DNA of 64,000 bases from Fervidicoccus fontis Kam940 (GTDB lineage Archaea > Thermoproteota > Thermoprotei_A > Sulfolobales > Fervidicoccaceae): NCBI RefSeq assembly GCF_000258425.1, contig NC_017461.1:186001-250000 (forward strand), written 5' to 3'. Numbering within the stretch: the first letter of the stretch is position 1; every line of letters starts with the position of its first letter. The translations under genes and the position numbers were made by a program. The notes under the pieces are model-generated. The model did no database searches, was not told the origin of the DNA, and saw nothing but the letters and a program-made list of their open reading frames with translations. This document shows, one piece after another, positions 1-64,000 of this stretch.

Positions 1-1
1 C

Positions 2-1576
2 AAGAGTCCTTTAACAGGATACATAACGTTCTCTAATTCAGGAGGGTACTTTGGAGCTGAGCTTAAAAAGGCTGGATATGATGCGATTGTCGTTGAAGGA
101 GCCTCAGACAAGCCCGTTTATCTATACATAAATGACGAACATGTAGAGTTGAGGGACGCATCTCATCTGTGGGGCAAAAAAATGAGCGAAACAGAGGCAA
201 TAATAAAGAAGGAGCTGAATGAGGAACACTTGAGGGTTGCAGGAATTGGCCCAGCTGGTGAAAATCTGGTGAGATTTGCGAACATTATGAATGACGTGCA
301 CAGGGCAGCTGGAAGAGGAGGGCCAGGGGCAGTTATGGGTAGCAAAAAGCTCAAGGCCATTGCTGTTAAGGGTAGCAAGGAAATCCCCGTAGCAGATAAG
401 AACAAGTTTATGAATGTCGTGAGGGAAAAGGTCAACAAAATTAGAAATGACCCTGTAGGCGGAGGAGGTCTTCCAAAGTACGGGACCGCAGTTCTCGTCA
501 ATATAATAAACGAGAATGGTCTATACCCAACAAGGAACTTCCAGACAGGAGTTTTCCAATATGCATATGAGCAGAGCGGAGAAGCGCTTGCAGAGAAATA
601 TCTTGTAAGGAATAATCCGTGCTTTGCATGCCCAATAGGATGCGGAAGAGTTACAAAGCTCCCAACAGTTGGTCAAACAGAAGGTCCAGAATATGAGACG
701 ATCTATGCTTTAGGCAGCACGTTGGGAATAAATGATCTTGCCACAATAGTTGAAACCAATCATTTAGCGGATGAATACGGCCTTGATACTATATCTCTTG
801 GAGGGACCATTGCTACAGCTATGGAGCTATATGAAAAAGGATATATTAAGGAGGAAGATTTACAGAAAGGTCCTCCGCTTAGATGGGGCAACACCGAAGT
901 ACTTCACTATTATATTGAAAAAATTGTGAAGAAAGAAGGTTTTGGAAAAGAGCTCGCAGAAGGAGGATATAGGTTAGCAAAGAAATATAATGCCGAGCAG
1001 TATTTTATGGGAGTAAAGAAATTGGAGCTTCCAGCATATGATCCCAGAGGGGCAGAGGGACATGGCTTGGGGTATGCAACGAATAATAGAGGAGGATGCC
1101 ATGTAAAGAACTACATGATTAGCCCTGAAATTCTGGGATATCCGTACAAGATGGATCCCCACGATATTAGCGATGCAAAAATAAACATGTTGCTTCTATT
1201 CCAGCACCTCACTGCAATTATTGACTCTGCAGGTCTCTGCCTCTTTACGACATTCGGGCTCGGTGCGGATGATTATACCGATCTACTCAATGCTGCACTT
1301 GGATGGAACCTGAAAACGGAAGATTATTTGAAGATCGGAGAGAGGATTTGGAACGCAGAAAGACTATTCAACCTCAAAGCAGGTCTCGATCCGCTAAAAG
1401 AGGATACATTGCCAAAGAGGTTCTTAGAAGAACCTATGCCTGAAGGTCCAAACAAAGGAAGAGTCGTCAGGTTAAAAGAAATGCTTCCGAGATACTACAA
1501 GATGAGAGGATGGACCGAAGACGGGAGGATTCCAAGAGAAAAGCTTAAGGAATTGGAATTGGAGCAGTTTGCTTAA
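2..1576 (+). CDS. Aldehyde:ferredoxin oxidoreductase, 5'-truncated by window edge
   Basis: The frame is open from base 2, so the gene begins left of the window; 524 residues are visible against about 605-620 for the family, so roughly 90 N-terminal residues are missing. AOR-family enzymes oxidise aldehydes to acids with ferredoxin, using a tungsten bis-pterin centre and one [4Fe-4S] cluster. Visible marks are the family stretch KSPLTGYITFSNSGGYFG near the start, GPAGENLVRFANIMND, and the cluster motif CFACPIGC (about residues 207-214 of the visible part), with a further Cys in GLCLFTTFG near residue 413 as the probable fourth ligand. The downstream MoaD-like and SPASM radical SAM genes are the usual companions of AORs. 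Which aldehyde is used cannot be told. A second, complete AOR lies at 30169-32007. Confidence 0.93.
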   Translation, partial: KSPLTGYITFSNSGGYFGAELKKAGYDAIVVEGASDKPVYLYINDEHVELRDASHLWGKKMSETEAIIKKELNEEHLRVAGIGPAGENLVRFANIMNDVHRAAGRGGPGAVMGSKKLKAIAVKGSKEIPVADKNKFMNVVREKVNKIRNDPVGGGGLPKYGTAVLVNIINENGLYPTRNFQTGVFQYAYEQSGEALAEKYLVRNNPCFACPIGCGRVTKLPTVGQTEGPEYETIYALGSTLGINDLATIVETNHLADEYGLDTISLGGTIATAMELYEKGYIKEEDLQKGPPLRWGNTEVLHYYIEKIVKKEGFGKELAEGGYRLAKKYNAEQYFMGVKKLELPAYDPRGAEGHGLGYATNNRGGCHVKNYMISPEILGYPYKMDPHDISDAKINMLLLFQHLTAIIDSAGLCLFTTFGLGADDYTDLLNAALGWNLKTEDYLKIGERIWNAERLFNLKAGLDPLKEDTLPKRFLEEPMPEGPNKGRVVRLKEMLPRYYKMRGWTEDGRIPREKLKELELEQFA

Positions 1577-1666
1577 TATGAATATATATAAATATTTTTT
1601 TAAATTTTTCTTTAAAAAATTTGCTAAATACACAATAATATAAGATTTTTATTAAGATGAATTGAA

Positions 1667-1918
1667 ATGGTTAAGGTAAGACTTTTCGCAATGCTCTATG
1701 AATTAACTAATAAGAAAGAGCTTGAAGTAGAAAATGCAAACACTGTCAGAGAAATTATAGAAAAACTTGATTCGATGTATCCAGGCTTCAAAGGATTTCT
1801 TGAAAAAGGCTACCTTATATTGGTTAATGGAATAAACATTGTACATTTAAATGACCTCGATACAAAAGTTAATGACACCGATGTAGTGAGCATATTTCCT
1901 AAAGTAGGCGGAGGGTAA
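1667..1918 (+). CDS. MoaD/ThiS-like ubiquitin-fold sulfur carrier
   Basis: An 83-residue protein with the beta-grasp pattern of MoaD: opening strand VKVRLFAMLYELT, a helix around TVREIIEKL, the strand ILVNG, and a C-terminal GGG ending. In the family the terminal Gly-Gly is adenylated and thiocarboxylated to give sulfur to molybdopterin or tungstopterin. It sits between an AOR and a SPASM radical SAM gene (2 bp before the next start), so a dedicated role in tungstopterin supply for that AOR is the simplest reading. A 90-bp AT-rich gap with TATA-like stretches precedes it, so it may have its own promoter. ThiS or a SAMP-type protein modifier is possible. Confidence 0.85.
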   Translation: MVKVRLFAMLYELTNKKELEVENANTVREIIEKLDSMYPGFKGFLEKGYLILVNGINIVHLNDLDTKVNDTDVVSIFPKVGGG

Positions 1919-1920
1919 TT

Positions 1921-3075
1921 ATGAGTAAAGGCGAGAGAAAATTAGAGACCGATTATACATTAGAATTATGGGATTCGACTGTTTTTTTAAGACCTTCGCT
2001 TAACATGAAGTACCTATATATTGAGCTAACTACGAGGTGCAATTTGAAGTGCAAAATGTGCTTTAAGCAGTATTGGGAAGATAAAGAAGGTGATATGGAC
2101 TATAATCTCTTCTTAAAAATATTGAACGATACACAGGAATTTCCAAGCATAAAAATGATCTTTCTTGGTGGAATAGGAGAGCCTACCGTATATCCGAAAT
2201 TTACCGATGCAGTTAAAGAAATAAAAGATAGAGGCTATGCTTTAGGGCTTTCAACTAATGGAACGCTTTTGAATAAATCTTTAATAGACTTTCTTATCAA
2301 TGAGCAAGTTGATCTCATTTATTTTTCAATGGATGCCCTTCCTGTTCAGTCAAATCAGGTTAGATTGGGGCATGTGACTTCAGAAATAACAGGTGCAAAT
2401 ATCAAGAAAATAATTGAGGAGAAAAAAAGACGTGTACTTCCAAAGCCTTCTATCAGCGTGGAAGTTGTCGCAACGAAAGAAAACTATAAGCAGTTGCCAG
2501 AAATGGCAAAATATCTAAATGAATTAGGAGTTGATTCGATGCTTATATCGAATCTCTTGCCAATGACTGAAGAACAGGTGAACGATATCGTCTATGACGG
2601 GAAAGTAGACATGAGTAAAATAGTTGATGAACTGGAAAAAATATCATCTTATGGAATTTATATAAAGATCCCCTACTTTGAGTTAAAAACTGAGAGGAGA
2701 TGCGAATTTGATGAGAACAATGCAGTTGTAATTAGATGGGATGGCGAGGTCTCGCCTTGTTACAGGTTCCTTCATACTTACTATGAATACATATTTGGAA
2801 GGAAGAAAAAGGTTAATGCTTATTCTTTCGGAAATGTGAAGAATAGGAGCCTTAAGGATATATGGCTCGATCCTAAATACTCGAAGTTCAGATTTGTCAT
2901 GAAAAACTATATGTATCCTTCGTGTACTGATTGCCCACTGAGAAATGCTTGCGATTTCGTAAAAACAAGCGATATAGACTGCTGGGGTAATGAGCCCAGC
3001 TGTGCTGATTGTCTTTGGTCAAGAAGACTGATTTTCTGCCCTATTCCTCAATATATGTACGGAAAGTACTTTTAA
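1921..3075 (+). CDS. Radical SAM/SPASM protein, AOR cofactor-modifying type
   Basis: A 384-residue radical SAM protein. The SAM-binding cluster motif CNLKCKMC lies near residue 41, followed by the glycine-rich FLGGIGEPT segment. The C-terminus is Cys-rich (CEFDEN, SPCYRF, CTDCPLRNACDF, CWGNEPSCADC), as in SPASM/twitch domains that bind auxiliary Fe-S clusters. The same gene type sits beside AOR genes in Thermococcales and Crenarchaeota, where it has been called tungsten cofactor-modifying protein (cmo); that name rests on context and its reaction is not established. The start follows the moaD-like stop by 2 bp, and the three genes are probably co-regulated. Confidence 0.85.
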   Translation: MSKGERKLETDYTLELWDSTVFLRPSLNMKYLYIELTTRCNLKCKMCFKQYWEDKEGDMDYNLFLKILNDTQEFPSIKMIFLGGIGEPTVYPKFTDAVKEIKDRGYALGLSTNGTLLNKSLIDFLINEQVDLIYFSMDALPVQSNQVRLGHVTSEITGANIKKIIEEKKRRVLPKPSISVEVVATKENYKQLPEMAKYLNELGVDSMLISNLLPMTEEQVNDIVYDGKVDMSKIVDELEKISSYGIYIKIPYFELKTERRCEFDENNAVVIRWDGEVSPCYRFLHTYYEYIFGRKKKVNAYSFGNVKNRSLKDIWLDPKYSKFRFVMKNYMYPSCTDCPLRNACDFVKTSDIDCWGNEPSCADCLWSRRLIFCPIPQYMYGKYF

Positions 3076-3079
3076 AAAA

Positions 3080-5014
3080 TTAGAGGTATTTTTTAAACCA
3101 TGAAACTATTTGATTGAGCCTTTCAACTCTGTTTTTAGGTTTGCCCTTTCTTGAGAGCTCGTGGTTTTCACCTGGAAATATTACGAGCTTGGTTTCCACA
3201 CCTTTAAGCTTTAATGCTGTGAATAGTTGGTATGCTTGATCTATCCAGCACCGGTAGTCCTCATCTGAATGAAGGATAAGTGTTGGTGTCTTGACATTGT
3301 TGACATATTTCAATGGACTTCTGTCCCAATATACTTCTATTAAGTTACCTGTCCATAGATCCTTCCCTAAGTCTCCTCCTATTTGATCTTCAGCGAAGTA
3401 ATAGCCTATATCAGAAGTTCCATAGAAGCTTATCCAGTTGCTTATTGACCTCTGAGTTACTGCCGCTTTGAACCTATTAGTATGACCAATTATCCAATTT
3501 GTCATGAACCCGCCATAGCTTCCTCCAGCAACTCCAAGCCTATTTTCATCAATGAAGGAAAAGTTCTTAATCGCGTAATCTAGTCCTTCCATTAAATCCT
3601 GATAGTCTCTTGTACCATATTTTCCTCTCATATCCTTGAAGTCCTCGGTATATCCTGCGCTTCCTCTGGGATTGAAGTAGATTACCGCAAACCCCGCATC
3701 AGATAGTACGTGGAACTCATGCATGAAGCTCTCGCCATATGCAGTTGCAGGTCCGCCGTGAATGTATAATATAGCCGGGTACTTTTCACCTTCTTTGAAT
3801 GTTGTTGGCTTGAGAACCCATCCATCTATGATGTTCCCATCAGAAGCAGTAAACCTGAAGTACTCGGGAGCCTGAATCTTAGCTTTTTCTATAACTTCAT
3901 CATTAAAGCTCGTAACTTTTCTCAACTCTTTGTTTTCATAAATGTACAGCTCTGCAGGTCTCGTAGAGCTCATTATTGTTAAAGCCACTCTATCTTTAAA
4001 CGATGTAAAGTCCTCAACCGTAAATTCACCTTCTACGGCTGGCTCAATCCTTCCTATACCATCAGTTCTATAAAGGGAAACTATTCTTCCTCTATTGAAC
4101 GGGAAATAGAGCCATTTCTCGCTCCATTGGAGCTTTCCCTGAGAGGAGGGACCTCTAACATCAGAATTCATATTATTTGCAATGTCCCAGTCGCTTAAAG
4201 TAATCTTCTTTATTTGTCCGCTTGATAGATCCATTATCCAAAGCTTTATATGGGAATTTAGACCATGGGTGAAATCGCTAGCTCTAAAAGCTATTTTAGA
4301 AGAATTTGGATCCCAGGCTAGATCTTCAATCGAAAACTGTCCCTGAGTGAGCTTTGTTACTTCTCCTGTTTGCAAATTAATTAGCTTTATATCCGTTTTG
4401 TAAGGCCTCATATGGTCTTCCGCAGAAATGTAAGCAATTTTCTTTCCATCAGGGCTAATTTGAGCAAAACCTATTTCTTCATTTCCCTCAGTAAGCTTTT
4501 CTAGATTCCCATTGTTCAGATCTAAAAAGTAAAGCGCATTCCTTTCTCCATATATATATCCTTGACCATTGAACCAAAAAGGAACTTCATCTATTATTTT
4601 TATCTCTTCTTTCTTTTTAAGCGTCGGTAGGCTTATTAAGACCTTATCTTTTGAAGGGTGATGCCCGAATATCTGGAAGCCTTTTTCATATTTGAACACC
4701 AATCTAGGCTCCGTTTTGTTCTTTAAATCGAGAACCCAAAGCTCTAGTCCCTCTTCGTTTTCTTTTATCGATCTTCTAGATAGGAAAAGGATCTTGTTCG
4801 AATCTCCTGCCCAGAATGGGGAAAAATCCGACGGTCCGTTTGTTACGTGATAGTATTCATCTTTTTCAATGTCATATATCCAAAGTTTCGAGTAGTATTT
4901 ATTGTCAGAAATGGAGGGCTTTGTTGTGACAAAAGCGACCTTCTTTCCGTCAGGAGAAATCTTCGGATCTGATACGAATGTTATCTTTTCAAGATCTTCT
5001 ATCTTAAGTCCCAT
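3080..5014 (-). CDS. S9-family prolyl oligopeptidase / acylaminoacyl-peptidase
   Basis: About 644 residues: an N-terminal beta-propeller (repeats such as ISPDGKKVAFV, FAQISPDGKKIAYIS, DLAWDPNSSKIAF) followed by an alpha/beta-hydrolase domain from about residue 390. The catalytic set is visible: nucleophile Ser in GGSYGG (near 499), Asp in HSDEDYRC (near 586) and His in GENHELS (near 618). Such enzymes cleave short peptides or remove acylated N-terminal residues in the cytoplasm; no signal peptide is seen. I start at the ATG at 5014, because GGTGG lies 5 nt upstream; the GTG at 5023 falls inside that ribosome-binding motif. It converges on the radical SAM gene, 4 bp apart. Confidence 0.9.
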   Translation of the reverse strand: MGLKIEDLEKITFVSDPKISPDGKKVAFVTTKPSISDNKYYSKLWIYDIEKDEYYHVTNGPSDFSPFWAGDSNKILFLSRRSIKENEEGLELWVLDLKNKTEPRLVFKYEKGFQIFGHHPSKDKVLISLPTLKKKEEIKIIDEVPFWFNGQGYIYGERNALYFLDLNNGNLEKLTEGNEEIGFAQISPDGKKIAYISAEDHMRPYKTDIKLINLQTGEVTKLTQGQFSIEDLAWDPNSSKIAFRASDFTHGLNSHIKLWIMDLSSGQIKKITLSDWDIANNMNSDVRGPSSQGKLQWSEKWLYFPFNRGRIVSLYRTDGIGRIEPAVEGEFTVEDFTSFKDRVALTIMSSTRPAELYIYENKELRKVTSFNDEVIEKAKIQAPEYFRFTASDGNIIDGWVLKPTTFKEGEKYPAILYIHGGPATAYGESFMHEFHVLSDAGFAVIYFNPRGSAGYTEDFKDMRGKYGTRDYQDLMEGLDYAIKNFSFIDENRLGVAGGSYGGFMTNWIIGHTNRFKAAVTQRSISNWISFYGTSDIGYYFAEDQIGGDLGKDLWTGNLIEVYWDRSPLKYVNNVKTPTLILHSDEDYRCWIDQAYQLFTALKLKGVETKLVIFPGENHELSRKGKPKNRVERLNQIVSWFKKYL

Positions 5015-5204
5015 AAATTCCACCTTTTAAATTTTTAACAAGTCTATTTATTTAAAAATTATGTATGTTAATAGCACTTGCATTATTAATTAGTAATTTA
5101 AGGTTCCATTTGTAAGCTAACATTGAGAGGAAATTTTGAAAATCTCTAACATAATTATCTAATTAGGTTATCATAATTTAAGGAAAACCGACTAGATAAA
5201 AAAA

Positions 5205-6113
5205 TTAGATTATTCCAAAAAGCATAATCAAAATTGTTGCCAATATTAAGCTGATTATTGTCAATATGAGCGTTGACGAAGCTGTGAAGTTTGGGTGCCA
5301 GTTATATTTTAAAGCCATTATCGTATTTAGCGTTGCGGGTGGCATTATCCCAAGCAATATTGTTTCATACCTATAGAGCTGTGAAATATGGAATATATAA
5401 ATATATGGAAGGTAGACTATTGGATTTAGGACAAACCTCATGAATGCCATAACATAAAACGCTTTTCTGAAGCTCCCTCTAAATACGTCTGTACCGAAAG
5501 TTAGTTGCATTCCCATTACAAATATTGATAAATAGACAAGGGCTTTTGGAGCCCAGAAAAGCAGAATCGGAATATTTGAAGCGATATATGGAGTAGCGTA
5601 GTGTATAACGTTTCCCATAAAAAATCCCAAGATCACAGGATTCAAGATAATCCGTTTTGATAACACTTTACCGCTTCCTATAATATCTGGAATAAGTATT
5701 GCATATATAAACGATATTAGCCCAAAATATAAAGACATAGTTGCATTTCTAAAAGCTGAATATAGGACAGGATATCCTATAAATAAGTTGTTTTGGTTGA
5801 CGCTATTTATTAGAACTACATATTTCGTTTCTTTATCTTTGAACGACATTTTACAAATAATTACCCCTGCAATTAGAACGAATGTAGTTATTGCTACAAA
5901 GGGAAAAATGAGCACACTCATAATTCCGCTTTCTGAAAAATTGTTTATGAATGTTAAAGGGGTGAGCACCCAGTAAACAATATTGAAAAGTATTTTTGCC
6001 GTTGCTGGATACCAGTTATAGTTTATGAAAAGACGCTTGTAGAAAAAGCCTGCAAACATAATTGCAAAAAGCAATGCTATAGACTCTAGCACAGGTACTA
6101 AATCGAACGCCAT
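5205..6113 (-). CDS. AEC-family (auxin efflux carrier type) permease
   Basis: A 302-residue, very hydrophobic protein with about ten predicted membrane helices, arranged as two five-helix halves around a charged middle region. The N-terminal pattern with FAIMFAGFFYKR and the C-terminal MPPATLNTIMALKYN segment match the AEC family (PIN-like and malonate/malate transporters). The substrate is probably an organic anion or amino-acid-like molecule but cannot be named. A GGTG motif lies a few bases before the ATG. The gene stands alone between a peptidase and an agmatinase-like gene. Confidence 0.8.
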   Translation of the reverse strand: MAFDLVPVLESIALLFAIMFAGFFYKRLFINYNWYPATAKILFNIVYWVLTPLTFINNFSESGIMSVLIFPFVAITTFVLIAGVIICKMSFKDKETKYVVLINSVNQNNLFIGYPVLYSAFRNATMSLYFGLISFIYAILIPDIIGSGKVLSKRIILNPVILGFFMGNVIHYATPYIASNIPILLFWAPKALVYLSIFVMGMQLTFGTDVFRGSFRKAFYVMAFMRFVLNPIVYLPYIYIFHISQLYRYETILLGIMPPATLNTIMALKYNWHPNFTASSTLILTIISLILATILIMLFGII

Positions 6114-6395
6114 TCTTCACCATCTCTTCTTATTTTTCACTTCTAGTAGCCGGATTTAAACAAACAACCACCAACCTCAAAATGGAGGCTCACGTTTTTT
6201 TTGTGAACTAGACTGAATTATCATTTTCCCTTAACATCGCCTCTGACACTCTATTCTCCTTAAACTAAGAGGTTTCCCTTTAGGTAGATTCATAGGTAAT
6301 ATTTTTAGTAAAAAAATATTTTTTGTAAAGTTAAAAAATGTTTTTAATAATTTTTAAATAAAATGATATCATGGTATTAGGTAGAGGTATTGAAA

Positions 6396-7289
6396 ATGTG
6401 GAAACTTAGAGCCTTAAAAAAATTTCCCTTTGGCGGACTCTATAAAAATAAAGAAGAAACAAAAATCAGCTTAATAGGCGCACCATTAGATTTGACAAAT
6501 TCACATGCACCGGGTACATATCTTGCACCTGAGGCCATAAGGAGAATTGCTGAAAGCCTTGAATGGTATTCGCTTCTCTATGAAGGAGACTTTTCTGAAA
6601 ATGGAATTTATGATGAAGGAGATTTGGTGCTTTTTCCCGGAAAAGTGAGGGAAAATATAGATCTTATTTCAGAGTCGCTATTAGACATTAAGGAAGAAAA
6701 AAGAATTCCTTTTATGCTTGGCGGAGAGCATACCGTGACACTCGCTTCTTCAAAACTGCTTGATGAAGACACTTTGTTGGTTGTGTTCGATGCCCATTTT
6801 GATTTGAGGGACGAGTATTTGAATTCAAACATAACACACGCGACAGTAATGAGAAGAATAGTTGATAATTTCGAACCAAAAAATTTACTTTTTATCGGAA
6901 CGAGAGCTGTTTCTCAAGAAGAACTGGATTTTGTAAAGAAGAATCAGATTGAATATATAACAAGCAGAAGGATCTGGCTGTATGGAATAAGCGAGTTTGC
7001 GAGGAACATTGAAAGAAAGTTGGAAAAATTTGGAAAAATTTATGTTTCCATAGATATAGATGCGGTAGATCCTGGTTACGCACCTGGGGTGAGCACTCCT
7101 GAACCTTTGGGGATAGACCCGCACATGTTTTTTGGACTACTGGATCCTCTTGTTAATGAGAAGCTAATAGGATTAGATATAGTAGAAGTGAATCCAATTA
7201 GAGATGCAGGAGAGGCAACAAGTGCTCTAGCAGCAAAAATTGTGATAGAATCTGCTATAAAGCTTAATAAAATCTATAACAAAAGATAA
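6396..7289 (+). CDS. Agmatinase/arginase-family ureohydrolase
   Basis: About 297 residues of the ureohydrolase fold. The binuclear manganese ligands are visible in GGEHT, FDAHFDLRD and SIDIDAVDPGYAPG. Length and the N-terminal APLDLTNSHAPGTY segment fit archaeal agmatinases, which hydrolyse agmatine to putrescine and urea; arginase or guanidinobutyrase activity is not excluded. I start at the ATG at 6396, since GAGGT ends 7 nt upstream; the in-frame TTG at 6390 is only 1 nt from that motif. The upstream 270 bp hold AT-rich promoter sequence and a GGCTCACG...GTGAAC inverted stretch. Confidence 0.85.
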   Translation: MWKLRALKKFPFGGLYKNKEETKISLIGAPLDLTNSHAPGTYLAPEAIRRIAESLEWYSLLYEGDFSENGIYDEGDLVLFPGKVRENIDLISESLLDIKEEKRIPFMLGGEHTVTLASSKLLDEDTLLVVFDAHFDLRDEYLNSNITHATVMRRIVDNFEPKNLLFIGTRAVSQEELDFVKKNQIEYITSRRIWLYGISEFARNIERKLEKFGKIYVSIDIDAVDPGYAPGVSTPEPLGIDPHMFFGLLDPLVNEKLIGLDIVEVNPIRDAGEATSALAAKIVIESAIKLNKIYNKR

Positions 7290-7296
7290 TAGAAGA

Positions 7297-7485
7297 TTAA
7301 ATTGCCTTGATTTTTTTCACTGAAGGCTTCCTGACTTTATAAATAATTTTGCTACCGCAGTAAATGCACTTTATGCTGTGAAGTAGCTCGAAATCGTGAG
7401 GTTTAAGCTCTCTCCCGCATCTTGCACATATGTAAATTATACTTTCTAGACCTTCATTCTTACCTTCTTCTTCCAATGAAATCAC
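7297..7485 (-). CDS. rpo12: DNA-directed RNA polymerase subunit Rpo12 (RpoP)
   Basis: A 62-residue protein with the Rpo12/Rpb12 zinc ribbon: YICARCGREL followed 17 residues later by IKCIYCGSKIIYKVR. Rpo12 binds zinc and helps assemble Rpo3 and Rpo10 in the archaeal RNA polymerase. The family core is about 45-50 residues, so the N-terminal 13 acidic residues are an extension or the real start is further in. The stop lies 7 bp from the convergent agmatinase-like gene. The zinc-ribbon spacing and short length make the call fairly firm. Confidence 0.85.
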   Translation of the reverse strand: MISLEEEGKNEGLESIIYICARCGRELKPHDFELLHSIKCIYCGSKIIYKVRKPSVKKIKAI

Positions 7486-7550
7486 CCGGCTATTATATTC
7501 TTGTCCATCATTGGTTAATTACTTTTTTTAAAAATCTAGAATTGGAAAAA

Positions 7551-8240
7551 TTATTTTTCATCGAACCCCTCTTTTCCTATAAGAGGAACAAAAACACACG
7601 AAATACTTTTTTTAATATTGAAGGTTTTTTCAGAATTTTTTCTAATTACATAAAGCGACTGAAATTCTATGCTACCTATTGGTATTACCAAAGTTCCTCC
7701 TACTTTTAACTGATCCTTTAGGCTTTCAGGAACTTTTGGAGAGGCTGCGGTTACAATAATTCTATCATAGGGCGAAAATTCTTTCAACCCTTGAGAGCCG
7801 TCTCCTACAAAAACGGTGACTCTATCACAATAGCCTGCCTTTTTTAAATTTTCTTTAGCGAACTCAGCAAGTTCTTTAATTCTTTCTACAGTATATACAT
7901 GACCCGATTTTTTAATTTCTGTGTTACTTGGTGCTACTATTTCTGCGAGAATGGCTGCTTGATACCCGCTACCCGTTCCAACTTCGAGGACTTTATCTCC
8001 AACTTCAGGATCAAGTAGAGTTGTCATTATTAAGACCATGTGCATAGCGCTTATAGTCTGTCCATATCCTATAGGCAATGGAGTATCTGCATTGGCCATA
8101 TCTTCATATTGCTGAGGAACAAAGAGCTTTCTGTCAACCTTTAGAAAAGCCCTTCTAACTTTTTCTGGAATTCTAAATCCTTCGCTTTCCAAATTTTTTA
8201 TTACCCATTCTTTTTCCTTCATCCGCTTGCCTCTTATCAT
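7551..8240 (-). CDS. pcm: Protein-L-isoaspartate O-methyltransferase
   Basis: A 229-residue class I SAM methyltransferase. Family marks are the IGYGQTISAMHMV segment, motif I VLEVGTGSGYQAAILAEI, and the later GGTLVIPIG motif. PCMT methylates isoaspartyl residues in damaged proteins and so starts their repair, a common function in thermophiles. The ATG at 8240 has a TATA-like stretch about 25 nt upstream, as for a leaderless mRNA; an alternative ATG at 8222 follows AGAGG. The gene stands between rpo12 and the divergent DUF371 gene. Confidence 0.92.
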   Translation of the reverse strand: MIRGKRMKEKEWVIKNLESEGFRIPEKVRRAFLKVDRKLFVPQQYEDMANADTPLPIGYGQTISAMHMVLIMTTLLDPEVGDKVLEVGTGSGYQAAILAEIVAPSNTEIKKSGHVYTVERIKELAEFAKENLKKAGYCDRVTVFVGDGSQGLKEFSPYDRIIVTAASPKVPESLKDQLKVGGTLVIPIGSIEFQSLYVIRKNSEKTFNIKKSISCVFVPLIGKEGFDEK

Positions 8241-8299
8241 TATTAATTTGTTAAGAGTAAATATTTTTTACAGACAGAAAGTAGCTTAAAATTGGTGCA

Positions 8300-8761
8300 T
8301 TGCCATTGAGAGAAATAAAACTCATCGTAGCAGCCAGTGATTGGATCGTCGCTTATGGACATTACAATGTCTTAGCTACCCACAGGACAACTTTTGAAAT
8401 TACAAAGGATAATTATCTTACAAAAAGGGGAAATTGCATAATAGGTATAAAGTCATCGAAATCATTAAAAGATCTTTCTGAAGATATGAAAAATAACCTG
8501 AGGAATTCTAATACAATAGTGAGATTAATTCTATATGTAGATGGAAAGAGTGATGCCGTAACGTGTATGGGCAATGAAAACCTCATACTCAACAGCGATT
8601 CGAAAATAATTGTAAGAAAAAGTGGCTATATCGATGGCTCGACGCTATGCATAAATGCAGATAAGTCTTCGAATGAGCTAAGCAGAGAAGTCGTAAAAAA
8701 ATTAAGAGAAGGTAAAAAGGTCACTTTAGGATTGATTGTATACTCATTATCACTTCATTGA
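8300..8761 (+). CDS. DUF371-family protein
   Basis: A 153-residue protein matching DUF371, a family found mainly in archaea. Typical segments are AYGHYNVLATHRTTFEITKDN, LTKRGNCIIGI and the late DGSTLCINADKSS. No activity is established for the family; the GNCIIGI and ADKSS region looks like a beta-rich ligand-binding fold. The first possible start is TTG 8300; TTG 8306 sits 8 nt after GGTG and may be the real one. Its 3' end overlaps the convergent Trm5-like gene by 7 bp. Confidence 0.8.
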   Translation: MPLREIKLIVAASDWIVAYGHYNVLATHRTTFEITKDNYLTKRGNCIIGIKSSKSLKDLSEDMKNNLRNSNTIVRLILYVDGKSDAVTCMGNENLILNSDSKIIVRKSGYIDGSTLCINADKSSNELSREVVKKLREGKKVTLGLIVYSLSLH

Positions 8762-9561
8762 ACTGATATATCTATTCTGTAGATAGATTTTGACGGAGAG
8801 TATTCGATTGCCTCCTTTATATAATCTATCCTTGAAGATTTGATCAAAGACGCAATCCCCTTAACTTTTTCTTCAAGTTTGTCCTTTACTATAAGGGCAT
8901 ATATATGAAGCGTTGTCCCTGTTTTTACAACGGCATTAACGTTTTGAAGAAAACCTTCGATCATTGTCGGATTATTCATTATTATTCTGTCAAACTTAGC
9001 TTTCTTGCTCATCATTAAAAGCAGTTTATTAGCCTCGAGGTTTGAAGCTATTACCTCTCCAATTATCTTCTTTTTATTGAGCAAAACTGAAGCATTTAAG
9101 AACTTTATTGCATATGGATTTATGTCGTTTGCGAAGACAATAGCTCTTTTTGCTGCAGCCAAATGTATGGAGAAGCCTCCAATTCCTGAAAAAAGGTCAA
9201 GCACAACCTCCCCATCTTCTGAAATTTGTGATATATAGTGATGCTCTTCTGCAAGTCTCGGATTGTAATATACCTTTGAAATATCTACATAGAAGAGGAG
9301 CCCGTATTCCTTTGCTATTGTCTCCGTCTTTTTTTCCCCGAGCAAATGTATTATCTTTGGAACCCTAAATTCTCCTTCAGTTCCAATTTTACCATAAACA
9401 CTTTTTATATATTTGTTCACTCTCAATATCTTCTCAGCGAGCTCCTTTCCACGATCAATCTCATTTTCATTTTTTAAATTTACTAATGCAATGTCTCCTA
9501 TCACTAAGAAGCTTGAACTGCTATCTAGGTTTTTATTGTTAGAAAGTTGGTTTTGAGACAT
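8755..9561 (-). CDS. Trm5-like tRNA (guanine37-N1) methyltransferase
   Basis: A 268-residue Rossmann methyltransferase. The SAM motif is VVLDLFSGIGGFSIHLA, followed by FANDINPYAIKFLNAS and the catalytic-region motif MNNP (NPPY/NLP type). The segment YYNPRLAEEHHYIS just before the motif is typical of the Trm5/TYW2 group, which acts on G37 of tRNA or on the wybutosine precursor at that site. It lacks the long N-terminal D1 domain of some Trm5 proteins, consistent with the shorter archaeal types. Trm5 versus TYW2 cannot be decided by eye. It lies just upstream of a tRNA gene on the same strand. Confidence 0.8.
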   Translation of the reverse strand: MSQNQLSNNKNLDSSSSFLVIGDIALVNLKNENEIDRGKELAEKILRVNKYIKSVYGKIGTEGEFRVPKIIHLLGEKKTETIAKEYGLLFYVDISKVYYNPRLAEEHHYISQISEDGEVVLDLFSGIGGFSIHLAAAKRAIVFANDINPYAIKFLNASVLLNKKKIIGEVIASNLEANKLLLMMSKKAKFDRIIMNNPTMIEGFLQNVNAVVKTGTTLHIYALIVKDKLEEKVKGIASLIKSSRIDYIKEAIEYSPSKSIYRIDISVQ

Positions 9562-9590
9562 TTTTCATCATTTTTTAAATAGTGAAAAAA

Positions 9591-9676
9591 GCCGCCGGCG
9601 GGACTCGAACCCGCGACCACCAGCTTACAAGGCTGGCGCTTTAGGCCGTTGCGTCTGCCTGCTGAGCTACGGCGGC
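9591..9676 (-). tRNA. tRNA-Thr(UGU) with a 14-nt intron-like insert in the D-arm
   Basis: Read on the minus strand, the 7-bp acceptor stem GCCGCCG/CGGCGGC, the anticodon stem CCAGC/GCTGG with loop CTTGTAA (anticodon TGT), a 5-nt variable loop and the T-arm GCGGG-TTCGAGT-CCCGC all pair perfectly. CCA is not encoded. The D-arm is 14 nt too long: removing 14 nt after GGCAG or GGCAGA restores the stem GCTC/GAGC and an 8-nt D-loop with GG. A short CGC/GCG pairing around the junctions could form a relaxed bulge-helix-bulge for the splicing endonuclease. Such non-canonical introns are known in crenarchaeal tRNAs; an unspliced long D-loop is the alternative. Confidence 0.93.
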
Positions 9677-9758
9677 ATATAATGTTTTTATCTATTAAGA
9701 TTTTTACAAGAGGATTTAAAAATTTTATACTTTGACCGTATATAAACAAATTTAAAAT

Positions 9759-10688
9759 CTATTCAATAAAATGTATGCTATCCATCAGGTTCTCTTCGTA
9801 TGTTTGTGTTGAGAGATCAATTACTGCATATGCGCCTGTCTTATTCTTGTACGGATAACCCTTCGTAGTAAAGAGAGTAAGTACACGTCCATCATGATTT
9901 ATCTTATAGCCAAGCTCTGTATATTCATGCCCCCTTATAACCATTTTTATGCCAAAGTTATCAGCAACCCAATTGGTCACTTGCTTTCCCCAAAGGTATC
10001 CTATTCCTCTATATGAAGGAAGTTTGTCTATGTTTTCCTCAATAGGATCGTTCCAAAGGATTTCTGTAATTACATTTATTTTCTCGCTTTCGTTCCTTCC
10101 AAGGAGGTACTCATAGATATTACTTACCTTTTGAAAAGTCGTTACTGGAAGCCCTCCATGAAGTGCTATTATGTTTTTATTTAATATAATTGCGGCATCT
10201 AAATAATCTACCAAGCTGACAAATGTATTATAAATTCTTATCCCTCTAGTGAAACCGTACCTGCTATAAAGTTCTGTAGGGAAATCATGAGGATATGGAG
10301 GCGCATGCTTTAAAAGCTCGTGATTCCCTCTTAGAACGAAAATCTCTTCAGGGTACATAGATTCTAATTCAAGAACTGAAAGGAGAGTTTCGGTTTGATA
10401 TAGTCCTCTATCCACATAGTCTCCCAAAAAAATAATCTTTAAATCTCCTTTTTCTAAGCTGTTATAATCAATTTTTGACAGTATATTTTTTAAAGTCTCA
10501 AAATCGCCGTGGAGATCTCCTATAAAGAAGACTCTACCGCTATGAGTTACCTCTCTTACATAAAATTTATCGTTATTCCTGCTTCTTTCTTCAAGATAAA
10601 TTCTAAATGAGTTCAGCTTCTCTTCAACCTTATAAGGATCATTTATGTAAGAGTTTATAATTGAAGCTACTGCTTCTGCGATCTCCAC
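9759..10688 (-). CDS. PPP-family serine/threonine protein phosphatase
   Basis: A 309-residue metallophosphatase with the three PPP signatures in order: GDLHGD (near residue 57), GDYVDRG (near 88) and RGNHE (near 120), followed by the His-containing ALHGG and RGHEYTE segments. These ligands hold two metal ions; the family dephosphorylates Ser/Thr residues. It resembles the archaeal PP1-arch enzymes of Sulfolobus and Pyrodictium. The start is GTG at 10688. A physiological substrate cannot be inferred from the neighbours. Confidence 0.9.
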   Translation of the reverse strand: MEIAEAVASIINSYINDPYKVEEKLNSFRIYLEERSRNNDKFYVREVTHSGRVFFIGDLHGDFETLKNILSKIDYNSLEKGDLKIIFLGDYVDRGLYQTETLLSVLELESMYPEEIFVLRGNHELLKHAPPYPHDFPTELYSRYGFTRGIRIYNTFVSLVDYLDAAIILNKNIIALHGGLPVTTFQKVSNIYEYLLGRNESEKINVITEILWNDPIEENIDKLPSYRGIGYLWGKQVTNWVADNFGIKMVIRGHEYTELGYKINHDGRVLTLFTTKGYPYKNKTGAYAVIDLSTQTYEENLMDSIHFIE

Positions 10689-10839
10689 AGAAACTCACTG
10701 ACATTATTTTAAAAACATTTGAAATATAAAGCATTTTCTCCGCATATACTAAAAGAGCAAAGAACAGCAATTTTCTAGATGAAAAAAATAAATTATAGTT
10801 GTGCATATAATATATATAAAAATAAATAGGTGAAGTTTG

Positions 10840-11175
10840 GTGGAAGTCTCATTAAAAACAGGACCGGTGAGAATGAGCGGATATGCTTTAAAGCTTAGGA
10901 GGGCCACTAATGCAGCTTTAAGGAAACTTTACCAGGAGAAGAAAATAGAGCCAAAAATCGCTAATCAGATGCTTACTGACCTCAACAAAAGCCTTTATGA
11001 CATACTGATAAATAAATACAATATTCCAAAAGATGCTGTTATAAATATAGAACTCGTTCTTGATATATCAGACAGCAACCTAAACCTCAAAGATATAAAT
11101 ATCTCCATTTATGATAAAGATGATATACTCAGCGGAAATGTAACTAAGGAACTTAAGCAGTTATTGAAATTATAA
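10840..11175 (+). CDS. Small conserved archaeal protein, possibly DUF2258-like
   Basis: About 111 residues. The N-terminus KTGPVRMSGYALKLRRATNAALRKLY, then a helical middle and a beta-rich acidic end, resemble crenarchaeal DUF2258 proteins as I remember them; no function is known for them. I start at GTG 10840, since AGGTG ends 6 nt upstream; TTG 10837 is also possible. A strong AT-rich TATA-like run lies at about 10805-10822. The charged N-terminus would suit nucleic-acid binding, but that is only a guess. Confidence 0.55.
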   Translation: MEVSLKTGPVRMSGYALKLRRATNAALRKLYQEKKIEPKIANQMLTDLNKSLYDILINKYNIPKDAVINIELVLDISDSNLNLKDINISIYDKDDILSGNVTKELKQLLKL

Positions 11176-11333
11176 CCTCTATTTAAAATTTTTGCCATTT
11201 TGTTAGCTATAATTTTGCGAGAATAAGAATAGGTTATCGAGCAATCAAATACGAAAAAATATCGTAATACGCGGTTTTCTCATTAAAAAGGCACTTATAA
11301 TATTATATAATAATTGGATCGGAGGAGCTTGCT

Positions 11334-11879
11334 ATGAGCTTAAGTAGTGATTCAAATGAAATTAATGACTCTATATTCAAAGAGAGTTATATCCTTTACA
11401 AGCTTTCAGAACTTAGCAATATCGAGCTCTCAGCCATATTTGAGAAATCTCTTTCAAATGAATCTTTCGAGCTTAACTTAGGCATTGAGCCAGATGGATA
11501 TGCTCAGATACTATTTAACGAGGTCTTAAGAAGGGCGGGGAGACTGCCTTATTCAAAAGAGTTAAATTTTTATATATACAATGATCTTTTAGAATTTACA
11601 GTAGAAGATATAATTCAATCGGTTGGGGAGGAAAAGCTAGAAAAATTAATCATGTTTATGCTTGATGAAAATGATAAAAAAGAAGAGATAGAAGCAATAA
11701 TATTTGAAATGGTAAAAAATTTTTCGAATAATGATGAAGTAATTGAAAAATATCATGAAGTCAAGAATGCATTAATAAGGAAGTATGAGAAAGAGAAATC
11801 GGTGATAAAGAGCTTTATAGCACACATGATAAATAAAGCAATAAACAATTCCTTCCCGCCGGCAGTGATAACCCTATGA
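11334..11879 (+). CDS. Hypothetical acidic helical protein
   Basis: A 181-residue protein that I do not recognise. It is acidic and predicted mostly helical, with no membrane segment, signal peptide or Cys motif; a lysine/glutamate-rich stretch around residues 105-165 may be coiled coil. GGAGGAGC lies 6 nt before the ATG, so the start is firm. The next gene, a C2H2 protein, starts 12 bp downstream, so the two are probably co-transcribed and may act together. Confidence 0.6.
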   Translation: MSLSSDSNEINDSIFKESYILYKLSELSNIELSAIFEKSLSNESFELNLGIEPDGYAQILFNEVLRRAGRLPYSKELNFYIYNDLLEFTVEDIIQSVGEEKLEKLIMFMLDENDKKEEIEAIIFEMVKNFSNNDEVIEKYHEVKNALIRKYEKEKSVIKSFIAHMINKAINNSFPPAVITL

Positions 11880-11891
11880 GACCTGATAAAA

Positions 11892-12209
11892 ATGAGAAAG
11901 CCATGGCAAGAAGAATTTACATATAGCGTAATAGACCTCTATCTATTCAACAAAGGCGATTTGAATTCAGTTTCTCAGATCCTTCCGATGGGTCTTAAGG
12001 CATTTGGAAGCGAGCTAACCGATTATATCATAAAGAATACTATTAAAGAAGCAAATGGAGATTTTTACTGCGGGATTTGCTCAAAGGGACCATTTTCTAA
12101 AAAGGGAATAAAGCTTCACTTACTGAGAGTTCACCAGAAGGACATATTGGAAATTATTGATGAGTTTGTCATGAGCAGAATAAGCGCGATCAAAAAAAGC
12201 AGGATTTAG
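11892..12209 (+). CDS. Small C2H2 zinc-finger protein
   Basis: A 105-residue protein with a single classical C2H2 finger, CX2CX12HX4H, at about residues 59-80 (segments FYCGICSKG and KLHLLRVH). The N-terminal half is helical. Small single-finger proteins of this kind are common in Crenarchaeota and their viruses and are thought to bind DNA or RNA. It follows the hypothetical gene at 11334 by 12 bp. Its target and role are unknown. Confidence 0.65.
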   Translation: MRKPWQEEFTYSVIDLYLFNKGDLNSVSQILPMGLKAFGSELTDYIIKNTIKEANGDFYCGICSKGPFSKKGIKLHLLRVHQKDILEIIDEFVMSRISAIKKSRI

Positions 12210-12344
12210 CTATAGTGTCATTAAAGCTTAATGATCAGCTTTGCAATGTGATGACGATTAGCCCCGAGCACAAAGCAATAGAGTTCTCTGTGCGATCAAG
12301 AAGGATCCATTCACTTTCCAATCTTCTTCAAAAAAAGTGTTCAT

Positions 12345-12392
12345 GAATAGATGCGGAAAACCTATGAATTGCTCTAAAAAACTTATTCCTGA
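12345..12392. repeat. Degenerate 48-bp repeat, copy A
   Basis: This stretch closely resembles 51550-51597. The best shared block ends in acttattcctga, and both copies share the opening gaatag. Both lie in gene-free gaps beside intact genes (12210-12417 and 51350-51668). Short reading frames run through both copies but are broken by stops, so they look like two fossils of one mobile or duplicated sequence. Nothing else is supported in the 208-bp gap 12210-12417. Confidence 0.5.
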
Positions 12393-12417
12393 ATTGAGGA
12401 GAGTAGGTCAGTTAACT

Positions 12418-13926
12418 TCAAGTGCTGGCAATTATTAAATTCTTTCTTATTTTGTCGGTCTTTCTTTTTACGTACCCAATAAAGAATCTAAGCAAGAACT
12501 TTAAAGGATCATACGCTCTTGACTTCAGATAATAATGGTTCATGATTTCCTCGCTCCAATATATGGAATGATCCAATATCTTGAACATCAGCTCTATATG
12601 GGAGTCTTTCAGCATCTCTCTCTTGAACATTACTCCATGTTTTAAGTTACCCATAGGCACGAAGAGCATTGGGACTATAAGGCTTCTATATGGCCTGAGC
12701 TTTTCTATCAATTCAATTGTCTCCATTACATCCTTTTCCGTTTCTTCAGGAAGCCCAATTATAAGCGTTGCTGCAGGAATTATGTTGTTTTCATGCATAA
12801 TTCTAAAAGCATCCTCTACTACTTCATGCCATTTTTCTGGTTTGTATGGAGCGGACTTAGCAGGCATGATCTTCTTCGCAAGTTCATATCCTCCAGTTTC
12901 AACACCTACTTCAACCCCTATATAATCCTGTTTTTCTCTGATCTTCTCCATAACTTTCGTTATGAGCTTATGCTCTTCTTCTGCATATTTTATTGCAGCT
13001 AAACTTGCATGGCTCCAAGCAAGGCTTTTCACGTGCTTGAGCACGGTATCATGAAGCTTGAGAACAGGATCAGGTCTGGGCTTAACTCCATCTGCGCCGT
13101 AAAGAAGGATATCCTCGCTGTGTATTAAACCTCTGGTTACACCATTCCTAACATTCACTAGAACTTCTTCTTCAATTTTTTCGAGAGGAATATATCTCAA
13201 AGGTCTGAGCGTTACGCTGCAGAATTTGCATCCTCTTGGACAACCCCTCATAATTTCAATAAGCCCATTAACGCTTGCTTTTTTTATCGTAGGAATTTCC
13301 TCAATGCTTGGAGAGTCATGTGAACCTGCATAAATATAAAATGGTAGCTCCTCGTTGTTTAGTGCTTTCTCTATTATATTTGGAAGAATCCTCTCAGCTT
13401 CTCCATCGAAAATAGATGTGACTCCCCACTTTTTCCAAAGCTCTACCTCATAAAGCCACTGCCACGCAGCTGGTCCGCCTGCGATTATCTTCACGCCTCT
13501 CCTTCTCATCTTTTTAACAGCTGGACTCTCCATAAGCCTTCTAAAGCTTTTTCTATTTACAGGCTCCCTTCCTGTTATAAGCCACCATTCATTGCTTGGA
13601 GGTCCATATGCAAAAAAGTCATGATGTCCAACCAAAAGAAGCTTTGAAGTATCAGCATATCTGTTAAGATAGCTTGGATCTATAATTGATGCATTGTATC
13701 CTTTATCTAAGAGTACTGCCTCCACTTTTCTCAATCCATACGGAGCTTCATTCGGCTCTCCGTTAGCCTTTATTTTTGGCTTCGGTGAAGAAATCCAGGT
13801 CCATAAAAATTCTGGAAGCCCGATAGATGGACCAGTTGCAACGAAGCCTAAAAACTCCCTTCCATGATGATTAGACATCATAGTCCTATCAGTGGTAATA
13901 ACAATATCCAAATTACTCACTTTCAT
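12418..13926 (-). CDS. Radical SAM protein with N-terminal B12-binding-like domain
   Basis: A 502-residue protein. Residues 1-190 form an alpha/beta region resembling a cobalamin-binding domain (for example LLLVGHHDFFAYGPP and KIIAGGPAAWQWL). The radical SAM motif is RGCPRGCKFCSVT near residue 230, with later barrel motifs such as GVEVGVETGG and LIIGLPEETEKDV. I see no obvious DxHxxG cobalamin motif, so B12 binding is uncertain. It overlaps the upstream 113-residue gene by 14 bp and is probably in one operon with it and the HTH gene. The substrate is unknown. Confidence 0.8.
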   Translation of the reverse strand: MKVSNLDIVITTDRTMMSNHHGREFLGFVATGPSIGLPEFLWTWISSPKPKIKANGEPNEAPYGLRKVEAVLLDKGYNASIIDPSYLNRYADTSKLLLVGHHDFFAYGPPSNEWWLITGREPVNRKSFRRLMESPAVKKMRRRGVKIIAGGPAAWQWLYEVELWKKWGVTSIFDGEAERILPNIIEKALNNEELPFYIYAGSHDSPSIEEIPTIKKASVNGLIEIMRGCPRGCKFCSVTLRPLRYIPLEKIEEEVLVNVRNGVTRGLIHSEDILLYGADGVKPRPDPVLKLHDTVLKHVKSLAWSHASLAAIKYAEEEHKLITKVMEKIREKQDYIGVEVGVETGGYELAKKIMPAKSAPYKPEKWHEVVEDAFRIMHENNIIPAATLIIGLPEETEKDVMETIELIEKLRPYRSLIVPMLFVPMGNLKHGVMFKREMLKDSHIELMFKILDHSIYWSEEIMNHYYLKSRAYDPLKFLLRFFIGYVKRKTDKIRKNLIIAST

Positions 13927-14254
13927 TCACCCTTTTTAGAATTGTAAATTGTATTCCCTTTTTCTTTAGGGCAGAAATTGCGCTTTCAAATTGCTCATCT
14001 ACAAGTGTAAAATCCGCCATGTCATCTAATGCCTCATCATCCAAGCTGGGGTCTACTTTCCTCACATATATATTTACTCCAAGGAAAAAGTTCATTTCTA
14101 AGAATTTTTTCACAGTTAAAACTGCTTTAGGCTCATAAAGAGGGGTAAAGATTATAAAATCTACGCTTTTTCCCTTATTTAGAGCCTCTCTGTATATGTC
14201 TGAAAAAGTACCAGAAAAATCTAGCATGCTGTTATCTTTCGTAAAAACGTTCAC
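13913..14254 (-). CDS. Hypothetical 113-residue protein
   Basis: I do not recognise this protein. It has an alternating helix/strand pattern (VDFIIFTPLYEPKAVLTVKKFL and GVNIYVRKVD) with an acidic middle stretch DPSLDDEALDDMADF and no transmembrane or Cys motif. Its 3' end overlaps the radical SAM gene by 14 bp, so translation is probably coupled. The HTH gene lies 16 bp upstream. A role as partner or substrate carrier for the radical SAM enzyme is an inference from context only. Confidence 0.55.
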   Translation of the reverse strand: MNVFTKDNSMLDFSGTFSDIYREALNKGKSVDFIIFTPLYEPKAVLTVKKFLEMNFFLGVNIYVRKVDPSLDDEALDDMADFTLVDEQFESAISALKKKGIQFTILKRVNESE

Positions 14255-14270
14255 TCTGAGAGATGTTCCA

Positions 14271-14657
14271 TTAGGCGTTTTTGCTCACCCTTCTAAGCAT
14301 TAAATCTAAATCACTAAGGAAAGTTTGAGCCTTCTTTCTGTCTTTTTCATCTAAGTTGTTAATAATAGAAGATAAATTCTCCTGAAGGCTTTTTAAATGC
14401 ATAACTACATGATTATATATCCCTTCTTTCTTAGCTACGAAATAGACCTTCTTTCTTTCTGGAATCCTCTCCACCAGATTGAAGGATTCCAAAAGCTTTA
14501 AAATGTTGGATACATGTCCTTTAGTATATCCGCTCTTTTCAACAAGCTCTTTAAAACTCATTGGCTTTCCGTTGTAGAAAAGTATGCTGAACAGAACACA
14601 TGCGGAAAGTGGAAGTCCTGTAAGCAGAAGCAATTTTATTAGTCCTAGATTTGTCAT
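14271..14657 (-). CDS. Winged-helix transcriptional regulator (MarR/TrmB-like)
   Basis: A 128-residue protein. Residues 15-70 form a winged helix, with SFKELVEKSGYTKGHVSNILKLLESFNLVERI as helix-turn-helix plus recognition helix and RKKVYFVAKKEG as the wing. The C-terminal part is a charged helix suited to dimerisation. It is first in a three-gene run with a hypothetical gene and a radical SAM gene, so it may control them. TATA-like AT-rich sequence lies just upstream at 14690-14730. Confidence 0.75.
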   Translation of the reverse strand: MTNLGLIKLLLLTGLPLSACVLFSILFYNGKPMSFKELVEKSGYTKGHVSNILKLLESFNLVERIPERKKVYFVAKKEGIYNHVVMHLKSLQENLSSIINNLDEKDRKKAQTFLSDLDLMLRRVSKNA

Positions 14658-14753
14658 CTTAGATCTCCTTGTTTGTTTTTTATTAAACTTTTCAAACTTT
14701 AAAAACTTATACTTATTTTACTGATTTAAATATTCTTCTTATTTTTGAAAAGA

Positions 14754-14809
14754 TCAGACCTCACACGGCAAATCATCGCATGAATGCTCATATTCAGGTC
14801 GCTCATCAT
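14754..14809 (-). ncRNA. Candidate C/D box sRNA (weaker)
   Basis: On the minus strand the order is box C ATGATGA (14809-14803), a C'-like GCGATGA (14779-14773), a 15-nt spacer and box D CTGA (14757-14754). Flanking AGA and TCT could form the terminal stem. The internal D' is unclear: CTGA lies only 5 nt after box C, while ATGA lies about 11 nt after it. A TATA-like stretch lies about 25 nt upstream. It occupies the otherwise empty 339-bp gap 14658-14996. The spacing is less regular than for the sRNA at 57143. Confidence 0.45.
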
Positions 14810-15011
14810 TTCTAGAAAGTTTAGTAATCAATGCTTTTTATGCATAAAGATATTAATTTTTTGAAGCTTTTTATAATTTGTTTGGTTAAAAACAAAGACA
14901 AGGGCATTAGATGTTCCTCGTTTATCGAGAGTTTTATTCTTTGAAAACTAGAAAAAGCTTATCACTCTTTATAAACAAATTTTTTATACTTTATTTTTGA
15001 GGGTGTTAAAT

Positions 15012-15866
15012 TTGGATGGAATATCGCCAATCATTAAAAAACCATGCGTAGTAGTTTCAATATTCAGCGGGGGTCCTGACAGCTTTTGCTACACGCTTAA
15101 ATGGATCAAGGAAGGGTGCGATCTTCATTTGCTCACATTTAACTACGGGCAGAAAGCATCAAGAGAGGTTGAAGTCTCTAAAAAGTTATATGAAAAACTG
15201 AAGGAATTTGCTGGAGAGAGTATAAGAATAGAGCATAAAATATTAGATATTTCCTTTATGAAGGATCTCTGGAACAAGACGCAGCTTATCGATAAGAGCA
15301 AGGAGCTCAGCAGTGAGTATGAGACCAGCATCGTCGTTCCAATAAGGAATGTAGTAATGCTTTCTATAGCCTCTGCTTACGCATATTCCCTCATTTCTGA
15401 AGACGAATCACTTAATGCATACGTAATTTATGGGGCTCATTCCGATGACGCTTCAATTAGCGAAAAAGCCGGTGGTCCGAAATATCCCGACTGCTCTTCT
15501 GAGTGCATAGAAAGTCTTCAGGCTTCTTTTAGGATATGTCATTTTCCAAAAGATAGGAGGCTTGAGATCTGGAGCCCGATAAGAGAGGGCATGAGCAAAG
15601 CTGAGAATATAAGAAAATGCTATGATATTGCTGAAAACATTATCTACGAAACTTGGAGCTGCTATAGAGATGGTGACTTTCATTGTGGTAAGTGCGAAAG
15701 CTGCATAAACAGGCACAAGGCCTTCTTAAAAGCGAATATCCCTGACTGCACGATATATGGTGAGCCACCGGGAAATCGGGAAGAATTCATAAAAGTAGAA
15801 AAAGGATATATACATAAATCATGTAAAAAATTTTATGAATTTTCAACAAATTATAATAAAGAATAA
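15012..15866 (+). CDS. queC: 7-cyano-7-deazaguanine synthase
   Basis: About 284 residues. QueC makes preQ0 from 7-carboxy-7-deazaguanine, ammonia and ATP; in archaea preQ0 is inserted at tRNA position 15 and becomes archaeosine. The PP-loop ATP motif is SGGPDSFCY, followed by LTFNYGQKASRE, and the zinc site is the C-terminal Cys set in WSCYRDGDFHCGKCESCINRHKAF. I start at TTG 15012, with GAGGGTG 7 nt upstream; TTG 14997 or GTG 15003 could serve a leaderless message. An ECF transporter follows within 28 bp, which links uptake to this pathway. Confidence 0.9.
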   Translation: MDGISPIIKKPCVVVSIFSGGPDSFCYTLKWIKEGCDLHLLTFNYGQKASREVEVSKKLYEKLKEFAGESIRIEHKILDISFMKDLWNKTQLIDKSKELSSEYETSIVVPIRNVVMLSIASAYAYSLISEDESLNAYVIYGAHSDDASISEKAGGPKYPDCSSECIESLQASFRICHFPKDRRLEIWSPIREGMSKAENIRKCYDIAENIIYETWSCYRDGDFHCGKCESCINRHKAFLKANIPDCTIYGEPPGNREEFIKVEKGYIHKSCKKFYEFSTNYNKE

Positions 15867-15893
15867 GCATGTATATTAAATACGGGGCTTAAC

Positions 15894-16631
15894 ATGAAGG
15901 TTAACATCGTGAGGTTTGCTGTATTTACTGCTTTAGTTTATGTCTTTACTGTAGTAGTTCAATTTGCACAACCTTTTACAGGTGGATATTTCAATTTGGG
16001 AGAAGCTGCTATTTACGTATGTGCGCTGATTTCCGATCCATTAACTACTGGACTTGCAGGGGGGATCGGCTCAGCACTTGCTGATGCGACCACAGGATAC
16101 GGAATATTTGCTCCAGCGACCTTATTAATAAAATTTACAGAAGGATATGTTGCCTCTCTTCTGTTCAAAAAAATGGGAAGAAGCAATAGCAGTATCGCTA
16201 ACTGGCTGGTGAGCTTAATTTACTTTGTTGCAATTTCTGCTATAGGAATAAAATTCTTCAGTGGAAACCTGACCCTTTCGCTTTCAAGCTATTCATTTTC
16301 ATTTAATATTCCCTGGGAATTTTGGGTATTAGTTGGTGCTATTATTATGATAATTCCCTTCATAATTGAAAGAAGGACAAAAGCAGGCGCAAGATATGCT
16401 TCTCTTCTTCTGGCTGGAATGATCATGGTCACAGGATATTTTCTTTATGAATTTTTCATTAGTAACCCTCTGACTGGAAGGCCGAGCATCGCCGCTGTGT
16501 TTGAGGTACCGGTTAACTTCGGTCAGGCATTAGTGGGAGCGGCTGTAGCGATTCCAGTATATAGCTTTTTAAGGAAAGGAGGTTATATTGAAGATGAGGA
16601 GGACAAAAGCGAGGATAAGGATAAGAAATGA
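15894..16631 (+). CDS. ECF transporter substrate-binding (S) component
   Basis: A 245-residue membrane protein with about six helices and a charged C-terminal tail rich in Glu, Asp and Lys. The region GGYFNLGEAAIYVCALISDP and GLAGGIGSALADATTGYG match ECF S-components, where the first helices and the loop after them form the ligand pocket. The start of the ECF ATPase overlaps its stop (ATGA). Position directly after queC suggests a deazaguanine, queuine-like or other purine-like ligand, but other ligands such as vitamins are possible. Confidence 0.82.
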   Translation: MKVNIVRFAVFTALVYVFTVVVQFAQPFTGGYFNLGEAAIYVCALISDPLTTGLAGGIGSALADATTGYGIFAPATLLIKFTEGYVASLLFKKMGRSNSSIANWLVSLIYFVAISAIGIKFFSGNLTLSLSSYSFSFNIPWEFWVLVGAIIMIIPFIIERRTKAGARYASLLLAGMIMVTGYFLYEFFISNPLTGRPSIAAVFEVPVNFGQALVGAAVAIPVYSFLRKGGYIEDEEDKSEDKDKK

Positions 16632-17914
16632 ACATATCTCAGAAAGTTTTCGTTGATAATTTGAGCATCTCTTATAAGAATGATGAGCAAATAGTAAAAA
16701 ATATCAATTTCTCTTTAAATGAGGGGGAGCTTCTTCTCTTAATAGGGAAAACTGGAACAGGAAAGACATCAATTTTAAACGTTCTTGCAGGAAATACTCC
16801 AAGACTGATAAAGGCTAAGGTCGAAGGGAATGTTAGGATAAACGGCATAGACCCAAGAGATTCGCCTAGCGAGGTGCTACTCAGAAACGTTGGTCTAGTC
16901 CCTCAAGAACCTTCTGATGGAGTAATAGGAGATACTGTAGAAGATGAGGTACTCTTAAGCTTGATGTTTAGGAATGATGATGCGGATGTTGAAGGGTGGC
17001 TGAGGCTTTTTAATCTTGAAAGGCTTTACGAGAGGACTACATTCACCTTAAGTGCAGGTGAAACTCAAAAGCTTGCTATACTCTCAAGGGTTCTTTTAAA
17101 TGCGCATGTTCTCCTCTTCGATGAGCCCACAACGTATTTAGATGAGGAATCCAGAGAGGGTTTTAAAGAAGTGGTCTTCTCTCTTCTGAAAGCCGGAAAG
17201 ACGGTTATAATCACTGGACATGGTGCTACCTTTTGGGATAATATACCTAAAAAGATAGTAGAACTCCCGAGAAAAGCGGAAGAAGTAAACGTCGAGGAGT
17301 TTTCAAGAATTGAAGTTGATCGATTAAATAAAATGACTTATGTGAAGGTAAAAGGTCTTGAGTATCAATATTACCCTTCAAAAGTTCCGATATTTAAAAA
17401 CATCAACCTAAGCTTTGATGGTCCGGGAATTATCCTCTTGAAAGGACCTAATGGCTCTGGAAAAACAACATTTCTCAAGCTCCTTTCGGGAATTGTTAGG
17501 CCAAAAAGGGGAAAAATAGAAATGTCTCACAGTGCTTTATTTATTCCTGACAACCCGCTTCTATACTTTAGCAAACCAACTCCAAAGGAGGAGCTAGAGT
17601 TGTTCGCAGGAAATTTAAAAAAAGAGGAAAAAGAAAGGCTTCTGAAAATTAAGATTTTTGCAAAAAAGATGAAGGAGCTGAGTAGTGGGGAGAGGAGGCT
17701 GATCTCGTTGATTTCTGCATCTCTTTCCCACCATCCGATAATTCTCATGGATGAACCAACTGTAGGTCTAGATCCGGAGTATAAAAGCACCGTTTTAGAT
17801 ATATTTAAAAAGCTTTCAGATTCTGGCAGACTTCTTATTATTTCATCTCACGATAGAGAGGTTGAAAAAGTAGCTACGGAAGTTGTTGAAGTGAATAAGC
17901 TGAGTGAGAACTAA
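16628..17914 (+). CDS. ECF transporter ATPase, two fused ABC domains
   Basis: A 428-residue protein with two ATPase domains. Domain 1 has Walker A GKTGTGKT (about 40), signature LSAGETQ and Walker B LLFDEPT; domain 2 has Walker A GPNGSGKTT, signature LSSGERR and Walker B ILMDEPTVGLD. Bacterial ECF systems usually use separate EcfA1 and EcfA2, so the fusion replaces that heterodimer. It overlaps both neighbours (ATGA with the S gene, TAATG with the T gene), which marks a translationally coupled operon. Confidence 0.9.
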   Translation: MNISQKVFVDNLSISYKNDEQIVKNINFSLNEGELLLLIGKTGTGKTSILNVLAGNTPRLIKAKVEGNVRINGIDPRDSPSEVLLRNVGLVPQEPSDGVIGDTVEDEVLLSLMFRNDDADVEGWLRLFNLERLYERTTFTLSAGETQKLAILSRVLLNAHVLLFDEPTTYLDEESREGFKEVVFSLLKAGKTVIITGHGATFWDNIPKKIVELPRKAEEVNVEEFSRIEVDRLNKMTYVKVKGLEYQYYPSKVPIFKNINLSFDGPGIILLKGPNGSGKTTFLKLLSGIVRPKRGKIEMSHSALFIPDNPLLYFSKPTPKEELELFAGNLKKEEKERLLKIKIFAKKMKELSSGERRLISLISASLSHHPIILMDEPTVGLDPEYKSTVLDIFKKLSDSGRLLIISSHDREVEKVATEVVEVNKLSEN

Positions 17915-18630
17915 TGCTTAGAGAGATCATCTCTTTCCTTGCGAACACAATAATTAATTCGATATTTATCAACCCCTCCGTTCCTCACAGAAGGGCACAT
18001 ATATTTTCAAAGCTTCTTTTTGTAATTTCTATTGCAGTACCATTTTACGAGAGACCTATACTTGGTTTTTTCTTCATAGCTGAAATCTTCCTTATTTATC
18101 TCCTTTCTGCAAAAAGTTTTTTGGAGCCTACATCTATGATCATCATTTCTTCGATTCCCGCTTTTTGGATGGCAATTTCAGGAATGATAGTTTTTGCTCT
18201 TTCCGGAACAATATCAATTTCCTGGTTCGCGGAAATACTATACAAAACTCTGTTCTACTCTCTAATCGCTATGCTAACCGTTAGCCTTATAACTCCAAGC
18301 GACATATCCTCGATTCTTAGATTTTTTACAAAAAAGATAGCATACCCTTATCTTCTCTGGTCACTAATTCCTTATCAGCTCAAGGACGCAGTCATTTCAC
18401 TCAAGGTGCAAGAATTGAAGAAAAGCCCCGTGAGTAGCAGTGTTTTCGTTGTATTTTCCGAACAGCTTGAAAGGTCTGACCAGATCACAATTGCAAATAT
18501 ACACAGGCTTGAATCGAACATTAAAAGGTTCATTTATAAGAGAAGGAGTAAGAAATTTACCTTATTTTTCTTCATTCTTTTCGTAATCAACTTCGCTTTG
18601 ATGCTTATCTTTCAATATATCAATCTTTAA
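17914..18630 (+). CDS. ECF transporter transmembrane (T) component
   Basis: A 238-residue membrane protein with several predicted helices at the N-terminus and a cytoplasmic helical region. The late segment VSLKVQELKKSPVSSSVF resembles the coupling helices of EcfT, though the Ala-Arg-Gly motifs of typical EcfT are not obvious. The family call rests on position after an EcfA fusion and on topology. It overlaps the ATPase stop by one base. It completes the queC-S-A-T cluster. Confidence 0.75.
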   Translation: MLREIISFLANTIINSIFINPSVPHRRAHIFSKLLFVISIAVPFYERPILGFFFIAEIFLIYLLSAKSFLEPTSMIIISSIPAFWMAISGMIVFALSGTISISWFAEILYKTLFYSLIAMLTVSLITPSDISSILRFFTKKIAYPYLLWSLIPYQLKDAVISLKVQELKKSPVSSSVFVVFSEQLERSDQITIANIHRLESNIKRFIYKRRSKKFTLFFFILFVINFALMLIFQYINL

Positions 18631-18689
18631 AGTTTCGTTTTAATGAACGTTCAATAAATATTATAAAAATTCCATCACAACAATTATAT

Positions 18690-19667
18690 TTGAGATTATC
18701 GGTAATGCCTATGCCAAAATACACTTTTGGTCCAATAATTTCTAGAAGGCTAGGATTAAGCTTAGGAGTGAACAACATACCATACAAAACTTGCTCATAC
18801 TCATGTATATACTGCCAGCTTGGAAGGACGGAGAATTTTTCAATTGAACGGAGAGAATTCTATAATTGGAAAGAGATTGTAAACGATGTCGAAAGGACTG
18901 TGAATGAGCTGAATGGAAAAGTCGACTATATTACGTTTGTCCCGGACGGCGAGCCGCTGTTGGATAAAAATATAGGGATTGAAATAAGTGAGATCAAGAA
19001 AAGAGTTTCTCCAAAAGTTGCAGTTATTACCAATTCATCTCTTCTATACCTTGAAGGAGCGAGAAGCGATCTCTCGGAATCTGACCTCGCATCTGTGAAG
19101 GTTGATGCAACTAGAGAAGATGTTTGGAGGAGAATAAATAGACCTCACCCTAAGCTATCTTTATCTAGCATTTTGGATGGAATAAAGGAATTTTCTAAGA
19201 CCTATAGAGGGAAGCTAATAACTGAAACCATGCTTGTTGATGGAGTGAATTCGGAGACTAAAAGCATTGAGGAGGTTGCCTCATTTATAAATTCAATAAA
19301 TCCGGCTAAAGCATATATATCAATTCCAGTAAGACCTCCTGCGGAGCAGTTCGTAAAATCTCCGAGTCCAGATAAGCTCGTTGAGGCACATGAAATATTT
19401 AAGAGAATCTTAGGAGAAGAAAAAGTGGAACTTCTCAACCTTCCTGAGCCTCCGCCTCCTTCTGCGCACGGTAGTTCGGAGGACTGGATCCTCTCTGTAA
19501 CTTCGGTGCATCCCCAAAAGCTTGAGTACGCATTAAATGCACTTAGTGGAATAACAAACGATCCGGAAGGAGTTATAGCAAGGCTCGAAGCTGAAGGAAT
19601 GATAAAAACTGTTGAATATGCGGGATCGAAATTTATAGTTAGGTGGTTCGAAAACAGAAAGAAATGA
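18690..19667 (+). CDS. Radical SAM protein of the COG0731 type
   Basis: A 325-residue radical SAM protein. The cluster motif CSYSCIYCQLGRT lies near residue 31, after the family opening YTFGPIISRRLGLSLGVN; VPDGEPLLD and the wing residues follow. The C-terminal 60 residues look like a winged helix (ILSVTSVHPQKLEYALNAL, ARLEAEGMI). COG0731 includes the wyosine synthase TYW1 and many enzymes of unknown substrate; this one lacks the extra N-terminal Cys seen in TYW1. The true start may be ATG 18705 or 18711 rather than TTG 18690. It is convergent with the HhH gene. Confidence 0.78.
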   Translation: MRLSVMPMPKYTFGPIISRRLGLSLGVNNIPYKTCSYSCIYCQLGRTENFSIERREFYNWKEIVNDVERTVNELNGKVDYITFVPDGEPLLDKNIGIEISEIKKRVSPKVAVITNSSLLYLEGARSDLSESDLASVKVDATREDVWRRINRPHPKLSLSSILDGIKEFSKTYRGKLITETMLVDGVNSETKSIEEVASFINSINPAKAYISIPVRPPAEQFVKSPSPDKLVEAHEIFKRILGEEKVELLNLPEPPPPSAHGSSEDWILSVTSVHPQKLEYALNALSGITNDPEGVIARLEAEGMIKTVEYAGSKFIVRWFENRKK

Positions 19668-20360
19668 TCAGAACTGTAAAAGTAGTTCAGTATATTTTTT
19701 AATTTTATCTTCTCCAAATTGAGCGAGCCAAGCCGTCCACGTCAATTCTATGGGTCTATATCCGTAAGAAATAGCGATTCTTTCAGCTTCCCTGACAAAT
19801 TCTATATCTCTTTTTGTATTTATTTCAGCAATTTCTCCTGATTTATACAGGGTTTCATTTAGAAATCTTTTGACAACTCTATCTGGCACGATAGTATCTA
19901 CCCCTCCCATCATCCTTAAATATTGAAAGGTGACGATTCCCATTCCTTTCATTCTTCCTATTAGATCCTCCCTCCACTTTTCCAATACAGCACTCTTTGC
20001 CCAAAGTCTGAGAGCTTCTCTGTCTTCCCTATTTATGGATGATAGATAAAATGCTATTTCCTTTGCGACATTCCAGGACCTCTCGTTCTTCCACACTGCT
20101 CGAAGATTATCGATATCTGCGCCAGCTAGGTCTCTCAAGCCTTTTATCTTCCCAGCATCGACAAATTTTTCTTTGAACTCCAGTGCTCTCGGGAGAATTG
20201 AGTTGAAGTAGTTTAAGCCTGTAGAGGTGAAGGAAGCATCAATGACCATCATTAGCGCGCTTCCTCCCCACCTATCACTCTTCAGCACCTTATCGCAGTA
20301 TTCTCTAATTCCAGGAATTTTATTTAAGTACGAATTTAAAATTTCTTTAAGCGAAGCCAA
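19668..20360 (-). CDS. Divergent HhH-GPD-like protein
   Basis: A 230-residue helical protein. The segment MKGMGIVTFQYLRMMGGVDT followed by IVPDRVVKRFL at residues about 137-170 resembles the helix-hairpin-helix plus Gly/Pro-Asp motif of DNA glycosylases, and the Asp in IVPD could be the catalytic residue. The C-terminal Cys cluster of EndoIII-type enzymes is absent, and no Lys stands at the usual lyase position. A base-excision or nucleic-acid role is therefore an inference. It follows the surface-protein gene at 20382 by 21 bp. Confidence 0.45.
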   Translation of the reverse strand: MASLKEILNSYLNKIPGIREYCDKVLKSDRWGGSALMMVIDASFTSTGLNYFNSILPRALEFKEKFVDAGKIKGLRDLAGADIDNLRAVWKNERSWNVAKEIAFYLSSINREDREALRLWAKSAVLEKWREDLIGRMKGMGIVTFQYLRMMGGVDTIVPDRVVKRFLNETLYKSGEIAEINTKRDIEFVREAERIAISYGYRPIELTWTAWLAQFGEDKIKKYTELLLQF

Positions 20361-20381
20361 GCTCTTCGCCTTTTAGATTTT

Positions 20382-21884
20382 TTAAGAATTTACGGTTATT
20401 TGAACGGGATAGAAAACGCATGCCCCCTGATTATTAGGCATCGTGCAGTATTCTAATTGTAAGTAAAGCGTAGCTTGCTGAGAGCTCTGAGTAAAGAAGC
20501 CTGAAAAGGTAGCATTAACATATCCATTTGGTGGAATAGAAACCCATCCTGTGGAGTTGCTTAAAATTGCCCCATTGGAAATTTGAATATAATTGGAAGA
20601 AGTATATGTCGAGTTGTAAAGTGCGATATTTGCATTAAGGCTTCCCATATTTCCGGTCATATTATTGAGGAAAAGAATAACATAATATGAAGAGCTATCT
20701 GTATTGATAATAGAAAGAAGAATAAATCCCGTGATGTTATATGTATTTCCCGAAATAGCCGCACTGACATTAATAGAAGTTTTATTTGCCCCAAATGAAA
20801 ATGAAAGAACCCCGCTTGTCAATGTATAAGTATCTCCTCCCAAGATGCTATCTGTGCTTGGAACTGTATAATTTAGTGTATATTTTCCAGCATTGCTTCC
20901 TATGATTATTGAACCTCCAGAACCCGTTCCGACTACAATATCGCTCAAAATATAAAGCTGCACATTATTTCCTGTTGAAATAGTTGAATTGATTAGATTT
21001 CCTAAATTATCCCAAACTTCTATTTTATAACCTTGAGGAACGTTAAGAAAGTTTACATATCTAGGATCAGTAGTAGATGTTATGAAATCATCAAAATATA
21101 CACCACTACCACTTAAATTATTAGTAACATCATCAATTTCTAACCCAACATATGAAGGTTGAAATAAATAACGCCCTTTTATTGTGGCTGATGTACTTGC
21201 AACAAGAGCTCCAGATGTATCATATACGTATGCAGATATGCTTATGCTAGATGATGCATATACATAATTAACAACTAATATATACCAATTATTCACATTA
21301 TAATTTGATATGCTAAAGTAATTGAATTGATTCCATCCCCATCTATTTGAATAGCCCCATATGTATAATTCACCATTATATATTGAAATTTCGTAAAGTT
21401 GAGATTTATTGCTATCAATTAATGCTATCCCTTTATAAACATCAGGATTAGTTGTTGCTAGCTTAACTTTAACGGAAACCCAAAGCGAATTATAATTGCT
21501 TATGCTCGTTTGCCAATAATATTGAGATGCATAACCAATCCCTCCGTCATTATCCTTTCCATATAGAGCATTTCCCTTATAACCCTCATTTGGAGAAATA
21601 CTCCAGTTTCCTCCGATGTTACTCCATCCAGAAGGCATCTGCTCAAAATCTGTGTAACAAATAGCACTTCGAGAGGTTCTCTGAAGGCTCATTGGATAGG
21701 AAGGTGGCGGAGCTTGGAACTTAATTGAAGGATTCGTTGGTTTTACATTGATTTGAACCGGATCATATACAAATACGCTTGCTATTGCTATTAATCCCAC
21801 TAGAGGAACTATCAAGATCGCGAGTGTTTTAAACTTATTCATTTTCTTCACAATTTTCTTCCATAATATTTCTACGATCATCAA
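20382..21884 (-). CDS. Membrane-anchored surface protein with LamG-like domain
   Basis: A 500-residue protein. A basic N-terminus is followed by one membrane helix (FKTLAILIVPLVGLIAIAS), which orients the rest outside. Residues about 80-270 are rich in Asn, Ser, Tyr and Trp and look like a jelly-roll domain (CYTDFEQMPSGWSNIGG, YVGLEIDDVTN, VYFDDFITS), as in concanavalin A-like folds. Many NxS/T sites suggest N-glycosylation. The rest is beta-rich. It lies 29 bp after the ABC-2 permease gene and may be exported or assembled with it. No enzymatic motif is seen. Confidence 0.6.
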   Translation of the reverse strand: MMIVEILWKKIVKKMNKFKTLAILIVPLVGLIAIASVFVYDPVQINVKPTNPSIKFQAPPPSYPMSLQRTSRSAICYTDFEQMPSGWSNIGGNWSISPNEGYKGNALYGKDNDGGIGYASQYYWQTSISNYNSLWVSVKVKLATTNPDVYKGIALIDSNKSQLYEISIYNGELYIWGYSNRWGWNQFNYFSISNYNVNNWYILVVNYVYASSSISISAYVYDTSGALVASTSATIKGRYLFQPSYVGLEIDDVTNNLSGSGVYFDDFITSTTDPRYVNFLNVPQGYKIEVWDNLGNLINSTISTGNNVQLYILSDIVVGTGSGGSIIIGSNAGKYTLNYTVPSTDSILGGDTYTLTSGVLSFSFGANKTSINVSAAISGNTYNITGFILLSIINTDSSSYYVILFLNNMTGNMGSLNANIALYNSTYTSSNYIQISNGAILSNSTGWVSIPPNGYVNATFSGFFTQSSQQATLYLQLEYCTMPNNQGACVFYPVQITVNS

Positions 21885-21913
21885 ATTTTTTGTCTTGTCT
21901 ACTTAAAAAATTT

Positions 21914-23449
21914 TTATGTTGAAAGGTTCGCTTTTTTGAAAATGAACCAACCAGCAACAAATGGAACTGCTATCCACAGAATTCCTGAAGCTATTACAAG
22001 AGCTGGATTGATGACTGAAGAAGCAACGCTCGGGGCTAAGCTCAGAGATCTGCTCACGAAATACGAAGCGAATTCCGTCAAACCGAGTGGGCTGAAGTAG
22101 TCTAGCTCGTACCTGAGCTTCTGCAACATATCGAATAGATTGCCGCTTGTTCCGTATAATTCAAAGGCAACTACAGAGGCGATTATGCTGAGGATTATCG
22201 TGAAGAATATATACAGGAATACTGAAAGCGCTAGGTATCTTCCTGAGCTTGCGACAGTCGATATAAAATAGCACAAGCTATAGAAGGCGACTAGAGCGCC
22301 AGTGACTCCTAAAAATAGGAGAACCATTTGGCCTGCTCTCAAGGTGTATCCTATCAGAGCAATGCTCCCTAGGACGAAGGAAGTAAAGAACACCGCCGTA
22401 GAGGTAATAGTTGTTAGAACTCCAGCCGCATACCTCGTGTAGTATATATCCCACCTCGTTACAGGTCTGGCTAAAAGGAACTCTAATGCACCCATTCCTC
22501 TAGGCTTTGCAATGAGCGCATATACTATATAGAGCACAATGATTGGAAAGAACTCTGCAAAGAGCGAAATTCCTGAGGCCCCTAAGGCCAAGCTTGTTAC
22601 AGTCCTCTGCACGCTACCGGGCGTGTATTGCTCTACAGGAATTGTTGAATAATATTCATTCCCTTGAGGGTCTTTCATTACAAGAAGAGCAAGTGACTGG
22701 TTCGAAAGATTTTCACTCAGCGAAAAGATATTCGCGCCTGGAGAGACATTTCCTATATATTTCGCACTGCTTAAGTTGATTTGGCTTAATGAAGATAAGA
22801 TTGTCGAGTTCACAAGCTCATAATAAAGCGAATACCCTCCACTAGGTAGATCTAGAATTAGGAAAGCTTTGCTCAGATTCTCATTGCTGTAAACGCTTCC
22901 GGATCCGTAGATTTTCTCCGTATTGTTTATTCCTGAAAAAGTCAAACATGAAGTGCACCAATACAGATTTCCTCCTCTTTCGTTAAATGTAGATAAATAC
23001 ATCAAAGACCCTATGTTTGTCGAAAGGTCTATTTCAAGCACAGGAGTCAAGCCGGATGTATTCAGCATGGAAATATCTTGAGTGCCGAGAGAAATACTAT
23101 AATTTCCGTAGCCGCTTATTGGAAAAGTCTCACTCTTCACCAGAATTGAGGAATAAGGAGTTCTAGGCGAATTAGCCTGTTGCGTGAGGTTTACAAGAGA
23201 AAGCGTTACATTAACTGTTCCCCTAGCTGGATTCAGATCTGCATCGTAAGCATAAAGCTGAACGTTAAGCACACTGCTGCTGATATTAAGGCTGCCATAG
23301 CCGTCAAAAGAAACTGTGCCTGAGCTCATGCTTAAAGTTGCAGATAGCATATAGGATAGACCTATTCCTGCAAGTATAAAGACGATCAAAGCTATAAGTG
23401 TTGCAGGTCTGAGAAATGACCTTTTGAAGTCGTAAAGTAGAGCTCCCAT
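21914..23449 (-). CDS. ABC-2 type permease with large extracellular domain
   Basis: A 511-residue protein: one N-terminal membrane helix (residues about 16-38), a long Ser/Asn-rich extracytoplasmic region (about 40-275) with many potential N-glycosylation sites, then about six membrane helices with the MGALEFLLARPVTRWDIY coupling segment typical of ABC-2 permeases. The insertion of the outer domain between helix 1 and helix 2 is shared by some archaeal exporters. The ATPase gene upstream ends 2 bp away, so both genes form one transporter. The substrate is unknown; a surface polymer or the neighbouring protein are candidates. Confidence 0.8.
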   Translation of the reverse strand: MGALLYDFKRSFLRPATLIALIVFILAGIGLSYMLSATLSMSSGTVSFDGYGSLNISSSVLNVQLYAYDADLNPARGTVNVTLSLVNLTQQANSPRTPYSSILVKSETFPISGYGNYSISLGTQDISMLNTSGLTPVLEIDLSTNIGSLMYLSTFNERGGNLYWCTSCLTFSGINNTEKIYGSGSVYSNENLSKAFLILDLPSGGYSLYYELVNSTILSSLSQINLSSAKYIGNVSPGANIFSLSENLSNQSLALLVMKDPQGNEYYSTIPVEQYTPGSVQRTVTSLALGASGISLFAEFFPIIVLYIVYALIAKPRGMGALEFLLARPVTRWDIYYTRYAAGVLTTITSTAVFFTSFVLGSIALIGYTLRAGQMVLLFLGVTGALVAFYSLCYFISTVASSGRYLALSVFLYIFFTIILSIIASVVAFELYGTSGNLFDMLQKLRYELDYFSPLGLTEFASYFVSRSLSLAPSVASSVINPALVIASGILWIAVPFVAGWFIFKKANLST

Positions 23450-23451
23450 TG

Positions 23452-24357
23452 TTATTCACCTCTGCTTTTCAAAAGCGAGAAGAAGAAGTCCTCAAGGCTC
23501 CTCTCCTCATACTTTATTTCGAGAACGTTGAGACCCTTTTCTACTAAAACCTTTACAACCTCTCCTGAGCTCACGGATGGAGAAGAAATGACAACGTACT
23601 CTCCTTGCTTTGATACTTTTCCGTATTTTTCAAGTAAGTTCACAGTATTGTCATCAATTTTATCCAGCTTAATTACAATTGATGGCTTAACTGTGTTTAT
23701 TATTTCATCAACTTTGTAGGATCCTATAACCTTGCCTTTATGTATGAAAACTACCCTGTCAGCTATATTCTGAACCTCTCCAAGTATGTGCGATGAAAAT
23801 AATATTGCCTTCTTCCTCTTTTTGAAATCCACCGCCATATCTCTAAAAAAAGCAATTCCTTGCGGGTCAAGCCCATTTAGAACCTCATCAAAAATGAAAT
23901 TGGGAGGATCGTTTATCATGGAGACTGCAAGTGCAAATCTCTTCTTCATTCCCTGAGAGAAAGCTGAAAGCTTCATGTTAAGAGCATTTTCTAGTCCAAA
24001 TCTCTCCAGCATTTCCTTTCCCATTTTCTTTGCCTCACTTGAAGATAGACCATAGTAACCTGCCAAGTACACGAAATAATCTAAAGCTTTAAAGTCTGTT
24101 TCGAAAATGGGCAACTCTGGAACCCAACCGATCTTCTCAGAAGCCTTCCTCTTATCTCTCGTAATTGAGAACCCATCGATTGATACGTCTCCTGAATCAG
24201 GGGGGAGAACGCCGACGGCTACCCTGATAGTTGTCGTCTTTCCTGCACCGTTTAATCCGACATACCCTACTATCTCTCCATTACTTACATTGAAAGAGAC
24301 GTTCTCTATAGCTTTCACATTTCCAAAATATTTGCTTATGTTGTTTATTTCTATCAA
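23452..24357 (-). CDS. ABC transporter ATP-binding protein (ABC-2 export type)
   Basis: A 301-residue ATPase. Walker A is GLNGAGKTTT (near residue 36), the signature is FSQGMKKR, Walker B is FIFDEVLNGLDPQG and the switch His lies in FSSHILGEV. Walker B has Glu-Val-Leu in place of the usual Glu-Pro-Thr, which is tolerated in the family. The C-terminal 60 residues form the usual regulatory tail. It pairs with the ABC-2 permease at 21914. It probably drives export or maintains the envelope in this gene neighbourhood. Confidence 0.9.
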   Translation of the reverse strand: MIEINNISKYFGNVKAIENVSFNVSNGEIVGYVGLNGAGKTTTIRVAVGVLPPDSGDVSIDGFSITRDKRKASEKIGWVPELPIFETDFKALDYFVYLAGYYGLSSSEAKKMGKEMLERFGLENALNMKLSAFSQGMKKRFALAVSMINDPPNFIFDEVLNGLDPQGIAFFRDMAVDFKKRKKAILFSSHILGEVQNIADRVVFIHKGKVIGSYKVDEIINTVKPSIVIKLDKIDDNTVNLLEKYGKVSKQGEYVVISSPSVSSGEVVKVLVEKGLNVLEIKYEERSLEDFFFSLLKSRGE

Positions 24358-24454
24358 AATTCGACACCAGAAAATTGTCCTGAGTCTATTTTGCGTAATT
24401 CTCTTAATATTTTTTATTTTTTAATTAATATTAATAAATTATCAAACTATAGAA

Positions 24455-24763
24455 AGTAGCAATGGCAGAAGCAAAGGTTATGCGTAGCAAGAGCGTTAGT
24501 AGCTGAGCCAGAAGTTCTGCTCATGGACGAACCAACTTCTTCTTTAGATACTATTTCTGCTGATAAAAAAGCTGATTAAAAAAACCTCAGAATCATTTTG
24601 CTATAATCATTGTAACTCACAGTATATACAAGCACTGAGATTATCTGAATATACTTCATTTTTATATTTGGAAGAGTTAGCCAAATATGGTCATACAGAG
24701 CAGATCTTTGACAAGCCTAAAAGCGAGTTGACAAAAAGATACATAAGAGGAGAGTTTGGTAAA
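24455..24763 (+). pseudogene. Fossil of a PstB-type phosphate ABC ATPase (3' part)
   Basis: Translation in shifting frames gives a PstB C-terminal half: a SNGQKQR-like signature restored by one inserted C, then [20 protein letters not shown] as Walker B, a gap, then a VTHS switch region, ALRLSEYTSFLYLEEL and a tail ending RYIRGEFG. Frameshifts and internal loss leave no usable reading frame, and the 5' half with Walker A is absent. PstB energises phosphate import, but no pst gene is near. The remnant fills most of the 455-bp gap 24358-24812. Confidence 0.85.
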
Positions 24764-24812
24764 AAATCATCATTATTTTTAAATAATAAAATTCGATTTC
24801 AATTTCACAAAA

Positions 24813-26372
24813 TTATTTTTCAGAAAACATCCCGCCTCCTCCGGGAGTCTCAATAATTACTTCATCTCCCTCTCCAAGCATCTCCTTAAATTTGCTCCCA
24901 TTCTCCTCTATCTTTCCGCTTTTTCTCACTACTTGAACTCTTGCAGGCTTTCCTGAACCTCCTCCCCACAGTCCATATGGTCCTCTCTTAAACCTATCTC
25001 CTATTATCGCTAAATAAGCAGGCTCCAAAACTCTAAAAGCCCTAATTATTCCGTCTCCACCTCTATATTTCCCCTTTCCTCCGCTTCCCTCTCTGATTCT
25101 ATATTCAGTAAAAATTATTGGGTAGCTCCTTTCAGCTATCTCTATCGGCGTATTCATAGTATTTGTCATGTTAACATGAACTCCGCTTACCCCGTCCTTC
25201 CCCGGCCTTGCGCCCGTACCGCCACCTATAGTCTCATAATAGGCCCAACTTCTCCCTCCTTCAATATATCCTCCAAGCATAACATTCATCATAGTTCCTG
25301 AGCCTGCTGCTGGAATCTTTTCAGGGAGAATATATGAAAGCGCTTTGAAAACCGTATCTACAATCCTTTGGCTAGTTTCCAAGTTACCCCCAGAAACTGG
25401 AGCGGGTTTTCTAGGGTTGAGTACGCTTCCCTCTTCAGCCCTCACATTTACTATAGAGTAAAAACCCTCATTTGTAGGGACATCCTCTTCAAGGAGAGCT
25501 CTAACTGAATAGCTTGAAGCAGCAAATGTTACTCCAAATACGGCATTCAGAGGTGCAGCAACTTGCTTAGAGGAGCCTGAGAAATCTATATCAACCCCTC
25601 TGCTGCTTATTGAAACATTTGCTCTTATCGCAATATCTCTATCATCGAGTTCAACACAATCCTCAGCGCTCGCCTCTCCCTTCTTCCAGCTATCTATTTG
25701 CTTTAGAGAAAGGATCCTTGAATACTCAATAGACTTTTCCCATGAATTCTGAACGTTTTCTACTCCATATTTTTCGATCATCTCCTTTACTCTTACAGTT
25801 CCAACTAAATCTGCCGCAATTTGTGCGTGAAGATCCGCTATTACACTCTGAGGAGTTCTAACGTTTTCCGCTATAAATCTTAAAGCTTCTCCATCAATCT
25901 TTCCCTTCTTCACTAACTTTATTGGAGGTATTATTAGGCCTTCTTCATATATGCTCTTGGCATCAGGATTTATGCTTCCTGGGACAGGTCCGCCTACATC
26001 TACGTGATGAGCCTTATTTACCACATAACCAATGAGCCTTCCGTGATGAAAAACAGGAGCGAGTAGCATTATATCGTTGAGGTGGGTCCCAGAAATATAA
26101 GGATCGTTTACTGCGATTATATCACCTTCTTCAATCGCTATGCCATTCTGTTGGATAAAAAATAGAAGTTTTTCAAGTCCAACCCTAAACGAACCTAAGT
26201 GAACTGGAATATGCTCGGCCTGAGCAACGATCTTCCCATCTTCATTCGCTACAGCGCAGCTATGATCCATCCTCTCCCTTATGTTAGGGGAAAAAGCCGA
26301 TCTCTTAAGAGAAATGCCCATTTCTTCTGCAATATACGAAGTAGTTTTATATATAAGCTCCCAGGCTACCAT
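24813..26372 (-). CDS. hyuB: N-methylhydantoinase B / acetone-carboxylase-alpha-like subunit
   Basis: About 519 residues of the HyuB family. Typical segments are ISLKRSAFSPNIRERMDHSCA, EDGKIVAQAEHIPVHLGS, DPYISGTHLNDIMLLAPVF and the C-terminal GGDGIIRAFRVLEPA with WGGGSGKPA. With HyuA it forms ATP-dependent hydantoinases, 5-oxoprolinases or related carboxylases; the substrate here is unknown. I start at ATG 26372, 2 bp after the hyuA stop with GAGAGGATG upstream; a longer frame to 26426 would overlap hyuA. It converges on the pstB fossil. Confidence 0.9.
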   Translation of the reverse strand: MVAWELIYKTTSYIAEEMGISLKRSAFSPNIRERMDHSCAVANEDGKIVAQAEHIPVHLGSFRVGLEKLLFFIQQNGIAIEEGDIIAVNDPYISGTHLNDIMLLAPVFHHGRLIGYVVNKAHHVDVGGPVPGSINPDAKSIYEEGLIIPPIKLVKKGKIDGEALRFIAENVRTPQSVIADLHAQIAADLVGTVRVKEMIEKYGVENVQNSWEKSIEYSRILSLKQIDSWKKGEASAEDCVELDDRDIAIRANVSISSRGVDIDFSGSSKQVAAPLNAVFGVTFAASSYSVRALLEEDVPTNEGFYSIVNVRAEEGSVLNPRKPAPVSGGNLETSQRIVDTVFKALSYILPEKIPAAGSGTMMNVMLGGYIEGGRSWAYYETIGGGTGARPGKDGVSGVHVNMTNTMNTPIEIAERSYPIIFTEYRIREGSGGKGKYRGGDGIIRAFRVLEPAYLAIIGDRFKRGPYGLWGGGSGKPARVQVVRKSGKIEENGSKFKEMLGEGDEVIIETPGGGGMFSEK

Positions 26373-26374
26373 AG

Positions 26375-28345
26375 CTACATCCTCTCCAATATGAGCTCTG
26401 AAAAAGCGCCAACAGATACCCTCCACCCTGAAGGTACAAATGTCGTCGTATCATATTCATCTATTAGCAACGGCCCTTCAGCTTTAAAGCCTTCATCCAA
26501 TGAATACCTGCAATATATTGGGGTTTCGATCCATTCCCCATTCATGTAAACTTTTCTGTATCCTTTTGCCCTTCCAGACGCTCTAATCTTAGGGGCTGAG
26601 AACAAAGGTTTCTCCCTCTTTGAAACTGCAAAGACTCTTGCCAGTACAACCTCTATATCACTTTCAAGCATAAATCCATAAGTTGAGAAGTGCTTTTTAT
26701 TAAAGGTCTTTTTTATCTCCTTAATATCTACGGGACTTCCAACTGGAACGGTGAGCTCCCATCCCTGTCCTACATATCTCACATCGGCATACCTAATAAA
26801 GTAATCGACTCTTCCAACCTTCTTTAAAAGCTTTTCCTCCATATTTCTATAGGCCATTTCAATGTCTTTTGGAAATGCTGTCCTATCCTCAAATCTCCAA
26901 TCTGCCATTAGAAGTCCTAAAGCACTGAAGACTCCAGGATGCGGAGGTATAACGATTTTCTTTATTCCTATCTCGTTGGCAAGCTCAGCTGCAAACTGGG
27001 GACCTGCACCGCCGAAGGCAAATAAAACGAATTCTTCTGGATCTATCCCCCTCTCAACAGTTACGAGCCTTATAGCTCTGGCCATTTCAAGGTCTGCAAG
27101 CTTTATTGATCTGTTAGCTATCTCTACAGGTTCTCCTAAAGATGAGAGAGCCTTGATAGCCAGATCTTTCCGGATCTTCATTTTGCCACCCAAGAGGCTT
27201 TCCCCTATCCTTCCAAGAACAAGATTTGCATCTGTGAGAGTTGGGTACTTGCCACCCCTATCATAGCAGGCAGGACCAGGGTCAGCACCTGCGCTCTTTG
27301 GTCCAATTCTAAGCGCTCCTGCATCATCCCTCCATATTATTGTTCCTCCGCCCGCTGAAACTTCAGCTAAGTCTATAAATGGAAATCGAACCGAGTACCC
27401 TGAGCCCTTAATCATTCTTCCATGGTTGCTCTCTCCTCCCACCTCATATTCGCTTGTTATTTCGAACTCGTAATTAACTATAGTCCCTGCCTTAGCAGTA
27501 GTACCCCCCATGTCAAAGCTTATAGCCTTATTGATACCCATCATCCTGCAAAGCTCTGCTGTAGCAACGACCCCAGCAGCAGGTCCGCTCTCGACAAGCT
27601 GGACAGGCCTCTTACTGGCCTCCTCTGCATCTACAATACCTCCTGAGCTAGACATAACCAAAAGCTCCTTTACGTTAAGCTCTTTCAGCCTCTTATTGAG
27701 CCTTTCAATATACTTAGAAATTATTGGCATTAGAGCAGCATTCACCAAAGCGGAAGAAGTCCTTTCATACTCTCTGGGCTCGGGTGATACGAGATAAGAT
27801 GGGGAGACATATTCTACATATTTGCTTAAGATCCTTTCAGCCGTCTTCTCGTGTGATGGATTTATGTAAGAATGGAGGAAAGAAATTGCCACTGAAGAGA
27901 CACCCGCTTCCTTCAATTTTGATCCTATCTCTTCGATTTGCTCCTCCCTAATTTTCTCGAGCACCCTGCCGAATGCATCTATCCTCTCATTTGCCTCAAA
28001 TATAAAATCTCTTTCAACAAGAGGCTTAGGCTTTTCGAAAAATATATCGTAGAGTTTTGGTCTGTTCTGCCTCCCTATCTCAATTACTCCCTTAAATCCC
28101 CTTGTAGTAACTAGAGAGAGTTTGGGAATCTCTATTCCAAACTGCCCTCTGATGGCATTTGTACCCAAAGTAGTAGCATGTATTACTGTTTCTCCACTGC
28201 CCAAAGCTTTTAATCCCTCTATAACAGCATCTTCTGGGCTTTTTGGAGTAGATAAAGATTTGAAGAAACCTATAGATCCGTCATCCTTTATATACACAAA
28301 ATCCGTAAATGTTCCGCCAGTATCTATTCCGACGACTTTTGGCAA
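26375..28345 (-). CDS. hyuA: N-methylhydantoinase A / 5-oxoprolinase-like subunit
   Basis: A 656-residue HyuA protein with an actin-like ATPase core. VVGIDTGGTFTDF at the N-terminus is the phosphate-binding motif, LSLVTTRGFKGVIEIGRQNRPK is a family mark, and ISFDMGGTTAK, SAGGGTI and DPGPACYDRGG are internal landmarks; FAFGGAGPQFA follows. It activates an amide bond with ATP for hydrolysis or carboxylation, with HyuB as partner. Start is TTG at 28345, supported by GGTGG with a 6-nt spacer. hyuB follows 2 bp after its stop. Confidence 0.92.
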   Translation of the reverse strand: MPKVVGIDTGGTFTDFVYIKDDGSIGFFKSLSTPKSPEDAVIEGLKALGSGETVIHATTLGTNAIRGQFGIEIPKLSLVTTRGFKGVIEIGRQNRPKLYDIFFEKPKPLVERDFIFEANERIDAFGRVLEKIREEQIEEIGSKLKEAGVSSVAISFLHSYINPSHEKTAERILSKYVEYVSPSYLVSPEPREYERTSSALVNAALMPIISKYIERLNKRLKELNVKELLVMSSSGGIVDAEEASKRPVQLVESGPAAGVVATAELCRMMGINKAISFDMGGTTAKAGTIVNYEFEITSEYEVGGESNHGRMIKGSGYSVRFPFIDLAEVSAGGGTIIWRDDAGALRIGPKSAGADPGPACYDRGGKYPTLTDANLVLGRIGESLLGGKMKIRKDLAIKALSSLGEPVEIANRSIKLADLEMARAIRLVTVERGIDPEEFVLFAFGGAGPQFAAELANEIGIKKIVIPPHPGVFSALGLLMADWRFEDRTAFPKDIEMAYRNMEEKLLKKVGRVDYFIRYADVRYVGQGWELTVPVGSPVDIKEIKKTFNKKHFSTYGFMLESDIEVVLARVFAVSKREKPLFSAPKIRASGRAKGYRKVYMNGEWIETPIYCRYSLDEGFKAEGPLLIDEYDTTTFVPSGWRVSVGAFSELILERM

Positions 28346-28637
28346 ATGATCCCACCTAATGAAGCATAAATTAATCTTGAAAATTTTGCTCTAAATAAAT
28401 TAATTGTTAATATTTCAGGGGATTGCATCAGATTTGAGATAAAAAATCAGTGTATTGTTTTTTTCATTCTTCAGCTAGTGATTTTACAATGAGTACTTTT
28501 AAAATATATATTGAAATAACATTTATCCAGAGCAAATTTCAAAAAATGGTTGAATTGCATGTAGAAATCAAGAGCAAAAAACCACTTTCATTCTGGTTTC
28601 ATAAAAAGTTAAAAAACCTCAATTTTAAAGTTTGATA

Positions 28638-29057
28638 TCAGTAATGGTACTCAATTGATATTGTGAGAGCTACACCATTGAATATCGAAGGGTTGTATAT
28701 AGTTACATATACTTCTCCCGGAAGCACAGGCACAACAAAAGTTCCGCTAGAAGATTCCCTCTGAGGAGGGTACCTAGAAAAGTAGTTTCCGTCCGGGAAC
28801 TGCTGGGAAAAGTTGCTTCCTATCCAAATATAAATGGCGCTCGTTGAACTATATGATATTTTCAAATAGCCAGCATATGGAAGTGTATAATTTAATGTAA
28901 CGTAACTCATAGAAGGTATTGCAAGCGCTTTATTCGATTCAAGCGATTCGCTATAGTTCAAGTTTGCAATATTGGAAAGCACGCTCATCTTATAATAGCT
29001 CCAAGCGAATGCGCAGATGAACAGGAGCGCTATAACGAGGAGAATGGCATTTGTCAC
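28638..29057 (-). CDS. Small membrane-anchored surface protein
   Basis: A 139-residue protein with one N-terminal membrane helix (AILLVIALLFICAFAWSYY) and a Ser/Tyr/Asn-rich, beta-predicted outside part. Several NxS/T sites (NYSE, NYTL, NFSQ) suggest glycosylation. It may be a type III-like pilin or a signal-anchored surface factor, but no class III signal motif is clear. The 292 bp downstream of hyuA's start (28346-28637) hold no gene I can support. No function can be named. Confidence 0.5.
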   Translation of the reverse strand: MTNAILLVIALLFICAFAWSYYKMSVLSNIANLNYSESLESNKALAIPSMSYVTLNYTLPYAGYLKISYSSTSAIYIWIGSNFSQQFPDGNYFSRYPPQRESSSGTFVVPVLPGEVYVTIYNPSIFNGVALTISIEYHY

Positions 29058-29235
29058 GTTAAAAGATCCTTTTCTCTCGTTTTTTCTTTCTTCACTTTGG
29101 GTTCCAGTAGATATTTTTTCTCACCATCACATAACTTAACCTCTTCTCTATCTTATATTTTTCGAAATGCCGAGGGAAACGCATTTATCTGAAATCTTTT
29201 AATTTTATATTTATTGATCTAAAAGGGCGATTGAA

Positions 29236-30144
29236 TTGGTGAGACCAAAGTTTTATGGAGTTATTACTCCATTTATAACTCCTTTTAAAGAGGATCTTTC
29301 CCTAGATTTGGATTCTGCTAGATGGCTCGCAAGGTATCAGGCAGAAGGAGGTGTTCACGGAATCTTTCCAAACAGCACTACTGGAGAATTTGTTCACCTT
29401 TCAAAAGAGGAAGCTGTAAAATTGACAGGCACGGTACTAGAAGAGGTAGGCGGGAAGGTCTGGATAATTCCAGGCATAAGCGCAAATAGCACTGAAGATA
29501 GCATATCGCTCGGAAGGATTTTTAAGAATATGGGAGTTTCTGGAACGATCATCACTCCGCCATTTTTCTTTAAAGTTTCTGGAGAGAGGCTGAAGCTTCA
29601 CTTCTCGATGGTAGCTGAAAGAGTAGACCTACCTATTATAATTTACAACATTCCTAGCGCAACTGGAATAAATATCCCAATATCGCTCTACAGGGAGCTT
29701 TCGGAGGAGTACAGCAATATAGTAGGGGCTAAGGTGACGTATGAGAACTTCACATACCTCAGGGGGCTGATCCAGGAAGTGAAGTCAGTGAGAGAAGATT
29801 TCTCAATTCTTGTAGGATTTGACGACATGCTTTTACCGAACTTAATGATGGGCGGGGATGGAGGAATAATGGCTTTAGCCAATGCGGCACCTAAGATTCA
29901 TAGGAATGTGTACGACTTTTGGAGAGAGGGAAGTTTTGAAAAGGCATTGGAATGGTGGAAAAAGTTGCTTGAGCTCACTAAGGTCTACGACATTTCCACA
30001 TCTTTTCCAACAGCTGTGAAAACGCTTCTAAGTGTAATGGGATCGCCAGTAAAGCCCTACGTTAGACCTCCTTTAACTCCTGAGAGAGATGAAGTTGTTC
30101 AAAAAGTAAGAAAAATAGCGGAGAGCTTGGGCTTGAAAATTTAA
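29236..30144 (+). CDS. DHDPS/KDG-aldolase family lyase
   Basis: A 302-residue class I aldolase of the dihydrodipicolinate synthase family. The family motifs are GVHGIFPNSTTGEF (substrate phosphate or carboxylate loop), IIYNIPSATGINI with the conserved Tyr, and GAKVTYENF with the Schiff-base Lys near residue 161. Members include DapA, N-acetylneuraminate lyase and 2-keto-3-deoxy-sugar acid aldolases. No lysine-biosynthesis gene is near; the neighbours are an AOR and an Fe-ADH, which would suit processing of an aldehyde product. Start is TTG 29236 or GTG 29239. Confidence 0.85.
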   Translation: MVRPKFYGVITPFITPFKEDLSLDLDSARWLARYQAEGGVHGIFPNSTTGEFVHLSKEEAVKLTGTVLEEVGGKVWIIPGISANSTEDSISLGRIFKNMGVSGTIITPPFFFKVSGERLKLHFSMVAERVDLPIIIYNIPSATGINIPISLYRELSEEYSNIVGAKVTYENFTYLRGLIQEVKSVREDFSILVGFDDMLLPNLMMGGDGGIMALANAAPKIHRNVYDFWREGSFEKALEWWKKLLELTKVYDISTSFPTAVKTLLSVMGSPVKPYVRPPLTPERDEVVQKVRKIAESLGLKI

Positions 30145-30168
30145 TAATAAAAGTTTTTTTAAAAAAAA

Positions 30169-32007
30169 TTACCCCCAGAGGTCTTTAGCTTGCTTTAAAA
30201 GCCCCAGCTCTTCAAGCTTTTCTTTCATAGGCTTTCCAGTAACAGGATCGATTTTTCTCATAGCATAATAATGCCTCAGCATTTCCTCAATATTCGGGAC
30301 ATTCCCCTGAGTCCCTCCTCTTTTTATGGACCTGAGGATTATTTTTGGAAGCTTTTCATCTTCTTTTCTCATTCCAAGTCTCAGGTTTATGCTTCTCTTT
30401 ATATTGTAGATCCTCTCACCCAATACATTGAACTCTTTAGGCTCAACCTTCACTCCAGTTATTGCTGAATAGAATTTTGATATCGTTGTAAGAGAATTTG
30501 CGGAGAACTTACATAGTATAAGCGAGTCGTAAACTTCTCTAACATTTTGGAACTTTATAAAAGACTCCACCTTCTCTGGATTGGAAGCAAACCTATCTGT
30601 CTGCCTGATTCCGAGCTCAGGTATCTCCTGTCCAATCTCAACAGTAAAGTAATCAGGTCTCATGTGACACGCTCCTCTAGTGCTTGTTGCGTATGTTAAT
30701 GCTTGCATCGAAAAAGCCCTGGGATCATGCATAGGTATTTCAAGCCCCTTTACAACAGCTACTTCTCCATCTTCTATGCCCAGCTTACTTGCAGCAACTT
30801 TCGTTCCCTCTGCGAGAATCCCTCCAATGCTCTTTCTATTTGCTATCATGTGAACAAGCTCTATAGCTACATCCTTATCTCCCCATTTAGCTTCCAATCC
30901 TCCTAGCTTTTCCTTGGTGAGCTTCCCCTTTTCATATGCATTCATCGCAAAAGCTACGGATGCTCCTGCGGAAATTGTGTCCATCCCATAGGCATTGCAG
31001 AGGTAGTTTATATATATCAATGCATCTAAATCATCAATACCGCATAGAGGACCAAAAGCCGCAGCGGTCTCATACTCTAAAGTATCAGCCTTTTCTAAGC
31101 CATATTTACCGAACTCAATTTCCTTGCCGCACGCGATCGGGCATCCCGTGCATGCGATTGGCTTCACATAATATTTCTCTCTTAGGGCCTTCCCATTAAG
31201 TTTGTATGCTGGAAATATTGAATCCTGGTAGTATTTAGTAGGGACGTCTCCATAGGACATTCCGGCTGCGACATAATCTAAAGTACCGTAAAGGCGAGAC
31301 ATATGGGTTGTGGGGTTTGACTCAATTTCTGCTATTGCTTTAGGCAGGAGCTCAGAAAATGTCTTGGGATCCGCAATCGGCGGCTCCATGTTCCCGTATA
31401 CTGCTACAGCCTTAAGATTCTTCGATCCCATAACTGCCCCCATTCCTGTCCTCCCAGCAGCTTTTCCCTCGTCATTGATTACTGCTGCAAATTTGACCAT
31501 ATTTTCCCCTGCAGGTCCTATAGATGCCACCTTAACATCCCTGCCGAGCTCATCCCTTATCGCTTCTTGAGTCTCATACGTAGTTAGTCCCCACAGGTCG
31601 GATGCGTCCTTTATTTCTGCCTCTCCGTTATGGACAAATAGGTATACAGGCTTGCTGGATCTTCCCACAAATAGTATTCCGTCGTAGCCGCTCAGCTTTA
31701 AGGATGCAGGAAAATGTCCCCCTGCAGTCGACTCTCCCCACAGCCCAGTAAGCGGGGATTTTGCACAGATAGCGTATCTGCTAGATGAGGGAACTTTACT
31801 TCCAGTAAATGAACCTGTTATAAAGAGGAGCGGCGAATCAGGAGAAAGCGGATCCAGATCTCTGGTAAGGATGTCATAAAGCAGTGCTGCTGCAAGCCCT
31901 GAGCCTCCTACAAAGCTCTTTGCCATTTCTTCGCTTAGTTCGAGCGTTTTAATTGTGCCTGTGCTCAGATCGACTTTAAGTATTTTTCCATGAAATCCTC
32001 CTATCAT
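30169..32007 (-). CDS. Aldehyde:ferredoxin oxidoreductase (second copy)
   Basis: A complete AOR of about 612 residues. It opens with GGFHGKILKVDLSTG, contains AAGRTGMGAVMGSKNLKAVAV, and binds [4Fe-4S] through CTGCPIACGKEI (near residue 286), with a fourth Cys in SLILCKFSANS. It oxidises aldehydes to acids with reduction of ferredoxin using a tungstopterin. I start at ATG 32007 because GGGTGG ends 5 nt upstream; the GTG at 32016 falls within that motif. The iron ADH gene ends 2 bp upstream, so alcohol to aldehyde to acid is the probable shared route. No moaD or radical SAM gene accompanies this copy. Confidence 0.93.
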   Translation of the reverse strand: MIGGFHGKILKVDLSTGTIKTLELSEEMAKSFVGGSGLAAALLYDILTRDLDPLSPDSPLLFITGSFTGSKVPSSSRYAICAKSPLTGLWGESTAGGHFPASLKLSGYDGILFVGRSSKPVYLFVHNGEAEIKDASDLWGLTTYETQEAIRDELGRDVKVASIGPAGENMVKFAAVINDEGKAAGRTGMGAVMGSKNLKAVAVYGNMEPPIADPKTFSELLPKAIAEIESNPTTHMSRLYGTLDYVAAGMSYGDVPTKYYQDSIFPAYKLNGKALREKYYVKPIACTGCPIACGKEIEFGKYGLEKADTLEYETAAAFGPLCGIDDLDALIYINYLCNAYGMDTISAGASVAFAMNAYEKGKLTKEKLGGLEAKWGDKDVAIELVHMIANRKSIGGILAEGTKVAASKLGIEDGEVAVVKGLEIPMHDPRAFSMQALTYATSTRGACHMRPDYFTVEIGQEIPELGIRQTDRFASNPEKVESFIKFQNVREVYDSLILCKFSANSLTTISKFYSAITGVKVEPKEFNVLGERIYNIKRSINLRLGMRKEDEKLPKIILRSIKRGGTQGNVPNIEEMLRHYYAMRKIDPVTGKPMKEKLEELGLLKQAKDLWG

Positions 32008-32009
32008 AA

Positions 32010-33251
32010 TTACCACCCATACTCTCCTTTTAATGCGTTAAGAAACAGCTCTTTAACTTCCTCAATAGAAATAGGCCTTGGAGACATTGGAGTGCATATA
32101 TCTTCATATGCGTATTCTGCCAATACATCGAGCTTTTCTCTGAGCTTTGCCTCATCCACTCCTAGATCCTTTAGAGTTAATGGAGCTTTGACCTGCTTGA
32201 AGAAGTCCAAGAACTTTAAAACAAGTGCTTTTTGCAGCGGCTCTTCATTCACCCCAAGCTCCTTTGCAAGTTCTGTATATTTATCAGAGACCTCAGCGTA
32301 AAAGCCAATGACATACGGTATGAAGACTCCAACTGCGAAGCCATGATGTATTGAGAAGACTTTTCCCAACGAATGACCCAAGCTGTGAGTGAGTGCTATT
32401 CCTCCATTGCTAAAAGCTAATCCTGCCATCGTAGCAGCCTCATGGATTTTCAGTCTAGCCTCTATATCATCTGAATGCGAAAGAACTCTCGGAAGCCATC
32501 TCATAATCAACTTTATGGCGCCTATCGCTAAGAAATCGGTCATTTCAAATGAAGAATGGGTTAAGTAGCTATCTACAGCATGAGCAAATGCATCAAGTGC
32601 GGTTCCTAATGTAAGCTTTGGAGGAAGCCCCACGACAAAAGAGGGATCAAGGACTGCAAAATCTGGAACGAGCTCTGGATGGACGACTGAGAACTTTCTA
32701 GGTGGGGAATAAGACTCATCGGTGATCACTGCTGCAGAAGTTGCCTCGGAACCTGTTCCGCTTGTCGTAGGAATTGCTGCAAAGAGAGCTTTATTTCTTA
32801 ATCCGAGAGGGGCCATAGGGTTTATAAGCTTAAAATCAATATCTGGTCTTTCATAAAGTGCCCATGCAACCTTTGAGGTGTCAATAGCGCTCCCGCCGCC
32901 AACAGCGACAATTAAATCTGCATCAAACTGTTCCATAGCTTGAGCACAAGGCTTAAGCGTAGATATGGGGGGTTCTGGAACGACCTTATCCCATACGGTG
33001 GTATTGAATCCAAATGATTGAAGAACCCTGCCTACTCCAAATGCCATGGGCTTAATATACGGATCGGTCACGATGAACGCTCTTTTCTTTTTTAAAGCTG
33101 ATGAAACACTCGACGCGAACATAGGAGTGGCGGCGAGGCCCATAAATATTCTTGGAGAAATGAACGTCGTTATTAGCGTTCTACCTTCTGGGGAATATGC
33201 AAACTGTAAATATTGTCTAACAACTGGTTTATATAGATACCAATTCGACAT
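32010..33251 (-). CDS. Iron-containing (group III) alcohol dehydrogenase
   Basis: A 413-residue protein. The NAD(P)-binding GGGSAIDTSK and TSGTGSEAT motifs are clear, and the metal ligands lie in DAFAHAVDSYLTH, HSLGHSLGKVFSIHHG. These enzymes oxidise alcohols or reduce aldehydes and ketones. It is first in an operon with the second AOR (2 bp between stop and the next ATG). A duplicated 10-bp element flanks the TATA-like box just before its ATG, so expression is probably regulated. The start ATG at 33251 would give a short or absent leader. Confidence 0.92.
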   Translation of the reverse strand: MSNWYLYKPVVRQYLQFAYSPEGRTLITTFISPRIFMGLAATPMFASSVSSALKKKRAFIVTDPYIKPMAFGVGRVLQSFGFNTTVWDKVVPEPPISTLKPCAQAMEQFDADLIVAVGGGSAIDTSKVAWALYERPDIDFKLINPMAPLGLRNKALFAAIPTTSGTGSEATSAAVITDESYSPPRKFSVVHPELVPDFAVLDPSFVVGLPPKLTLGTALDAFAHAVDSYLTHSSFEMTDFLAIGAIKLIMRWLPRVLSHSDDIEARLKIHEAATMAGLAFSNGGIALTHSLGHSLGKVFSIHHGFAVGVFIPYVIGFYAEVSDKYTELAKELGVNEEPLQKALVLKFLDFFKQVKAPLTLKDLGVDEAKLREKLDVLAEYAYEDICTPMSPRPISIEEVKELFLNALKGEYGW

Positions 33252-33252
33252 G

Positions 33253-33302
33253 GTTAGAACACCTTTATATATCTTTATTATTTATAATTATAGTTAGAAC
33301 AC
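33253..33302 (-). promoter_or_regulatory. Duplicated GTGTTCTAAC element at the Fe-ADH promoter
   Basis: On the minus strand GTGTTCTAAC occurs twice, at 33302-33293 and 33262-33253, 40 bp apart, which is close to four DNA turns. Between them lies the TATA-like tract at about 33265-33292. The downstream copy abuts the ADH start codon. Two identical sites on the same face of the helix around a TATA box are typical of repressor or activator operators. The regulator is unknown. Confidence 0.6.
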
Positions 33303-33360
33303 TTATAAAAAACTTTTTAATATGACTTATCAAAGGATTTAAAAATAATTACAAAAATAA

Positions 33361-36231
33361 TTAAAGTTTTTTCTTCCAGATACCTAAAATAAGCAATGAT
33401 GCGACTACCGCAAGTGTTATGCATAACACAATTATTCCCATCAAAGAGCCTTTTTCGGAACCGACAGTCTGCGAATTGGATAAAGTGCTCGTTGAGCTGT
33501 TCTGAAGATTCTCTTTCTCTTCGCTTTGAGAAGTGCATGTCCCGTTGTAGGTGCAGGCCTCAGTTGTTTGGTTCTCAAAAGTGTTTGAGGAAACGTTTCC
33601 CAATCCTGATTTCAGACCTTCAAATTTAACTTCAACATATGCGGGGATTATGCCAGAGCTTGAATAAGCTCTGAGGAATAGACTCAAGCTTGTAGAGTTA
33701 CTTACCTGTATCGTTACCAGGGAAATCCCATTGCTAGAACTGCAATTTTCGCTGCTGTAAGATCCTTCTATTCTCGTTACTTCTACATTACTCGAAGTTG
33801 GATGGAGTATTAAAATGTATACAATACCTGGAGATTCCGCATTTATAGAAATTACCGAGCTACCCTCTTCATTCAAGATCATGCTCATGTTCTCTAATTC
33901 TTCACCTCCTATGCTATTCAGGATGTATTCCGCCCTACTCGCAAGATCTGAAGGAATTAGCACGTCTCCGAGCAAGGTCATATTGGGATAGAAGCTCCAA
34001 CTTTCAACCCAATTTATGGCTTGAGTAAGTAGCTGCTCCGAAGTGTTGGTGTTGAATGACTCTAAATTGAAGCTGAAGTATACTGAACGGTATCCATTAT
34101 CGCTCCAGAACTTATCATAGGCAATTATCCCGGCGAGCCCATCGCTTGATATTGCCACGATTTTTGGCTGATATGCTCCGAGAAGGGCTTCCATCAAACT
34201 TTCTGGGATTCTTAATGTTATATTGAATTTCCCAATTCCGGGAATTTTAAAGGAGATATTAAGATCATTTCCGTAAATAGAAGATGTTTGAACCGCTTCA
34301 TAAATGAGAAGCATATCAGTAAAGGAAAAATTGCGATAATTTGATAGATTACTCCCGTTTGAGTTAGAAAGGTTTACAGTTGGCCATTTTGAAAAATTGA
34401 TTTTATTTGATACTATAAAGTCAATATCCTGGGGGAAAGCCAGTTGCCATCCTACTTCTGTATATAAAAAAGGAGAACCGTTTTGGCTTCTTTGGTTGTC
34501 AAATTCAAAATTTTCTGGCAACGAAAGGCCCATTTTCTGAGCATCTGAGGTTGAGTTTAACTTCCCGCTGAACTGAACAAACGGAATCTGAAGAGGAATT
34601 GATCCTATCATCTCAGCTACTTGAGGATCAGCGTTAATGCAAAAGAAGTTTGACACCTCATCTTTTACATATTCGAATAAGGTAAGCTGCGGAATGCCAA
34701 GAAGAGTTGCCAAGTTGTCGAGGCTAGATAAATTTGACGTATTATAGTCTATGTTTCCTTTAGCTCCTACTTTTGTCTTTTCGCTACAAGATTCCCAAAT
34801 TACCCAATCGCTGAGAGATCCCTGTGTAGCTATTAGACCGGCATGGTGTTGACTGACATAGCTTGAAAGTGCACCAAGAGCTCCATTGTCCTTTAAATCC
34901 CAATCGAGGAGAGTTGAGCTCTCCAAGCCTAAATACAAATTGCTTAAGATGATCGCATTCGGCTCATATTCTTCAAGTGCTGAGCTCAAATCGCTCGAAT
35001 CTGTTATGTATATTCTATATTGCTTTCCTATTAAATTCCAGTAATGAAATTGCAATGCTCCTAGACTGTTGTGCTCACTTGCCTCGGTCCAGGAGTCGTT
35101 TATGTTATTGATAAGACCTTGGGAAAGATTATATGAAGAGATTGAATTGATAAAGCTACTTGTACTATTGTAGATTAGCCAAAGCTTAACGCTGGGATCA
35201 ACGATGAGAATTTTGTTCGTACTAGAGCTGTTGTAAACATAGTACATACCTGCCAAAGATTCTGATGTATTGTTGTAAATGTCACTCGCCATTGATTTGT
35301 AAACTACATAGTTGCCAGGTTCTTGACCTGGTATTTGTGTTTCAATTGCTTCGATAGTTGAAGTTATATTGGGAATACTAGCATTTATTCCAAAGCTACT
35401 TAGCTTTGAAGCTATTCCCTGAAGATAGCTGTTGATCTCTTCAACGCTATTTTCTATCCCTGTGCTCAACTCTTCTGAGTGCGCACTTATCCATAGTCCT
35501 CCAGATATGCTGTACTCTATGCTCAAAGAACTAAGCGGATTTTCTCCGACTGCTACAGCAATTAAATTTAGTGGCATGCCGGAGCCTAAGGACAGCCCAT
35601 CAGGAAGAAATATCGGCATACTTAGTGAAGATTGAGTAAAGTTTTGAGAATTTGGAATGAAAATGAAGGTAATCGGAGGAAGCATGCTATGATTTTCTCC
35701 ATAACTGACATTATAAGAGTCTTCATAAATAATAATCCCGTTTTTAACAACCTTATAGCTTACGCTTGAAATTACAGAGACGGTATAATTTGTGGTATAT
35801 CTTAAAATTGGGGAAATATATACAGCAGAAAAGTTCTTCGTAATAAGTCCAGGTATATAAGCAACACTCCATCCGGGATAGAAGGGAATTGAATTGAATG
35901 TGTAGTTTATGAGCTCTTGCTGGGGGAATTTTAGCCCCATATATGCCCCCAAACATGCTGGACAGATGTCACCTTCAATTCCGACTGTTATGTTTATGCT
36001 CACTTCCACGCTATAGCTTTCATTTCCATTAATAAAAATTAGGACAGGCTGTAGCGAGGAGACTTCATTAGAAGCAGGATACTGGTATATAGAAGGCTGA
36101 AATGCACATTGGCTTTCATTCGCAATTGAAGATGAAGATACAATTAGAGATGACAAATATGTTATTGTTATAATAAAAACTGAAAAAAATAAAACTCTCT
36201 TTGCAATTAAGGAGTTCTCAGACATGCGCAT
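33361..36231 (-). CDS. Large cell-surface glycoprotein, anchored at both ends of the reading frame
   Basis: A 956-residue protein. The N-terminus has a signal peptide or anchor helix (VLFFSVFIITITYLSSLIV) and the C-terminus a second membrane helix (GSLMGIIVLCITLAVVASLL) followed by KKK. Between them is a Ser/Thr/Asn-rich exterior of about 880 residues with many NxS/T sites and a Ser/Thr-rich stalk before the C-terminal helix. I see no enzymatic motif. It could be an S-layer or adhesion-like protein. It has no close operon partner; both flanks are more than 100 bp away. Confidence 0.65.
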   Translation of the reverse strand: MRMSENSLIAKRVLFFSVFIITITYLSSLIVSSSSIANESQCAFQPSIYQYPASNEVSSLQPVLIFINGNESYSVEVSINITVGIEGDICPACLGAYMGLKFPQQELINYTFNSIPFYPGWSVAYIPGLITKNFSAVYISPILRYTTNYTVSVISSVSYKVVKNGIIIYEDSYNVSYGENHSMLPPITFIFIPNSQNFTQSSLSMPIFLPDGLSLGSGMPLNLIAVAVGENPLSSLSIEYSISGGLWISAHSEELSTGIENSVEEINSYLQGIASKLSSFGINASIPNITSTIEAIETQIPGQEPGNYVVYKSMASDIYNNTSESLAGMYYVYNSSSTNKILIVDPSVKLWLIYNSTSSFINSISSYNLSQGLINNINDSWTEASEHNSLGALQFHYWNLIGKQYRIYITDSSDLSSALEEYEPNAIILSNLYLGLESSTLLDWDLKDNGALGALSSYVSQHHAGLIATQGSLSDWVIWESCSEKTKVGAKGNIDYNTSNLSSLDNLATLLGIPQLTLFEYVKDEVSNFFCINADPQVAEMIGSIPLQIPFVQFSGKLNSTSDAQKMGLSLPENFEFDNQRSQNGSPFLYTEVGWQLAFPQDIDFIVSNKINFSKWPTVNLSNSNGSNLSNYRNFSFTDMLLIYEAVQTSSIYGNDLNISFKIPGIGKFNITLRIPESLMEALLGAYQPKIVAISSDGLAGIIAYDKFWSDNGYRSVYFSFNLESFNTNTSEQLLTQAINWVESWSFYPNMTLLGDVLIPSDLASRAEYILNSIGGEELENMSMILNEEGSSVISINAESPGIVYILILHPTSSNVEVTRIEGSYSSENCSSSNGISLVTIQVSNSTSLSLFLRAYSSSGIIPAYVEVKFEGLKSGLGNVSSNTFENQTTEACTYNGTCTSQSEEKENLQNSSTSTLSNSQTVGSEKGSLMGIIVLCITLAVVASLLILGIWKKKL

Positions 36232-36423
36232 CTATCTCTTTAAAAAAATTTTATTGCAAATTAGATAAATATTATTAAAAATTTTATTTTTTGTGATTTT
36301 TATTAAATATACTAACCTAAGTTGATCTCTTTATTAATATAACCAGTGTAAAAACATATGTTTAAAAGTGATATAATCCAGGTTGAGGTTTACTTTTAGC
36401 GAAAAATTCTTTAAATTATAGAG

Positions 36424-37002
36424 CTATTGCATTGTTATAGGTCTTCCGTGACCTGGATATATAATTTTAGGCCTAAGCTCAAGCAACTTCTTCATGCTCT
36501 TCTCTGCCATTATTTGATCAAGGGTAAACTTTCTTGGAGGAAGGGATGGTTTTCCATTATCGCTTTCAATTGCATCACCTGAAAACATAATATCTCCAGA
36601 AACGTAAGCAGTGCTTCCTGGCGTATGACCTGGAGCTGCGACAGCTTTCATGCCAGCTACTTCATCTCCATCCTTAACTTTAATGTCGACTTTAACAGGC
36701 TTAATGGTCGCAAATAAGGACATTATTCTTAGAGACAGGCTCGGAAATTTAGGCCTTGCACTTCCTTCTATAATGTCAGCCTCAGCTTCCGGAGCTACTA
36801 CTTTTGCTTTTGTCCTCTCAGCTATCTCAGATGCATACTTAATGTGATCATAGTGATAATGAGTTATCAAAACATATTTTATTGAGATCCCATGCTCTTT
36901 TGCAATTAAGAGTACATCGGAAGGCTTAGCACCTGCATCGATTAGAATACCCTCGCTTGTAAGATAGGTATTACACATTCCTTTTATCAAAAATACTTCC
37001 AA
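36424..37002 (-). CDS. Metallo-beta-lactamase-fold hydrolase
   Basis: A 192-residue MBL protein. The metal-binding motif is THYHYDH (near residues 46-52), with further His ligands in APGHTPGST and YPGHGRPI, and the Asp in MFSGDAIESD. The fold covers glyoxalase II, lactonases and RNases; short length and the GHTPGS motif fit a small hydrolase of the glyoxalase II-like group. The substrate is unknown. It is divergent from the PfpI gene over about 140 bp of AT-rich DNA holding the palindrome ATTACGTAAT. Confidence 0.85.
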   Translation of the reverse strand: MEVFLIKGMCNTYLTSEGILIDAGAKPSDVLLIAKEHGISIKYVLITHYHYDHIKYASEIAERTKAKVVAPEAEADIIEGSARPKFPSLSLRIMSLFATIKPVKVDIKVKDGDEVAGMKAVAAPGHTPGSTAYVSGDIMFSGDAIESDNGKPSLPPRKFTLDQIMAEKSMKKLLELRPKIIYPGHGRPITMQ

Positions 37003-37141
37003 GCTTTTTCCCCTCTTTTAATATAATTACGTAATTTATAAAATTTAACTCATTTAGATATGAAGTATAGGGAAGAATCTCAAAATATATACGTAACGAA
37101 TTAATTTTTCGCAAATATAAAAAATGAATTAGGAATGAGCT

Positions 37142-37657
37142 ATGAAGAGGAAAGCCCTAATTCTTATAGGACCTGAGTTTGAAGATATTGAAGCATTATA
37201 TCCTTATTATCGCTTAATTGAAGCCGGATTTGATGTAACAGTAGCTGCGCCTTTCAGCGGTGAAGTAGAAGGCAAGCATGGATATAGAATGAATTCTAAA
37301 GCAATAAAAGACATAAACCCTGATGACTTCGATATTCTCGTCCTTCCTGGAGGAAGAGGACCTGAAAGGATAAGAGTTTCAGCAAGAGATGACGCTGTAA
37401 GAATTGTGAAGAGCTTTTATGATTCTGGAAAGCCTATTGCAGCAATTTGCCACGGACCTCAACTCCTCTTGTCTGCAGGAATCGTGAAAGATATCAAGCT
37501 TACAAGCTATCCAGGGATTGCAGACGACCTAAAAGCTGGAGGCGCTGAGTGGTTAAATGAAAAGGTTGTTGTTCATGGAAATATAATTACATCGAGGCTT
37601 CCAGAAGATCTTCCTTATTGGATGGAAGCATTACTGAAGGCGCTCAGCAATTCCTGA
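37142..37657 (+). CDS. DJ-1/PfpI-family protein
   Basis: A 171-residue protein of the PfpI group. The nucleophile elbow is AAICHGPQLLLSAGI with its Cys near residue 100 and adjacent His; an acidic residue lies in GPEFEDIEALYP. Family members were described as intracellular proteases and later as protein/glyoxal deglycases; several form hexamers in hyperthermophiles. The start ATG follows a TATA-rich region. It is divergent from the MBL gene, which also belongs to aldehyde-detoxifying folds, so a shared role is possible but unproved. Confidence 0.88.
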   Translation: MKRKALILIGPEFEDIEALYPYYRLIEAGFDVTVAAPFSGEVEGKHGYRMNSKAIKDINPDDFDILVLPGGRGPERIRVSARDDAVRIVKSFYDSGKPIAAICHGPQLLLSAGIVKDIKLTSYPGIADDLKAGGAEWLNEKVVVHGNIITSRLPEDLPYWMEALLKALSNS

Positions 37658-37734
37658 AGTTTTTCATTCATTATTATAAATTTGTAGAAATCGACAGCTT
37701 ATATCAGTAAAAACTATAAATAATGCATAATTGA

Positions 37735-37932
37735 AAATCCAAAACATTTAAAAAAAGGCTTACTTTAAGTGCAAAAAAAGATACTATAGATGAAGCAAAA
37801 AAAGTAGCGCAAAGAGAGGGAAAGACGCTGAATAGCATAATAAAGAGATGCTTTGAGCCATTCGCTTTCCTGTTGAAAGTCGAGTCGAATGAATTGAATG
37901 GTAACAAGTTTTCTTCTTATATACATAGATAA
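37735..37932 (+). pseudogene. Fossil antitoxin-like (RHH/VapB-type) fragment
   Basis: A frame without a start codon encodes TFKKRLTLSAKKDTIDEAKK followed by VAQREGKTLNSIIKRCFE, which matches the helix pattern of small VapB/DUF6364-type antitoxins. A stop lies just upstream in frame and the C-terminus is atypical. It sits in the 369-bp gap 37658-38026. No toxin partner is directly next to it, but a PIN-toxin fossil lies 1.7 kb downstream. I read it as a decayed gene, not an active one. Confidence 0.5.
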
Positions 37933-38026
37933 GTTAAGAATATAAGTTGACAATTTCTAAAACTTTTATAATAATTTTTTATGCAAAACTTATATATTTT
38001 GATTAATAAATTATACTAGTGGTAAT

Positions 38027-38845
38027 ATGTCTTCTGAAAAAGAAAGAGTTGAAGCTCTTTTAAAAAAAGTTGAAGAAATTTCCCAAGAATCGAAAAAATC
38101 CGACTACAAGATGCCGGTAATTCTTCCTTTCCTCCCTGCAATATTATATTTCGTTGCAGTAATATTGTTAGCTATTGGAATGCTTTATTCCTCTCCGAGC
38201 ATAGAATATCCATATTCTTCATATTCATATCTTCAGGAAAGCTCGCATAGTTTCAATGATTCTGTTTTCTCTTCTTTATTAATACTATTCGGATTTTTGG
38301 TAATAATTATTTCCATATTCATCAACTTCTACGTTATATATAAATGGGTTAAAAGAAGAAATGATCACTTCCTCAGAAATATGTCTTTCTATGAGAATAT
38401 TGCAGAAATAACGAATCTTTTAAAGTTCAAGAGAGTATATTCAATTAAATCCAGACTAAATGAGCTGAAAGATATCAACAATAATATAAAAAGTGCTATT
38501 GTCAATTCGATATTAATAATTGTTCCGTTCTATATCTTATATGTTTATCACTTCATCAATAAAGACTTCGTAAAGCATTCTCAGAAGGAAAGGCTTCTTT
38601 TAAGCGAAGTTATAGATGAAATTAGGGAAAAAGTCCCTTTATTTACAAGAAGAATAGAAGAATTTGCTGAAGTTCCAGACAGAAGCACGCTTTTATACGT
38701 AATTCTTTACTTTATTACCTGCGGACTTTTCGGCATATATTGGGTCTACACGCTTACAAACGATCCAAACAGACATTTTGAAAGCCACCAAATTATAGAG
38801 AAAGAGCTGATCACAGCACTGAAGGAAATTTTATCAAAACAGTAA
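38027..38845 (+). CDS. Hypothetical membrane protein, DUF4234-like C-terminus
   Basis: A 272-residue protein. A charged N-terminal segment is followed by a membrane helix (LPFLPAILYFVAVILLAIGML), then a second at about 80-105, a helical cytoplasmic region, a third near 160-180, and the last hydrophobic segment LYVILYFITCGLFGIYWVYTL. The end resembles DUF4234, where FxxxxxxGxYWxY is typical. Function is unknown. An AT-rich promoter-like region lies upstream, and a long decayed zone lies downstream. Confidence 0.6.
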   Translation: MSSEKERVEALLKKVEEISQESKKSDYKMPVILPFLPAILYFVAVILLAIGMLYSSPSIEYPYSSYSYLQESSHSFNDSVFSSLLILFGFLVIIISIFINFYVIYKWVKRRNDHFLRNMSFYENIAEITNLLKFKRVYSIKSRLNELKDINNNIKSAIVNSILIIVPFYILYVYHFINKDFVKHSQKERLLLSEVIDEIREKVPLFTRRIEEFAEVPDRSTLLYVILYFITCGLFGIYWVYTLTNDPNRHFESHQIIEKELITALKEILSKQ

Positions 38846-39159
38846 TTTTTTGCAATATTTTTTTAAACGCTAGTAAACTGTCTCGCTTAAAGTACTGTGT
38901 CTCTGATAGAGAGGATGAAGTTATTTGCAAGTAGCTCGAAAAATTATTCTTCATTAAAATGCAATATTTTTATATTAAATTTATATATAAAAATTAATAA
39001 CTAAAAAGTTAATCGATCTATGATTAAGTACCATAATCCAGGTATGTTGGTAATGAGGGAGAGTTCAAGCTGTTTAAGGAGCCGTGGAAGTTCAGGTTCT
39101 ACGATGTTAAAAGGACTGAGTGACCAAAGTGTCACGCTATATTCACAACTATTACAGCG

Positions 39160-39288
39160 TGCTTTTCCAAAGGAAAAGGAGTCGGAGTTCGTGATTCAAG
39201 TGTGACAGAAAAAGGTTATAAATTAAGAAAATGTCGCAAATGCATCACTCAACATTTTAAGTGTAAGCGGAAAGTTTTCCAATTCTGA
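39160..39288 (+). pseudogene. Short Cys-rich fossil, NrdR- or zinc-ribbon-like
   Basis: An open stretch of 42 codons lacks a start. It contains GVRDSSVTEKGYKLRKCRKC and an aromatic/His-rich end (ITQHFKCKRKVFQF). The run VRDSSVTEKG-RKCRKC recalls the zinc-ribbon of NrdR-like or transposase proteins (VxDSR...RRRxCxxC). Only one complete CxxC is present, so it could not form a full ribbon. The identification is weak. Confidence 0.3.
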
Positions 39289-39663
39289 ACAAAAGTTTGT
39301 ACTTCCAATTACAGCTATATCAACTTTTTTATTCCAAGCTTTTAATAGAAGTACTAAGATCCTAGTGGAATAAAACAGACGGAGATTCTGCTGTCAGTTA
39401 GGAAAACCTCCTGAAGGAAATAATCAGTATGATCGAGAACAACAAAGTAGCATTTGAAATTCTGACTAAGGGCAGCGCTTGCTGTAGGGGATGATCTTTG
39501 CCTAGAAGAGGCTGAAAAGCATTGAAGCCTCCGCATTGCTTTCTGCTAGACTGATTTCATTTTCGGAATGTTTTCTTCAACCGTGTCTTTTGATTCCAAC
39601 GAACCAAAAATCTTATAAAATTCGAGGATAAAGACCTGCAGGCATCATATCTTTTTTGTTCTA

Positions 39664-39805
39664 ATGGTAGATTGCTATTTTTTTGATGACTCTGCCCTAG
39701 CTGCCCTCCTTCTTGAAGAAGAGAAATTGAATCTCTCTGTCTGAGTGGATAGCATGTAATGATCCGCTAGTGGTATCATGCACTAGCGAATTTGAAAATT
39801 TTTAG
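39664..39805 (+). pseudogene. VapC-type PIN-domain toxin fossil
   Basis: Starting at ATG 39664 the frame reads MVDCYFFDDSALAALLLEEE, a close match to PIN-domain starts, including the conserved first Asp followed by S-A-L and the LLLEE helix. An in-frame TGA at 39742 stops it; in a shifted frame from 39761 the sequence continues DPLVVSCTSEFENF, matching the next VapC segment, and stops again at 39803. The remaining two thirds of the gene are gone. It belongs to the same decayed zone as the antitoxin-like fossil at 37735. Confidence 0.75.
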
Positions 39806-39969
39806 CCGATTCCATAGAGCGAAATTCTTCAGCTTTTTTAAAAGACCAATTATCGATATGATGCAACTATTCCTTCGTAAGCATTATCCTATCATTCGAT
39901 TGATTTTAATAAAAAAATATTTAATAGTGGGATAATTTAATATTAAAAAACAGAAAAAGGTAATTTGAT

Positions 39970-40284
39970 ATGGAAAAAGAAAAGGGCAATATATGGTATA
40001 TCTTTGCATATATATTGACCTGGTTATCAGGCATAATAGTATTCATTACCGAGGGACAGAAGGATAAAAGGCTCAAGTTTCACTCCCTGCAGTCGATTTT
40101 CCTCGGAATATTAGGCACAATAATAGATTTGGTATTTTTCTTCATACCTTTCCTCGGACCTTTCCTGCTCTTTCTGGTTTGGCTGTACGGGATGTACATA
40201 GCTTTTAAAGCATACAGTGGAGTGGACGTCAAAGTTCCAGTCCTCGGAGACTATGCAGCGAAGTATTCTGAATACACTCCTTAG
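39970..40284 (+). CDS. DUF4870/Tic20-like membrane protein
   Basis: A 104-residue protein with three predicted helices: IWYIFAYILTWLSGIIVFI, IFLGILGTIIDLVFFFIP and LFLVWLYGMYIAFKAYSG. The internal sequence KFHSLQSIFLG is typical of DUF4870. The family has no firmly known role. The upstream DNA has a clear TATA-like run and AAGGT near the ATG. It marks the end of the decayed zone. Confidence 0.8.
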   Translation: MEKEKGNIWYIFAYILTWLSGIIVFITEGQKDKRLKFHSLQSIFLGILGTIIDLVFFFIPFLGPFLLFLVWLYGMYIAFKAYSGVDVKVPVLGDYAAKYSEYTP

Positions 40285-40357
40285 CCTTTCTCCTTTCCAA
40301 AAAGCACGAGAGCTTCAGAAAATTTTTTATCATTTCCCTAATGCAAATAAGATAAGC

Positions 40358-40414
40358 GAGGTGCGGCTATGTGCCAGAAGAAAGCGCCAGACGAGGTGTC
40401 CAACGTCGCACCTC
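40358..40414. repeat. GC-rich inverted repeat, possible structured RNA
   Basis: GAGGTGCG (40358-40365) and CGCACCTC (40407-40414) form a perfect 8-bp stem around a 41-nt loop. The sequence is richer in G and C than the surrounding intergenic DNA. It lies between DUF4870 and the unknown gene ending at 40446. It may be a small RNA, a terminator-like hairpin or part of a mobile remnant; no promoter decides. Confidence 0.35.
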
Positions 40415-40445
40415 ATGTAAAATAGAGCGATGGATCGGGAAAGAG

Positions 40446-41009
40446 CTATATCTCGTCCCAAAGATTTTTAGAAGACCCTTGTATTGGAAGAGCCCTCGAG
40501 AACTTCTCGATGAGAGGTTTGAGCTCCTCCCACTCTTCCTTGCTAATTGGAGGTGTTCCCACTTCTTGCTTGATCTTCCTCATGAGCTCCACTGACTTCC
40601 TGCACCCGTTCTCAGATTTCGGAATCACGAACCACATGTAGACTATCAGCAGTGTGAACTTCATGGGCTTTGCCTGAGATCCCATGAATTCCATTATGAA
40701 GAATTCATCGGTCTCAGCAGCCTCAGAGAAGGAGAGCTTTTTGAAGTAAGAATATATGAGTGAAGTTGGGAGGAAGAGGGCCTCAATCATGTTCTTCACG
40801 ATTTGGGCGTCGGAGGTTGTAATGCCGCTCTTTTCTTTCGCTGTATTGAGGAGCTCGACTGCATCTTCTCTATCCAGGAGCTCGGCGCTTTCTCCGTATC
40901 TTCCGAAGATCTTTGGAAGTGGCCTGTCAAGTATTCCTATGCTGTAGACCTTCCTCATTTTGTTGAAAAAGTTGCCTCCATAATAAAGCACATAAGGCTC
41001 GCAAATCAA
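40446..41009 (-). CDS. Hypothetical protein, higher GC than its neighbours
   Basis: An uncertain 187-residue frame. The protein is mainly helical and charged, with LLDREDAVELLNTAKEKSG and a TLLIVYMWFVIP hydrophobic run near the middle. I do not recognise a family. Codon positions show more G and C than flanking genes, which may mean transfer. A better start could be the Met in NKMRKVYSIGILDRPLPKIF (about 40958), giving about 170 residues, though no ribosome-binding motif stands at a good distance. The 388 bp upstream hold no supported gene. Confidence 0.45.
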   Translation of the reverse strand: MICEPYVLYYGGNFFNKMRKVYSIGILDRPLPKIFGRYGESAELLDREDAVELLNTAKEKSGITTSDAQIVKNMIEALFLPTSLIYSYFKKLSFSEAAETDEFFIMEFMGSQAKPMKFTLLIVYMWFVIPKSENGCRKSVELMRKIKQEVGTPPISKEEWEELKPLIEKFSRALPIQGSSKNLWDEI

Positions 41010-41397
41010 AATAAATCAGCTCATATGTTTTCTGTTGCACCAGCTAATTAACTTATCCTCGCTCGGTTTAAGCGCCTTCCAGCATTACCTCCTCATTGAG
41101 CTGATATGAATGATCTTTAGAAAAAAAGCTTTCCATGAACAGCATTAAAGATAAAGAAGCTCTGTGCTTCGAATTCTCGAGCCTAGATGTAAACCTTTTC
41201 TCAGGATTCAACGTCTCCAGGAACAATATAGAACAGAAGGTGCGTCTCTGGCTTTATTCTCAATGCTTTCCTGCATTTTTCCGTATCTCTTTTATTACGC
41301 TCGAGCTAAGCAAAAAGATTTTGCCAAAAGGCTTAGAATAGATAAATTCGTACTAATTTATTAAAGATAATTTATAAAGATATAAAAAGGAGAGAAG
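41010..41397. other. Gene-free spacer before truD
   Basis: This 388-bp stretch contains only short overlapping reading frames with no family likeness that I can support. A TATA-like AT-rich tract at about 41355-41385 and GGAGAG at about 41389 serve truD. One frame reads GASLALFSMLSCIFPYLFYY, which resembles a membrane helix, and may be a gene remnant. I see nothing more. Confidence 0.5.
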
Positions 41398-42363
41398 ATG
41401 ATTTATGAAAGAATCGGCATAAATGTCTTTCTGACAAATTCTGAAGGAATAGAGGCTGGTGATTTTTTAGAAAGGTGCTCAGACTTCATAGTTATTGAAA
41501 GATCTTTCCCACCTACTAATAATGAGGGAAAATTCTATGCATATTTCCTTGTAAAGAGTGGGTTATCTACCGAGAGTGCGGTTAAGATTATCCTTACTCT
41601 TATCCATAAGGGAAAAGCGTTTTACTATGGATTGAAGGACAGCAACTCGCTTTCTGTGCAGAATATCGTTTTAACAGAATTTGTTGGAAAAAATTTGTGT
41701 TTTGGAGGTAAAGCTAGGCTAATATATCAAGGAAAAACTGATTTTATCCCCAAAAAAGGGGGGTTCAATTCAAACATATTTGCAATAAAGTTTCCGGACT
41801 CTATAGATGCGGAAAAAACGCTTGAGGAAATTAAAAAGCTCAAAGCATTTCCGAACTTTTTTGGTCATCAAAGATTCGGGTTCCATGAACCCTTTAATCA
41901 TGAAATTGCGATAAAGCTATTGAAAGATGGAAAGCTAAATACAAGAAGTTGGAAAGGTGAGTTTTTAGCGGAATCGCTACAGAGTTATATTTTCAACGTC
42001 TGCCTTTCAAGAATAGATTTTAAGGAAGATTACAACAGTAAGATGGGAATTCTTTTAGGAACAAGACATAAAGAGGCTTTAAAGAAGAAAGTCTTGTTAA
42101 AGGATCATTACGAATGTTCACTGGAAGTTGCGGAGGAGCTTGGAATATTGGAGCTGATAGAAGGAAAAGATTTCCTTAAATACCAGCTAAGGCCACTGTT
42201 TATAAAAAACCCTCTCATCAAATATTATAAATCTAAAGAGAAGCTAATAGCTATTGCCAAGATGCCTCCTGGAAGCTATGCATCTCTGATTATAAGAGAA
42301 GTTTTTAAGAATGATGAAAGCTGGATGAATAAAAAATGCGTTGCTGAAAAAGTCTGTAAATAA
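41398..42363 (+). CDS. truD: tRNA pseudouridine synthase TruD
   Basis: A 321-residue TruD-family enzyme, which forms pseudouridine in tRNA (position 13 in bacteria; related sites in archaea). The catalytic Asp lies in the motif YYGLKDSNSLSVQNI, and FPNFFGHQRFG is the family's second landmark. The N-terminus YAYFLVKSGLSTESAVKII also fits. Archaeal TruD proteins are often 380-420 residues, so the insertion domain after the FGHQRFG motif is short here. GGAGAG lies just upstream of the ATG. It stands between decayed regions. Confidence 0.85.
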   Translation: MIYERIGINVFLTNSEGIEAGDFLERCSDFIVIERSFPPTNNEGKFYAYFLVKSGLSTESAVKIILTLIHKGKAFYYGLKDSNSLSVQNIVLTEFVGKNLCFGGKARLIYQGKTDFIPKKGGFNSNIFAIKFPDSIDAEKTLEEIKKLKAFPNFFGHQRFGFHEPFNHEIAIKLLKDGKLNTRSWKGEFLAESLQSYIFNVCLSRIDFKEDYNSKMGILLGTRHKEALKKKVLLKDHYECSLEVAEELGILELIEGKDFLKYQLRPLFIKNPLIKYYKSKEKLIAIAKMPPGSYASLIIREVFKNDESWMNKKCVAEKVCK

Positions 42364-42488
42364 AAAGTGAAGGCTTCTTCTATGATTCTTTGCTGTTCAA
42401 ACGCAAAAGGACCTATTCAGTGATTTTATTAAATATAATACTTAAATTTTCAAAGAATTAATTAAATTGAGAGAGCGGTTGAGGAAAA

Positions 42489-43020
42489 ATGATAGAGGAA
42501 GAGGAAACCAAGAAAATTCTTCAAGAAATGAAGGAAGACCACATTCATGGTGCTTCATGGTATTATGAAAAAATGGTTGAAGTATTTTAAAAAGCTGGGT
42601 TTTTCGATAAAAAGCTTGCAAATGAATTAATTAAGATAAGACCCGGGATGGCCTCTATCCAAAATGTGATTGAATCGCTAAAAAAGGCTGAGGAAAAAAG
42701 GAATCGGTTTTAATAGAGCTTTAGAAATGCTGGAAAAATACAAAAAAAGCTTCAGAATACTTTTCTAAGACTAAGATCAACGCCACATCTGTTATGACAA
42801 TAAGCTTTTCATCTAATGTTTTCAATTTTCTCAAAAATTCAAATGTTAAGAAAATATATAGTTGAATCTGAGCCGAACTTAGAGCTAAATGAAGCTAAGG
42901 AAAAGCTACGGAAAAATTGTCGATGCCGAGGTTATTTTACACAGCTCAGTTCATTATTTCATTGGGAAAGTGAATGCCATTGCAACTGGAGCGGATGGGA
43001 TATATGCATCAGGAGATGTT
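42489..43020 (+). pseudogene. eIF2B/aIF2B-family fossil (broken and truncated)
   Basis: From ATG 42489 (GAGG 4 nt upstream) the frame reads ILQEMKEDHIHGASWYYEKM and stops at TAA 42588. It resumes in frame with IKIRPGMASIQNVIESLKKA, then shifts through about three more frames: NATSVMTISFSSNVFNFLK, VESEPNLEL and finally VILHSSVHYFIGKVNAIATG followed by ADGIYASGDVL. This order matches the eIF2B-alpha/ribose-1,5-bisphosphate isomerase superfamily (HGAS, RPSMA, DSAV...GADAI motifs). The last third of the gene is missing, and the break is exactly where an IS200/IS605-like end begins at 43021. Confidence 0.82.
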
Positions 43021-43064
43021 CTGACCTTCTCCCCGCTCTAAAGGGCGAGGGTTTCAGTTGTAAA
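43021..43064 (+). mobile_element. Solo IS200/IS605-type (TnpB) right end, copy 1
   Basis: A 44-nt sequence matching 57881-57923 with one indel and a few changes. The blocks taaagggcgagg and tttcagttgtaaa are identical in both. The inner part pairs as CCCCGCTC...AGGGCGAGG, a hairpin of the type at right ends of archaeal TnpB elements, where the end also forms the tail of the omega RNA. No tnpB gene or left end is near. It abuts the broken eIF2B-type gene, so insertion probably took part in its loss. Confidence 0.6.
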
Positions 43065-43076
43065 AAAATATTTAAA

Positions 43077-43592
43077 TTAGGCTAGTCCCATAAATAGCAT
43101 TAAAGCTGGTACTAGCACGCCGATTATTCCAAATACTATTAGAAGCCAGCCTAATGCTTTTAAAGAAACTTTTCCTCTGGTCATCAGAAATATAGCAATA
43201 AATGTTATTATATATAATGTTGTCGCATACGCGAAGAGGTAGTTATGAACTAGCGCAATAAAGGCGTAGAGGAACCAAATCATACCAATTGCTGCATACA
43301 AGGAGTAGTCTCCTACGGGAGTTAACCCATACCCTTTAATTAAAATAATTCCTAACGCAACCCATATTACTCCAAAGGTTAAAGCAAAAGTTGCGGTTGT
43401 TCCTAAATTTAGTGCGGTTGCTGCATATAAAGCGGCAACTACGTTGAAAATTGCCGCAGCCTCACAAAAAACCCCTGAAGACTTGAGGTCTGGCTTGTTG
43501 CTCATAAGTGACATTCCCAGCACAAAGAAGTTTGCTCCAAACAAATATAAAATCATTCCTACTAAAGATTCAACCCACTGCATTTTTATCAC
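43077..43592 (-). CDS. Small integral membrane protein, AmiS/UreI-like
   Basis: A 171-residue hydrophobic protein with about six membrane helices. The stretch IILIKGYGLTPVGDYSLYAAIG followed by MIWFLYAF loosely resembles the AmiS/UreI family, which includes acid-activated urea and amide channels. The N-terminal MILYLFGANFFVLGMSLM also fits. No urease or amidase gene is near, so the substrate is unknown. It ends 12 bp from the IS-type end. Confidence 0.45.
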   Translation of the reverse strand: MIKMQWVESLVGMILYLFGANFFVLGMSLMSNKPDLKSSGVFCEAAAIFNVVAALYAATALNLGTTATFALTFGVIWVALGIILIKGYGLTPVGDYSLYAAIGMIWFLYAFIALVHNYLFAYATTLYIITFIAIFLMTRGKVSLKALGWLLIVFGIIGVLVPALMLFMGLA

Positions 43593-43742
43593 TTATAATA
43601 TTATTATAGAAAACTTTTATTTAAATTTTCATTTCCTATATTTTTATTCTATAAAAATTTTTCGATTAAAATGGAGAAAATTTCTTATCAAGTTGTTCTT
43701 ACAACTGGACACCTTGTCCAAGTGTGGAGGAGAAATCAGCTA

Positions 43743-44468
43743 TTAGAAAGCTTTGATGAACTTTTTTCTAGCGAAAAAAGGGATCACCGCTATTCCTGTG
43801 AGAAACCCCCCGACATGTGCCCAAAATGCTATTCCTGTATATACAGCAGAAAAAGTGGTTAACACAGCTAAGACGAGCTGATAAATAAACCATATGACAA
43901 TGAAAATTATTGCAGGAAAGTTTATAACTACAGGCGCCCAGAACCAGAGGGTCAATGTCTTAACCATGGAGCTTGGATAAAGCATGATATATGCTCCAAG
44001 GACTCCGCTTATCGCTCCGCTCGCTCCAACCGCTGGTATAAGCCAAGGGTTGTTCATTTGTGAAATTATGCTTGAAGTTTCAGGAACATGAACTAATGTT
44101 ATACTAGTTACGTAAAACAGTGCGGCCCCTGTACCGCTAAGAAAGTAAAATAGTAAGTACTTCACTTTACCTAAAGCAATTTCTATACTGTCACCAAATA
44201 TGTAAAGAAAAAGCATATTGCCCAATACATGTACAATATCTGTATGTATAAACATAGCTGTGAATATGGTCCAGAGTCTCTCTCCATTAATAATGTAATA
44301 CGGCGTTATCCCAAAAAACTCTATTATATCATTGATGCTTGTAGCGTTTGGCAAAATCACCCATGGGAAGAAATACGTGACCACGAAGATCCCAATGTTT
44401 ACGAAGATCAAAATTTCATTCACAATTGGTCTTTCTGTAATTTTTTCGCTATTTGTTGCAGGAAGCAA
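43743..44468 (-). CDS. Rhomboid-family intramembrane serine protease
   Basis: A 241-residue membrane protein with six or more helices. The catalytic serine lies in GASGAISGVLGAYIM (near residue 150) and the catalytic His in FWAHVGGFLTGI (near 215). FIHTDIVHVLGNMLFLYIFG is the conserved loop-1 and helix-2 region. Rhomboids cut membrane-anchored proteins within or near the membrane; substrates in archaea are largely unknown. The stop of ribK lies 4 bp upstream, so the gene may be transcribed with ribK and nfi. Confidence 0.9.
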   Translation of the reverse strand: MLPATNSEKITERPIVNEILIFVNIGIFVVTYFFPWVILPNATSINDIIEFFGITPYYIINGERLWTIFTAMFIHTDIVHVLGNMLFLYIFGDSIEIALGKVKYLLFYFLSGTGAALFYVTSITLVHVPETSSIISQMNNPWLIPAVGASGAISGVLGAYIMLYPSSMVKTLTLWFWAPVVINFPAIIFIVIWFIYQLVLAVLTTFSAVYTGIAFWAHVGGFLTGIAVIPFFARKKFIKAF

Positions 44469-44472
44469 AGTC

Positions 44473-45162
44473 TCACTGTCCTACGCTCTTCGTCTTAATC
44501 TCTAACACTACCTTTGATCCATTCTTCAGCCCGAGTTCTCCCCTCAGATAATCGGGTGCAACTATTTCAATTATATCCTTCTCATGACTAGTCCTGTCTG
44601 GGATTATTATCGCGGCTCTCTCATATCCGTTTACTTTAACGGGAAATAGCGTTGCCCCTCCGTAATACCTTTCCTCATTTCTAAACCCTTCTATCCTCAA
44701 TCCCTTTTCTGGATTCAAAAATGCTCTCTTCAAAACGCTTTCCCCCTTAAGTCTAACATTCAGAGTCCCTGGATATGGAACGAAACCGACTAGCTCCTGT
44801 ATTTTCTTTGAGTAATATGGCAATTTTATGTAGAACCTGCCCTCTCCCAGTCCTTCAACGATCTCTCCTTCCAGAATCAAAACATCCTTTTCCTCTTTTA
44901 CTATGCTTTCAGCTTTGCTCCATAAAGTCTCAACAAGCTTTAGACCTTTTTCCGTGATTTCCAAATATTCTCCTTTCCCCTCTACGATCCTATAAATAAT
45001 ACCTTGAGCTTCCAGCTCTCTCAAAATTCTGGATATGCTCTGCTGACTAAGACCGATTTTTTCAGATAGAGCTTTTTGGGTTGTTCTAGTCCTTTTTTTG
45101 CCATCAAATATTAAGATTAGCAACATACCAAATCTTGCATCCTCATAATTCATCTTTAGCAA
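44473..45162 (-). CDS. ribK: HTH plus CTP-dependent riboflavin kinase
   Basis: A 229-residue fusion. Residues about 1-80 form a winged helix (TQKALSEKIGLSQQSISRIL as the HTH core). Residues about 95-225 are the archaeal RibK domain, with GRFYIKLPYYSKKI, GFVPYPGTLNVRL and the late YGGATLFPVKV landmarks. RibK phosphorylates riboflavin to FMN using CTP, unlike the ATP-using bacterial enzyme. The HTH half may allow flavin-responsive gene control. Its start overlaps the upstream endonuclease V gene by 20 bp. Confidence 0.92.
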   Translation of the reverse strand: MLKMNYEDARFGMLLILIFDGKKRTRTTQKALSEKIGLSQQSISRILRELEAQGIIYRIVEGKGEYLEITEKGLKLVETLWSKAESIVKEEKDVLILEGEIVEGLGEGRFYIKLPYYSKKIQELVGFVPYPGTLNVRLKGESVLKRAFLNPEKGLRIEGFRNEERYYGGATLFPVKVNGYERAAIIIPDRTSHEKDIIEIVAPDYLRGELGLKNGSKVVLEIKTKSVGQ

Positions 45163-45811
45163 CCTTCTTGCTTATTTTATCTGCATAATTTAGAGGAAAC
45201 GGTAACCCGGGTTTCTTTCTCAAATTTTTAACAATTTCAAAAGCTTTTTCGAGAGGTATCTTATAGCCTGGACTTATATAAAGTTTCCTTGCATTTTCCG
45301 GATAGCTTAATATTTTTCCGATGAGAATGCCTTTATAGAAAAAATTTCCCTCTTCATCGATCTTGTCGTAAACAAGCAAACTCTTCGCCACGCCAATAGT
45401 TGGAATATCTAGAGCTAATCCCAAATGTGTCGCAGAACCAGAAAATCTCGGATGAGCGATGCCGTGGCCATCCACGAGGAGCAGATCGATGTCAACAAAA
45501 TCTCTTAAAATAGACACTGCAGCAGCTGCCACGGGAACTTCTCTAAATCCGAGGAATCCAGGTATATACGGGATTCTGATCTTGTCTCTAATAGCCACGA
45601 AGAACGCATCATTCTCTTCCCTTCTGTATGCGACTGCAGAAGCGATAATTTCTTTTCCCTTTGTGAAGGCACAATCTACAGCAGCTATGTTTATATTGTC
45701 CGATAAGTATGTTTTGATTAAAGATAGTTGAGCGAATGCTTTTTCTTTAAACAAAAGCTGTGATGCCTTCGCTTTTTTTATCGAGAACCTTCGCTTCATA
45801 AACATATCCAC
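45143..45811 (-). CDS. nfi: Endonuclease V
   Basis: A 222-residue endonuclease V. The first catalytic Asp lies in AAVDCAFTKGKEIIASAVAY, and the LLVDGHGIAHPRFSGSATHLG region carries the DGxGxxHPR motif that binds the metal and deaminated base. The enzyme nicks DNA or RNA near hypoxanthine, an important repair step at high temperature. It overlaps ribK by 20 bp and follows psmB by 21 bp on the same strand, so the genes are probably co-transcribed. Confidence 0.92.
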   Translation of the reverse strand: MDMFMKRRFSIKKAKASQLLFKEKAFAQLSLIKTYLSDNINIAAVDCAFTKGKEIIASAVAYRREENDAFFVAIRDKIRIPYIPGFLGFREVPVAAAAVSILRDFVDIDLLLVDGHGIAHPRFSGSATHLGLALDIPTIGVAKSLLVYDKIDEEGNFFYKGILIGKILSYPENARKLYISPGYKIPLEKAFEIVKNLRKKPGLPFPLNYADKISKKVAKDEL

Positions 45812-45832
45812 TAAATTAAATTATTAAAAAAA

Positions 45833-46432
45833 CTAAATCTGCTTTACGGAACCCTCATAAGATCCCCTGTCGCTGATTACTACGTAGTCTATTGATCCTC
45901 CTGACATCGCATCCCTTCTTACTCCCTGCTTCACAGCCCTTATTGCGAGGTCAATAGCAGTCTTTTCATCTATATTCTGTTGATATAGCTCCTCTAAAAC
46001 ACCTATTGCAACCGGACCGCCCGTTCCAATTGCCATATATTCATCTTCAAGCACTGAACCTGCAGGATCTAAAACTACCAATGTTGGCTTTTTATCATCA
46101 ATCCCGGCTAGAATGAATTCTCCATAAAGCGGAAACCCCCTATAAGAATAAAGTATATTCGAAAGCAACTTTGCTGCGCTCTTTGTAGACATTTTGCTTT
46201 TTATTTCTGTTTCGTAATACCTTATTTCCTCCCTGAAAATTCGAATTATGTTCTGCGTATCTCCCATCAAGCCCGCAGTTCCAGCCCCAAGCCTCTCGTT
46301 AATTAAATATACCTTTTTTGCCTGGCTGCTCATTATAAAAGTTCTATAGGTCATCCTCTCTTCTCCTGCAATAACGGCGCCATTTGAGAATTTTAAACCG
46401 ACTACCGTTGCCCCCTGAAAAGTTTCAACCAT
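45833..46432 (-). CDS. psmB: Proteasome subunit beta, non-catalytic beta1 type
   Basis: A 199-residue proteasome beta fold (LINERLGAGTAGLMGD, RRDAMSGGSIDYVVI). The usual Thr1 of the catalytic GTTTVG motif is replaced: here the sequence is GATVVG, so autocatalysis cannot occur, and the usual Asp17 is Glu (AGEERMT). The Lys of AKKVY is kept. In Crenarchaeota such as Sulfolobus a beta1 subunit of this kind accompanies an active beta2 in the 20S particle. The active partner is not in this window. It is divergent from the GAPDH gene. Confidence 0.9.
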   Translation of the reverse strand: MVETFQGATVVGLKFSNGAVIAGEERMTYRTFIMSSQAKKVYLINERLGAGTAGLMGDTQNIIRIFREEIRYYETEIKSKMSTKSAAKLLSNILYSYRGFPLYGEFILAGIDDKKPTLVVLDPAGSVLEDEYMAIGTGGPVAIGVLEELYQQNIDEKTAIDLAIRAVKQGVRRDAMSGGSIDYVVISDRGSYEGSVKQI

Positions 46433-46624
46433 TTAAATGCACCTTATATAATATTTTTAACGCTATATGTTATTATCATTTCACATTATACCAACTAAAA
46501 TAATTTTTGTATTGTTTAACGTGATATTTTACATTATGAATTCAAAAAAATTAGTTGCGCCCGGTTAGAAAAAAATAAAACTAATTCAGCATAATATTCT
46601 ATTTGTTGGAAGGAGGTTTTAAAA

Positions 46625-47668
46625 ATGAAGTCTTATGCAAGAGTTTTAGTTATGGGCTACGGAGTCATAGGGAAAAGAGTTGCTGATGCAGTTGTTCTCC
46701 AGGATGACATGAAGCTTGTCGGAGTTGGTGATGTTTCTTCGGATTGGAGGATAAAACTCGCGCAAAAGAAGGGGATAAATGTTTACGCTGTTGGGAATGA
46801 TGCGAAGGAGAAAATGGAAAAGTCAGGAATAAAGGTCGAGGATACTGTAGAGAGCTTACTAAAAAGTGGCGCCGTCGATATCGTAGTAGACGCCACTCCA
46901 AAGGATATTGGTGCTAGGAATAAAGAGACTCTTTATAAAAAGTATGGTGTCAATGCAATTTTTCAAGGAGGAGAAAAGGCTGAGATTGTAGATGTGAGCT
47001 TTATTGCGCAGAGAAACTACAGAGAAGCATTAGGCAAGAAGTTTATAAGAGTTGTAAGTTGCAATACAACTGCAATAGGTAGAGTTATAGGAGGGCTCCA
47101 TGAAAAAATTGGAATAAAAAAAGCGAGAGTTTCTATCATAAGAAGGGCCGTAGATGTTTGGGAGAGCCACAGCACTGGTATAATGAACACTGTGGTACCG
47201 GAATCAAGCATACCGAGCCACCATGGACCTGATGTTAAGACTGTTGTAAAGAACTTAAACATAGTAACAATGGCATTCAAGGGATCGCATAATCTCTTTC
47301 ATATGCATTCCGGTTTCATTGAATTTAACAGACCTATCAGTAAGGATGAAGTATTGAATGTTCTTAATGCGGAGCCGAGGGTATCGCTGATCGCATATAA
47401 AGATGGTCTGATGGGGCTCAACAGCGTTTTTGAGCTTTCAAGGGATTTGAACAGACCAAGGGGGGACCTTTATGAGGTTCCTGTCTGGAGCGATCTGATG
47501 AAAGTAGAAGATAATGAGCTTTACCTTATATGGGCCACTGGAAACGAGAGCATAGTCGTTCCGGAAAGCATTGATGCTATTAGAGCGTCACTTGAAATAG
47601 AAGAAGAACCTGAGAAAAGCATACAGAAGACTGATAAGACACTTAACATAACTAAAAGTTTATATTAG
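46625..47668 (+). CDS. gap: Archaeal glyceraldehyde-3-phosphate dehydrogenase
   Basis: A 347-residue type II GAPDH. The Rossmann motif is MGYGVIGKRVADAV, and the catalytic Cys lies in VVSCNTTAIGR (near residue 141). The rest, including ARVSIIRRAVDVWESHS and STGIMNTVVPES, matches archaeal phosphorylating GAPDH, used mainly in gluconeogenesis when a non-phosphorylating route serves glycolysis. AGGAGG lies 8 nt before the ATG, a strong ribosome-binding site. Its 3' end overlaps the convergent gene at 47660 by 9 bp. Confidence 0.93.
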   Translation: MKSYARVLVMGYGVIGKRVADAVVLQDDMKLVGVGDVSSDWRIKLAQKKGINVYAVGNDAKEKMEKSGIKVEDTVESLLKSGAVDIVVDATPKDIGARNKETLYKKYGVNAIFQGGEKAEIVDVSFIAQRNYREALGKKFIRVVSCNTTAIGRVIGGLHEKIGIKKARVSIIRRAVDVWESHSTGIMNTVVPESSIPSHHGPDVKTVVKNLNIVTMAFKGSHNLFHMHSGFIEFNRPISKDEVLNVLNAEPRVSLIAYKDGLMGLNSVFELSRDLNRPRGDLYEVPVWSDLMKVEDNELYLIWATGNESIVVPESIDAIRASLEIEEEPEKSIQKTDKTLNITKSLY

Positions 47669-48595
47669 AAAGGAAAAAAGGATCACGGAATATAATTGAG
47701 CCAGCAATGGATCGGTATTAAATACGATTTTAATGCTTTTTTCATTACTATTCAACTTAAATCTAAACATTATCTCTTTTGCTATATCCTCTTCTACCGT
47801 AGTGCTTAAAAGAATATTTCTTCTTTGTATGTCCTGCATTCCTATCGCTATATCACCCCTAAGCAACCTGCAGGCAATTCCCTTTTCCTGAAGGATATAC
47901 ATTAGATAAATTGCTCCCGGCTCCAGAGAAGGCGTATAGATTACGTCGCAAGATTCCCCAGAACTTTCAAGCTCTTTTATAGATTCTAAATATTCAGCAT
48001 ATCTTTCCGAAATAAATGAAAAGCCTTCCGACAAGCTTTCTAAATCTCTTTTTGCATTTGAAATTCTCATATCGCTTCTATTTGTCAGCTCTTTTGCGAC
48101 CTCAATTCCCAATAAAGATGCAAGTATAGAGGAATACAGAATTTGGTTTTCCCTTGCATCTATCTCTATAGAATTCTCCTCATTTATCCATCTTGAAATT
48201 ACCGGATCATCTATATATGGTATGAGGAATAATGAGGGAACTAGCATAACTGAAGAAGAGCTTGCAAGTCTAGCAAACTGGTTTCTTTCTTTTAGGCTTG
48301 CCATAATATAAAAAATCTTGAATGTACTCTCTCTATAGGGAATTACGTTTAAATACAGCTCAGTAGACGGAACGAGCTCAAATCTTGCCTCCTGGGTTAA
48401 AACCCTCAAATAGTTGAAAAAAATTGTTGCAGGAATTACCCCATATCCAGAATATGAGATGATTATATTGCCTTCTTTTAAAAAATCAAAAACCCTGTTG
48501 AAAATTTCCTTCGATTTTTTTACCGCATCATTCAAAATGCTTATCGTTTCTTTTTCATCAAAATTTACAGAAGCGCCGTGTTTAGACTCCTGCAA
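47660..48595 (-). CDS. Hypothetical protein, possible SIS/eIF2B-like fold
   Basis: A 311-residue protein that I cannot place firmly. [23 protein letters not shown] followed by a LVPSTELYL stretch and the later [21 protein letters not shown] resemble alpha/beta sugar-phosphate isomerase (SIS) halves. TTG 48595 is the start; GGAGG lies 9 nt upstream, inside the preceding MTAP gene, which it overlaps by 31 bp. Close coupling to MTA phosphorylase suggests a link to methylthioribose or purine-sugar phosphates, but that is inference. Confidence 0.45.
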
Positions 48596-49404
48596 CAGCT
48601 ACATCCTCCGTTTTCTTCTGGATTTTCGGGAAGCTCCGGTATTAAGTTATATAAAATCTCTCTGGCTTTTTTAACATTTTCTGACATAACTCTTTCAACC
48701 TCATCAGCAGTAACTGGTCTTTCCGCCCAGACATCGTAGTCTGTTATCATTGCTAGTGTTGCATAGCACAGCTCCATTTCGCATGCTAGGTTTACCTCTG
48801 GCACTAATGTCATACCAACTATATCTGCTTTAAATACTTCTTTCCATATCCTGCTCTCAGCAAAAGTACTGAATCTCGGTCCCTCAATACATACATATGT
48901 GCCTTTAGTATGTATATTTATATTAAGTTTTCTTGCGGTTTCTACTACTTTTCTTCTAAGCGACTCGCAAAAGGGATAAGCCATGCTTACATGAGCAACT
49001 CTAGGTCCGTCGAAGAATGTATATTCCCTACTCTTTGTAAAATCGATAAATTGATCCGGTACTATAAAATCTCCAGGCTTCACATCTGTTCTTAAACTCC
49101 CAACGGCACTAACGCTCAGAACCCACTTTGCACCAAGCTGCTTTATTGCCCAAATATTTGCCCTATAATTTATCTTGTGAGGCGGTATTCTATGACCCTT
49201 TCCATGCCTTGGAAGGAAAGCTACTTTTTTGCCTTTCAGAGTGCCTATTGTAAAGGCATCGCTCGGAGCTCCATAGGGGGTATTGATCAATAATTCCTTT
49301 GCATCTTCTAAAAATTCCGCAGAATAAAGCCCGCTACCGCCTATAATGGCAATATCTGCCTTTTCCTTAATTTTTGAAGAAGTTTTATTTAACCAGTTTT
49401 CCAA
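48565..49404 (-). CDS. mtnP: 5'-methylthioadenosine phosphorylase
   Basis: About 279 residues of the MTAP II type. The phosphate-binding loop is [11 protein letters not shown], and [28 protein letters not shown] and NLACEME are family landmarks. The C-terminal GGCSCC contains the CxC pair seen in hyperthermophilic MTAPs, where it stabilises disulfides. It cleaves MTA from polyamine synthesis to adenine and methylthioribose-1-phosphate, which suits the agmatinase-like gene in the window. I use TTG 49404, 6 nt after GGTG; the GTG at 49413 lies in that motif. Confidence 0.92.
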
Positions 49405-49529
49405 GTATAACACCTCTTTTTTTATTTTTTATAACTCAACTATATTAATAATTAAATTTAGGGTATCACATTGCTTAAAGAAGCTAAATTTTTAATTAAA
49501 AAACTGAAAATGCAAATGTTAAATTACCA

Positions 49530-49545
49530 ATTTTTCGCGAAAAAT
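49530..49545. promoter_or_regulatory. Perfect 16-bp palindrome, possible operator
   Basis: The sequence attttt-cgcg-aaaaat is a perfect 16-bp palindrome with a GC core in AT-rich DNA. It lies 53 bp upstream of the PRTase ATG and 126 bp from the divergent MTAP start, a position suited to a dimeric regulator's operator. No second copy was noticed in the window. A chance or structural palindrome is the alternative. Confidence 0.4.
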
Positions 49546-49597
49546 ATGCCGAAATTAAAATATAACATCTGTTGTTATTGTTTTATGGTGATTTTTA

Positions 49598-50272
49598 ATG
49601 GTGAAGATCCCGATAAAGCTGGTAACATGGAGCGAAGTTGAAAGTTGGTCAAGAGACCTTGCAAGAAAAATTATTGATTCTGGATACCAGCCGGATGTGA
49701 TAATTGCAATAGCTAGAGGAGGGGTTGTCACTGCGAGAATTTTATGTGATTATTTAGGAGTTCTTGATCTTTTGTCCATAAAAATTGAACATTGGATAGA
49801 AACTGCGGCTCATACCGAAAACGCAACTGTCAAATATTCATTTAATACGGACCTTTCATCAAAGAGAGTCTTGCTAGTTGATGATATATGCGACACAGGT
49901 AAAAGCATAGTCGTTGCTAAAGAGCACATTACAGAAAAAAGTAGACCTTTAGAAATAAAAACTGCTACGATGCAATATATAAGCAGCGTCGCAAAGTATA
50001 AGCCTGATTATTACATAGATGATGTAAAGGACTGGATATGGTATTTGTATCCGTGGAACTACATGGAAGATTCTATAAATTTAGTGAAAAAGATCCTTCA
50101 GTCAGATCCTTTCAGAAAGTGGAGCGTTGATGAAATATCAAAAGGATTTAAAGAAGCATATGGCATTGACCCGCCTATAGAGCTGAACCAGGTAATTGAA
50201 GAGGGAATAAGAAGAGGTATATTTTATCACGAAAACGGAGAAGTCAAAATTAAGAAACAATATACAATTTAG
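49598..50272 (+). CDS. Purine-type phosphoribosyltransferase
   Basis: A 224-residue PRTase. The PRPP motif is VLLVDDICDTGKS (near residue 91-103), and IIAIARGGVVTARIL is the typical PPi-loop region. The sequence resembles the COG2236 group (hypoxanthine or xanthine/guanine PRTases), and the C-terminal helical tail contains no known extra domain. It probably salvages a purine base, perhaps adenine or hypoxanthine produced after the divergent MTA phosphorylase reaction. GGTG lies before the ATG. Confidence 0.82.
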   Translation: MVKIPIKLVTWSEVESWSRDLARKIIDSGYQPDVIIAIARGGVVTARILCDYLGVLDLLSIKIEHWIETAAHTENATVKYSFNTDLSSKRVLLVDDICDTGKSIVVAKEHITEKSRPLEIKTATMQYISSVAKYKPDYYIDDVKDWIWYLYPWNYMEDSINLVKKILQSDPFRKWSVDEISKGFKEAYGIDPPIELNQVIEEGIRRGIFYHENGEVKIKKQYTI

Positions 50273-50380
50273 GCAATATATGTTATTTTATTCATCTTCA
50301 AAACTTCTTTACTTCGTTCTTTTAATAATCACTGTAAATTTAAAACTTGATGAAGCAAAGATAAACTCGAGTCGGTAGAA

Positions 50381-51349
50381 ATGAACGAAAAAGCTTTGAA
50401 TTACGAGGTTTCTATATTTAAATATTTAGCAGAAAAAGGAGAGGCAAGTATAGATGAATTATCAGATGTTTTCAGCCTTCCTCCAAGCAATATTATTGAA
50501 AAGATAAAAAAGCTAAATGAGATTGGGCTATTTATAAATTCGGAAGACAACAAATTCAAAATTCCTTCAAGTTCTGATTTCAGCTTAATTGCTCTATATT
50601 TAAAGAGGATGAATACATTTATAAATTATAATATGATTTTTTATGAAGAATGCGATGGCTCTCAGGAAATTGCGGAAGAAATTGCGAAGAATGGAGCTGA
50701 AGAGGGCAATTTAGTATTGTGCGAAGAGATAAAAAATGCCAGGGGCAGGTTTGGAAGAAAATGGCATGCACCAAAAGGCGGTATTTGGTTTTCTTTAATT
50801 TTAAGACCTCCGTCTCTTGAATGGATAAATTTAATTTCTCTAGCAATGGGAGCCTCTGTATCTATTGCTATTGAAGACGTTTTGAATATTAAATCAGGGC
50901 TTAAATGGCCGAATGATGTTTTGATTAATGAGAAAAAAATCTGCGGAATTCTCAGTGAAGCTAAAATTACAGATGATAGGCTTGATTATGTAATTGTGGG
51001 AGTTGGGCTTAATGCAAATAATGAATTGCCAAACGAGCTTAAAGCTCAAGCTATTAGCCTTAAGCAGATATACGGACGCAATATTCCAGCGCTTCCTCTC
51101 CTTGGTAGGATTTTGTATCTGTTCGGCTGGGAGTATAAAAAAATAATTGAAGGCAGAGTTGAAGCTATAATAAGCGATTGGAAGCTACGCTCGTTGACCA
51201 TAGGGAGAAAAGTTCGAATAGAAAATCGTGATGAAATCGTATATGGAACGGCTGTAGATATTGACACTGATGGTTCGCTCGTTGTAAATTTAGAAAATGG
51301 GAAAATAGAAAAATTTTATGCTGGAGACGTTTTTCATTTGAGGTTTTGA
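50381..51349 (+). CDS. birA: Biotin-protein ligase (BirA-type) with HTH
   Basis: A 322-residue protein. The N-terminal ~70 residues form a winged helix (EASIDELSDVFSLPPSNIIE), as in bifunctional BirA repressors. The ligase domain has ARGRFGRKWHAPKGGIWFS, the biotin/AMP loop, and SGLKWPNDVLI with KICGILSE. It links biotin to carboxylase carrier proteins and may repress biotin genes. No carboxylase gene is near. The start ATG is used with GGTAG upstream. Confidence 0.92.
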   Translation: MNEKALNYEVSIFKYLAEKGEASIDELSDVFSLPPSNIIEKIKKLNEIGLFINSEDNKFKIPSSSDFSLIALYLKRMNTFINYNMIFYEECDGSQEIAEEIAKNGAEEGNLVLCEEIKNARGRFGRKWHAPKGGIWFSLILRPPSLEWINLISLAMGASVSIAIEDVLNIKSGLKWPNDVLINEKKICGILSEAKITDDRLDYVIVGVGLNANNELPNELKAQAISLKQIYGRNIPALPLLGRILYLFGWEYKKIIEGRVEAIISDWKLRSLTIGRKVRIENRDEIVYGTAVDIDTDGSLVVNLENGKIEKFYAGDVFHLRF

Positions 51350-51549
51350 AAAAATAAGGCTGAAATCTTTGTCTTTAAGGGGGAATAAAAATGCTGGAGT
51401 TTTTCTATCGATGATAAGTATTAAAACGATACATGTATTGAATAAAGAATTGTCCCAAAGAAATAGATGAGGGATTAGCAATCCAGAAACGATCCAGAAG
51501 TGGATCTCTGATCGTTCTTACTGCCATGCATATGAAATATGTAAAAACC

Positions 51550-51597
51550 GAATAGACACATGAAATTTATGAATCGCTCTAAAGGACTTATTCCTGA
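51550..51597. repeat. Degenerate 48-bp repeat, copy B
   Basis: The partner of the repeat at 12345-12392. Around it, two broken frames read KWISDRSYCHAYEICKNRID and then MNRSKGLIPDEKKSEIFKAL, which look like parts of a decayed protein. The whole gap 51350-51668 (319 bp) has no intact gene. It may be a fossil of a mobile or duplicated gene; no family is recognised. Confidence 0.45.
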
Positions 51598-51668
51598 TGA
51601 GAAGAAATCAGAGATATTTAAGGCTCTTTATACTATAAAAATATTGTAGCGTAAAAATAGTGTAGAAA

Positions 51669-51902
51669 ATGAACAACATTTATAGTATAGTAAAAAAAGC
51701 TCTTTTGTCGAAGGAAAAGAAAAAATATGTCTTCTATGCTCTTGACAGAAAAAAGTCAACCTTAAGAGAAATTAGAGGAAATGAGATAACCGATGTAAAT
51801 GAGTTCGGATTTCTTATCCTTCTTGATGGCTCGCAAATTCCTATTCACAGGATCAGAAAAATAACCTTTAAGGGTGAAGTCATTCTAGAGAGAAAGGGGT
51901 GA
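51669..51902 (+). CDS. DUF504 (UPF0248) family protein
   Basis: A 77-residue protein. The pattern of YVFYALDRKKSTLREIRGNEI, followed by ILLDGSQIPIHRIRKITFKG, matches DUF504, a small archaeal family with the IPxHRI motif. Its function is not established; it is often next to genes for nucleotide or RNA metabolism. It precedes the degenerate AmrS paralogue by 4 bp, so both are co-transcribed, and the two together with AmrS may form one unit. Confidence 0.85.
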   Translation: MNNIYSIVKKALLSKEKKKYVFYALDRKKSTLREIRGNEITDVNEFGFLILLDGSQIPIHRIRKITFKGEVILERKG

Positions 51903-51906
51903 GATT

Positions 51907-52758
51907 TTGTCTTTTGCTGGTGCTTTCCTTACATCTAATGAAAAAGCGGGGCTTTTCCACTATTCTATAAGTCAAAGGGTCGTGGAAATATTGATTGACG
52001 ACTATGAGGAAACGGAGAAAGGAAGAAATTTGCCCTGGAGCATGTTTAGCAAAATTAAAGATGAGCTAACAAGTGAAGAGGTAGGAAATTTGGCAAGAAG
52101 GTATAACCCGAGGCTTATCATGTTCAATGGAAGCAATCCTTTAAAACATGAATGGATCTTAAGATCTATTGAACCTATTAAAAAAATGAATATAGATGTT
52201 GGAATAAGCTATTCCTGCCATAAAATCGATGAGAATTTTAGCAGTTCTACAGCAGGCTATTATGCGCCTAAAATCTTCAATGCAAGTATTATATATAAAA
52301 ACATAGAAAAAATCGAAAGGTGCATAGAATTTTCAAATCTAAAGAAAGAAGCCACAGAGTTGCAAGTTTTTCTCGAAAATAAAGGTGATAAAGCTATTGT
52401 TGATCTTCTGCTAGATCACTTTAATGAATTTGAATTTCCCGTTCATATATACAACTGGATCGATGAAATGAGCAAAGAAGAAATTAATAAAATAATGAGT
52501 ATCTCTCTAAATACATACTTTCATGACCACACGGGAAAATCTATCAATTATTTCGCCACGAGATGCCAAAAATGCAGAAATGTTGTAGTTACCAGGCATG
52601 AAGAAAACCTCATGAAAAACAACCTTAATGGGGAGAATTGCCCTTTCTGTGGTTATAAAATACTATATAAGTCGCCTCTGAAAAAATATAACATAAGCAA
52701 AACTTTTGTGAGCAAGAAGGTCGAAATAAATTGGTTGATGAATATAGAACTCCCTTAA
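51907..52758 (+). CDS. AmrS paralogue without radical SAM cysteines
   Basis: A 283-residue protein. The C-terminal zinc ribbon (RCQKCRNVVVTR then GENCPFCGYKIL) matches that of the AmrS gene beside it (YCPSCGKVLIER then RCKYCGYKT) in spacing and context. The preceding barrel-like sequence (RLIMFNGSNPLKHEWILRSI, FHDHTGKSINYF) can be aligned with AmrS strands, but the CxxxCxxC cluster motif is absent. So it probably cannot generate a radical. Start TTG 51907 follows GGTG by 5 nt. It overlaps AmrS by 28 bp. A regulatory or partner role is an inference. Confidence 0.55.
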   Translation: MSFAGAFLTSNEKAGLFHYSISQRVVEILIDDYEETEKGRNLPWSMFSKIKDELTSEEVGNLARRYNPRLIMFNGSNPLKHEWILRSIEPIKKMNIDVGISYSCHKIDENFSSSTAGYYAPKIFNASIIYKNIEKIERCIEFSNLKKEATELQVFLENKGDKAIVDLLLDHFNEFEFPVHIYNWIDEMSKEEINKIMSISLNTYFHDHTGKSINYFATRCQKCRNVVVTRHEENLMKNNLNGENCPFCGYKILYKSPLKKYNISKTFVSKKVEINWLMNIELP

Positions 52759-53795
52759 ATAATTCTCAAAATTTAAGAGTTGCAAAGTTTTGGGATCAGG
52801 TAGAAGGAAAAGAGAAAACTGTAAAATGCAAGCTTTGCAAGAGGTATTGCGAAATATCTAATAATAGCTATGGAGCATGCGGTGTAAGAAAGAATATAGA
52901 TGGAAAGCTTTATACATTAGTCTACGGTCTTCTTACAGCTGTTGCTATTGATCCAATAGAGAAGAAGCCCTTGTTTCACTTTAAACCAGGCTCCTCGGTT
53001 CTTTCAATTTCTACCGTTGGGTGTAACTTCTTCTGTCAATTTTGTCAGAACTGGGAAATAAGCCAGTCGAGGTTGGAGGAAGGACTTTACGGAAACTATT
53101 ACGAACCTGAAGAAATAGTTAATATAGCATTATCAAATAGGGCAGATGGAATTTCATATACTTATAATGAGCCTACAGTATTTTATGAATATATGTATGA
53201 TGTCGCAAAAATAGCCAAGCAGAAGGCACTTTTCAATACAATGGTTACAAATGGATATATAAGCGAATATGCTTTAGAGGAGATTTCATCGTATATGGAT
53301 GCAGCAACTGTTGATTTTAAGGGCAGCGGAAATAAAGAGTTTTATCAGAAATATATGGGAGTGCCAGATCCCTCACCTATTTTTGACACCTTAACTCTCA
53401 TGAAAGAGAAGAAAATTCACATTGAAATAACTGATCTCGTAGTTCCCAAAATCGGTGATAGAGAAGAAGATATTGATAAGCTTACAAAGTGGATCGTGGA
53501 AAACCTCGGCGATGAGACACCTTTCCATATATTAAGATTTTATCCCCAATACAAGCTGAATTATCTGCCTATAACCCCTGTAAAGACTTTAGAAAAATTT
53601 GCAGAAATAGCTAAAAATAATGGACTAAAATATGTATACATAGGCAATGTTCCCGGACACGGGCTTGAAAATACATACTGCCCATCATGCGGAAAAGTTC
53701 TTATTGAGAGGGAAGGTTTTTATATAGAAAAAATAAATCTCACAGAAGACGGGAGATGCAAATACTGCGGATATAAGACAAACATAATATTATAA
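52731..53795 (+). CDS. amrS: AmmeMemoRadiSam-type radical SAM enzyme (AmrS)
   Basis: A 354-residue radical SAM protein of the AmrS family. An N-terminal Cys set (CKLCKRYCEISNNSYGACG) precedes the cluster motif VGCNFFCQFCQNWEISQ near residue 101; SYTYNEPTVF, TVDFKGSG and a C-terminal zinc ribbon follow. In many genomes the family co-occurs with MEMO1 and AMMECR1 genes, but neither is visible here. The reaction is unknown. Start TTG 52731 lies within the upstream paralogue, which it overlaps. Confidence 0.88.
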   Translation: MVDEYRTPLNNSQNLRVAKFWDQVEGKEKTVKCKLCKRYCEISNNSYGACGVRKNIDGKLYTLVYGLLTAVAIDPIEKKPLFHFKPGSSVLSISTVGCNFFCQFCQNWEISQSRLEEGLYGNYYEPEEIVNIALSNRADGISYTYNEPTVFYEYMYDVAKIAKQKALFNTMVTNGYISEYALEEISSYMDAATVDFKGSGNKEFYQKYMGVPDPSPIFDTLTLMKEKKIHIEITDLVVPKIGDREEDIDKLTKWIVENLGDETPFHILRFYPQYKLNYLPITPVKTLEKFAEIAKNNGLKYVYIGNVPGHGLENTYCPSCGKVLIEREGFYIEKINLTEDGRCKYCGYKTNIIL

Positions 53796-53809
53796 TCAAC
53801 TGGTGGGAA

Positions 53810-54583
53810 ATGATGGAATGCAAATATGTTGTTTTTATGGGTCCTGCTGGAAGCGGGAAAACAACATTAACTGCGACTTTTTCTGACTGGCTTTCTTCTC
53901 AAGGAATAGACAATGTAAAGGTTAATTTAGATCCCGCAGTAGAATACCTTCCTTATGATCCAGATATTGATGTTAGAAACTATGTAGACGCCAGAGAGGT
54001 AGCAAAGAAGTATTCTTTAGGACCTAATGGCGCTCTGCTTGCTAGCATGGATCTCCTTTATGGAAAGCTTGAAGATATAAAGAAAGAACTTATGGAAATT
54101 GAAGGTGAGTATGTGCTCATTGATATGCCTGGTCAGCTCGAACTTTTCAGCTTTAGGAGTACAGGTCCTCTAATTGTAGATAGACTCTCTTCCAAAAATC
54201 GGACAGCTGTAGTTTTTTTAATGGATGCAAATTTTACAGCTTCAGTTGAAAACTTTCTCTCAATACTCATGCTTAGTCACAGCATAAGAATCAGGCATTA
54301 TTTCCCTCAAATAAATGCAATATCCAAGATCGATCTCCTCTCTCCGGAGTTATTGGAAGAATTATTGACTTTAAAGGAGTCTCCTGAATTATTAAAAGAA
54401 AAAGTCATAGATAAGGGAGATCCGAAATATCATGACTATATCAACAGTATTGCTGACTTTCTTATCGAGGAAGGCATTGATTTTATACCTGTTTCAAGCA
54501 CAACTGGAGAGGGGTTAGATGAACTCTTCGCCTCAATTCAAAACCTTATTTCCAATTTAGATGAAATAGAAACAAATCTCTAA
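53810..54583 (+). CDS. GPN-loop GTPase
   Basis: A 257-residue P-loop NTPase. Walker A is GPAGSGKTTL, the GPN loop is in SLGPNGALL (near residue 66), Walker B/switch is LIDMPGQLELF and the guanine motif is NAISKIDLLS. Archaeal GPN proteins dimerise like eukaryotic GPN1/3, which help assemble RNA polymerase II. GGTGGG lies before the start. It follows AmrS by 14 bp. Confidence 0.9.
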   Translation: MMECKYVVFMGPAGSGKTTLTATFSDWLSSQGIDNVKVNLDPAVEYLPYDPDIDVRNYVDAREVAKKYSLGPNGALLASMDLLYGKLEDIKKELMEIEGEYVLIDMPGQLELFSFRSTGPLIVDRLSSKNRTAVVFLMDANFTASVENFLSILMLSHSIRIRHYFPQINAISKIDLLSPELLEELLTLKESPELLKEKVIDKGDPKYHDYINSIADFLIEEGIDFIPVSSTTGEGLDELFASIQNLISNLDEIETNL

Positions 54584-54614
54584 TTTTTTATTTTCGTTTG
54601 CTGAAGGCAAAATA

Positions 54615-55037
54615 CTAACTTTCTGAACAACATTTTTTTATTAAGGAATAAAACTTAGCCATTTTATCTTCTGAAACTCTGTTGAGGAGGATCTTCACAT
54701 TTTTAGAATTTACTATATTTCCGTGAGGTCTCAAGCCTCCGGACATGTTATATGGAATGTGCAGAAATTCATGAATTAAGACTCCAGTAATTTCTCTTTC
54801 ATTCAAAGATTTTATTTTGTTGCACAAAAATTCTATGGTATATAAAGGTGGAAGGACGTGTCCTATTTGGATAGCTTTTGATAGACCGTATATCCTTGCA
54901 TACGCATTTGATTTTGCTCCATGCGAAACGACAAATGCAATGTTGTTAAAATTTATTTTTAAATCAGAATCCAAAGCAATCCCTTTTGCAACTTCTCTGA
55001 TCTCATAGCATCTTTTGTATTTTATCATTACGCTCAC
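54615..55037 (-). CDS. Putative zinc metallopeptidase (HExxH)
   Basis: A 140-residue protein. The zinc motif GVLIHEFLHIPYNMSGGLRP with a third His shortly after (PHG) fits an HExxH...H gluzincin-like arrangement seen in small archaeal and phage putative metallopeptidases (COG4900-type). Its length and lack of signal point to a cytosolic enzyme. The start is GTG 55037 or ATG 55028. The substrate is unknown. It converges on the GPN gene and is divergent from the prenyl synthase. Confidence 0.7.
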   Translation of the reverse strand: MSVMIKYKRCYEIREVAKGIALDSDLKINFNNIAFVVSHGAKSNAYARIYGLSKAIQIGHVLPPLYTIEFLCNKIKSLNEREITGVLIHEFLHIPYNMSGGLRPHGNIVNSKNVKILLNRVSEDKMAKFYSLIKKCCSES

Positions 55038-55130
55038 ATCTTAATTTATTATAATAAAAAATTTAATGGAGGTAATTTCTTTTTATTAAATGGAAAAATT
55101 ATATAAAAATCACTTTGTGATAATTGGCTG

Positions 55131-56036
55131 GTGAAATTAATATTGATAAACTTTCGCAATAATTTGGAAGCCTTCTTTGAAGATAAAAAAACACTTTTGG
55201 ACAAAAAGATCAGCGAGTTATTGGAAGAGCATGTAGAAGCCAATGCCATTGATGTATCCAAATATATAGTAGAAGGCGGGAAAAGGCTTAGAGGTCTCCT
55301 AACTCTCTTCATTACTGATGTTTTAGTAAATGACTACAACAGAGCGGTGAGGGCAGCTGTTGCATTGGAATTGGTGCACTCTTGCAGCTTAGCAATTGAT
55401 GACATAATCGATCAGGATGTAAAAAGAAGAGGTAGGCCTTCGGTATGGGTTGCTAAAGGAATTTCTAAAACAGTTCTTGTAAGCAACTTATTAATACCTA
55501 TTGCAATTAAGGAAGTTTCTTATTTGGGAACTTCAGCTGTAAAGAAGGTAATAGAGACGTGGCTGAAGGTGACTATGGGGGAAATCTATGATGTTTTCGA
55601 TGAAAGTTCTTCTTATCTGAAAACTATCGAATATAAAACCTCAAGCCTGTTTCAGCTTAGTCTTGACTTAGCCGTAATAGCTTCAAATAGAGAAGATCTT
55701 ATAAATGTATTTGAAAGATACGGTTTATATCTGGGTTATCTGTACCAGATTAGCGATGACTTGGTTGATGCTAAGAAATATATTGAAAATAAAAATGAAG
55801 AAAAGCCTTTATTTTTAATAAAGATGCTAAATTGGCTTGGTGCCAGCAATTTGATCTCATGGGAAGAACTTAAACTAATGGTTTTTAAGAAATTAAATGA
55901 ATTTTATAACTCAGCTATTACCGCTATAAATGGTATTAATGATAAAGACCTGACGCTTATACTGAAAGAGTTACCAATCTATATTGTCGACAAGATTTTG
56001 GAAGAGGGAAACTTGAAATGGAATTTAGTAGAATAA
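55131..56036 (+). CDS. Polyprenyl (geranylgeranyl-type) diphosphate synthase
   Basis: A 301-residue trans-prenyl synthase. GGKRLRGLL is the first conserved region, the first Asp-rich motif is LAIDDIIDQDVKRRGRPS, and the second is QISDDLVDAKKY. It condenses isopentenyl diphosphate units into longer chains for archaeal ether lipids. The starting GTG (55131) overlaps the GGTG motif, so TTG 55143 may be the true start. The flavoprotein that reduces geranylgeranyl chains follows with an overlap of 19 bp, forming a lipid pair. Confidence 0.88.
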   Translation: MKLILINFRNNLEAFFEDKKTLLDKKISELLEEHVEANAIDVSKYIVEGGKRLRGLLTLFITDVLVNDYNRAVRAAVALELVHSCSLAIDDIIDQDVKRRGRPSVWVAKGISKTVLVSNLLIPIAIKEVSYLGTSAVKKVIETWLKVTMGEIYDVFDESSSYLKTIEYKTSSLFQLSLDLAVIASNREDLINVFERYGLYLGYLYQISDDLVDAKKYIENKNEEKPLFLIKMLNWLGASNLISWEELKLMVFKKLNEFYNSAITAINGINDKDLTLILKELPIYIVDKILEEGNLKWNLVE

Positions 56037-57055
56037 ATATAATAGGTGCGGGTCCAGCAGGAGCTAGCCTTGCATTTTTTCTCTCTTCCCTAGGCTATAG
56101 CAACATTACAGTTTATGAATCATCAAAAGTCCTCGGGAGCAAACCGTGCGGAATGGCTGTACCAGCTTCAATTAAAGATTTGATAAAACTTGAAAATGAG
56201 CACATAATTAATGAAATTAAAGGATATAGATTGTTTATTGATGAAAAATTGCTTCATGAAGATATCTCAGGAACGCATTGGGGATATATAATAAATAAGC
56301 AAAAATTTCTTGAAGATCTTGTTAGTGACGTGGAAGTTAAAAGAGAACATTTAAAAATAAACTTAGATGAGCTTAGTAAAAGGAAAGATGAGCTGTATGT
56401 AATAGCCGCGGGGATTTATTGGAACGGATCGCCAAAAGAAAGACTCAATGCTGTGGAAGCTACTGTAAACGTTTATAATTGGAATGAACCTTCCATTATT
56501 CAAATCTGGTTTGATACAAAATTAATGGGATATTACTGGGCATTTCCTCATTCAGAAAAGAAAGTAAACATAGGTGTAGGAGGATTTGAAGATTTTTTCA
56601 GTTTGAAGGCTAGGCTTATTAAGTTTATCAAGAAAATCGGTTCTGTTGAGAAAATGGAACCTGAAAAGATACTAGGAAGTCAGATTGTAAGCACAGGAAT
56701 TGTTGATAGTATCCTTTCCCCCGCTGAAAATGTATTTGCAATTGGTGAAGGAGTCGGCAGTGTTCTCCCACTTACAGGTGAGGGGATAAGACCGTCAATT
56801 CAAATGGCGAAAATCTTTTCCGAAAATATTAGTAGTAAGGAATTATTCATTCAAAATTTTAAAAGTTCCGCTCTTTACAAAACGAGCAAGATACAAAGAA
56901 AAATACTTTCTATTTTAAAACAAATGCCCCCATTTTTGAGGAACAAAATAATGAGGAGTATCCCAAAAGACATAATGATAAAGATCGGATTAGGAAGCTA
57001 CAGTGAAAATGATGTCAACAAGCTAAAATTGATATTAAAAACATTTCAAGTCTGA
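56018..57055 (+). CDS. Geranylgeranyl-reductase-family flavoprotein
   Basis: A 345-residue FAD protein. The dinucleotide-binding motif is INIIGAGPAGASLAFFL, KPCGMAVPA is the geranylgeranyl-reductase family Cys motif, and VFAIGEGVGSVLPLTGEGIRPS is the FAD-proximal motif. Members reduce double bonds of archaeol or menaquinone side chains. It overlaps the prenyl synthase gene, which suggests ether-lipid saturation. It has a long basic C-terminal helical tail. A second, frameshifted paralogue lies at 62659-63838. Confidence 0.88.
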   Translation: MEFSRINIIGAGPAGASLAFFLSSLGYSNITVYESSKVLGSKPCGMAVPASIKDLIKLENEHIINEIKGYRLFIDEKLLHEDISGTHWGYIINKQKFLEDLVSDVEVKREHLKINLDELSKRKDELYVIAAGIYWNGSPKERLNAVEATVNVYNWNEPSIIQIWFDTKLMGYYWAFPHSEKKVNIGVGGFEDFFSLKARLIKFIKKIGSVEKMEPEKILGSQIVSTGIVDSILSPAENVFAIGEGVGSVLPLTGEGIRPSIQMAKIFSENISSKELFIQNFKSSALYKTSKIQRKILSILKQMPPFLRNKIMRSIPKDIMIKIGLGSYSENDVNKLKLILKTFQV

Positions 57056-57142
57056 GTTCTTTTGCTTTAACACTATCGGAGTTTTAAAAAGTGGAAATCT
57101 CTTTCATGAAAACAGAATAGTTTAAAATCTAAATAAAAAGAA

Positions 57143-57198
57143 TCAGTGAGAGAGCTCATCATCATTGTTTTGTTCTCAGACGGTTTGCTTTCCATCAT
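57143..57198 (-). ncRNA. C/D box guide sRNA
   Basis: On the minus strand the order is box C ATGATGG (57198-57192), a 12-nt guide (57191-57180), box D' CTGA (57179-57176), 10 nt, box C' ATGATGA (57165-57159), a 12-nt guide (57158-57147) and box D CTGA (57146-57143). Both guide spacers are exactly 12 nt, as expected for archaeal 2'-O-methylation guides. Flanking GAA/TTC bases can form the terminal stem. The target positions pair with the fifth base before D' and D, but the target rRNA or tRNA cannot be named from here. Confidence 0.88.
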
Positions 57199-57279
57199 CT
57201 TCACGTTATTAAATTAAAATACTTAAACTCGCTAGATTAAAAAATTAACTTATTTATTTCGCAATTAAAGTGGTTTTAT

Positions 57280-57849
57280 ATGAATAATATGAATTACATA
57301 AGGGTGGGTGAAAAATTTAAATTCAAATGCACTAGATGCACGCTATGCTGTGGCACTGGTCCTAATGTTTCAATAACGGTATTTGATGTAATAAGGATGT
57401 CAAAGTATCTCGATGTAAACCCAATTCAATTTCTTAAAATCTTCACCAATGTTATAATTGCTGACTTAATTCCAGTAATAGCCTTAAAAGGAGATATTGC
57501 AGGAAGGTGCGAATTTCTTGGTTTTGATAGTAATGGAAAGACCTTCTGTAAAATTTATAAGTACAGACCGCTTAAATGTAGGCTTTATCCTGTCAAGCTC
57601 ATTTCTCCAAAAAGCAACCACGTTTATTTAGATACTGATTGCCCTGGACTGTATGCTGAAGATGCAGAGTTCATTGACTTTCCGGTGGATATATACAAAA
57701 GAAATGCGTATGAGGTTGAATGGCAATATAAAAAGCTCTATGAAAAGATCTTTAATGAAGGGAAGGAACCGCTCAATGCTCTTTTAGAATTAATAGAGGA
57801 GCTCTATGAGGAGGCAAAAAACAAAAACCCGTCATGGCTGGAAATATGA
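57280..57849 (+). CDS. YkgJ-family cysteine-cluster protein
   Basis: A 189-residue protein. The Cys motif FKCTRCTLCCGTGP and the later GRCEFL, FCKIYKYRPLKCRLYPVK match the YkgJ/CxxCxxCC family, thought to bind zinc or an Fe-S cluster. The family's role is not established. The 224 bp upstream hold the C/D sRNA. It ends 31 bp before the IS-type hairpin. Confidence 0.85.
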   Translation: MNNMNYIRVGEKFKFKCTRCTLCCGTGPNVSITVFDVIRMSKYLDVNPIQFLKIFTNVIIADLIPVIALKGDIAGRCEFLGFDSNGKTFCKIYKYRPLKCRLYPVKLISPKSNHVYLDTDCPGLYAEDAEFIDFPVDIYKRNAYEVEWQYKKLYEKIFNEGKEPLNALLELIEELYEEAKNKNPSWLEI

Positions 57850-57880
57850 GCTATTTCATTCTATTTTTCCAAGCTTTCAA

Positions 57881-57923
57881 CTGACCTCCCCCCACCCTAA
57901 AGGGCGAGGCTTTCAGTTGTAAA
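57881..57923 (+). mobile_element. Solo IS200/IS605-type (TnpB) right end, copy 2
   Basis: The match to 43021-43064, with taaagggcgagg and tttcagttgtaaa intact. Here CAACTGA (57878-57884) and TCAGTTG (57913-57919) give a second outer pairing around the inner CCCT/AGGG hairpin. No tnpB gene or left end is near. It may be a relic or a non-autonomous element. It lies between convergent genes and may also act as a bidirectional terminator. Confidence 0.6.
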
Positions 57924-58226
57924 CTATTTGATCAGTGAAGTAGCAAATGTATTGTTCGTATTTAAAACATATTTACCTCCATCGTTTAGAACTATAATTT
58001 TTTCTTTCTTAAATTTATAAACCGTCTTTCTGATCTTTTCTTCACTAGCTAATCCTTTTAGCAATTCGTGAAGTTCTTTTATAGTAAATCCTTTGCAGTT
58101 ATTTTTAAAGAGCTCCAAAATAATGTTCTCAAGCTTATCCACATGTGGGGCTAACATAACCACTAGGTCTTTGTCTTCATATATTACATCTAAACTATTT
58201 TCAACTATTTCCTTTTCGGCATTCAT
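57924..58226 (-). CDS. Small winged-helix-like protein
   Basis: A 100-residue protein with a likely wHTH at residues 30-90 (KGFTIKELHELLKGLASEEK, a recognition-like helix and VLNDGGKYVLNT as wing). It has no Cys or membrane segment. I do not recognise a family. The stop codon directly abuts the IS-type end at 57923, so a 3' truncation or a shifted stop from insertion is possible. It lies 68 bp upstream of pheT on the same strand. Confidence 0.55.
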   Translation of the reverse strand: MNAEKEIVENSLDVIYEDKDLVVMLAPHVDKLENIILELFKNNCKGFTIKELHELLKGLASEEKIRKTVYKFKKEKIIVLNDGGKYVLNTNNTFATSLIK

Positions 58227-58294
58227 TCTAATACATCCCTCACAATATTCAATTAAAGATTAGAAAACTATATAAGAGAAAAGCTAAGCTCTTT

Positions 58295-59953
58295 CTAGAG
58301 CTCCATTTTTTCTTTCAATTTATCAATGCAGAGTTCAGCAACCACCACAGGATATTTTACTCCGAACATTTCCAATATTCTTGGATGGACTTCTCCTATA
58401 TAGCCAATTCTTTCTTTTTCTATAAATAATGATGCGCTTCTCCCCTTAATTAAGAAGCTTTTTTCCTCTCTCTTCGAAATTGGCTTTAGCTTCAGAATTT
58501 CTAGCAACGAATATATATGAGATTGCATCTCTTCAAAACTTGCTCCTTCATTCACAATTGCATATCCTGCTTTGTTTTCAGTAATTGGGATTCCACCGCT
58601 CGCATATCCACATTCTCCGATTTCGAATATCTTAATTGGAAGCTGGAGATGTTGACTTTCTTTAATCGCATAAAGTAACGAAGGTATAATTGAAGGTCTT
58701 ATAATTTTCATTGTCTCTGTAACCGGATTTTTTACTCTGATTACTTCTTCATTTTCTCCTATAAATTTAGACGCGTCATCTCCTGATAGAATAAATCCGA
58801 GTATTTCTTGAAATCCTAATCCTGTGCTTACTTCTCTTATAATTTTTTCTACAACAGTTAAATCTGAAATTCTTCCATCCAGAGGTGTGTATTTGAAATC
58901 TAAGGGTATAGAATTATACCCGTAAGCCATTGCAATATCTTCTACTAAATCTACTTTATGCAGAATGTCCATTCTGTATTCTGGCACTATTACATTTATG
59001 CTATCTTCAGAAACAGAAGCAACTTTAAACCTCATTTTTTCTAAAAGCTCTGTTATGTCATTCAATGACAACTCGAAGCCTAAATTTTTAATTATATATT
59101 CTGTTTCGATCCGAATTTGCTTTCTTTCTAGCGTAGGGGTCAACACCTTTCTTTCCTCATTTCCGTTAGAATAAACAATTTCAACTTTTCCAATTATACT
59201 TCCATGGTTTTCATTCAAAACGCTTGTTATCAAATTAAGAGTGCTCGAAATGGTATAAAAATCGTTGCCAGTGATGTCAATTAAAAGATTTTTTGTGCCC
59301 GGCTCAATTCTAGTAATATCTGAGTTTATGACTGGAGGTAGGCTTATTATTTCATTACCAGAGTAGATTGCAGGATGGCTGCCATTGTAAAGAGAAAGCT
59401 CCCCATAGCTTATTCCTTGCTCTGTTGATTTTAGAACTTCCCTTATCTCCATGTTTCTACCTATAAATAGAGGTCTCATTTTTTCATTGAGGCTGGCAAG
59501 CTTATAAGTTATTTTCCTATCAGGAATCTTATCTAAATCATGTATTCCAATAGCCATTTTCTTCCTTTTTCTTCCAACAGTTAAATGAAGCTTTTCCTGA
59601 AACTGGATTAGCTCTTTTATGTCTTCGTCATCGAGAGAAATTCCTCGAATTGTAGCTATTACAATCTGCGGTCTGCTTGGCACATATTCAGCTAAGACCT
59701 CTATATTATCTATTAAGGTATTTGGCTCGAAAAGCCCTTTTTTCTTTCCCAGTAAGCCTTTAATAGCCCTTCCCAAACCTTCACTTATATATAAATCAGG
59801 CCTATCGCTATTAACTTCGACTTCTAAAAGCTGATTGTCTATAGTTCTGCTTTCTGATTTCAAGTTGAAAAGAAGATTAGAAAGTTCTTCTTCTGAAAAT
59901 TCTTTTTCTATGAATTTTGCCAACCTTTTTTTGTAAATTTGAAGCACGGGCAT
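58295..59953 (-). CDS. pheT: Phenylalanyl-tRNA synthetase subunit beta
   Basis: A 552-residue PheT, shorter than the bacterial beta subunit because archaeal forms lack several C-terminal and B2/B8 domains. LEVEVNSDRPDLYISEGLGRA near the start and the B5-B7 segments YRMDILHKVDLVEDIAMAYG and RVKNPVTETMKIIRPS are typical. Together with PheS it charges tRNA-Phe. Start at ATG 59953, 15 bp after the pheS stop, so the two genes form an operon. Confidence 0.94.
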   Translation of the reverse strand: MPVLQIYKKRLAKFIEKEFSEEELSNLLFNLKSESRTIDNQLLEVEVNSDRPDLYISEGLGRAIKGLLGKKKGLFEPNTLIDNIEVLAEYVPSRPQIVIATIRGISLDDEDIKELIQFQEKLHLTVGRKRKKMAIGIHDLDKIPDRKITYKLASLNEKMRPLFIGRNMEIREVLKSTEQGISYGELSLYNGSHPAIYSGNEIISLPPVINSDITRIEPGTKNLLIDITGNDFYTISSTLNLITSVLNENHGSIIGKVEIVYSNGNEERKVLTPTLERKQIRIETEYIIKNLGFELSLNDITELLEKMRFKVASVSEDSINVIVPEYRMDILHKVDLVEDIAMAYGYNSIPLDFKYTPLDGRISDLTVVEKIIREVSTGLGFQEILGFILSGDDASKFIGENEEVIRVKNPVTETMKIIRPSIIPSLLYAIKESQHLQLPIKIFEIGECGYASGGIPITENKAGYAIVNEGASFEEMQSHIYSLLEILKLKPISKREEKSFLIKGRSASLFIEKERIGYIGEVHPRILEMFGVKYPVVVAELCIDKLKEKMEL

Positions 59954-59968
59954 ATTCTAAAGACACCT

Positions 59969-61480
59969 TTAGTAATTCAAATATTTAAGAGCATTTGAGT
60001 AGGAATTTCTCAGATTTTCTAAATTTCTGTCATAGAGCATTCTTATATCGCTTAGATTCAATAAAGCCATAGCAAGCCTGTCCAGGCCCATTCCCCAAGC
60101 ACCAACAGGATGTTTTATATCGAAAATTTCAAGCACCTCTGGCCTGAACATTCCTGCACCAAAAACTTCGACATAGCCTAAGTTACCAATTTTCACGTAA
60201 CCCTCTACACTAGGCTCAGTAAACGGGAAGTAAGCTGGCTTAAAAATAAGCTCCTCAAATCCCATTTTTTTAAAGAACAGCTTCAGCATTCCTAAAAACT
60301 TGCTAAATGACATGTCCTTCTCGGATATGATCGCATCAAATTGATAAAACTCAGGTAGATGCCTTGCATCTATAACATCCGGCCTGAAGACTTTCCCTAT
60401 TGTAAAAAATCTAAACGGAGCCTCAGGACTTAAGCTTAAAGTCCTTCCCGAAACCACTGTAGTCTGCGTCCTAAGTATTAATCTTTTTGCCACCTCTTGA
60501 TCCCACTTATATCTCCATCCGATGCTACCAGTTTTTCCGCCATATTCATGAACTTCTCTAGTCTTCTCGATCAGCTCCTTTCTAGCAAATATTTCCTTTA
60601 CTTCTTTATCAATCCAAAAAGTATCGTGTATTTCTCTAGAAGGATGATCCTGAGCTTGAAATAGAACGTCAAAATTCCAAAATTCCTGTTCAATTATCGA
60701 ACCGTAGACTTCTTTAAATCCAAGCTCTAAAAGTATCATTTTAATTTTCTCAATAAATTTGCTGTAAAAATGCTGAATACCGGGATAAACTTTAGGAGGC
60801 TCAGCCTCAACGTTATATTCTTTGAATTTTACTTCTCTCCATTTGCCGCTCACAATGATTGAAGAGGTTATTTTTGAGACGACCGATTCTCCTTTTTCAA
60901 GCACTTCCTTTATTTTCTTAGCTTCAGGCTTGATCTTTCTTTCCTTTAGAATTTTTTTCTCAATAAGACCTCTCTTTATTAAGATCTCTATTCTTTCTTT
61001 AAATCCTTCTACGCTCTCGCTTCTTTCTATTTTTAAAAGAATTTCTTTGTCTTTCTTTAGCTCTTCTACCTTTTCTGGAATTAACTTAACTTTACCATTT
61101 TTTATGTCTATTAAACCTCTCTTCTTCCCTGCAGCAAGCGCAATTGGGAGAATCTTTCTGTCTATGTTTTTCTCGAGCTCTTTCATATCTATTTCCTGTT
61201 TTTCTCTTAAAGCATCCAATAATGCTTCTTCCGGAAATCCCTTTTCGAGGACTTTTTTTCCTTCTTCCGTTAACTTATATTGTATCTTATAATTTACCTC
61301 CTCTCTCACCAAACCCTTAGATTTTAAAAGTTCAACTACAGCATTCGCTGTGGAGATAGGAATATTGCAACCGCTAGCTAATTCTTCTATACTGAAGACT
61401 TCATTTTTATCAGCTAAGAATTTTACAACCTTTTGCTCATTATCGCTTAATTCATACTTACTTTCCATCACAACCGCCAA
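59969..61480 (-). CDS. pheS: Phenylalanyl-tRNA synthetase subunit alpha
   Basis: A 503-residue PheS. The N-terminal third is a chain of helical and winged-helix DNA/tRNA-binding-like domains (SIEELASGCNIPISTANAVVEL), as in archaeal and eukaryotic enzymes. The catalytic part has QDHPSREIHDTFWI, VFRPDVIDARHLPEFYQFDA and FGAGMFRPEVLE, class II motifs. ATG 61468 may be the real start; TTG 61480 is the longest. The gene pheT follows 15 bp downstream. Confidence 0.95.
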   Translation of the reverse strand: MAVVMESKYELSDNEQKVVKFLADKNEVFSIEELASGCNIPISTANAVVELLKSKGLVREEVNYKIQYKLTEEGKKVLEKGFPEEALLDALREKQEIDMKELEKNIDRKILPIALAAGKKRGLIDIKNGKVKLIPEKVEELKKDKEILLKIERSESVEGFKERIEILIKRGLIEKKILKERKIKPEAKKIKEVLEKGESVVSKITSSIIVSGKWREVKFKEYNVEAEPPKVYPGIQHFYSKFIEKIKMILLELGFKEVYGSIIEQEFWNFDVLFQAQDHPSREIHDTFWIDKEVKEIFARKELIEKTREVHEYGGKTGSIGWRYKWDQEVAKRLILRTQTTVVSGRTLSLSPEAPFRFFTIGKVFRPDVIDARHLPEFYQFDAIISEKDMSFSKFLGMLKLFFKKMGFEELIFKPAYFPFTEPSVEGYVKIGNLGYVEVFGAGMFRPEVLEIFDIKHPVGAWGMGLDRLAMALLNLSDIRMLYDRNLENLRNSYSNALKYLNY

Positions 61481-61582
61481 AAGACATATATTTATATAAG
61501 TTTGAGATTTTTCAAACTTAACTGATAATTAATAAAAACCAATTTAAATAAATTTTCAGTTAACTTTTAGTCGGTGATTCCC

Positions 61583-62530
61583 TTGGAAAAAGGCATAGGA
61601 ATAATAGGAGCAGGCTACATGGGACAGGCACATATAAGAGTTCTATCTGAAATTGCGAAGAAATATAGCTTAAAGATAACCTTTGTAGTGGAACCTGACA
61701 TAAATAAAGGAATGGATATATCCGCTAAGTATCAGCTAAGATATTACCAAACACTATCCGAAGCAATAAAGAATGAGGAAAATTTTATAGCATTTGTTTC
61801 TTCGCCCACATCCACTCACTTAGACTACATTGATGAGCTTTTGTCTAATGGAATTGAATACATTTTTGTGGAAAAGCCGCTGGGAAGCGATATAAATAGA
61901 GCAAAAGAGATTTTTAAAAAATATGGAAGAAATGTGTTAGAAAAGGTAATGGTCGGTCATATAGAAAGGTTTAACCCTGCGTTTGTAGAGTTCAAAAAAA
62001 TTGTAAAAGAGGAAAGTGTGCTAGGAGACCCCATAAGTATTACTTCGAGAAGAGTTGGGCCTTTTGCGGGCAGAATTAGAGATACTGGAGTAATATTAGA
62101 TCTAGCAATTCATGACATAGACCTCTCTCTAAGTCTCTTTGATAATGAACCTAAAGGAATAGATTCTTACAAGTACAATGTTTATAGCAAGGAGTACGAA
62201 GACTCTTGCTTTATAATACTGAATTACGGAAAATTCCTCCACTTTATAGAGGCCAACAGAGTTACCCCATATAAAGAGAGGAAAGCTATATTTACAGGCA
62301 CTAAAGGCATAGGTATAATAGATTATATGCAACAGTCATTAGAAGTATTTACTGGTCTATGGAAAATGGAAAGATCTGTTAACAAGAGAGAGCCTTTGGC
62401 TGTTGAAGACGAAGCATTCCTTAATGCTGTTATTAAAAAAGAAAAAGTCCCTGTGACTTTTGAAGATGGAATTAGAAGCCTAGAAATCGCATTAAAGGCT
62501 TTAGAAATAGCGAAAAATAACAATAAATAA
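61583..62530 (+). CDS. Gfo/Idh/MocA-family oxidoreductase
   Basis: About 315 residues. The NAD(P) motif is IGIIGAGYMGQAHIRVL, the substrate region EKPLGSDINRAKEIF contains the catalytic-Lys EKP motif, and DLAIHDIDLSL holds the His/Asp of the C-terminal domain. Such enzymes oxidise or reduce sugars, inositols or related compounds. I start at TTG 61583, 6 nt after GGTGA; GTG 61574 lies in that motif. The substrate is unknown and no sugar operon surrounds it. Confidence 0.88.
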   Translation: MEKGIGIIGAGYMGQAHIRVLSEIAKKYSLKITFVVEPDINKGMDISAKYQLRYYQTLSEAIKNEENFIAFVSSPTSTHLDYIDELLSNGIEYIFVEKPLGSDINRAKEIFKKYGRNVLEKVMVGHIERFNPAFVEFKKIVKEESVLGDPISITSRRVGPFAGRIRDTGVILDLAIHDIDLSLSLFDNEPKGIDSYKYNVYSKEYEDSCFIILNYGKFLHFIEANRVTPYKERKAIFTGTKGIGIIDYMQQSLEVFTGLWKMERSVNKREPLAVEDEAFLNAVIKKEKVPVTFEDGIRSLEIALKALEIAKNNNK

Positions 62531-62581
62531 TTTTTAATAAAGTTAAGCTTATTTATTTGCACTGACTTATTAATGATATTA

Positions 62582-62651
62582 GCCCGCTAGTCTCACGTCC
62601 TCAGAAACGCCATAAGGCGGATGAAGATGAAAGAGGAACGGTTAAGCGGGC
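62582..62651 (+). ncRNA. GC-rich three-tier hairpin RNA candidate
   Basis: Three nested stems fold in order: outer GCCCGC/GCGGGC (62582-62587/62646-62651), middle CGTCCTC (62596-62602) with GAGGAACG (62633-62640, one bulged A) and inner CGCC-ATAA-GGCG (62608-62619). The internal loops are 8/5 and 5/13 nt. The GC content stands far above the AT-rich spacer, a common sign of a thermophile's structured RNA. A TATA-like tract lies about 25-35 nt upstream. The two-sided lower loop is compatible with an H/ACA-type guide, but no ACA follows directly. The strand could also be minus. Confidence 0.55.
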
Positions 62652-62658
62652 AAAATTC

Positions 62659-63838
62659 TCAATCTAACAAATCTGAGTATATAGCTTTCTTAAGCTTTTT
62701 TCTATATTCTTTATCTCTGATCAGCTTTAAAGACATTGTCAAGAAAAGCTTTGGGGAAAAAATAGGAAATAGAATAAAATTTTGGTGTTCATCGTAATCT
62801 ATTGCTTTGCTGGATATTATCGAATAATTTTTAGATATGAAGCTAATTGTTTCATCTAATAATTCCTGATTACTTGGATTATGAAATACTCTAGAAATCC
62901 TCTCCTGTTTTTTCAGCTCTCTAAGGACATTAAAAATATTGCTTTTTATTTTTTCAAACACGTCCTCACAATTTATTCGCGTTACGTCAAAGTTTAAAGC
63001 CTTACTTATGCCATATATACCACCACCACTAAGCGGCTTCGACATTCCGAGAGCATCTCCAATTGCTATGACTTTTTTTGGAAATGCTACAGCTTCAGGT
63101 AAAGATACATTTATGACTCCGCCGTAGCTTTTTACAATTTTTATCCTATTATTCCCAAATAGTTCGTTCTCAAACTTATTAAGCGATAGCGGTATTTTTT
63201 TAGGGTCAAGAGACCCCAGTCCCAAAATGAATGTTCCTCTATTTAATGGAACTTTCCAGCTGAAAAATCCTGGAGAAAGATAATGATTAAAATAAACAGA
63301 AATATAATTTTCTTCTTTTATATTTCCCTCAATTTCAATAAGTCTGTTGATTCCTATTATTTGACTTGTTCTTTTATGCAAAAAAGGAGGAGGATTTTGC
63401 TGTATTGAGTTTCCCCAAGCTAACACTATATTATTAAAATCTTCAATTTTTTTCGTAGAAAAGTTGTAAAATCTGTCATGATCAACTAAAGCTACCTTTG
63501 TCTTTAAATAAACATTAACTCCTAATCCTTCAGCTATTTTTAACAGCTTTTTTTCCAAGCAAACTCTGTCAATACTGAATATTGGCTCATTTAGTTTTAA
63601 TTTAATGCTTTCACCATTTGAATTAAAAAAAAGCGATCTCTGTAAATTCTTTTTTGATACACTCATCTATTGGCGCATTCATCATCTTTAATGTCTTCTT
63701 GGAAACTATGCCTGTACAGTGCTCAGGGAGGCCCACTTCTGTATGCTCTTCATATAAATAAACATTGCAACCTGATTCGGAGAGTCTTATAGAAGTAAGG
63801 AGGCCTGATATGCCTCCACCTATTACACCTGTTTTCAA
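62659..63838 (-). pseudogene. Geranylgeranyl-reductase-like flavoprotein gene with frameshift
   Basis: Two frames together give one FAD protein of about 390 residues. The N-part, from TTG 63838 (GGTG 6 nt upstream), reads VIGGGISGLLTSIRLS, PEHCTGIVSKK and ends at a stop after a run of eight T. The C-part carries on with NSNGESIKL, FSIDRVCLEKK, VIAIGDALGMSKPLSGGGIY. Removing one T at about 63625-63632 joins them. It could be a genuine mutation, a sequencing slip in the homopolymer, or a programmed frameshift. It overlaps the end of the aldo-keto reductase only by its ribosome-binding site. Confidence 0.8.
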
Positions 63839-63849
63839 AAAATACACCT

Positions 63850-64000
63850 TTATGGAAAAACGTTTAAGCTCCTGTATATTGTAATTTTTCTTGATTCTTC
63901 TTCTAGCAAAAGCCAATCATCATAGCTCATCTTCCAATCTGCGGCACCAACATTTTCTATAACTTGTTCAGGATTCTTCGCTCCTGGAATTACTATCACA
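63850..64000 (-). CDS. Aldo-keto reductase, C-terminal end (cut by window edge)
   Basis: Reading leftward from the right edge, the frame encodes VIVIPGAKNPEQVIENVGAA, then DWKMSYDDWLLLEEESR and stops at TAA (63852-63850). IPGAKNPEQVxENVGAADW is the conserved C-terminal region of aldo-keto reductases, which reduce aldehydes or ketones with NADPH. The rest of the gene lies beyond the window. The next gene's GGTG motif overlaps this stop, so the two are probably translated together. Confidence 0.8.
   Translation of the reverse strand, partial: VIVIPGAKNPEQVIENVGAADWKMSYDDWLLLEEESRKITIYRSLNVFP

Follow-up and report, generated by a model that had tools for sequence, protein, structure and literature searches.

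A probable box H/ACA guide RNA gene of the Pab91 family in Fervidicoccus fontis and its relatives

We analyzed a window of 64,000 nucleotides from the genome of Fervidicoccus fontis Kam940 (NC_017461.1, positions 186,001 to 250,000 of the forward strand); unless given as genome positions, coordinates below are those of this whole stretch. Close to its end, a gap of 128 bp between an upstream gene ending at 62530 and a stop codon at 62659 contains a GC-rich hairpin. An earlier note, made from the letters of the sequence, had described three nested stems at 62582–62651, with a loop geometry recalling H/ACA guide RNAs, an apparently missing ACA box and an unusually large purine-rich loop, and had left the hairpin in a class that could not be named and might be undescribed. 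We therefore asked what kind of element it is. The gap has the described size, and all three stems and the 13-nt strand were present (Table 1). At a probability of roughly 95%, we consider the hairpin to be a free-standing gene for a box H/ACA guide sRNA of the Pab91 family, directed at one uridine of the 23S rRNA; its transcription, protein binding and modification of the target are predictions.

Table 1. Features of the hairpin and its surroundings in the window.
Feature	Position	Strand	Remarks
Predicted box H/ACA guide sRNA gene	62582–62655	+	Lower stem to ANA box
Lower stem P1, 5′ strand GCCCGCT	62582–62588	+	Partner 62645–62651; pairing 98.5% over homologues
Lower stem P1, 3′ strand AGCGGGC	62645–62651	+	7 bp with 5′ strand
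Upper (middle) stem P2, 5′ strand TCCTC	62598–62602	+	Partner 62633–62637; covariation in 5 of 5 pairs
Upper stem P2, 3′ strand GAGGA	62633–62637	+	5 bp with 5′ strand
Apical stem CGCC/GGCG, loop ATAA	62608–62619	+	62608–62611 with 62616–62619, 4 bp; covariation in 4 of 4 pairs
Predicted 5′ guide strand GUCUCAC	62590–62596	+	Partner 23S GUGAGAC, downstream of target U
Predicted 3′ guide strand CGGUU	62639–62643	+	Partner 23S AACCG, upstream of target U
Putative kink-turn, non-bulged strand AGAAA	62603–62607	+	Family consensus NGARA
Putative kink-turn, bulged strand GATGAAGATGAAA	62620–62632	+	13 nt; GAUGA twice in tandem
ANA box, here AAA	62653–62655	+	15 nt from P2 closing base
Candidate TATA-like element TTATTTATTT	62549–62558	+	AAG (BRE-like) just before; ≈23–37 nt upstream of motif
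Gfo/Idh/MocA-type oxidoreductase gene	61574–62530	+	Pfam PF01408
FAD-dependent reductase-like gene	Stop codon 62659	−	Label from reading of the sequence

Folded as a single sequence, the hairpin stretch outperformed each of 200 dinucleotide shuffles (z = −3.8). The opposite strand gave z = −3.0, and both the ACA and the pocket are absent from it. The minimum-energy fold of the window copy differs from the three-stem fold in the middle of the hairpin, where it pairs UCUC with GAGG and CGUC with GAUG and sequesters part of the pocket; at 37 °C, its advantage over the three-stem fold is 3.9 kcal/mol. The minimum-energy fold was nevertheless rejected as a working structure, because the covarying pairs described below are those of the three-stem fold.

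Five further genomes of the window's family carry the hairpin DNA, at 74–83% identity; with the window's own genus, four genera are represented. A covariance model built from four of these copies (R1) matched 122 of 197 genomes and 49 of 74 genera of the order, normally once per genome (E-values 1e-22 to 4e-3), and a search with a second model, built from 100 homologues (R2), also retrieved homologues in three genomes from other orders of the class. The second match in one genome (G012, locus L119) looks like a false positive and was set aside. Over 97 distinct homologues, the 16 pairs were standard in 97.7% of cases, and both sides had changed in 13 of them; the first pair of the middle stem, for example, is U-A in 47 homologues, C-G in 44 and G-C in 4. 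None of 500 shuffles reached any of the five measures used in the covariation control, and sliding the partners by one to three columns lowered the pairing to 47–62% (≈60% at one column). Because the main alignment had been fitted to the covariance model, a MAFFT alignment of 30 homologues built without the model was folded as well; in that alignment, RNAalifold again found the middle stem, the apical stem and some of the lower stem, and compensatory changes were present. The three-stem structure is real, and the comparative data settle it.

The lower stem is nearly invariant across the order as CCCCGCC/GGCGGGG, the window copy being among the few exceptions. Since pairing alone would permit change, this suggests that the sequence itself is recognized, perhaps by Cbf5, or that some other constraint acts on it. 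Two weak matches in family f11 (L144 and L145) have a lower stem of this type and an ACA box, but their pocket reads UAUCCAUC / GGUCAGCA. With a common lower stem and a different pocket, they are probably other H/ACA guides with a different target, or else chance matches.

We took as the mark of the class a hairpin in which an internal loop, the pocket, is set between two stems, the lower one of 7–9 bp. The hairpin has a lower stem of 7 bp and, above the pocket, 5 bp and the apical stem, with the covariation described above. The box directly behind the lower stem reads ACA in 89 of 99 homologues, AAA in five (the subgroup of the window) and AUA in three, the latter two being accepted box variants in H/ACA RNAs (PMC7991803). 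The ACA box is therefore missing in the window's subgroup, as had been noticed, but not in the family, where it stands at exactly the same place. The distance from the closing base of P2 to the box is 15 nt in 95 of the 99 homologues, and the 5′ strand up to the apical stem spans 10 layers in 67 of them and 11 in 25. These values match the published requirements for archaeal guides, which are 14–16 nt to the box and a stem of 10 layers up to the G·A pairs of the kink-turn (PMC4652768). The likeness to H/ACA guide RNAs suggested by the loop geometry was correct. A gene for Cbf5 was found in the genome (TIGR00425, above cut-off), in a search confined to Cbf5 among Cbf5, L7Ae, Nop10 and Gar1. This gene (467591–468525 of the genome, minus strand; L139 and L140) appears as two matches ≈23 nt apart, as expected for an intron, and a pre-mRNA intron is known for crenarchaeal cbf5 genes (PMC2738675).

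The earlier note had also proposed that the two strands of the lower loop be compared with rRNA around a uridine. We looked for sites at which both strands pair with the target, by at least 3 bp per side, leaving U-N unpaired. This comparison succeeded: the pocket strands pair with the organism's own 23S rRNA over 7 + 5 bp at AACCG-U-C-GUGAGAC, leaving U-C unpaired between the two helices as in H/ACA geometry, at genome positions 1065428–1065444 on the minus strand, where the target U stands in the context AACCG-U-CGUGAGAC. In the 4.7 kb searched (the 3′ part of 16S and the 23S rRNA), this was the only site with at least 3 + 3 continuous pairs, and shuffling produced as good a score for 4 of 5000 pockets and for 1 of 1000 rRNAs. 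By alignment with an E. coli 23S gene, the target U corresponds approximately to E. coli U2593, with the A of GAC-A-GUU set as A2602, its established number. Calculated as a plain duplex, the short 3′ guide helix reaches −4.2 kcal/mol, on a different energy model from the one behind the published cut-off of −6. The 23S gene itself was located with RF02540; the match (genome positions 1065111–1068316, minus strand; L017) covers 3206 bases against the 2987 positions of the model, and the gene may contain insertions or an intron.

Across the 99 homologues, the CUCAC core of the pocket is almost invariant, and CGGU is present in 94. On the rRNA side, where the site could be located in the order, 73 genomes have GACCG and 6 have AACCG; the exact string GACCGTCGTGAGAC is absent from the F. 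fontis genome because AACCG stands there. Strict co-variation between guide and rRNA was not found at the fifth position of the 3′ guide, which is U in two of five AACCG genomes and not in the other three. As this position fails to follow the change between GACCG and AACCG strictly, we do not claim guide–target co-variation. In family f11, the exact rRNA string was absent from all genomes examined and the Pab91-type RNA was not found either, a pattern that fits a joint loss of guide and site; in family f7, the rRNA string is kept and the guide was not detected.

These data also bear on whether the RNA might guide modification elsewhere, in a tRNA or mRNA, either in addition to the rRNA or with the rRNA match as a coincidence. 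Archaeal H/ACA RNAs have been proposed to act outside the ribosome as well (PMC4652768), and our target search covered rRNA only, but a pocket that hardly varies across the order and finds its complement in conserved rRNA at a single site, together with the parallel absence of RNA and rRNA string in f11, makes a different or additional target very improbable. For the guide with a 23S target, the Cbf5–Nop10–Gar1 complex would bind the lower stem and ANA box and L7Ae the kink-turn in the upper arm. The open pocket would capture 23S domain V, CGGUU pairing with AACCG and GUCUCAC with GUGAGAC, and the U-C at the pocket's top would stay unpaired, so that Cbf5 could isomerise the U to pseudouridine. 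The predicted modification would be a single pseudouridine in the peptidyl transferase region, next to the catalytic center of the ribosome.

The family of the RNA was identified through its homologues. Searched against Rfam, at the gathering cut-off and at E ≤ 10, the window copy gave only chance matches and none to Pab91. Eight of ten homologues tested, however, matched Pab91 (RF02795) end to end and on the correct strand, with E-values from 2.4e-6 to 0.034 (best E 4.8e-7 in a smaller search). Their scores of 27–44 bits all fall under the gathering score of 71 bits, which is why Rfam misses the family in this lineage. Like the RNAs described here, Pab91 of Pyrococcus abyssi is a single hairpin with a lower stem, a pocket of UCUCAC / CGGUC, ACA directly after the stem and, by sequence, the same rRNA target. 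The RNAs of this order differ in having a longer upper arm, with a 13-nt bulged strand in the putative kink-turn and a separate apical stem, and in their length (≈71–84 nt, against 57 positions in the Pab91 model), and the window's subgroup has AAA where Pab91 has ACA. Pab91 guides Ψ2685 in the peptidyl transferase region of the P. abyssi 23S rRNA, and its activity has been reconstituted in vitro (PMC6138745). From the identity of the pockets and a numbering derived from published positions, P. abyssi U2685 would be the same nucleotide as the target U here; the published spacing of Ψ2585, 2588 and 2603 agrees with equating P. abyssi 2685 with E. coli 2593.

Other archaeal guides are comparable by description. 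The H/ACA and H/ACA-like sRNAs sR201–sR210 of Pyrobaculum (Bernick 2012, as described in PMC4652768) are single-hairpin pseudouridine guides as well, and carry a kink-turn; ANA or degenerate boxes occur among them, and most Pyrobaculum guides have lost the lower stem, which is strong and conserved in the RNAs described here. Sso1 of Sulfolobus solfataricus belongs to the same RNA class in related archaea, but its target is U35 of tRNA-Tyr (PMC4652768).

The feature that had seemed most unusual was the purine-rich strand. In most homologues, the bulged strand is GATGAAGATGA or a near variant, with a consensus of GAUGAAGAUGARR opposite NGARA. Archaeal H/ACA guides are expected to carry a kink-turn or K-loop with tandem G·A pairs ≈8–11 layers above the pocket; in most homologues, GA stands on each of the two strands at a height of 10 layers. 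In the window copy, A·A replaces one G·A and the bulged strand is enlarged. The kink-turn could be registered with the apical stem as the C helix, GAU as the bulge, and GA opposite GA (here AA) beside the apical stem; beyond this first G·A step would come another GA/GA step and the extra nucleotides. In family f8, the bulged strand is shorter (GCTATGA or GCTGTGA) and looks canonical, with a bulge of 3 nt. Because the f8 strand GCUAUGA gives this standard three-nucleotide bulge, the longer strand is most likely a known module in enlarged form and not a new class. The 13-nt strand is indeed enlarged, on the 3′ side of the putative kink-turn, but it is a modest variation that occurs throughout the order and no sign of a new class. 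It is doubtful that GAUGAAGAUGA opposite GARA, with two GAUGA facing two GA steps, represents a new (enlarged or double) kink-turn architecture in an H/ACA guide, which would perhaps serve L7Ae in two registers or a second protein. For L7Ae binding, the enlarged kink-turn may pose a small structural puzzle.

An undescribed class of structured RNA with a regulatory or other role, as first suggested, is accordingly highly improbable. The lack of an Rfam match for the window copy and the 13-nt purine strand would point that way, but the H/ACA features open to testing are present, and the homologues have the ACA box, the pocket and the match to Pab91. As an H/ACA guide, the RNA would have an ordinary function within a known family, with a mildly unusual putative kink-turn. 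A Pab91-type guide, known from Pyrococcus, would thus occur widely in a large order of crenarchaea, unnoticed by the Rfam model, and the covariance model and alignment from this analysis would mend this annotation gap.

The surroundings of the hairpin were also considered. It lies between two converging genes and its 3′ end adjoins the stop codon of the downstream gene, as might be expected of a transcription terminator or another hairpin serving both genes. That reading is scarcely credible, since the sequences of pocket and box are conserved, the lengths of the internal loops are fixed, a promoter-like profile lies upstream on one strand and the gene neighbors in other families of the order are unrelated. 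The profile was obtained from 99 upstream regions aligned on the RNA start, which are A-rich from −37 to −35 and rich in A/T from −34 to −26 and from −13 to −4, resembling an archaeal BRE/TATA promoter with a start site near the motif. Because the flanking genes of the homologues differ outside the window's own family, the RNA appears to be an independent gene. When the Gfo/Idh gene was used as an anchor for relatives, the only gene retrieved was a distant one from Flavobacteriales. The chance of a C/D box sRNA gene or a tRNA-like gene is negligible: the C/D matches on GAUGAAGAUGA are weak and sub-threshold (11–13 bits against the 54–80 needed), RUGAUGA (C) and CUGA (D) do not occur as a pair in the proper order, the covarying stems occupy the supposed guide regions, and ARAGORN finds no tRNA on the hairpin, although its 7-bp closing stem resembles an acceptor stem.

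The reductase-like gene downstream of the hairpin (62659–63916, minus strand) consists of two overlapping ORFs in different frames, 62659–63666 and 63623–63916, with a run of eight A/T at ≈63626, near the overlap. Pfam gave no match for the larger fragment. The homologue in genome G003 (L023) is one frame of 370 residues, and the split may reflect a sequencing error, a pseudogene or frameshifting. Elsewhere in the window, a tRNA gene of 87 nt (9590–9676, minus strand) was missed by ARAGORN and detected by Rfam with 60 bits; it probably contains an intron.
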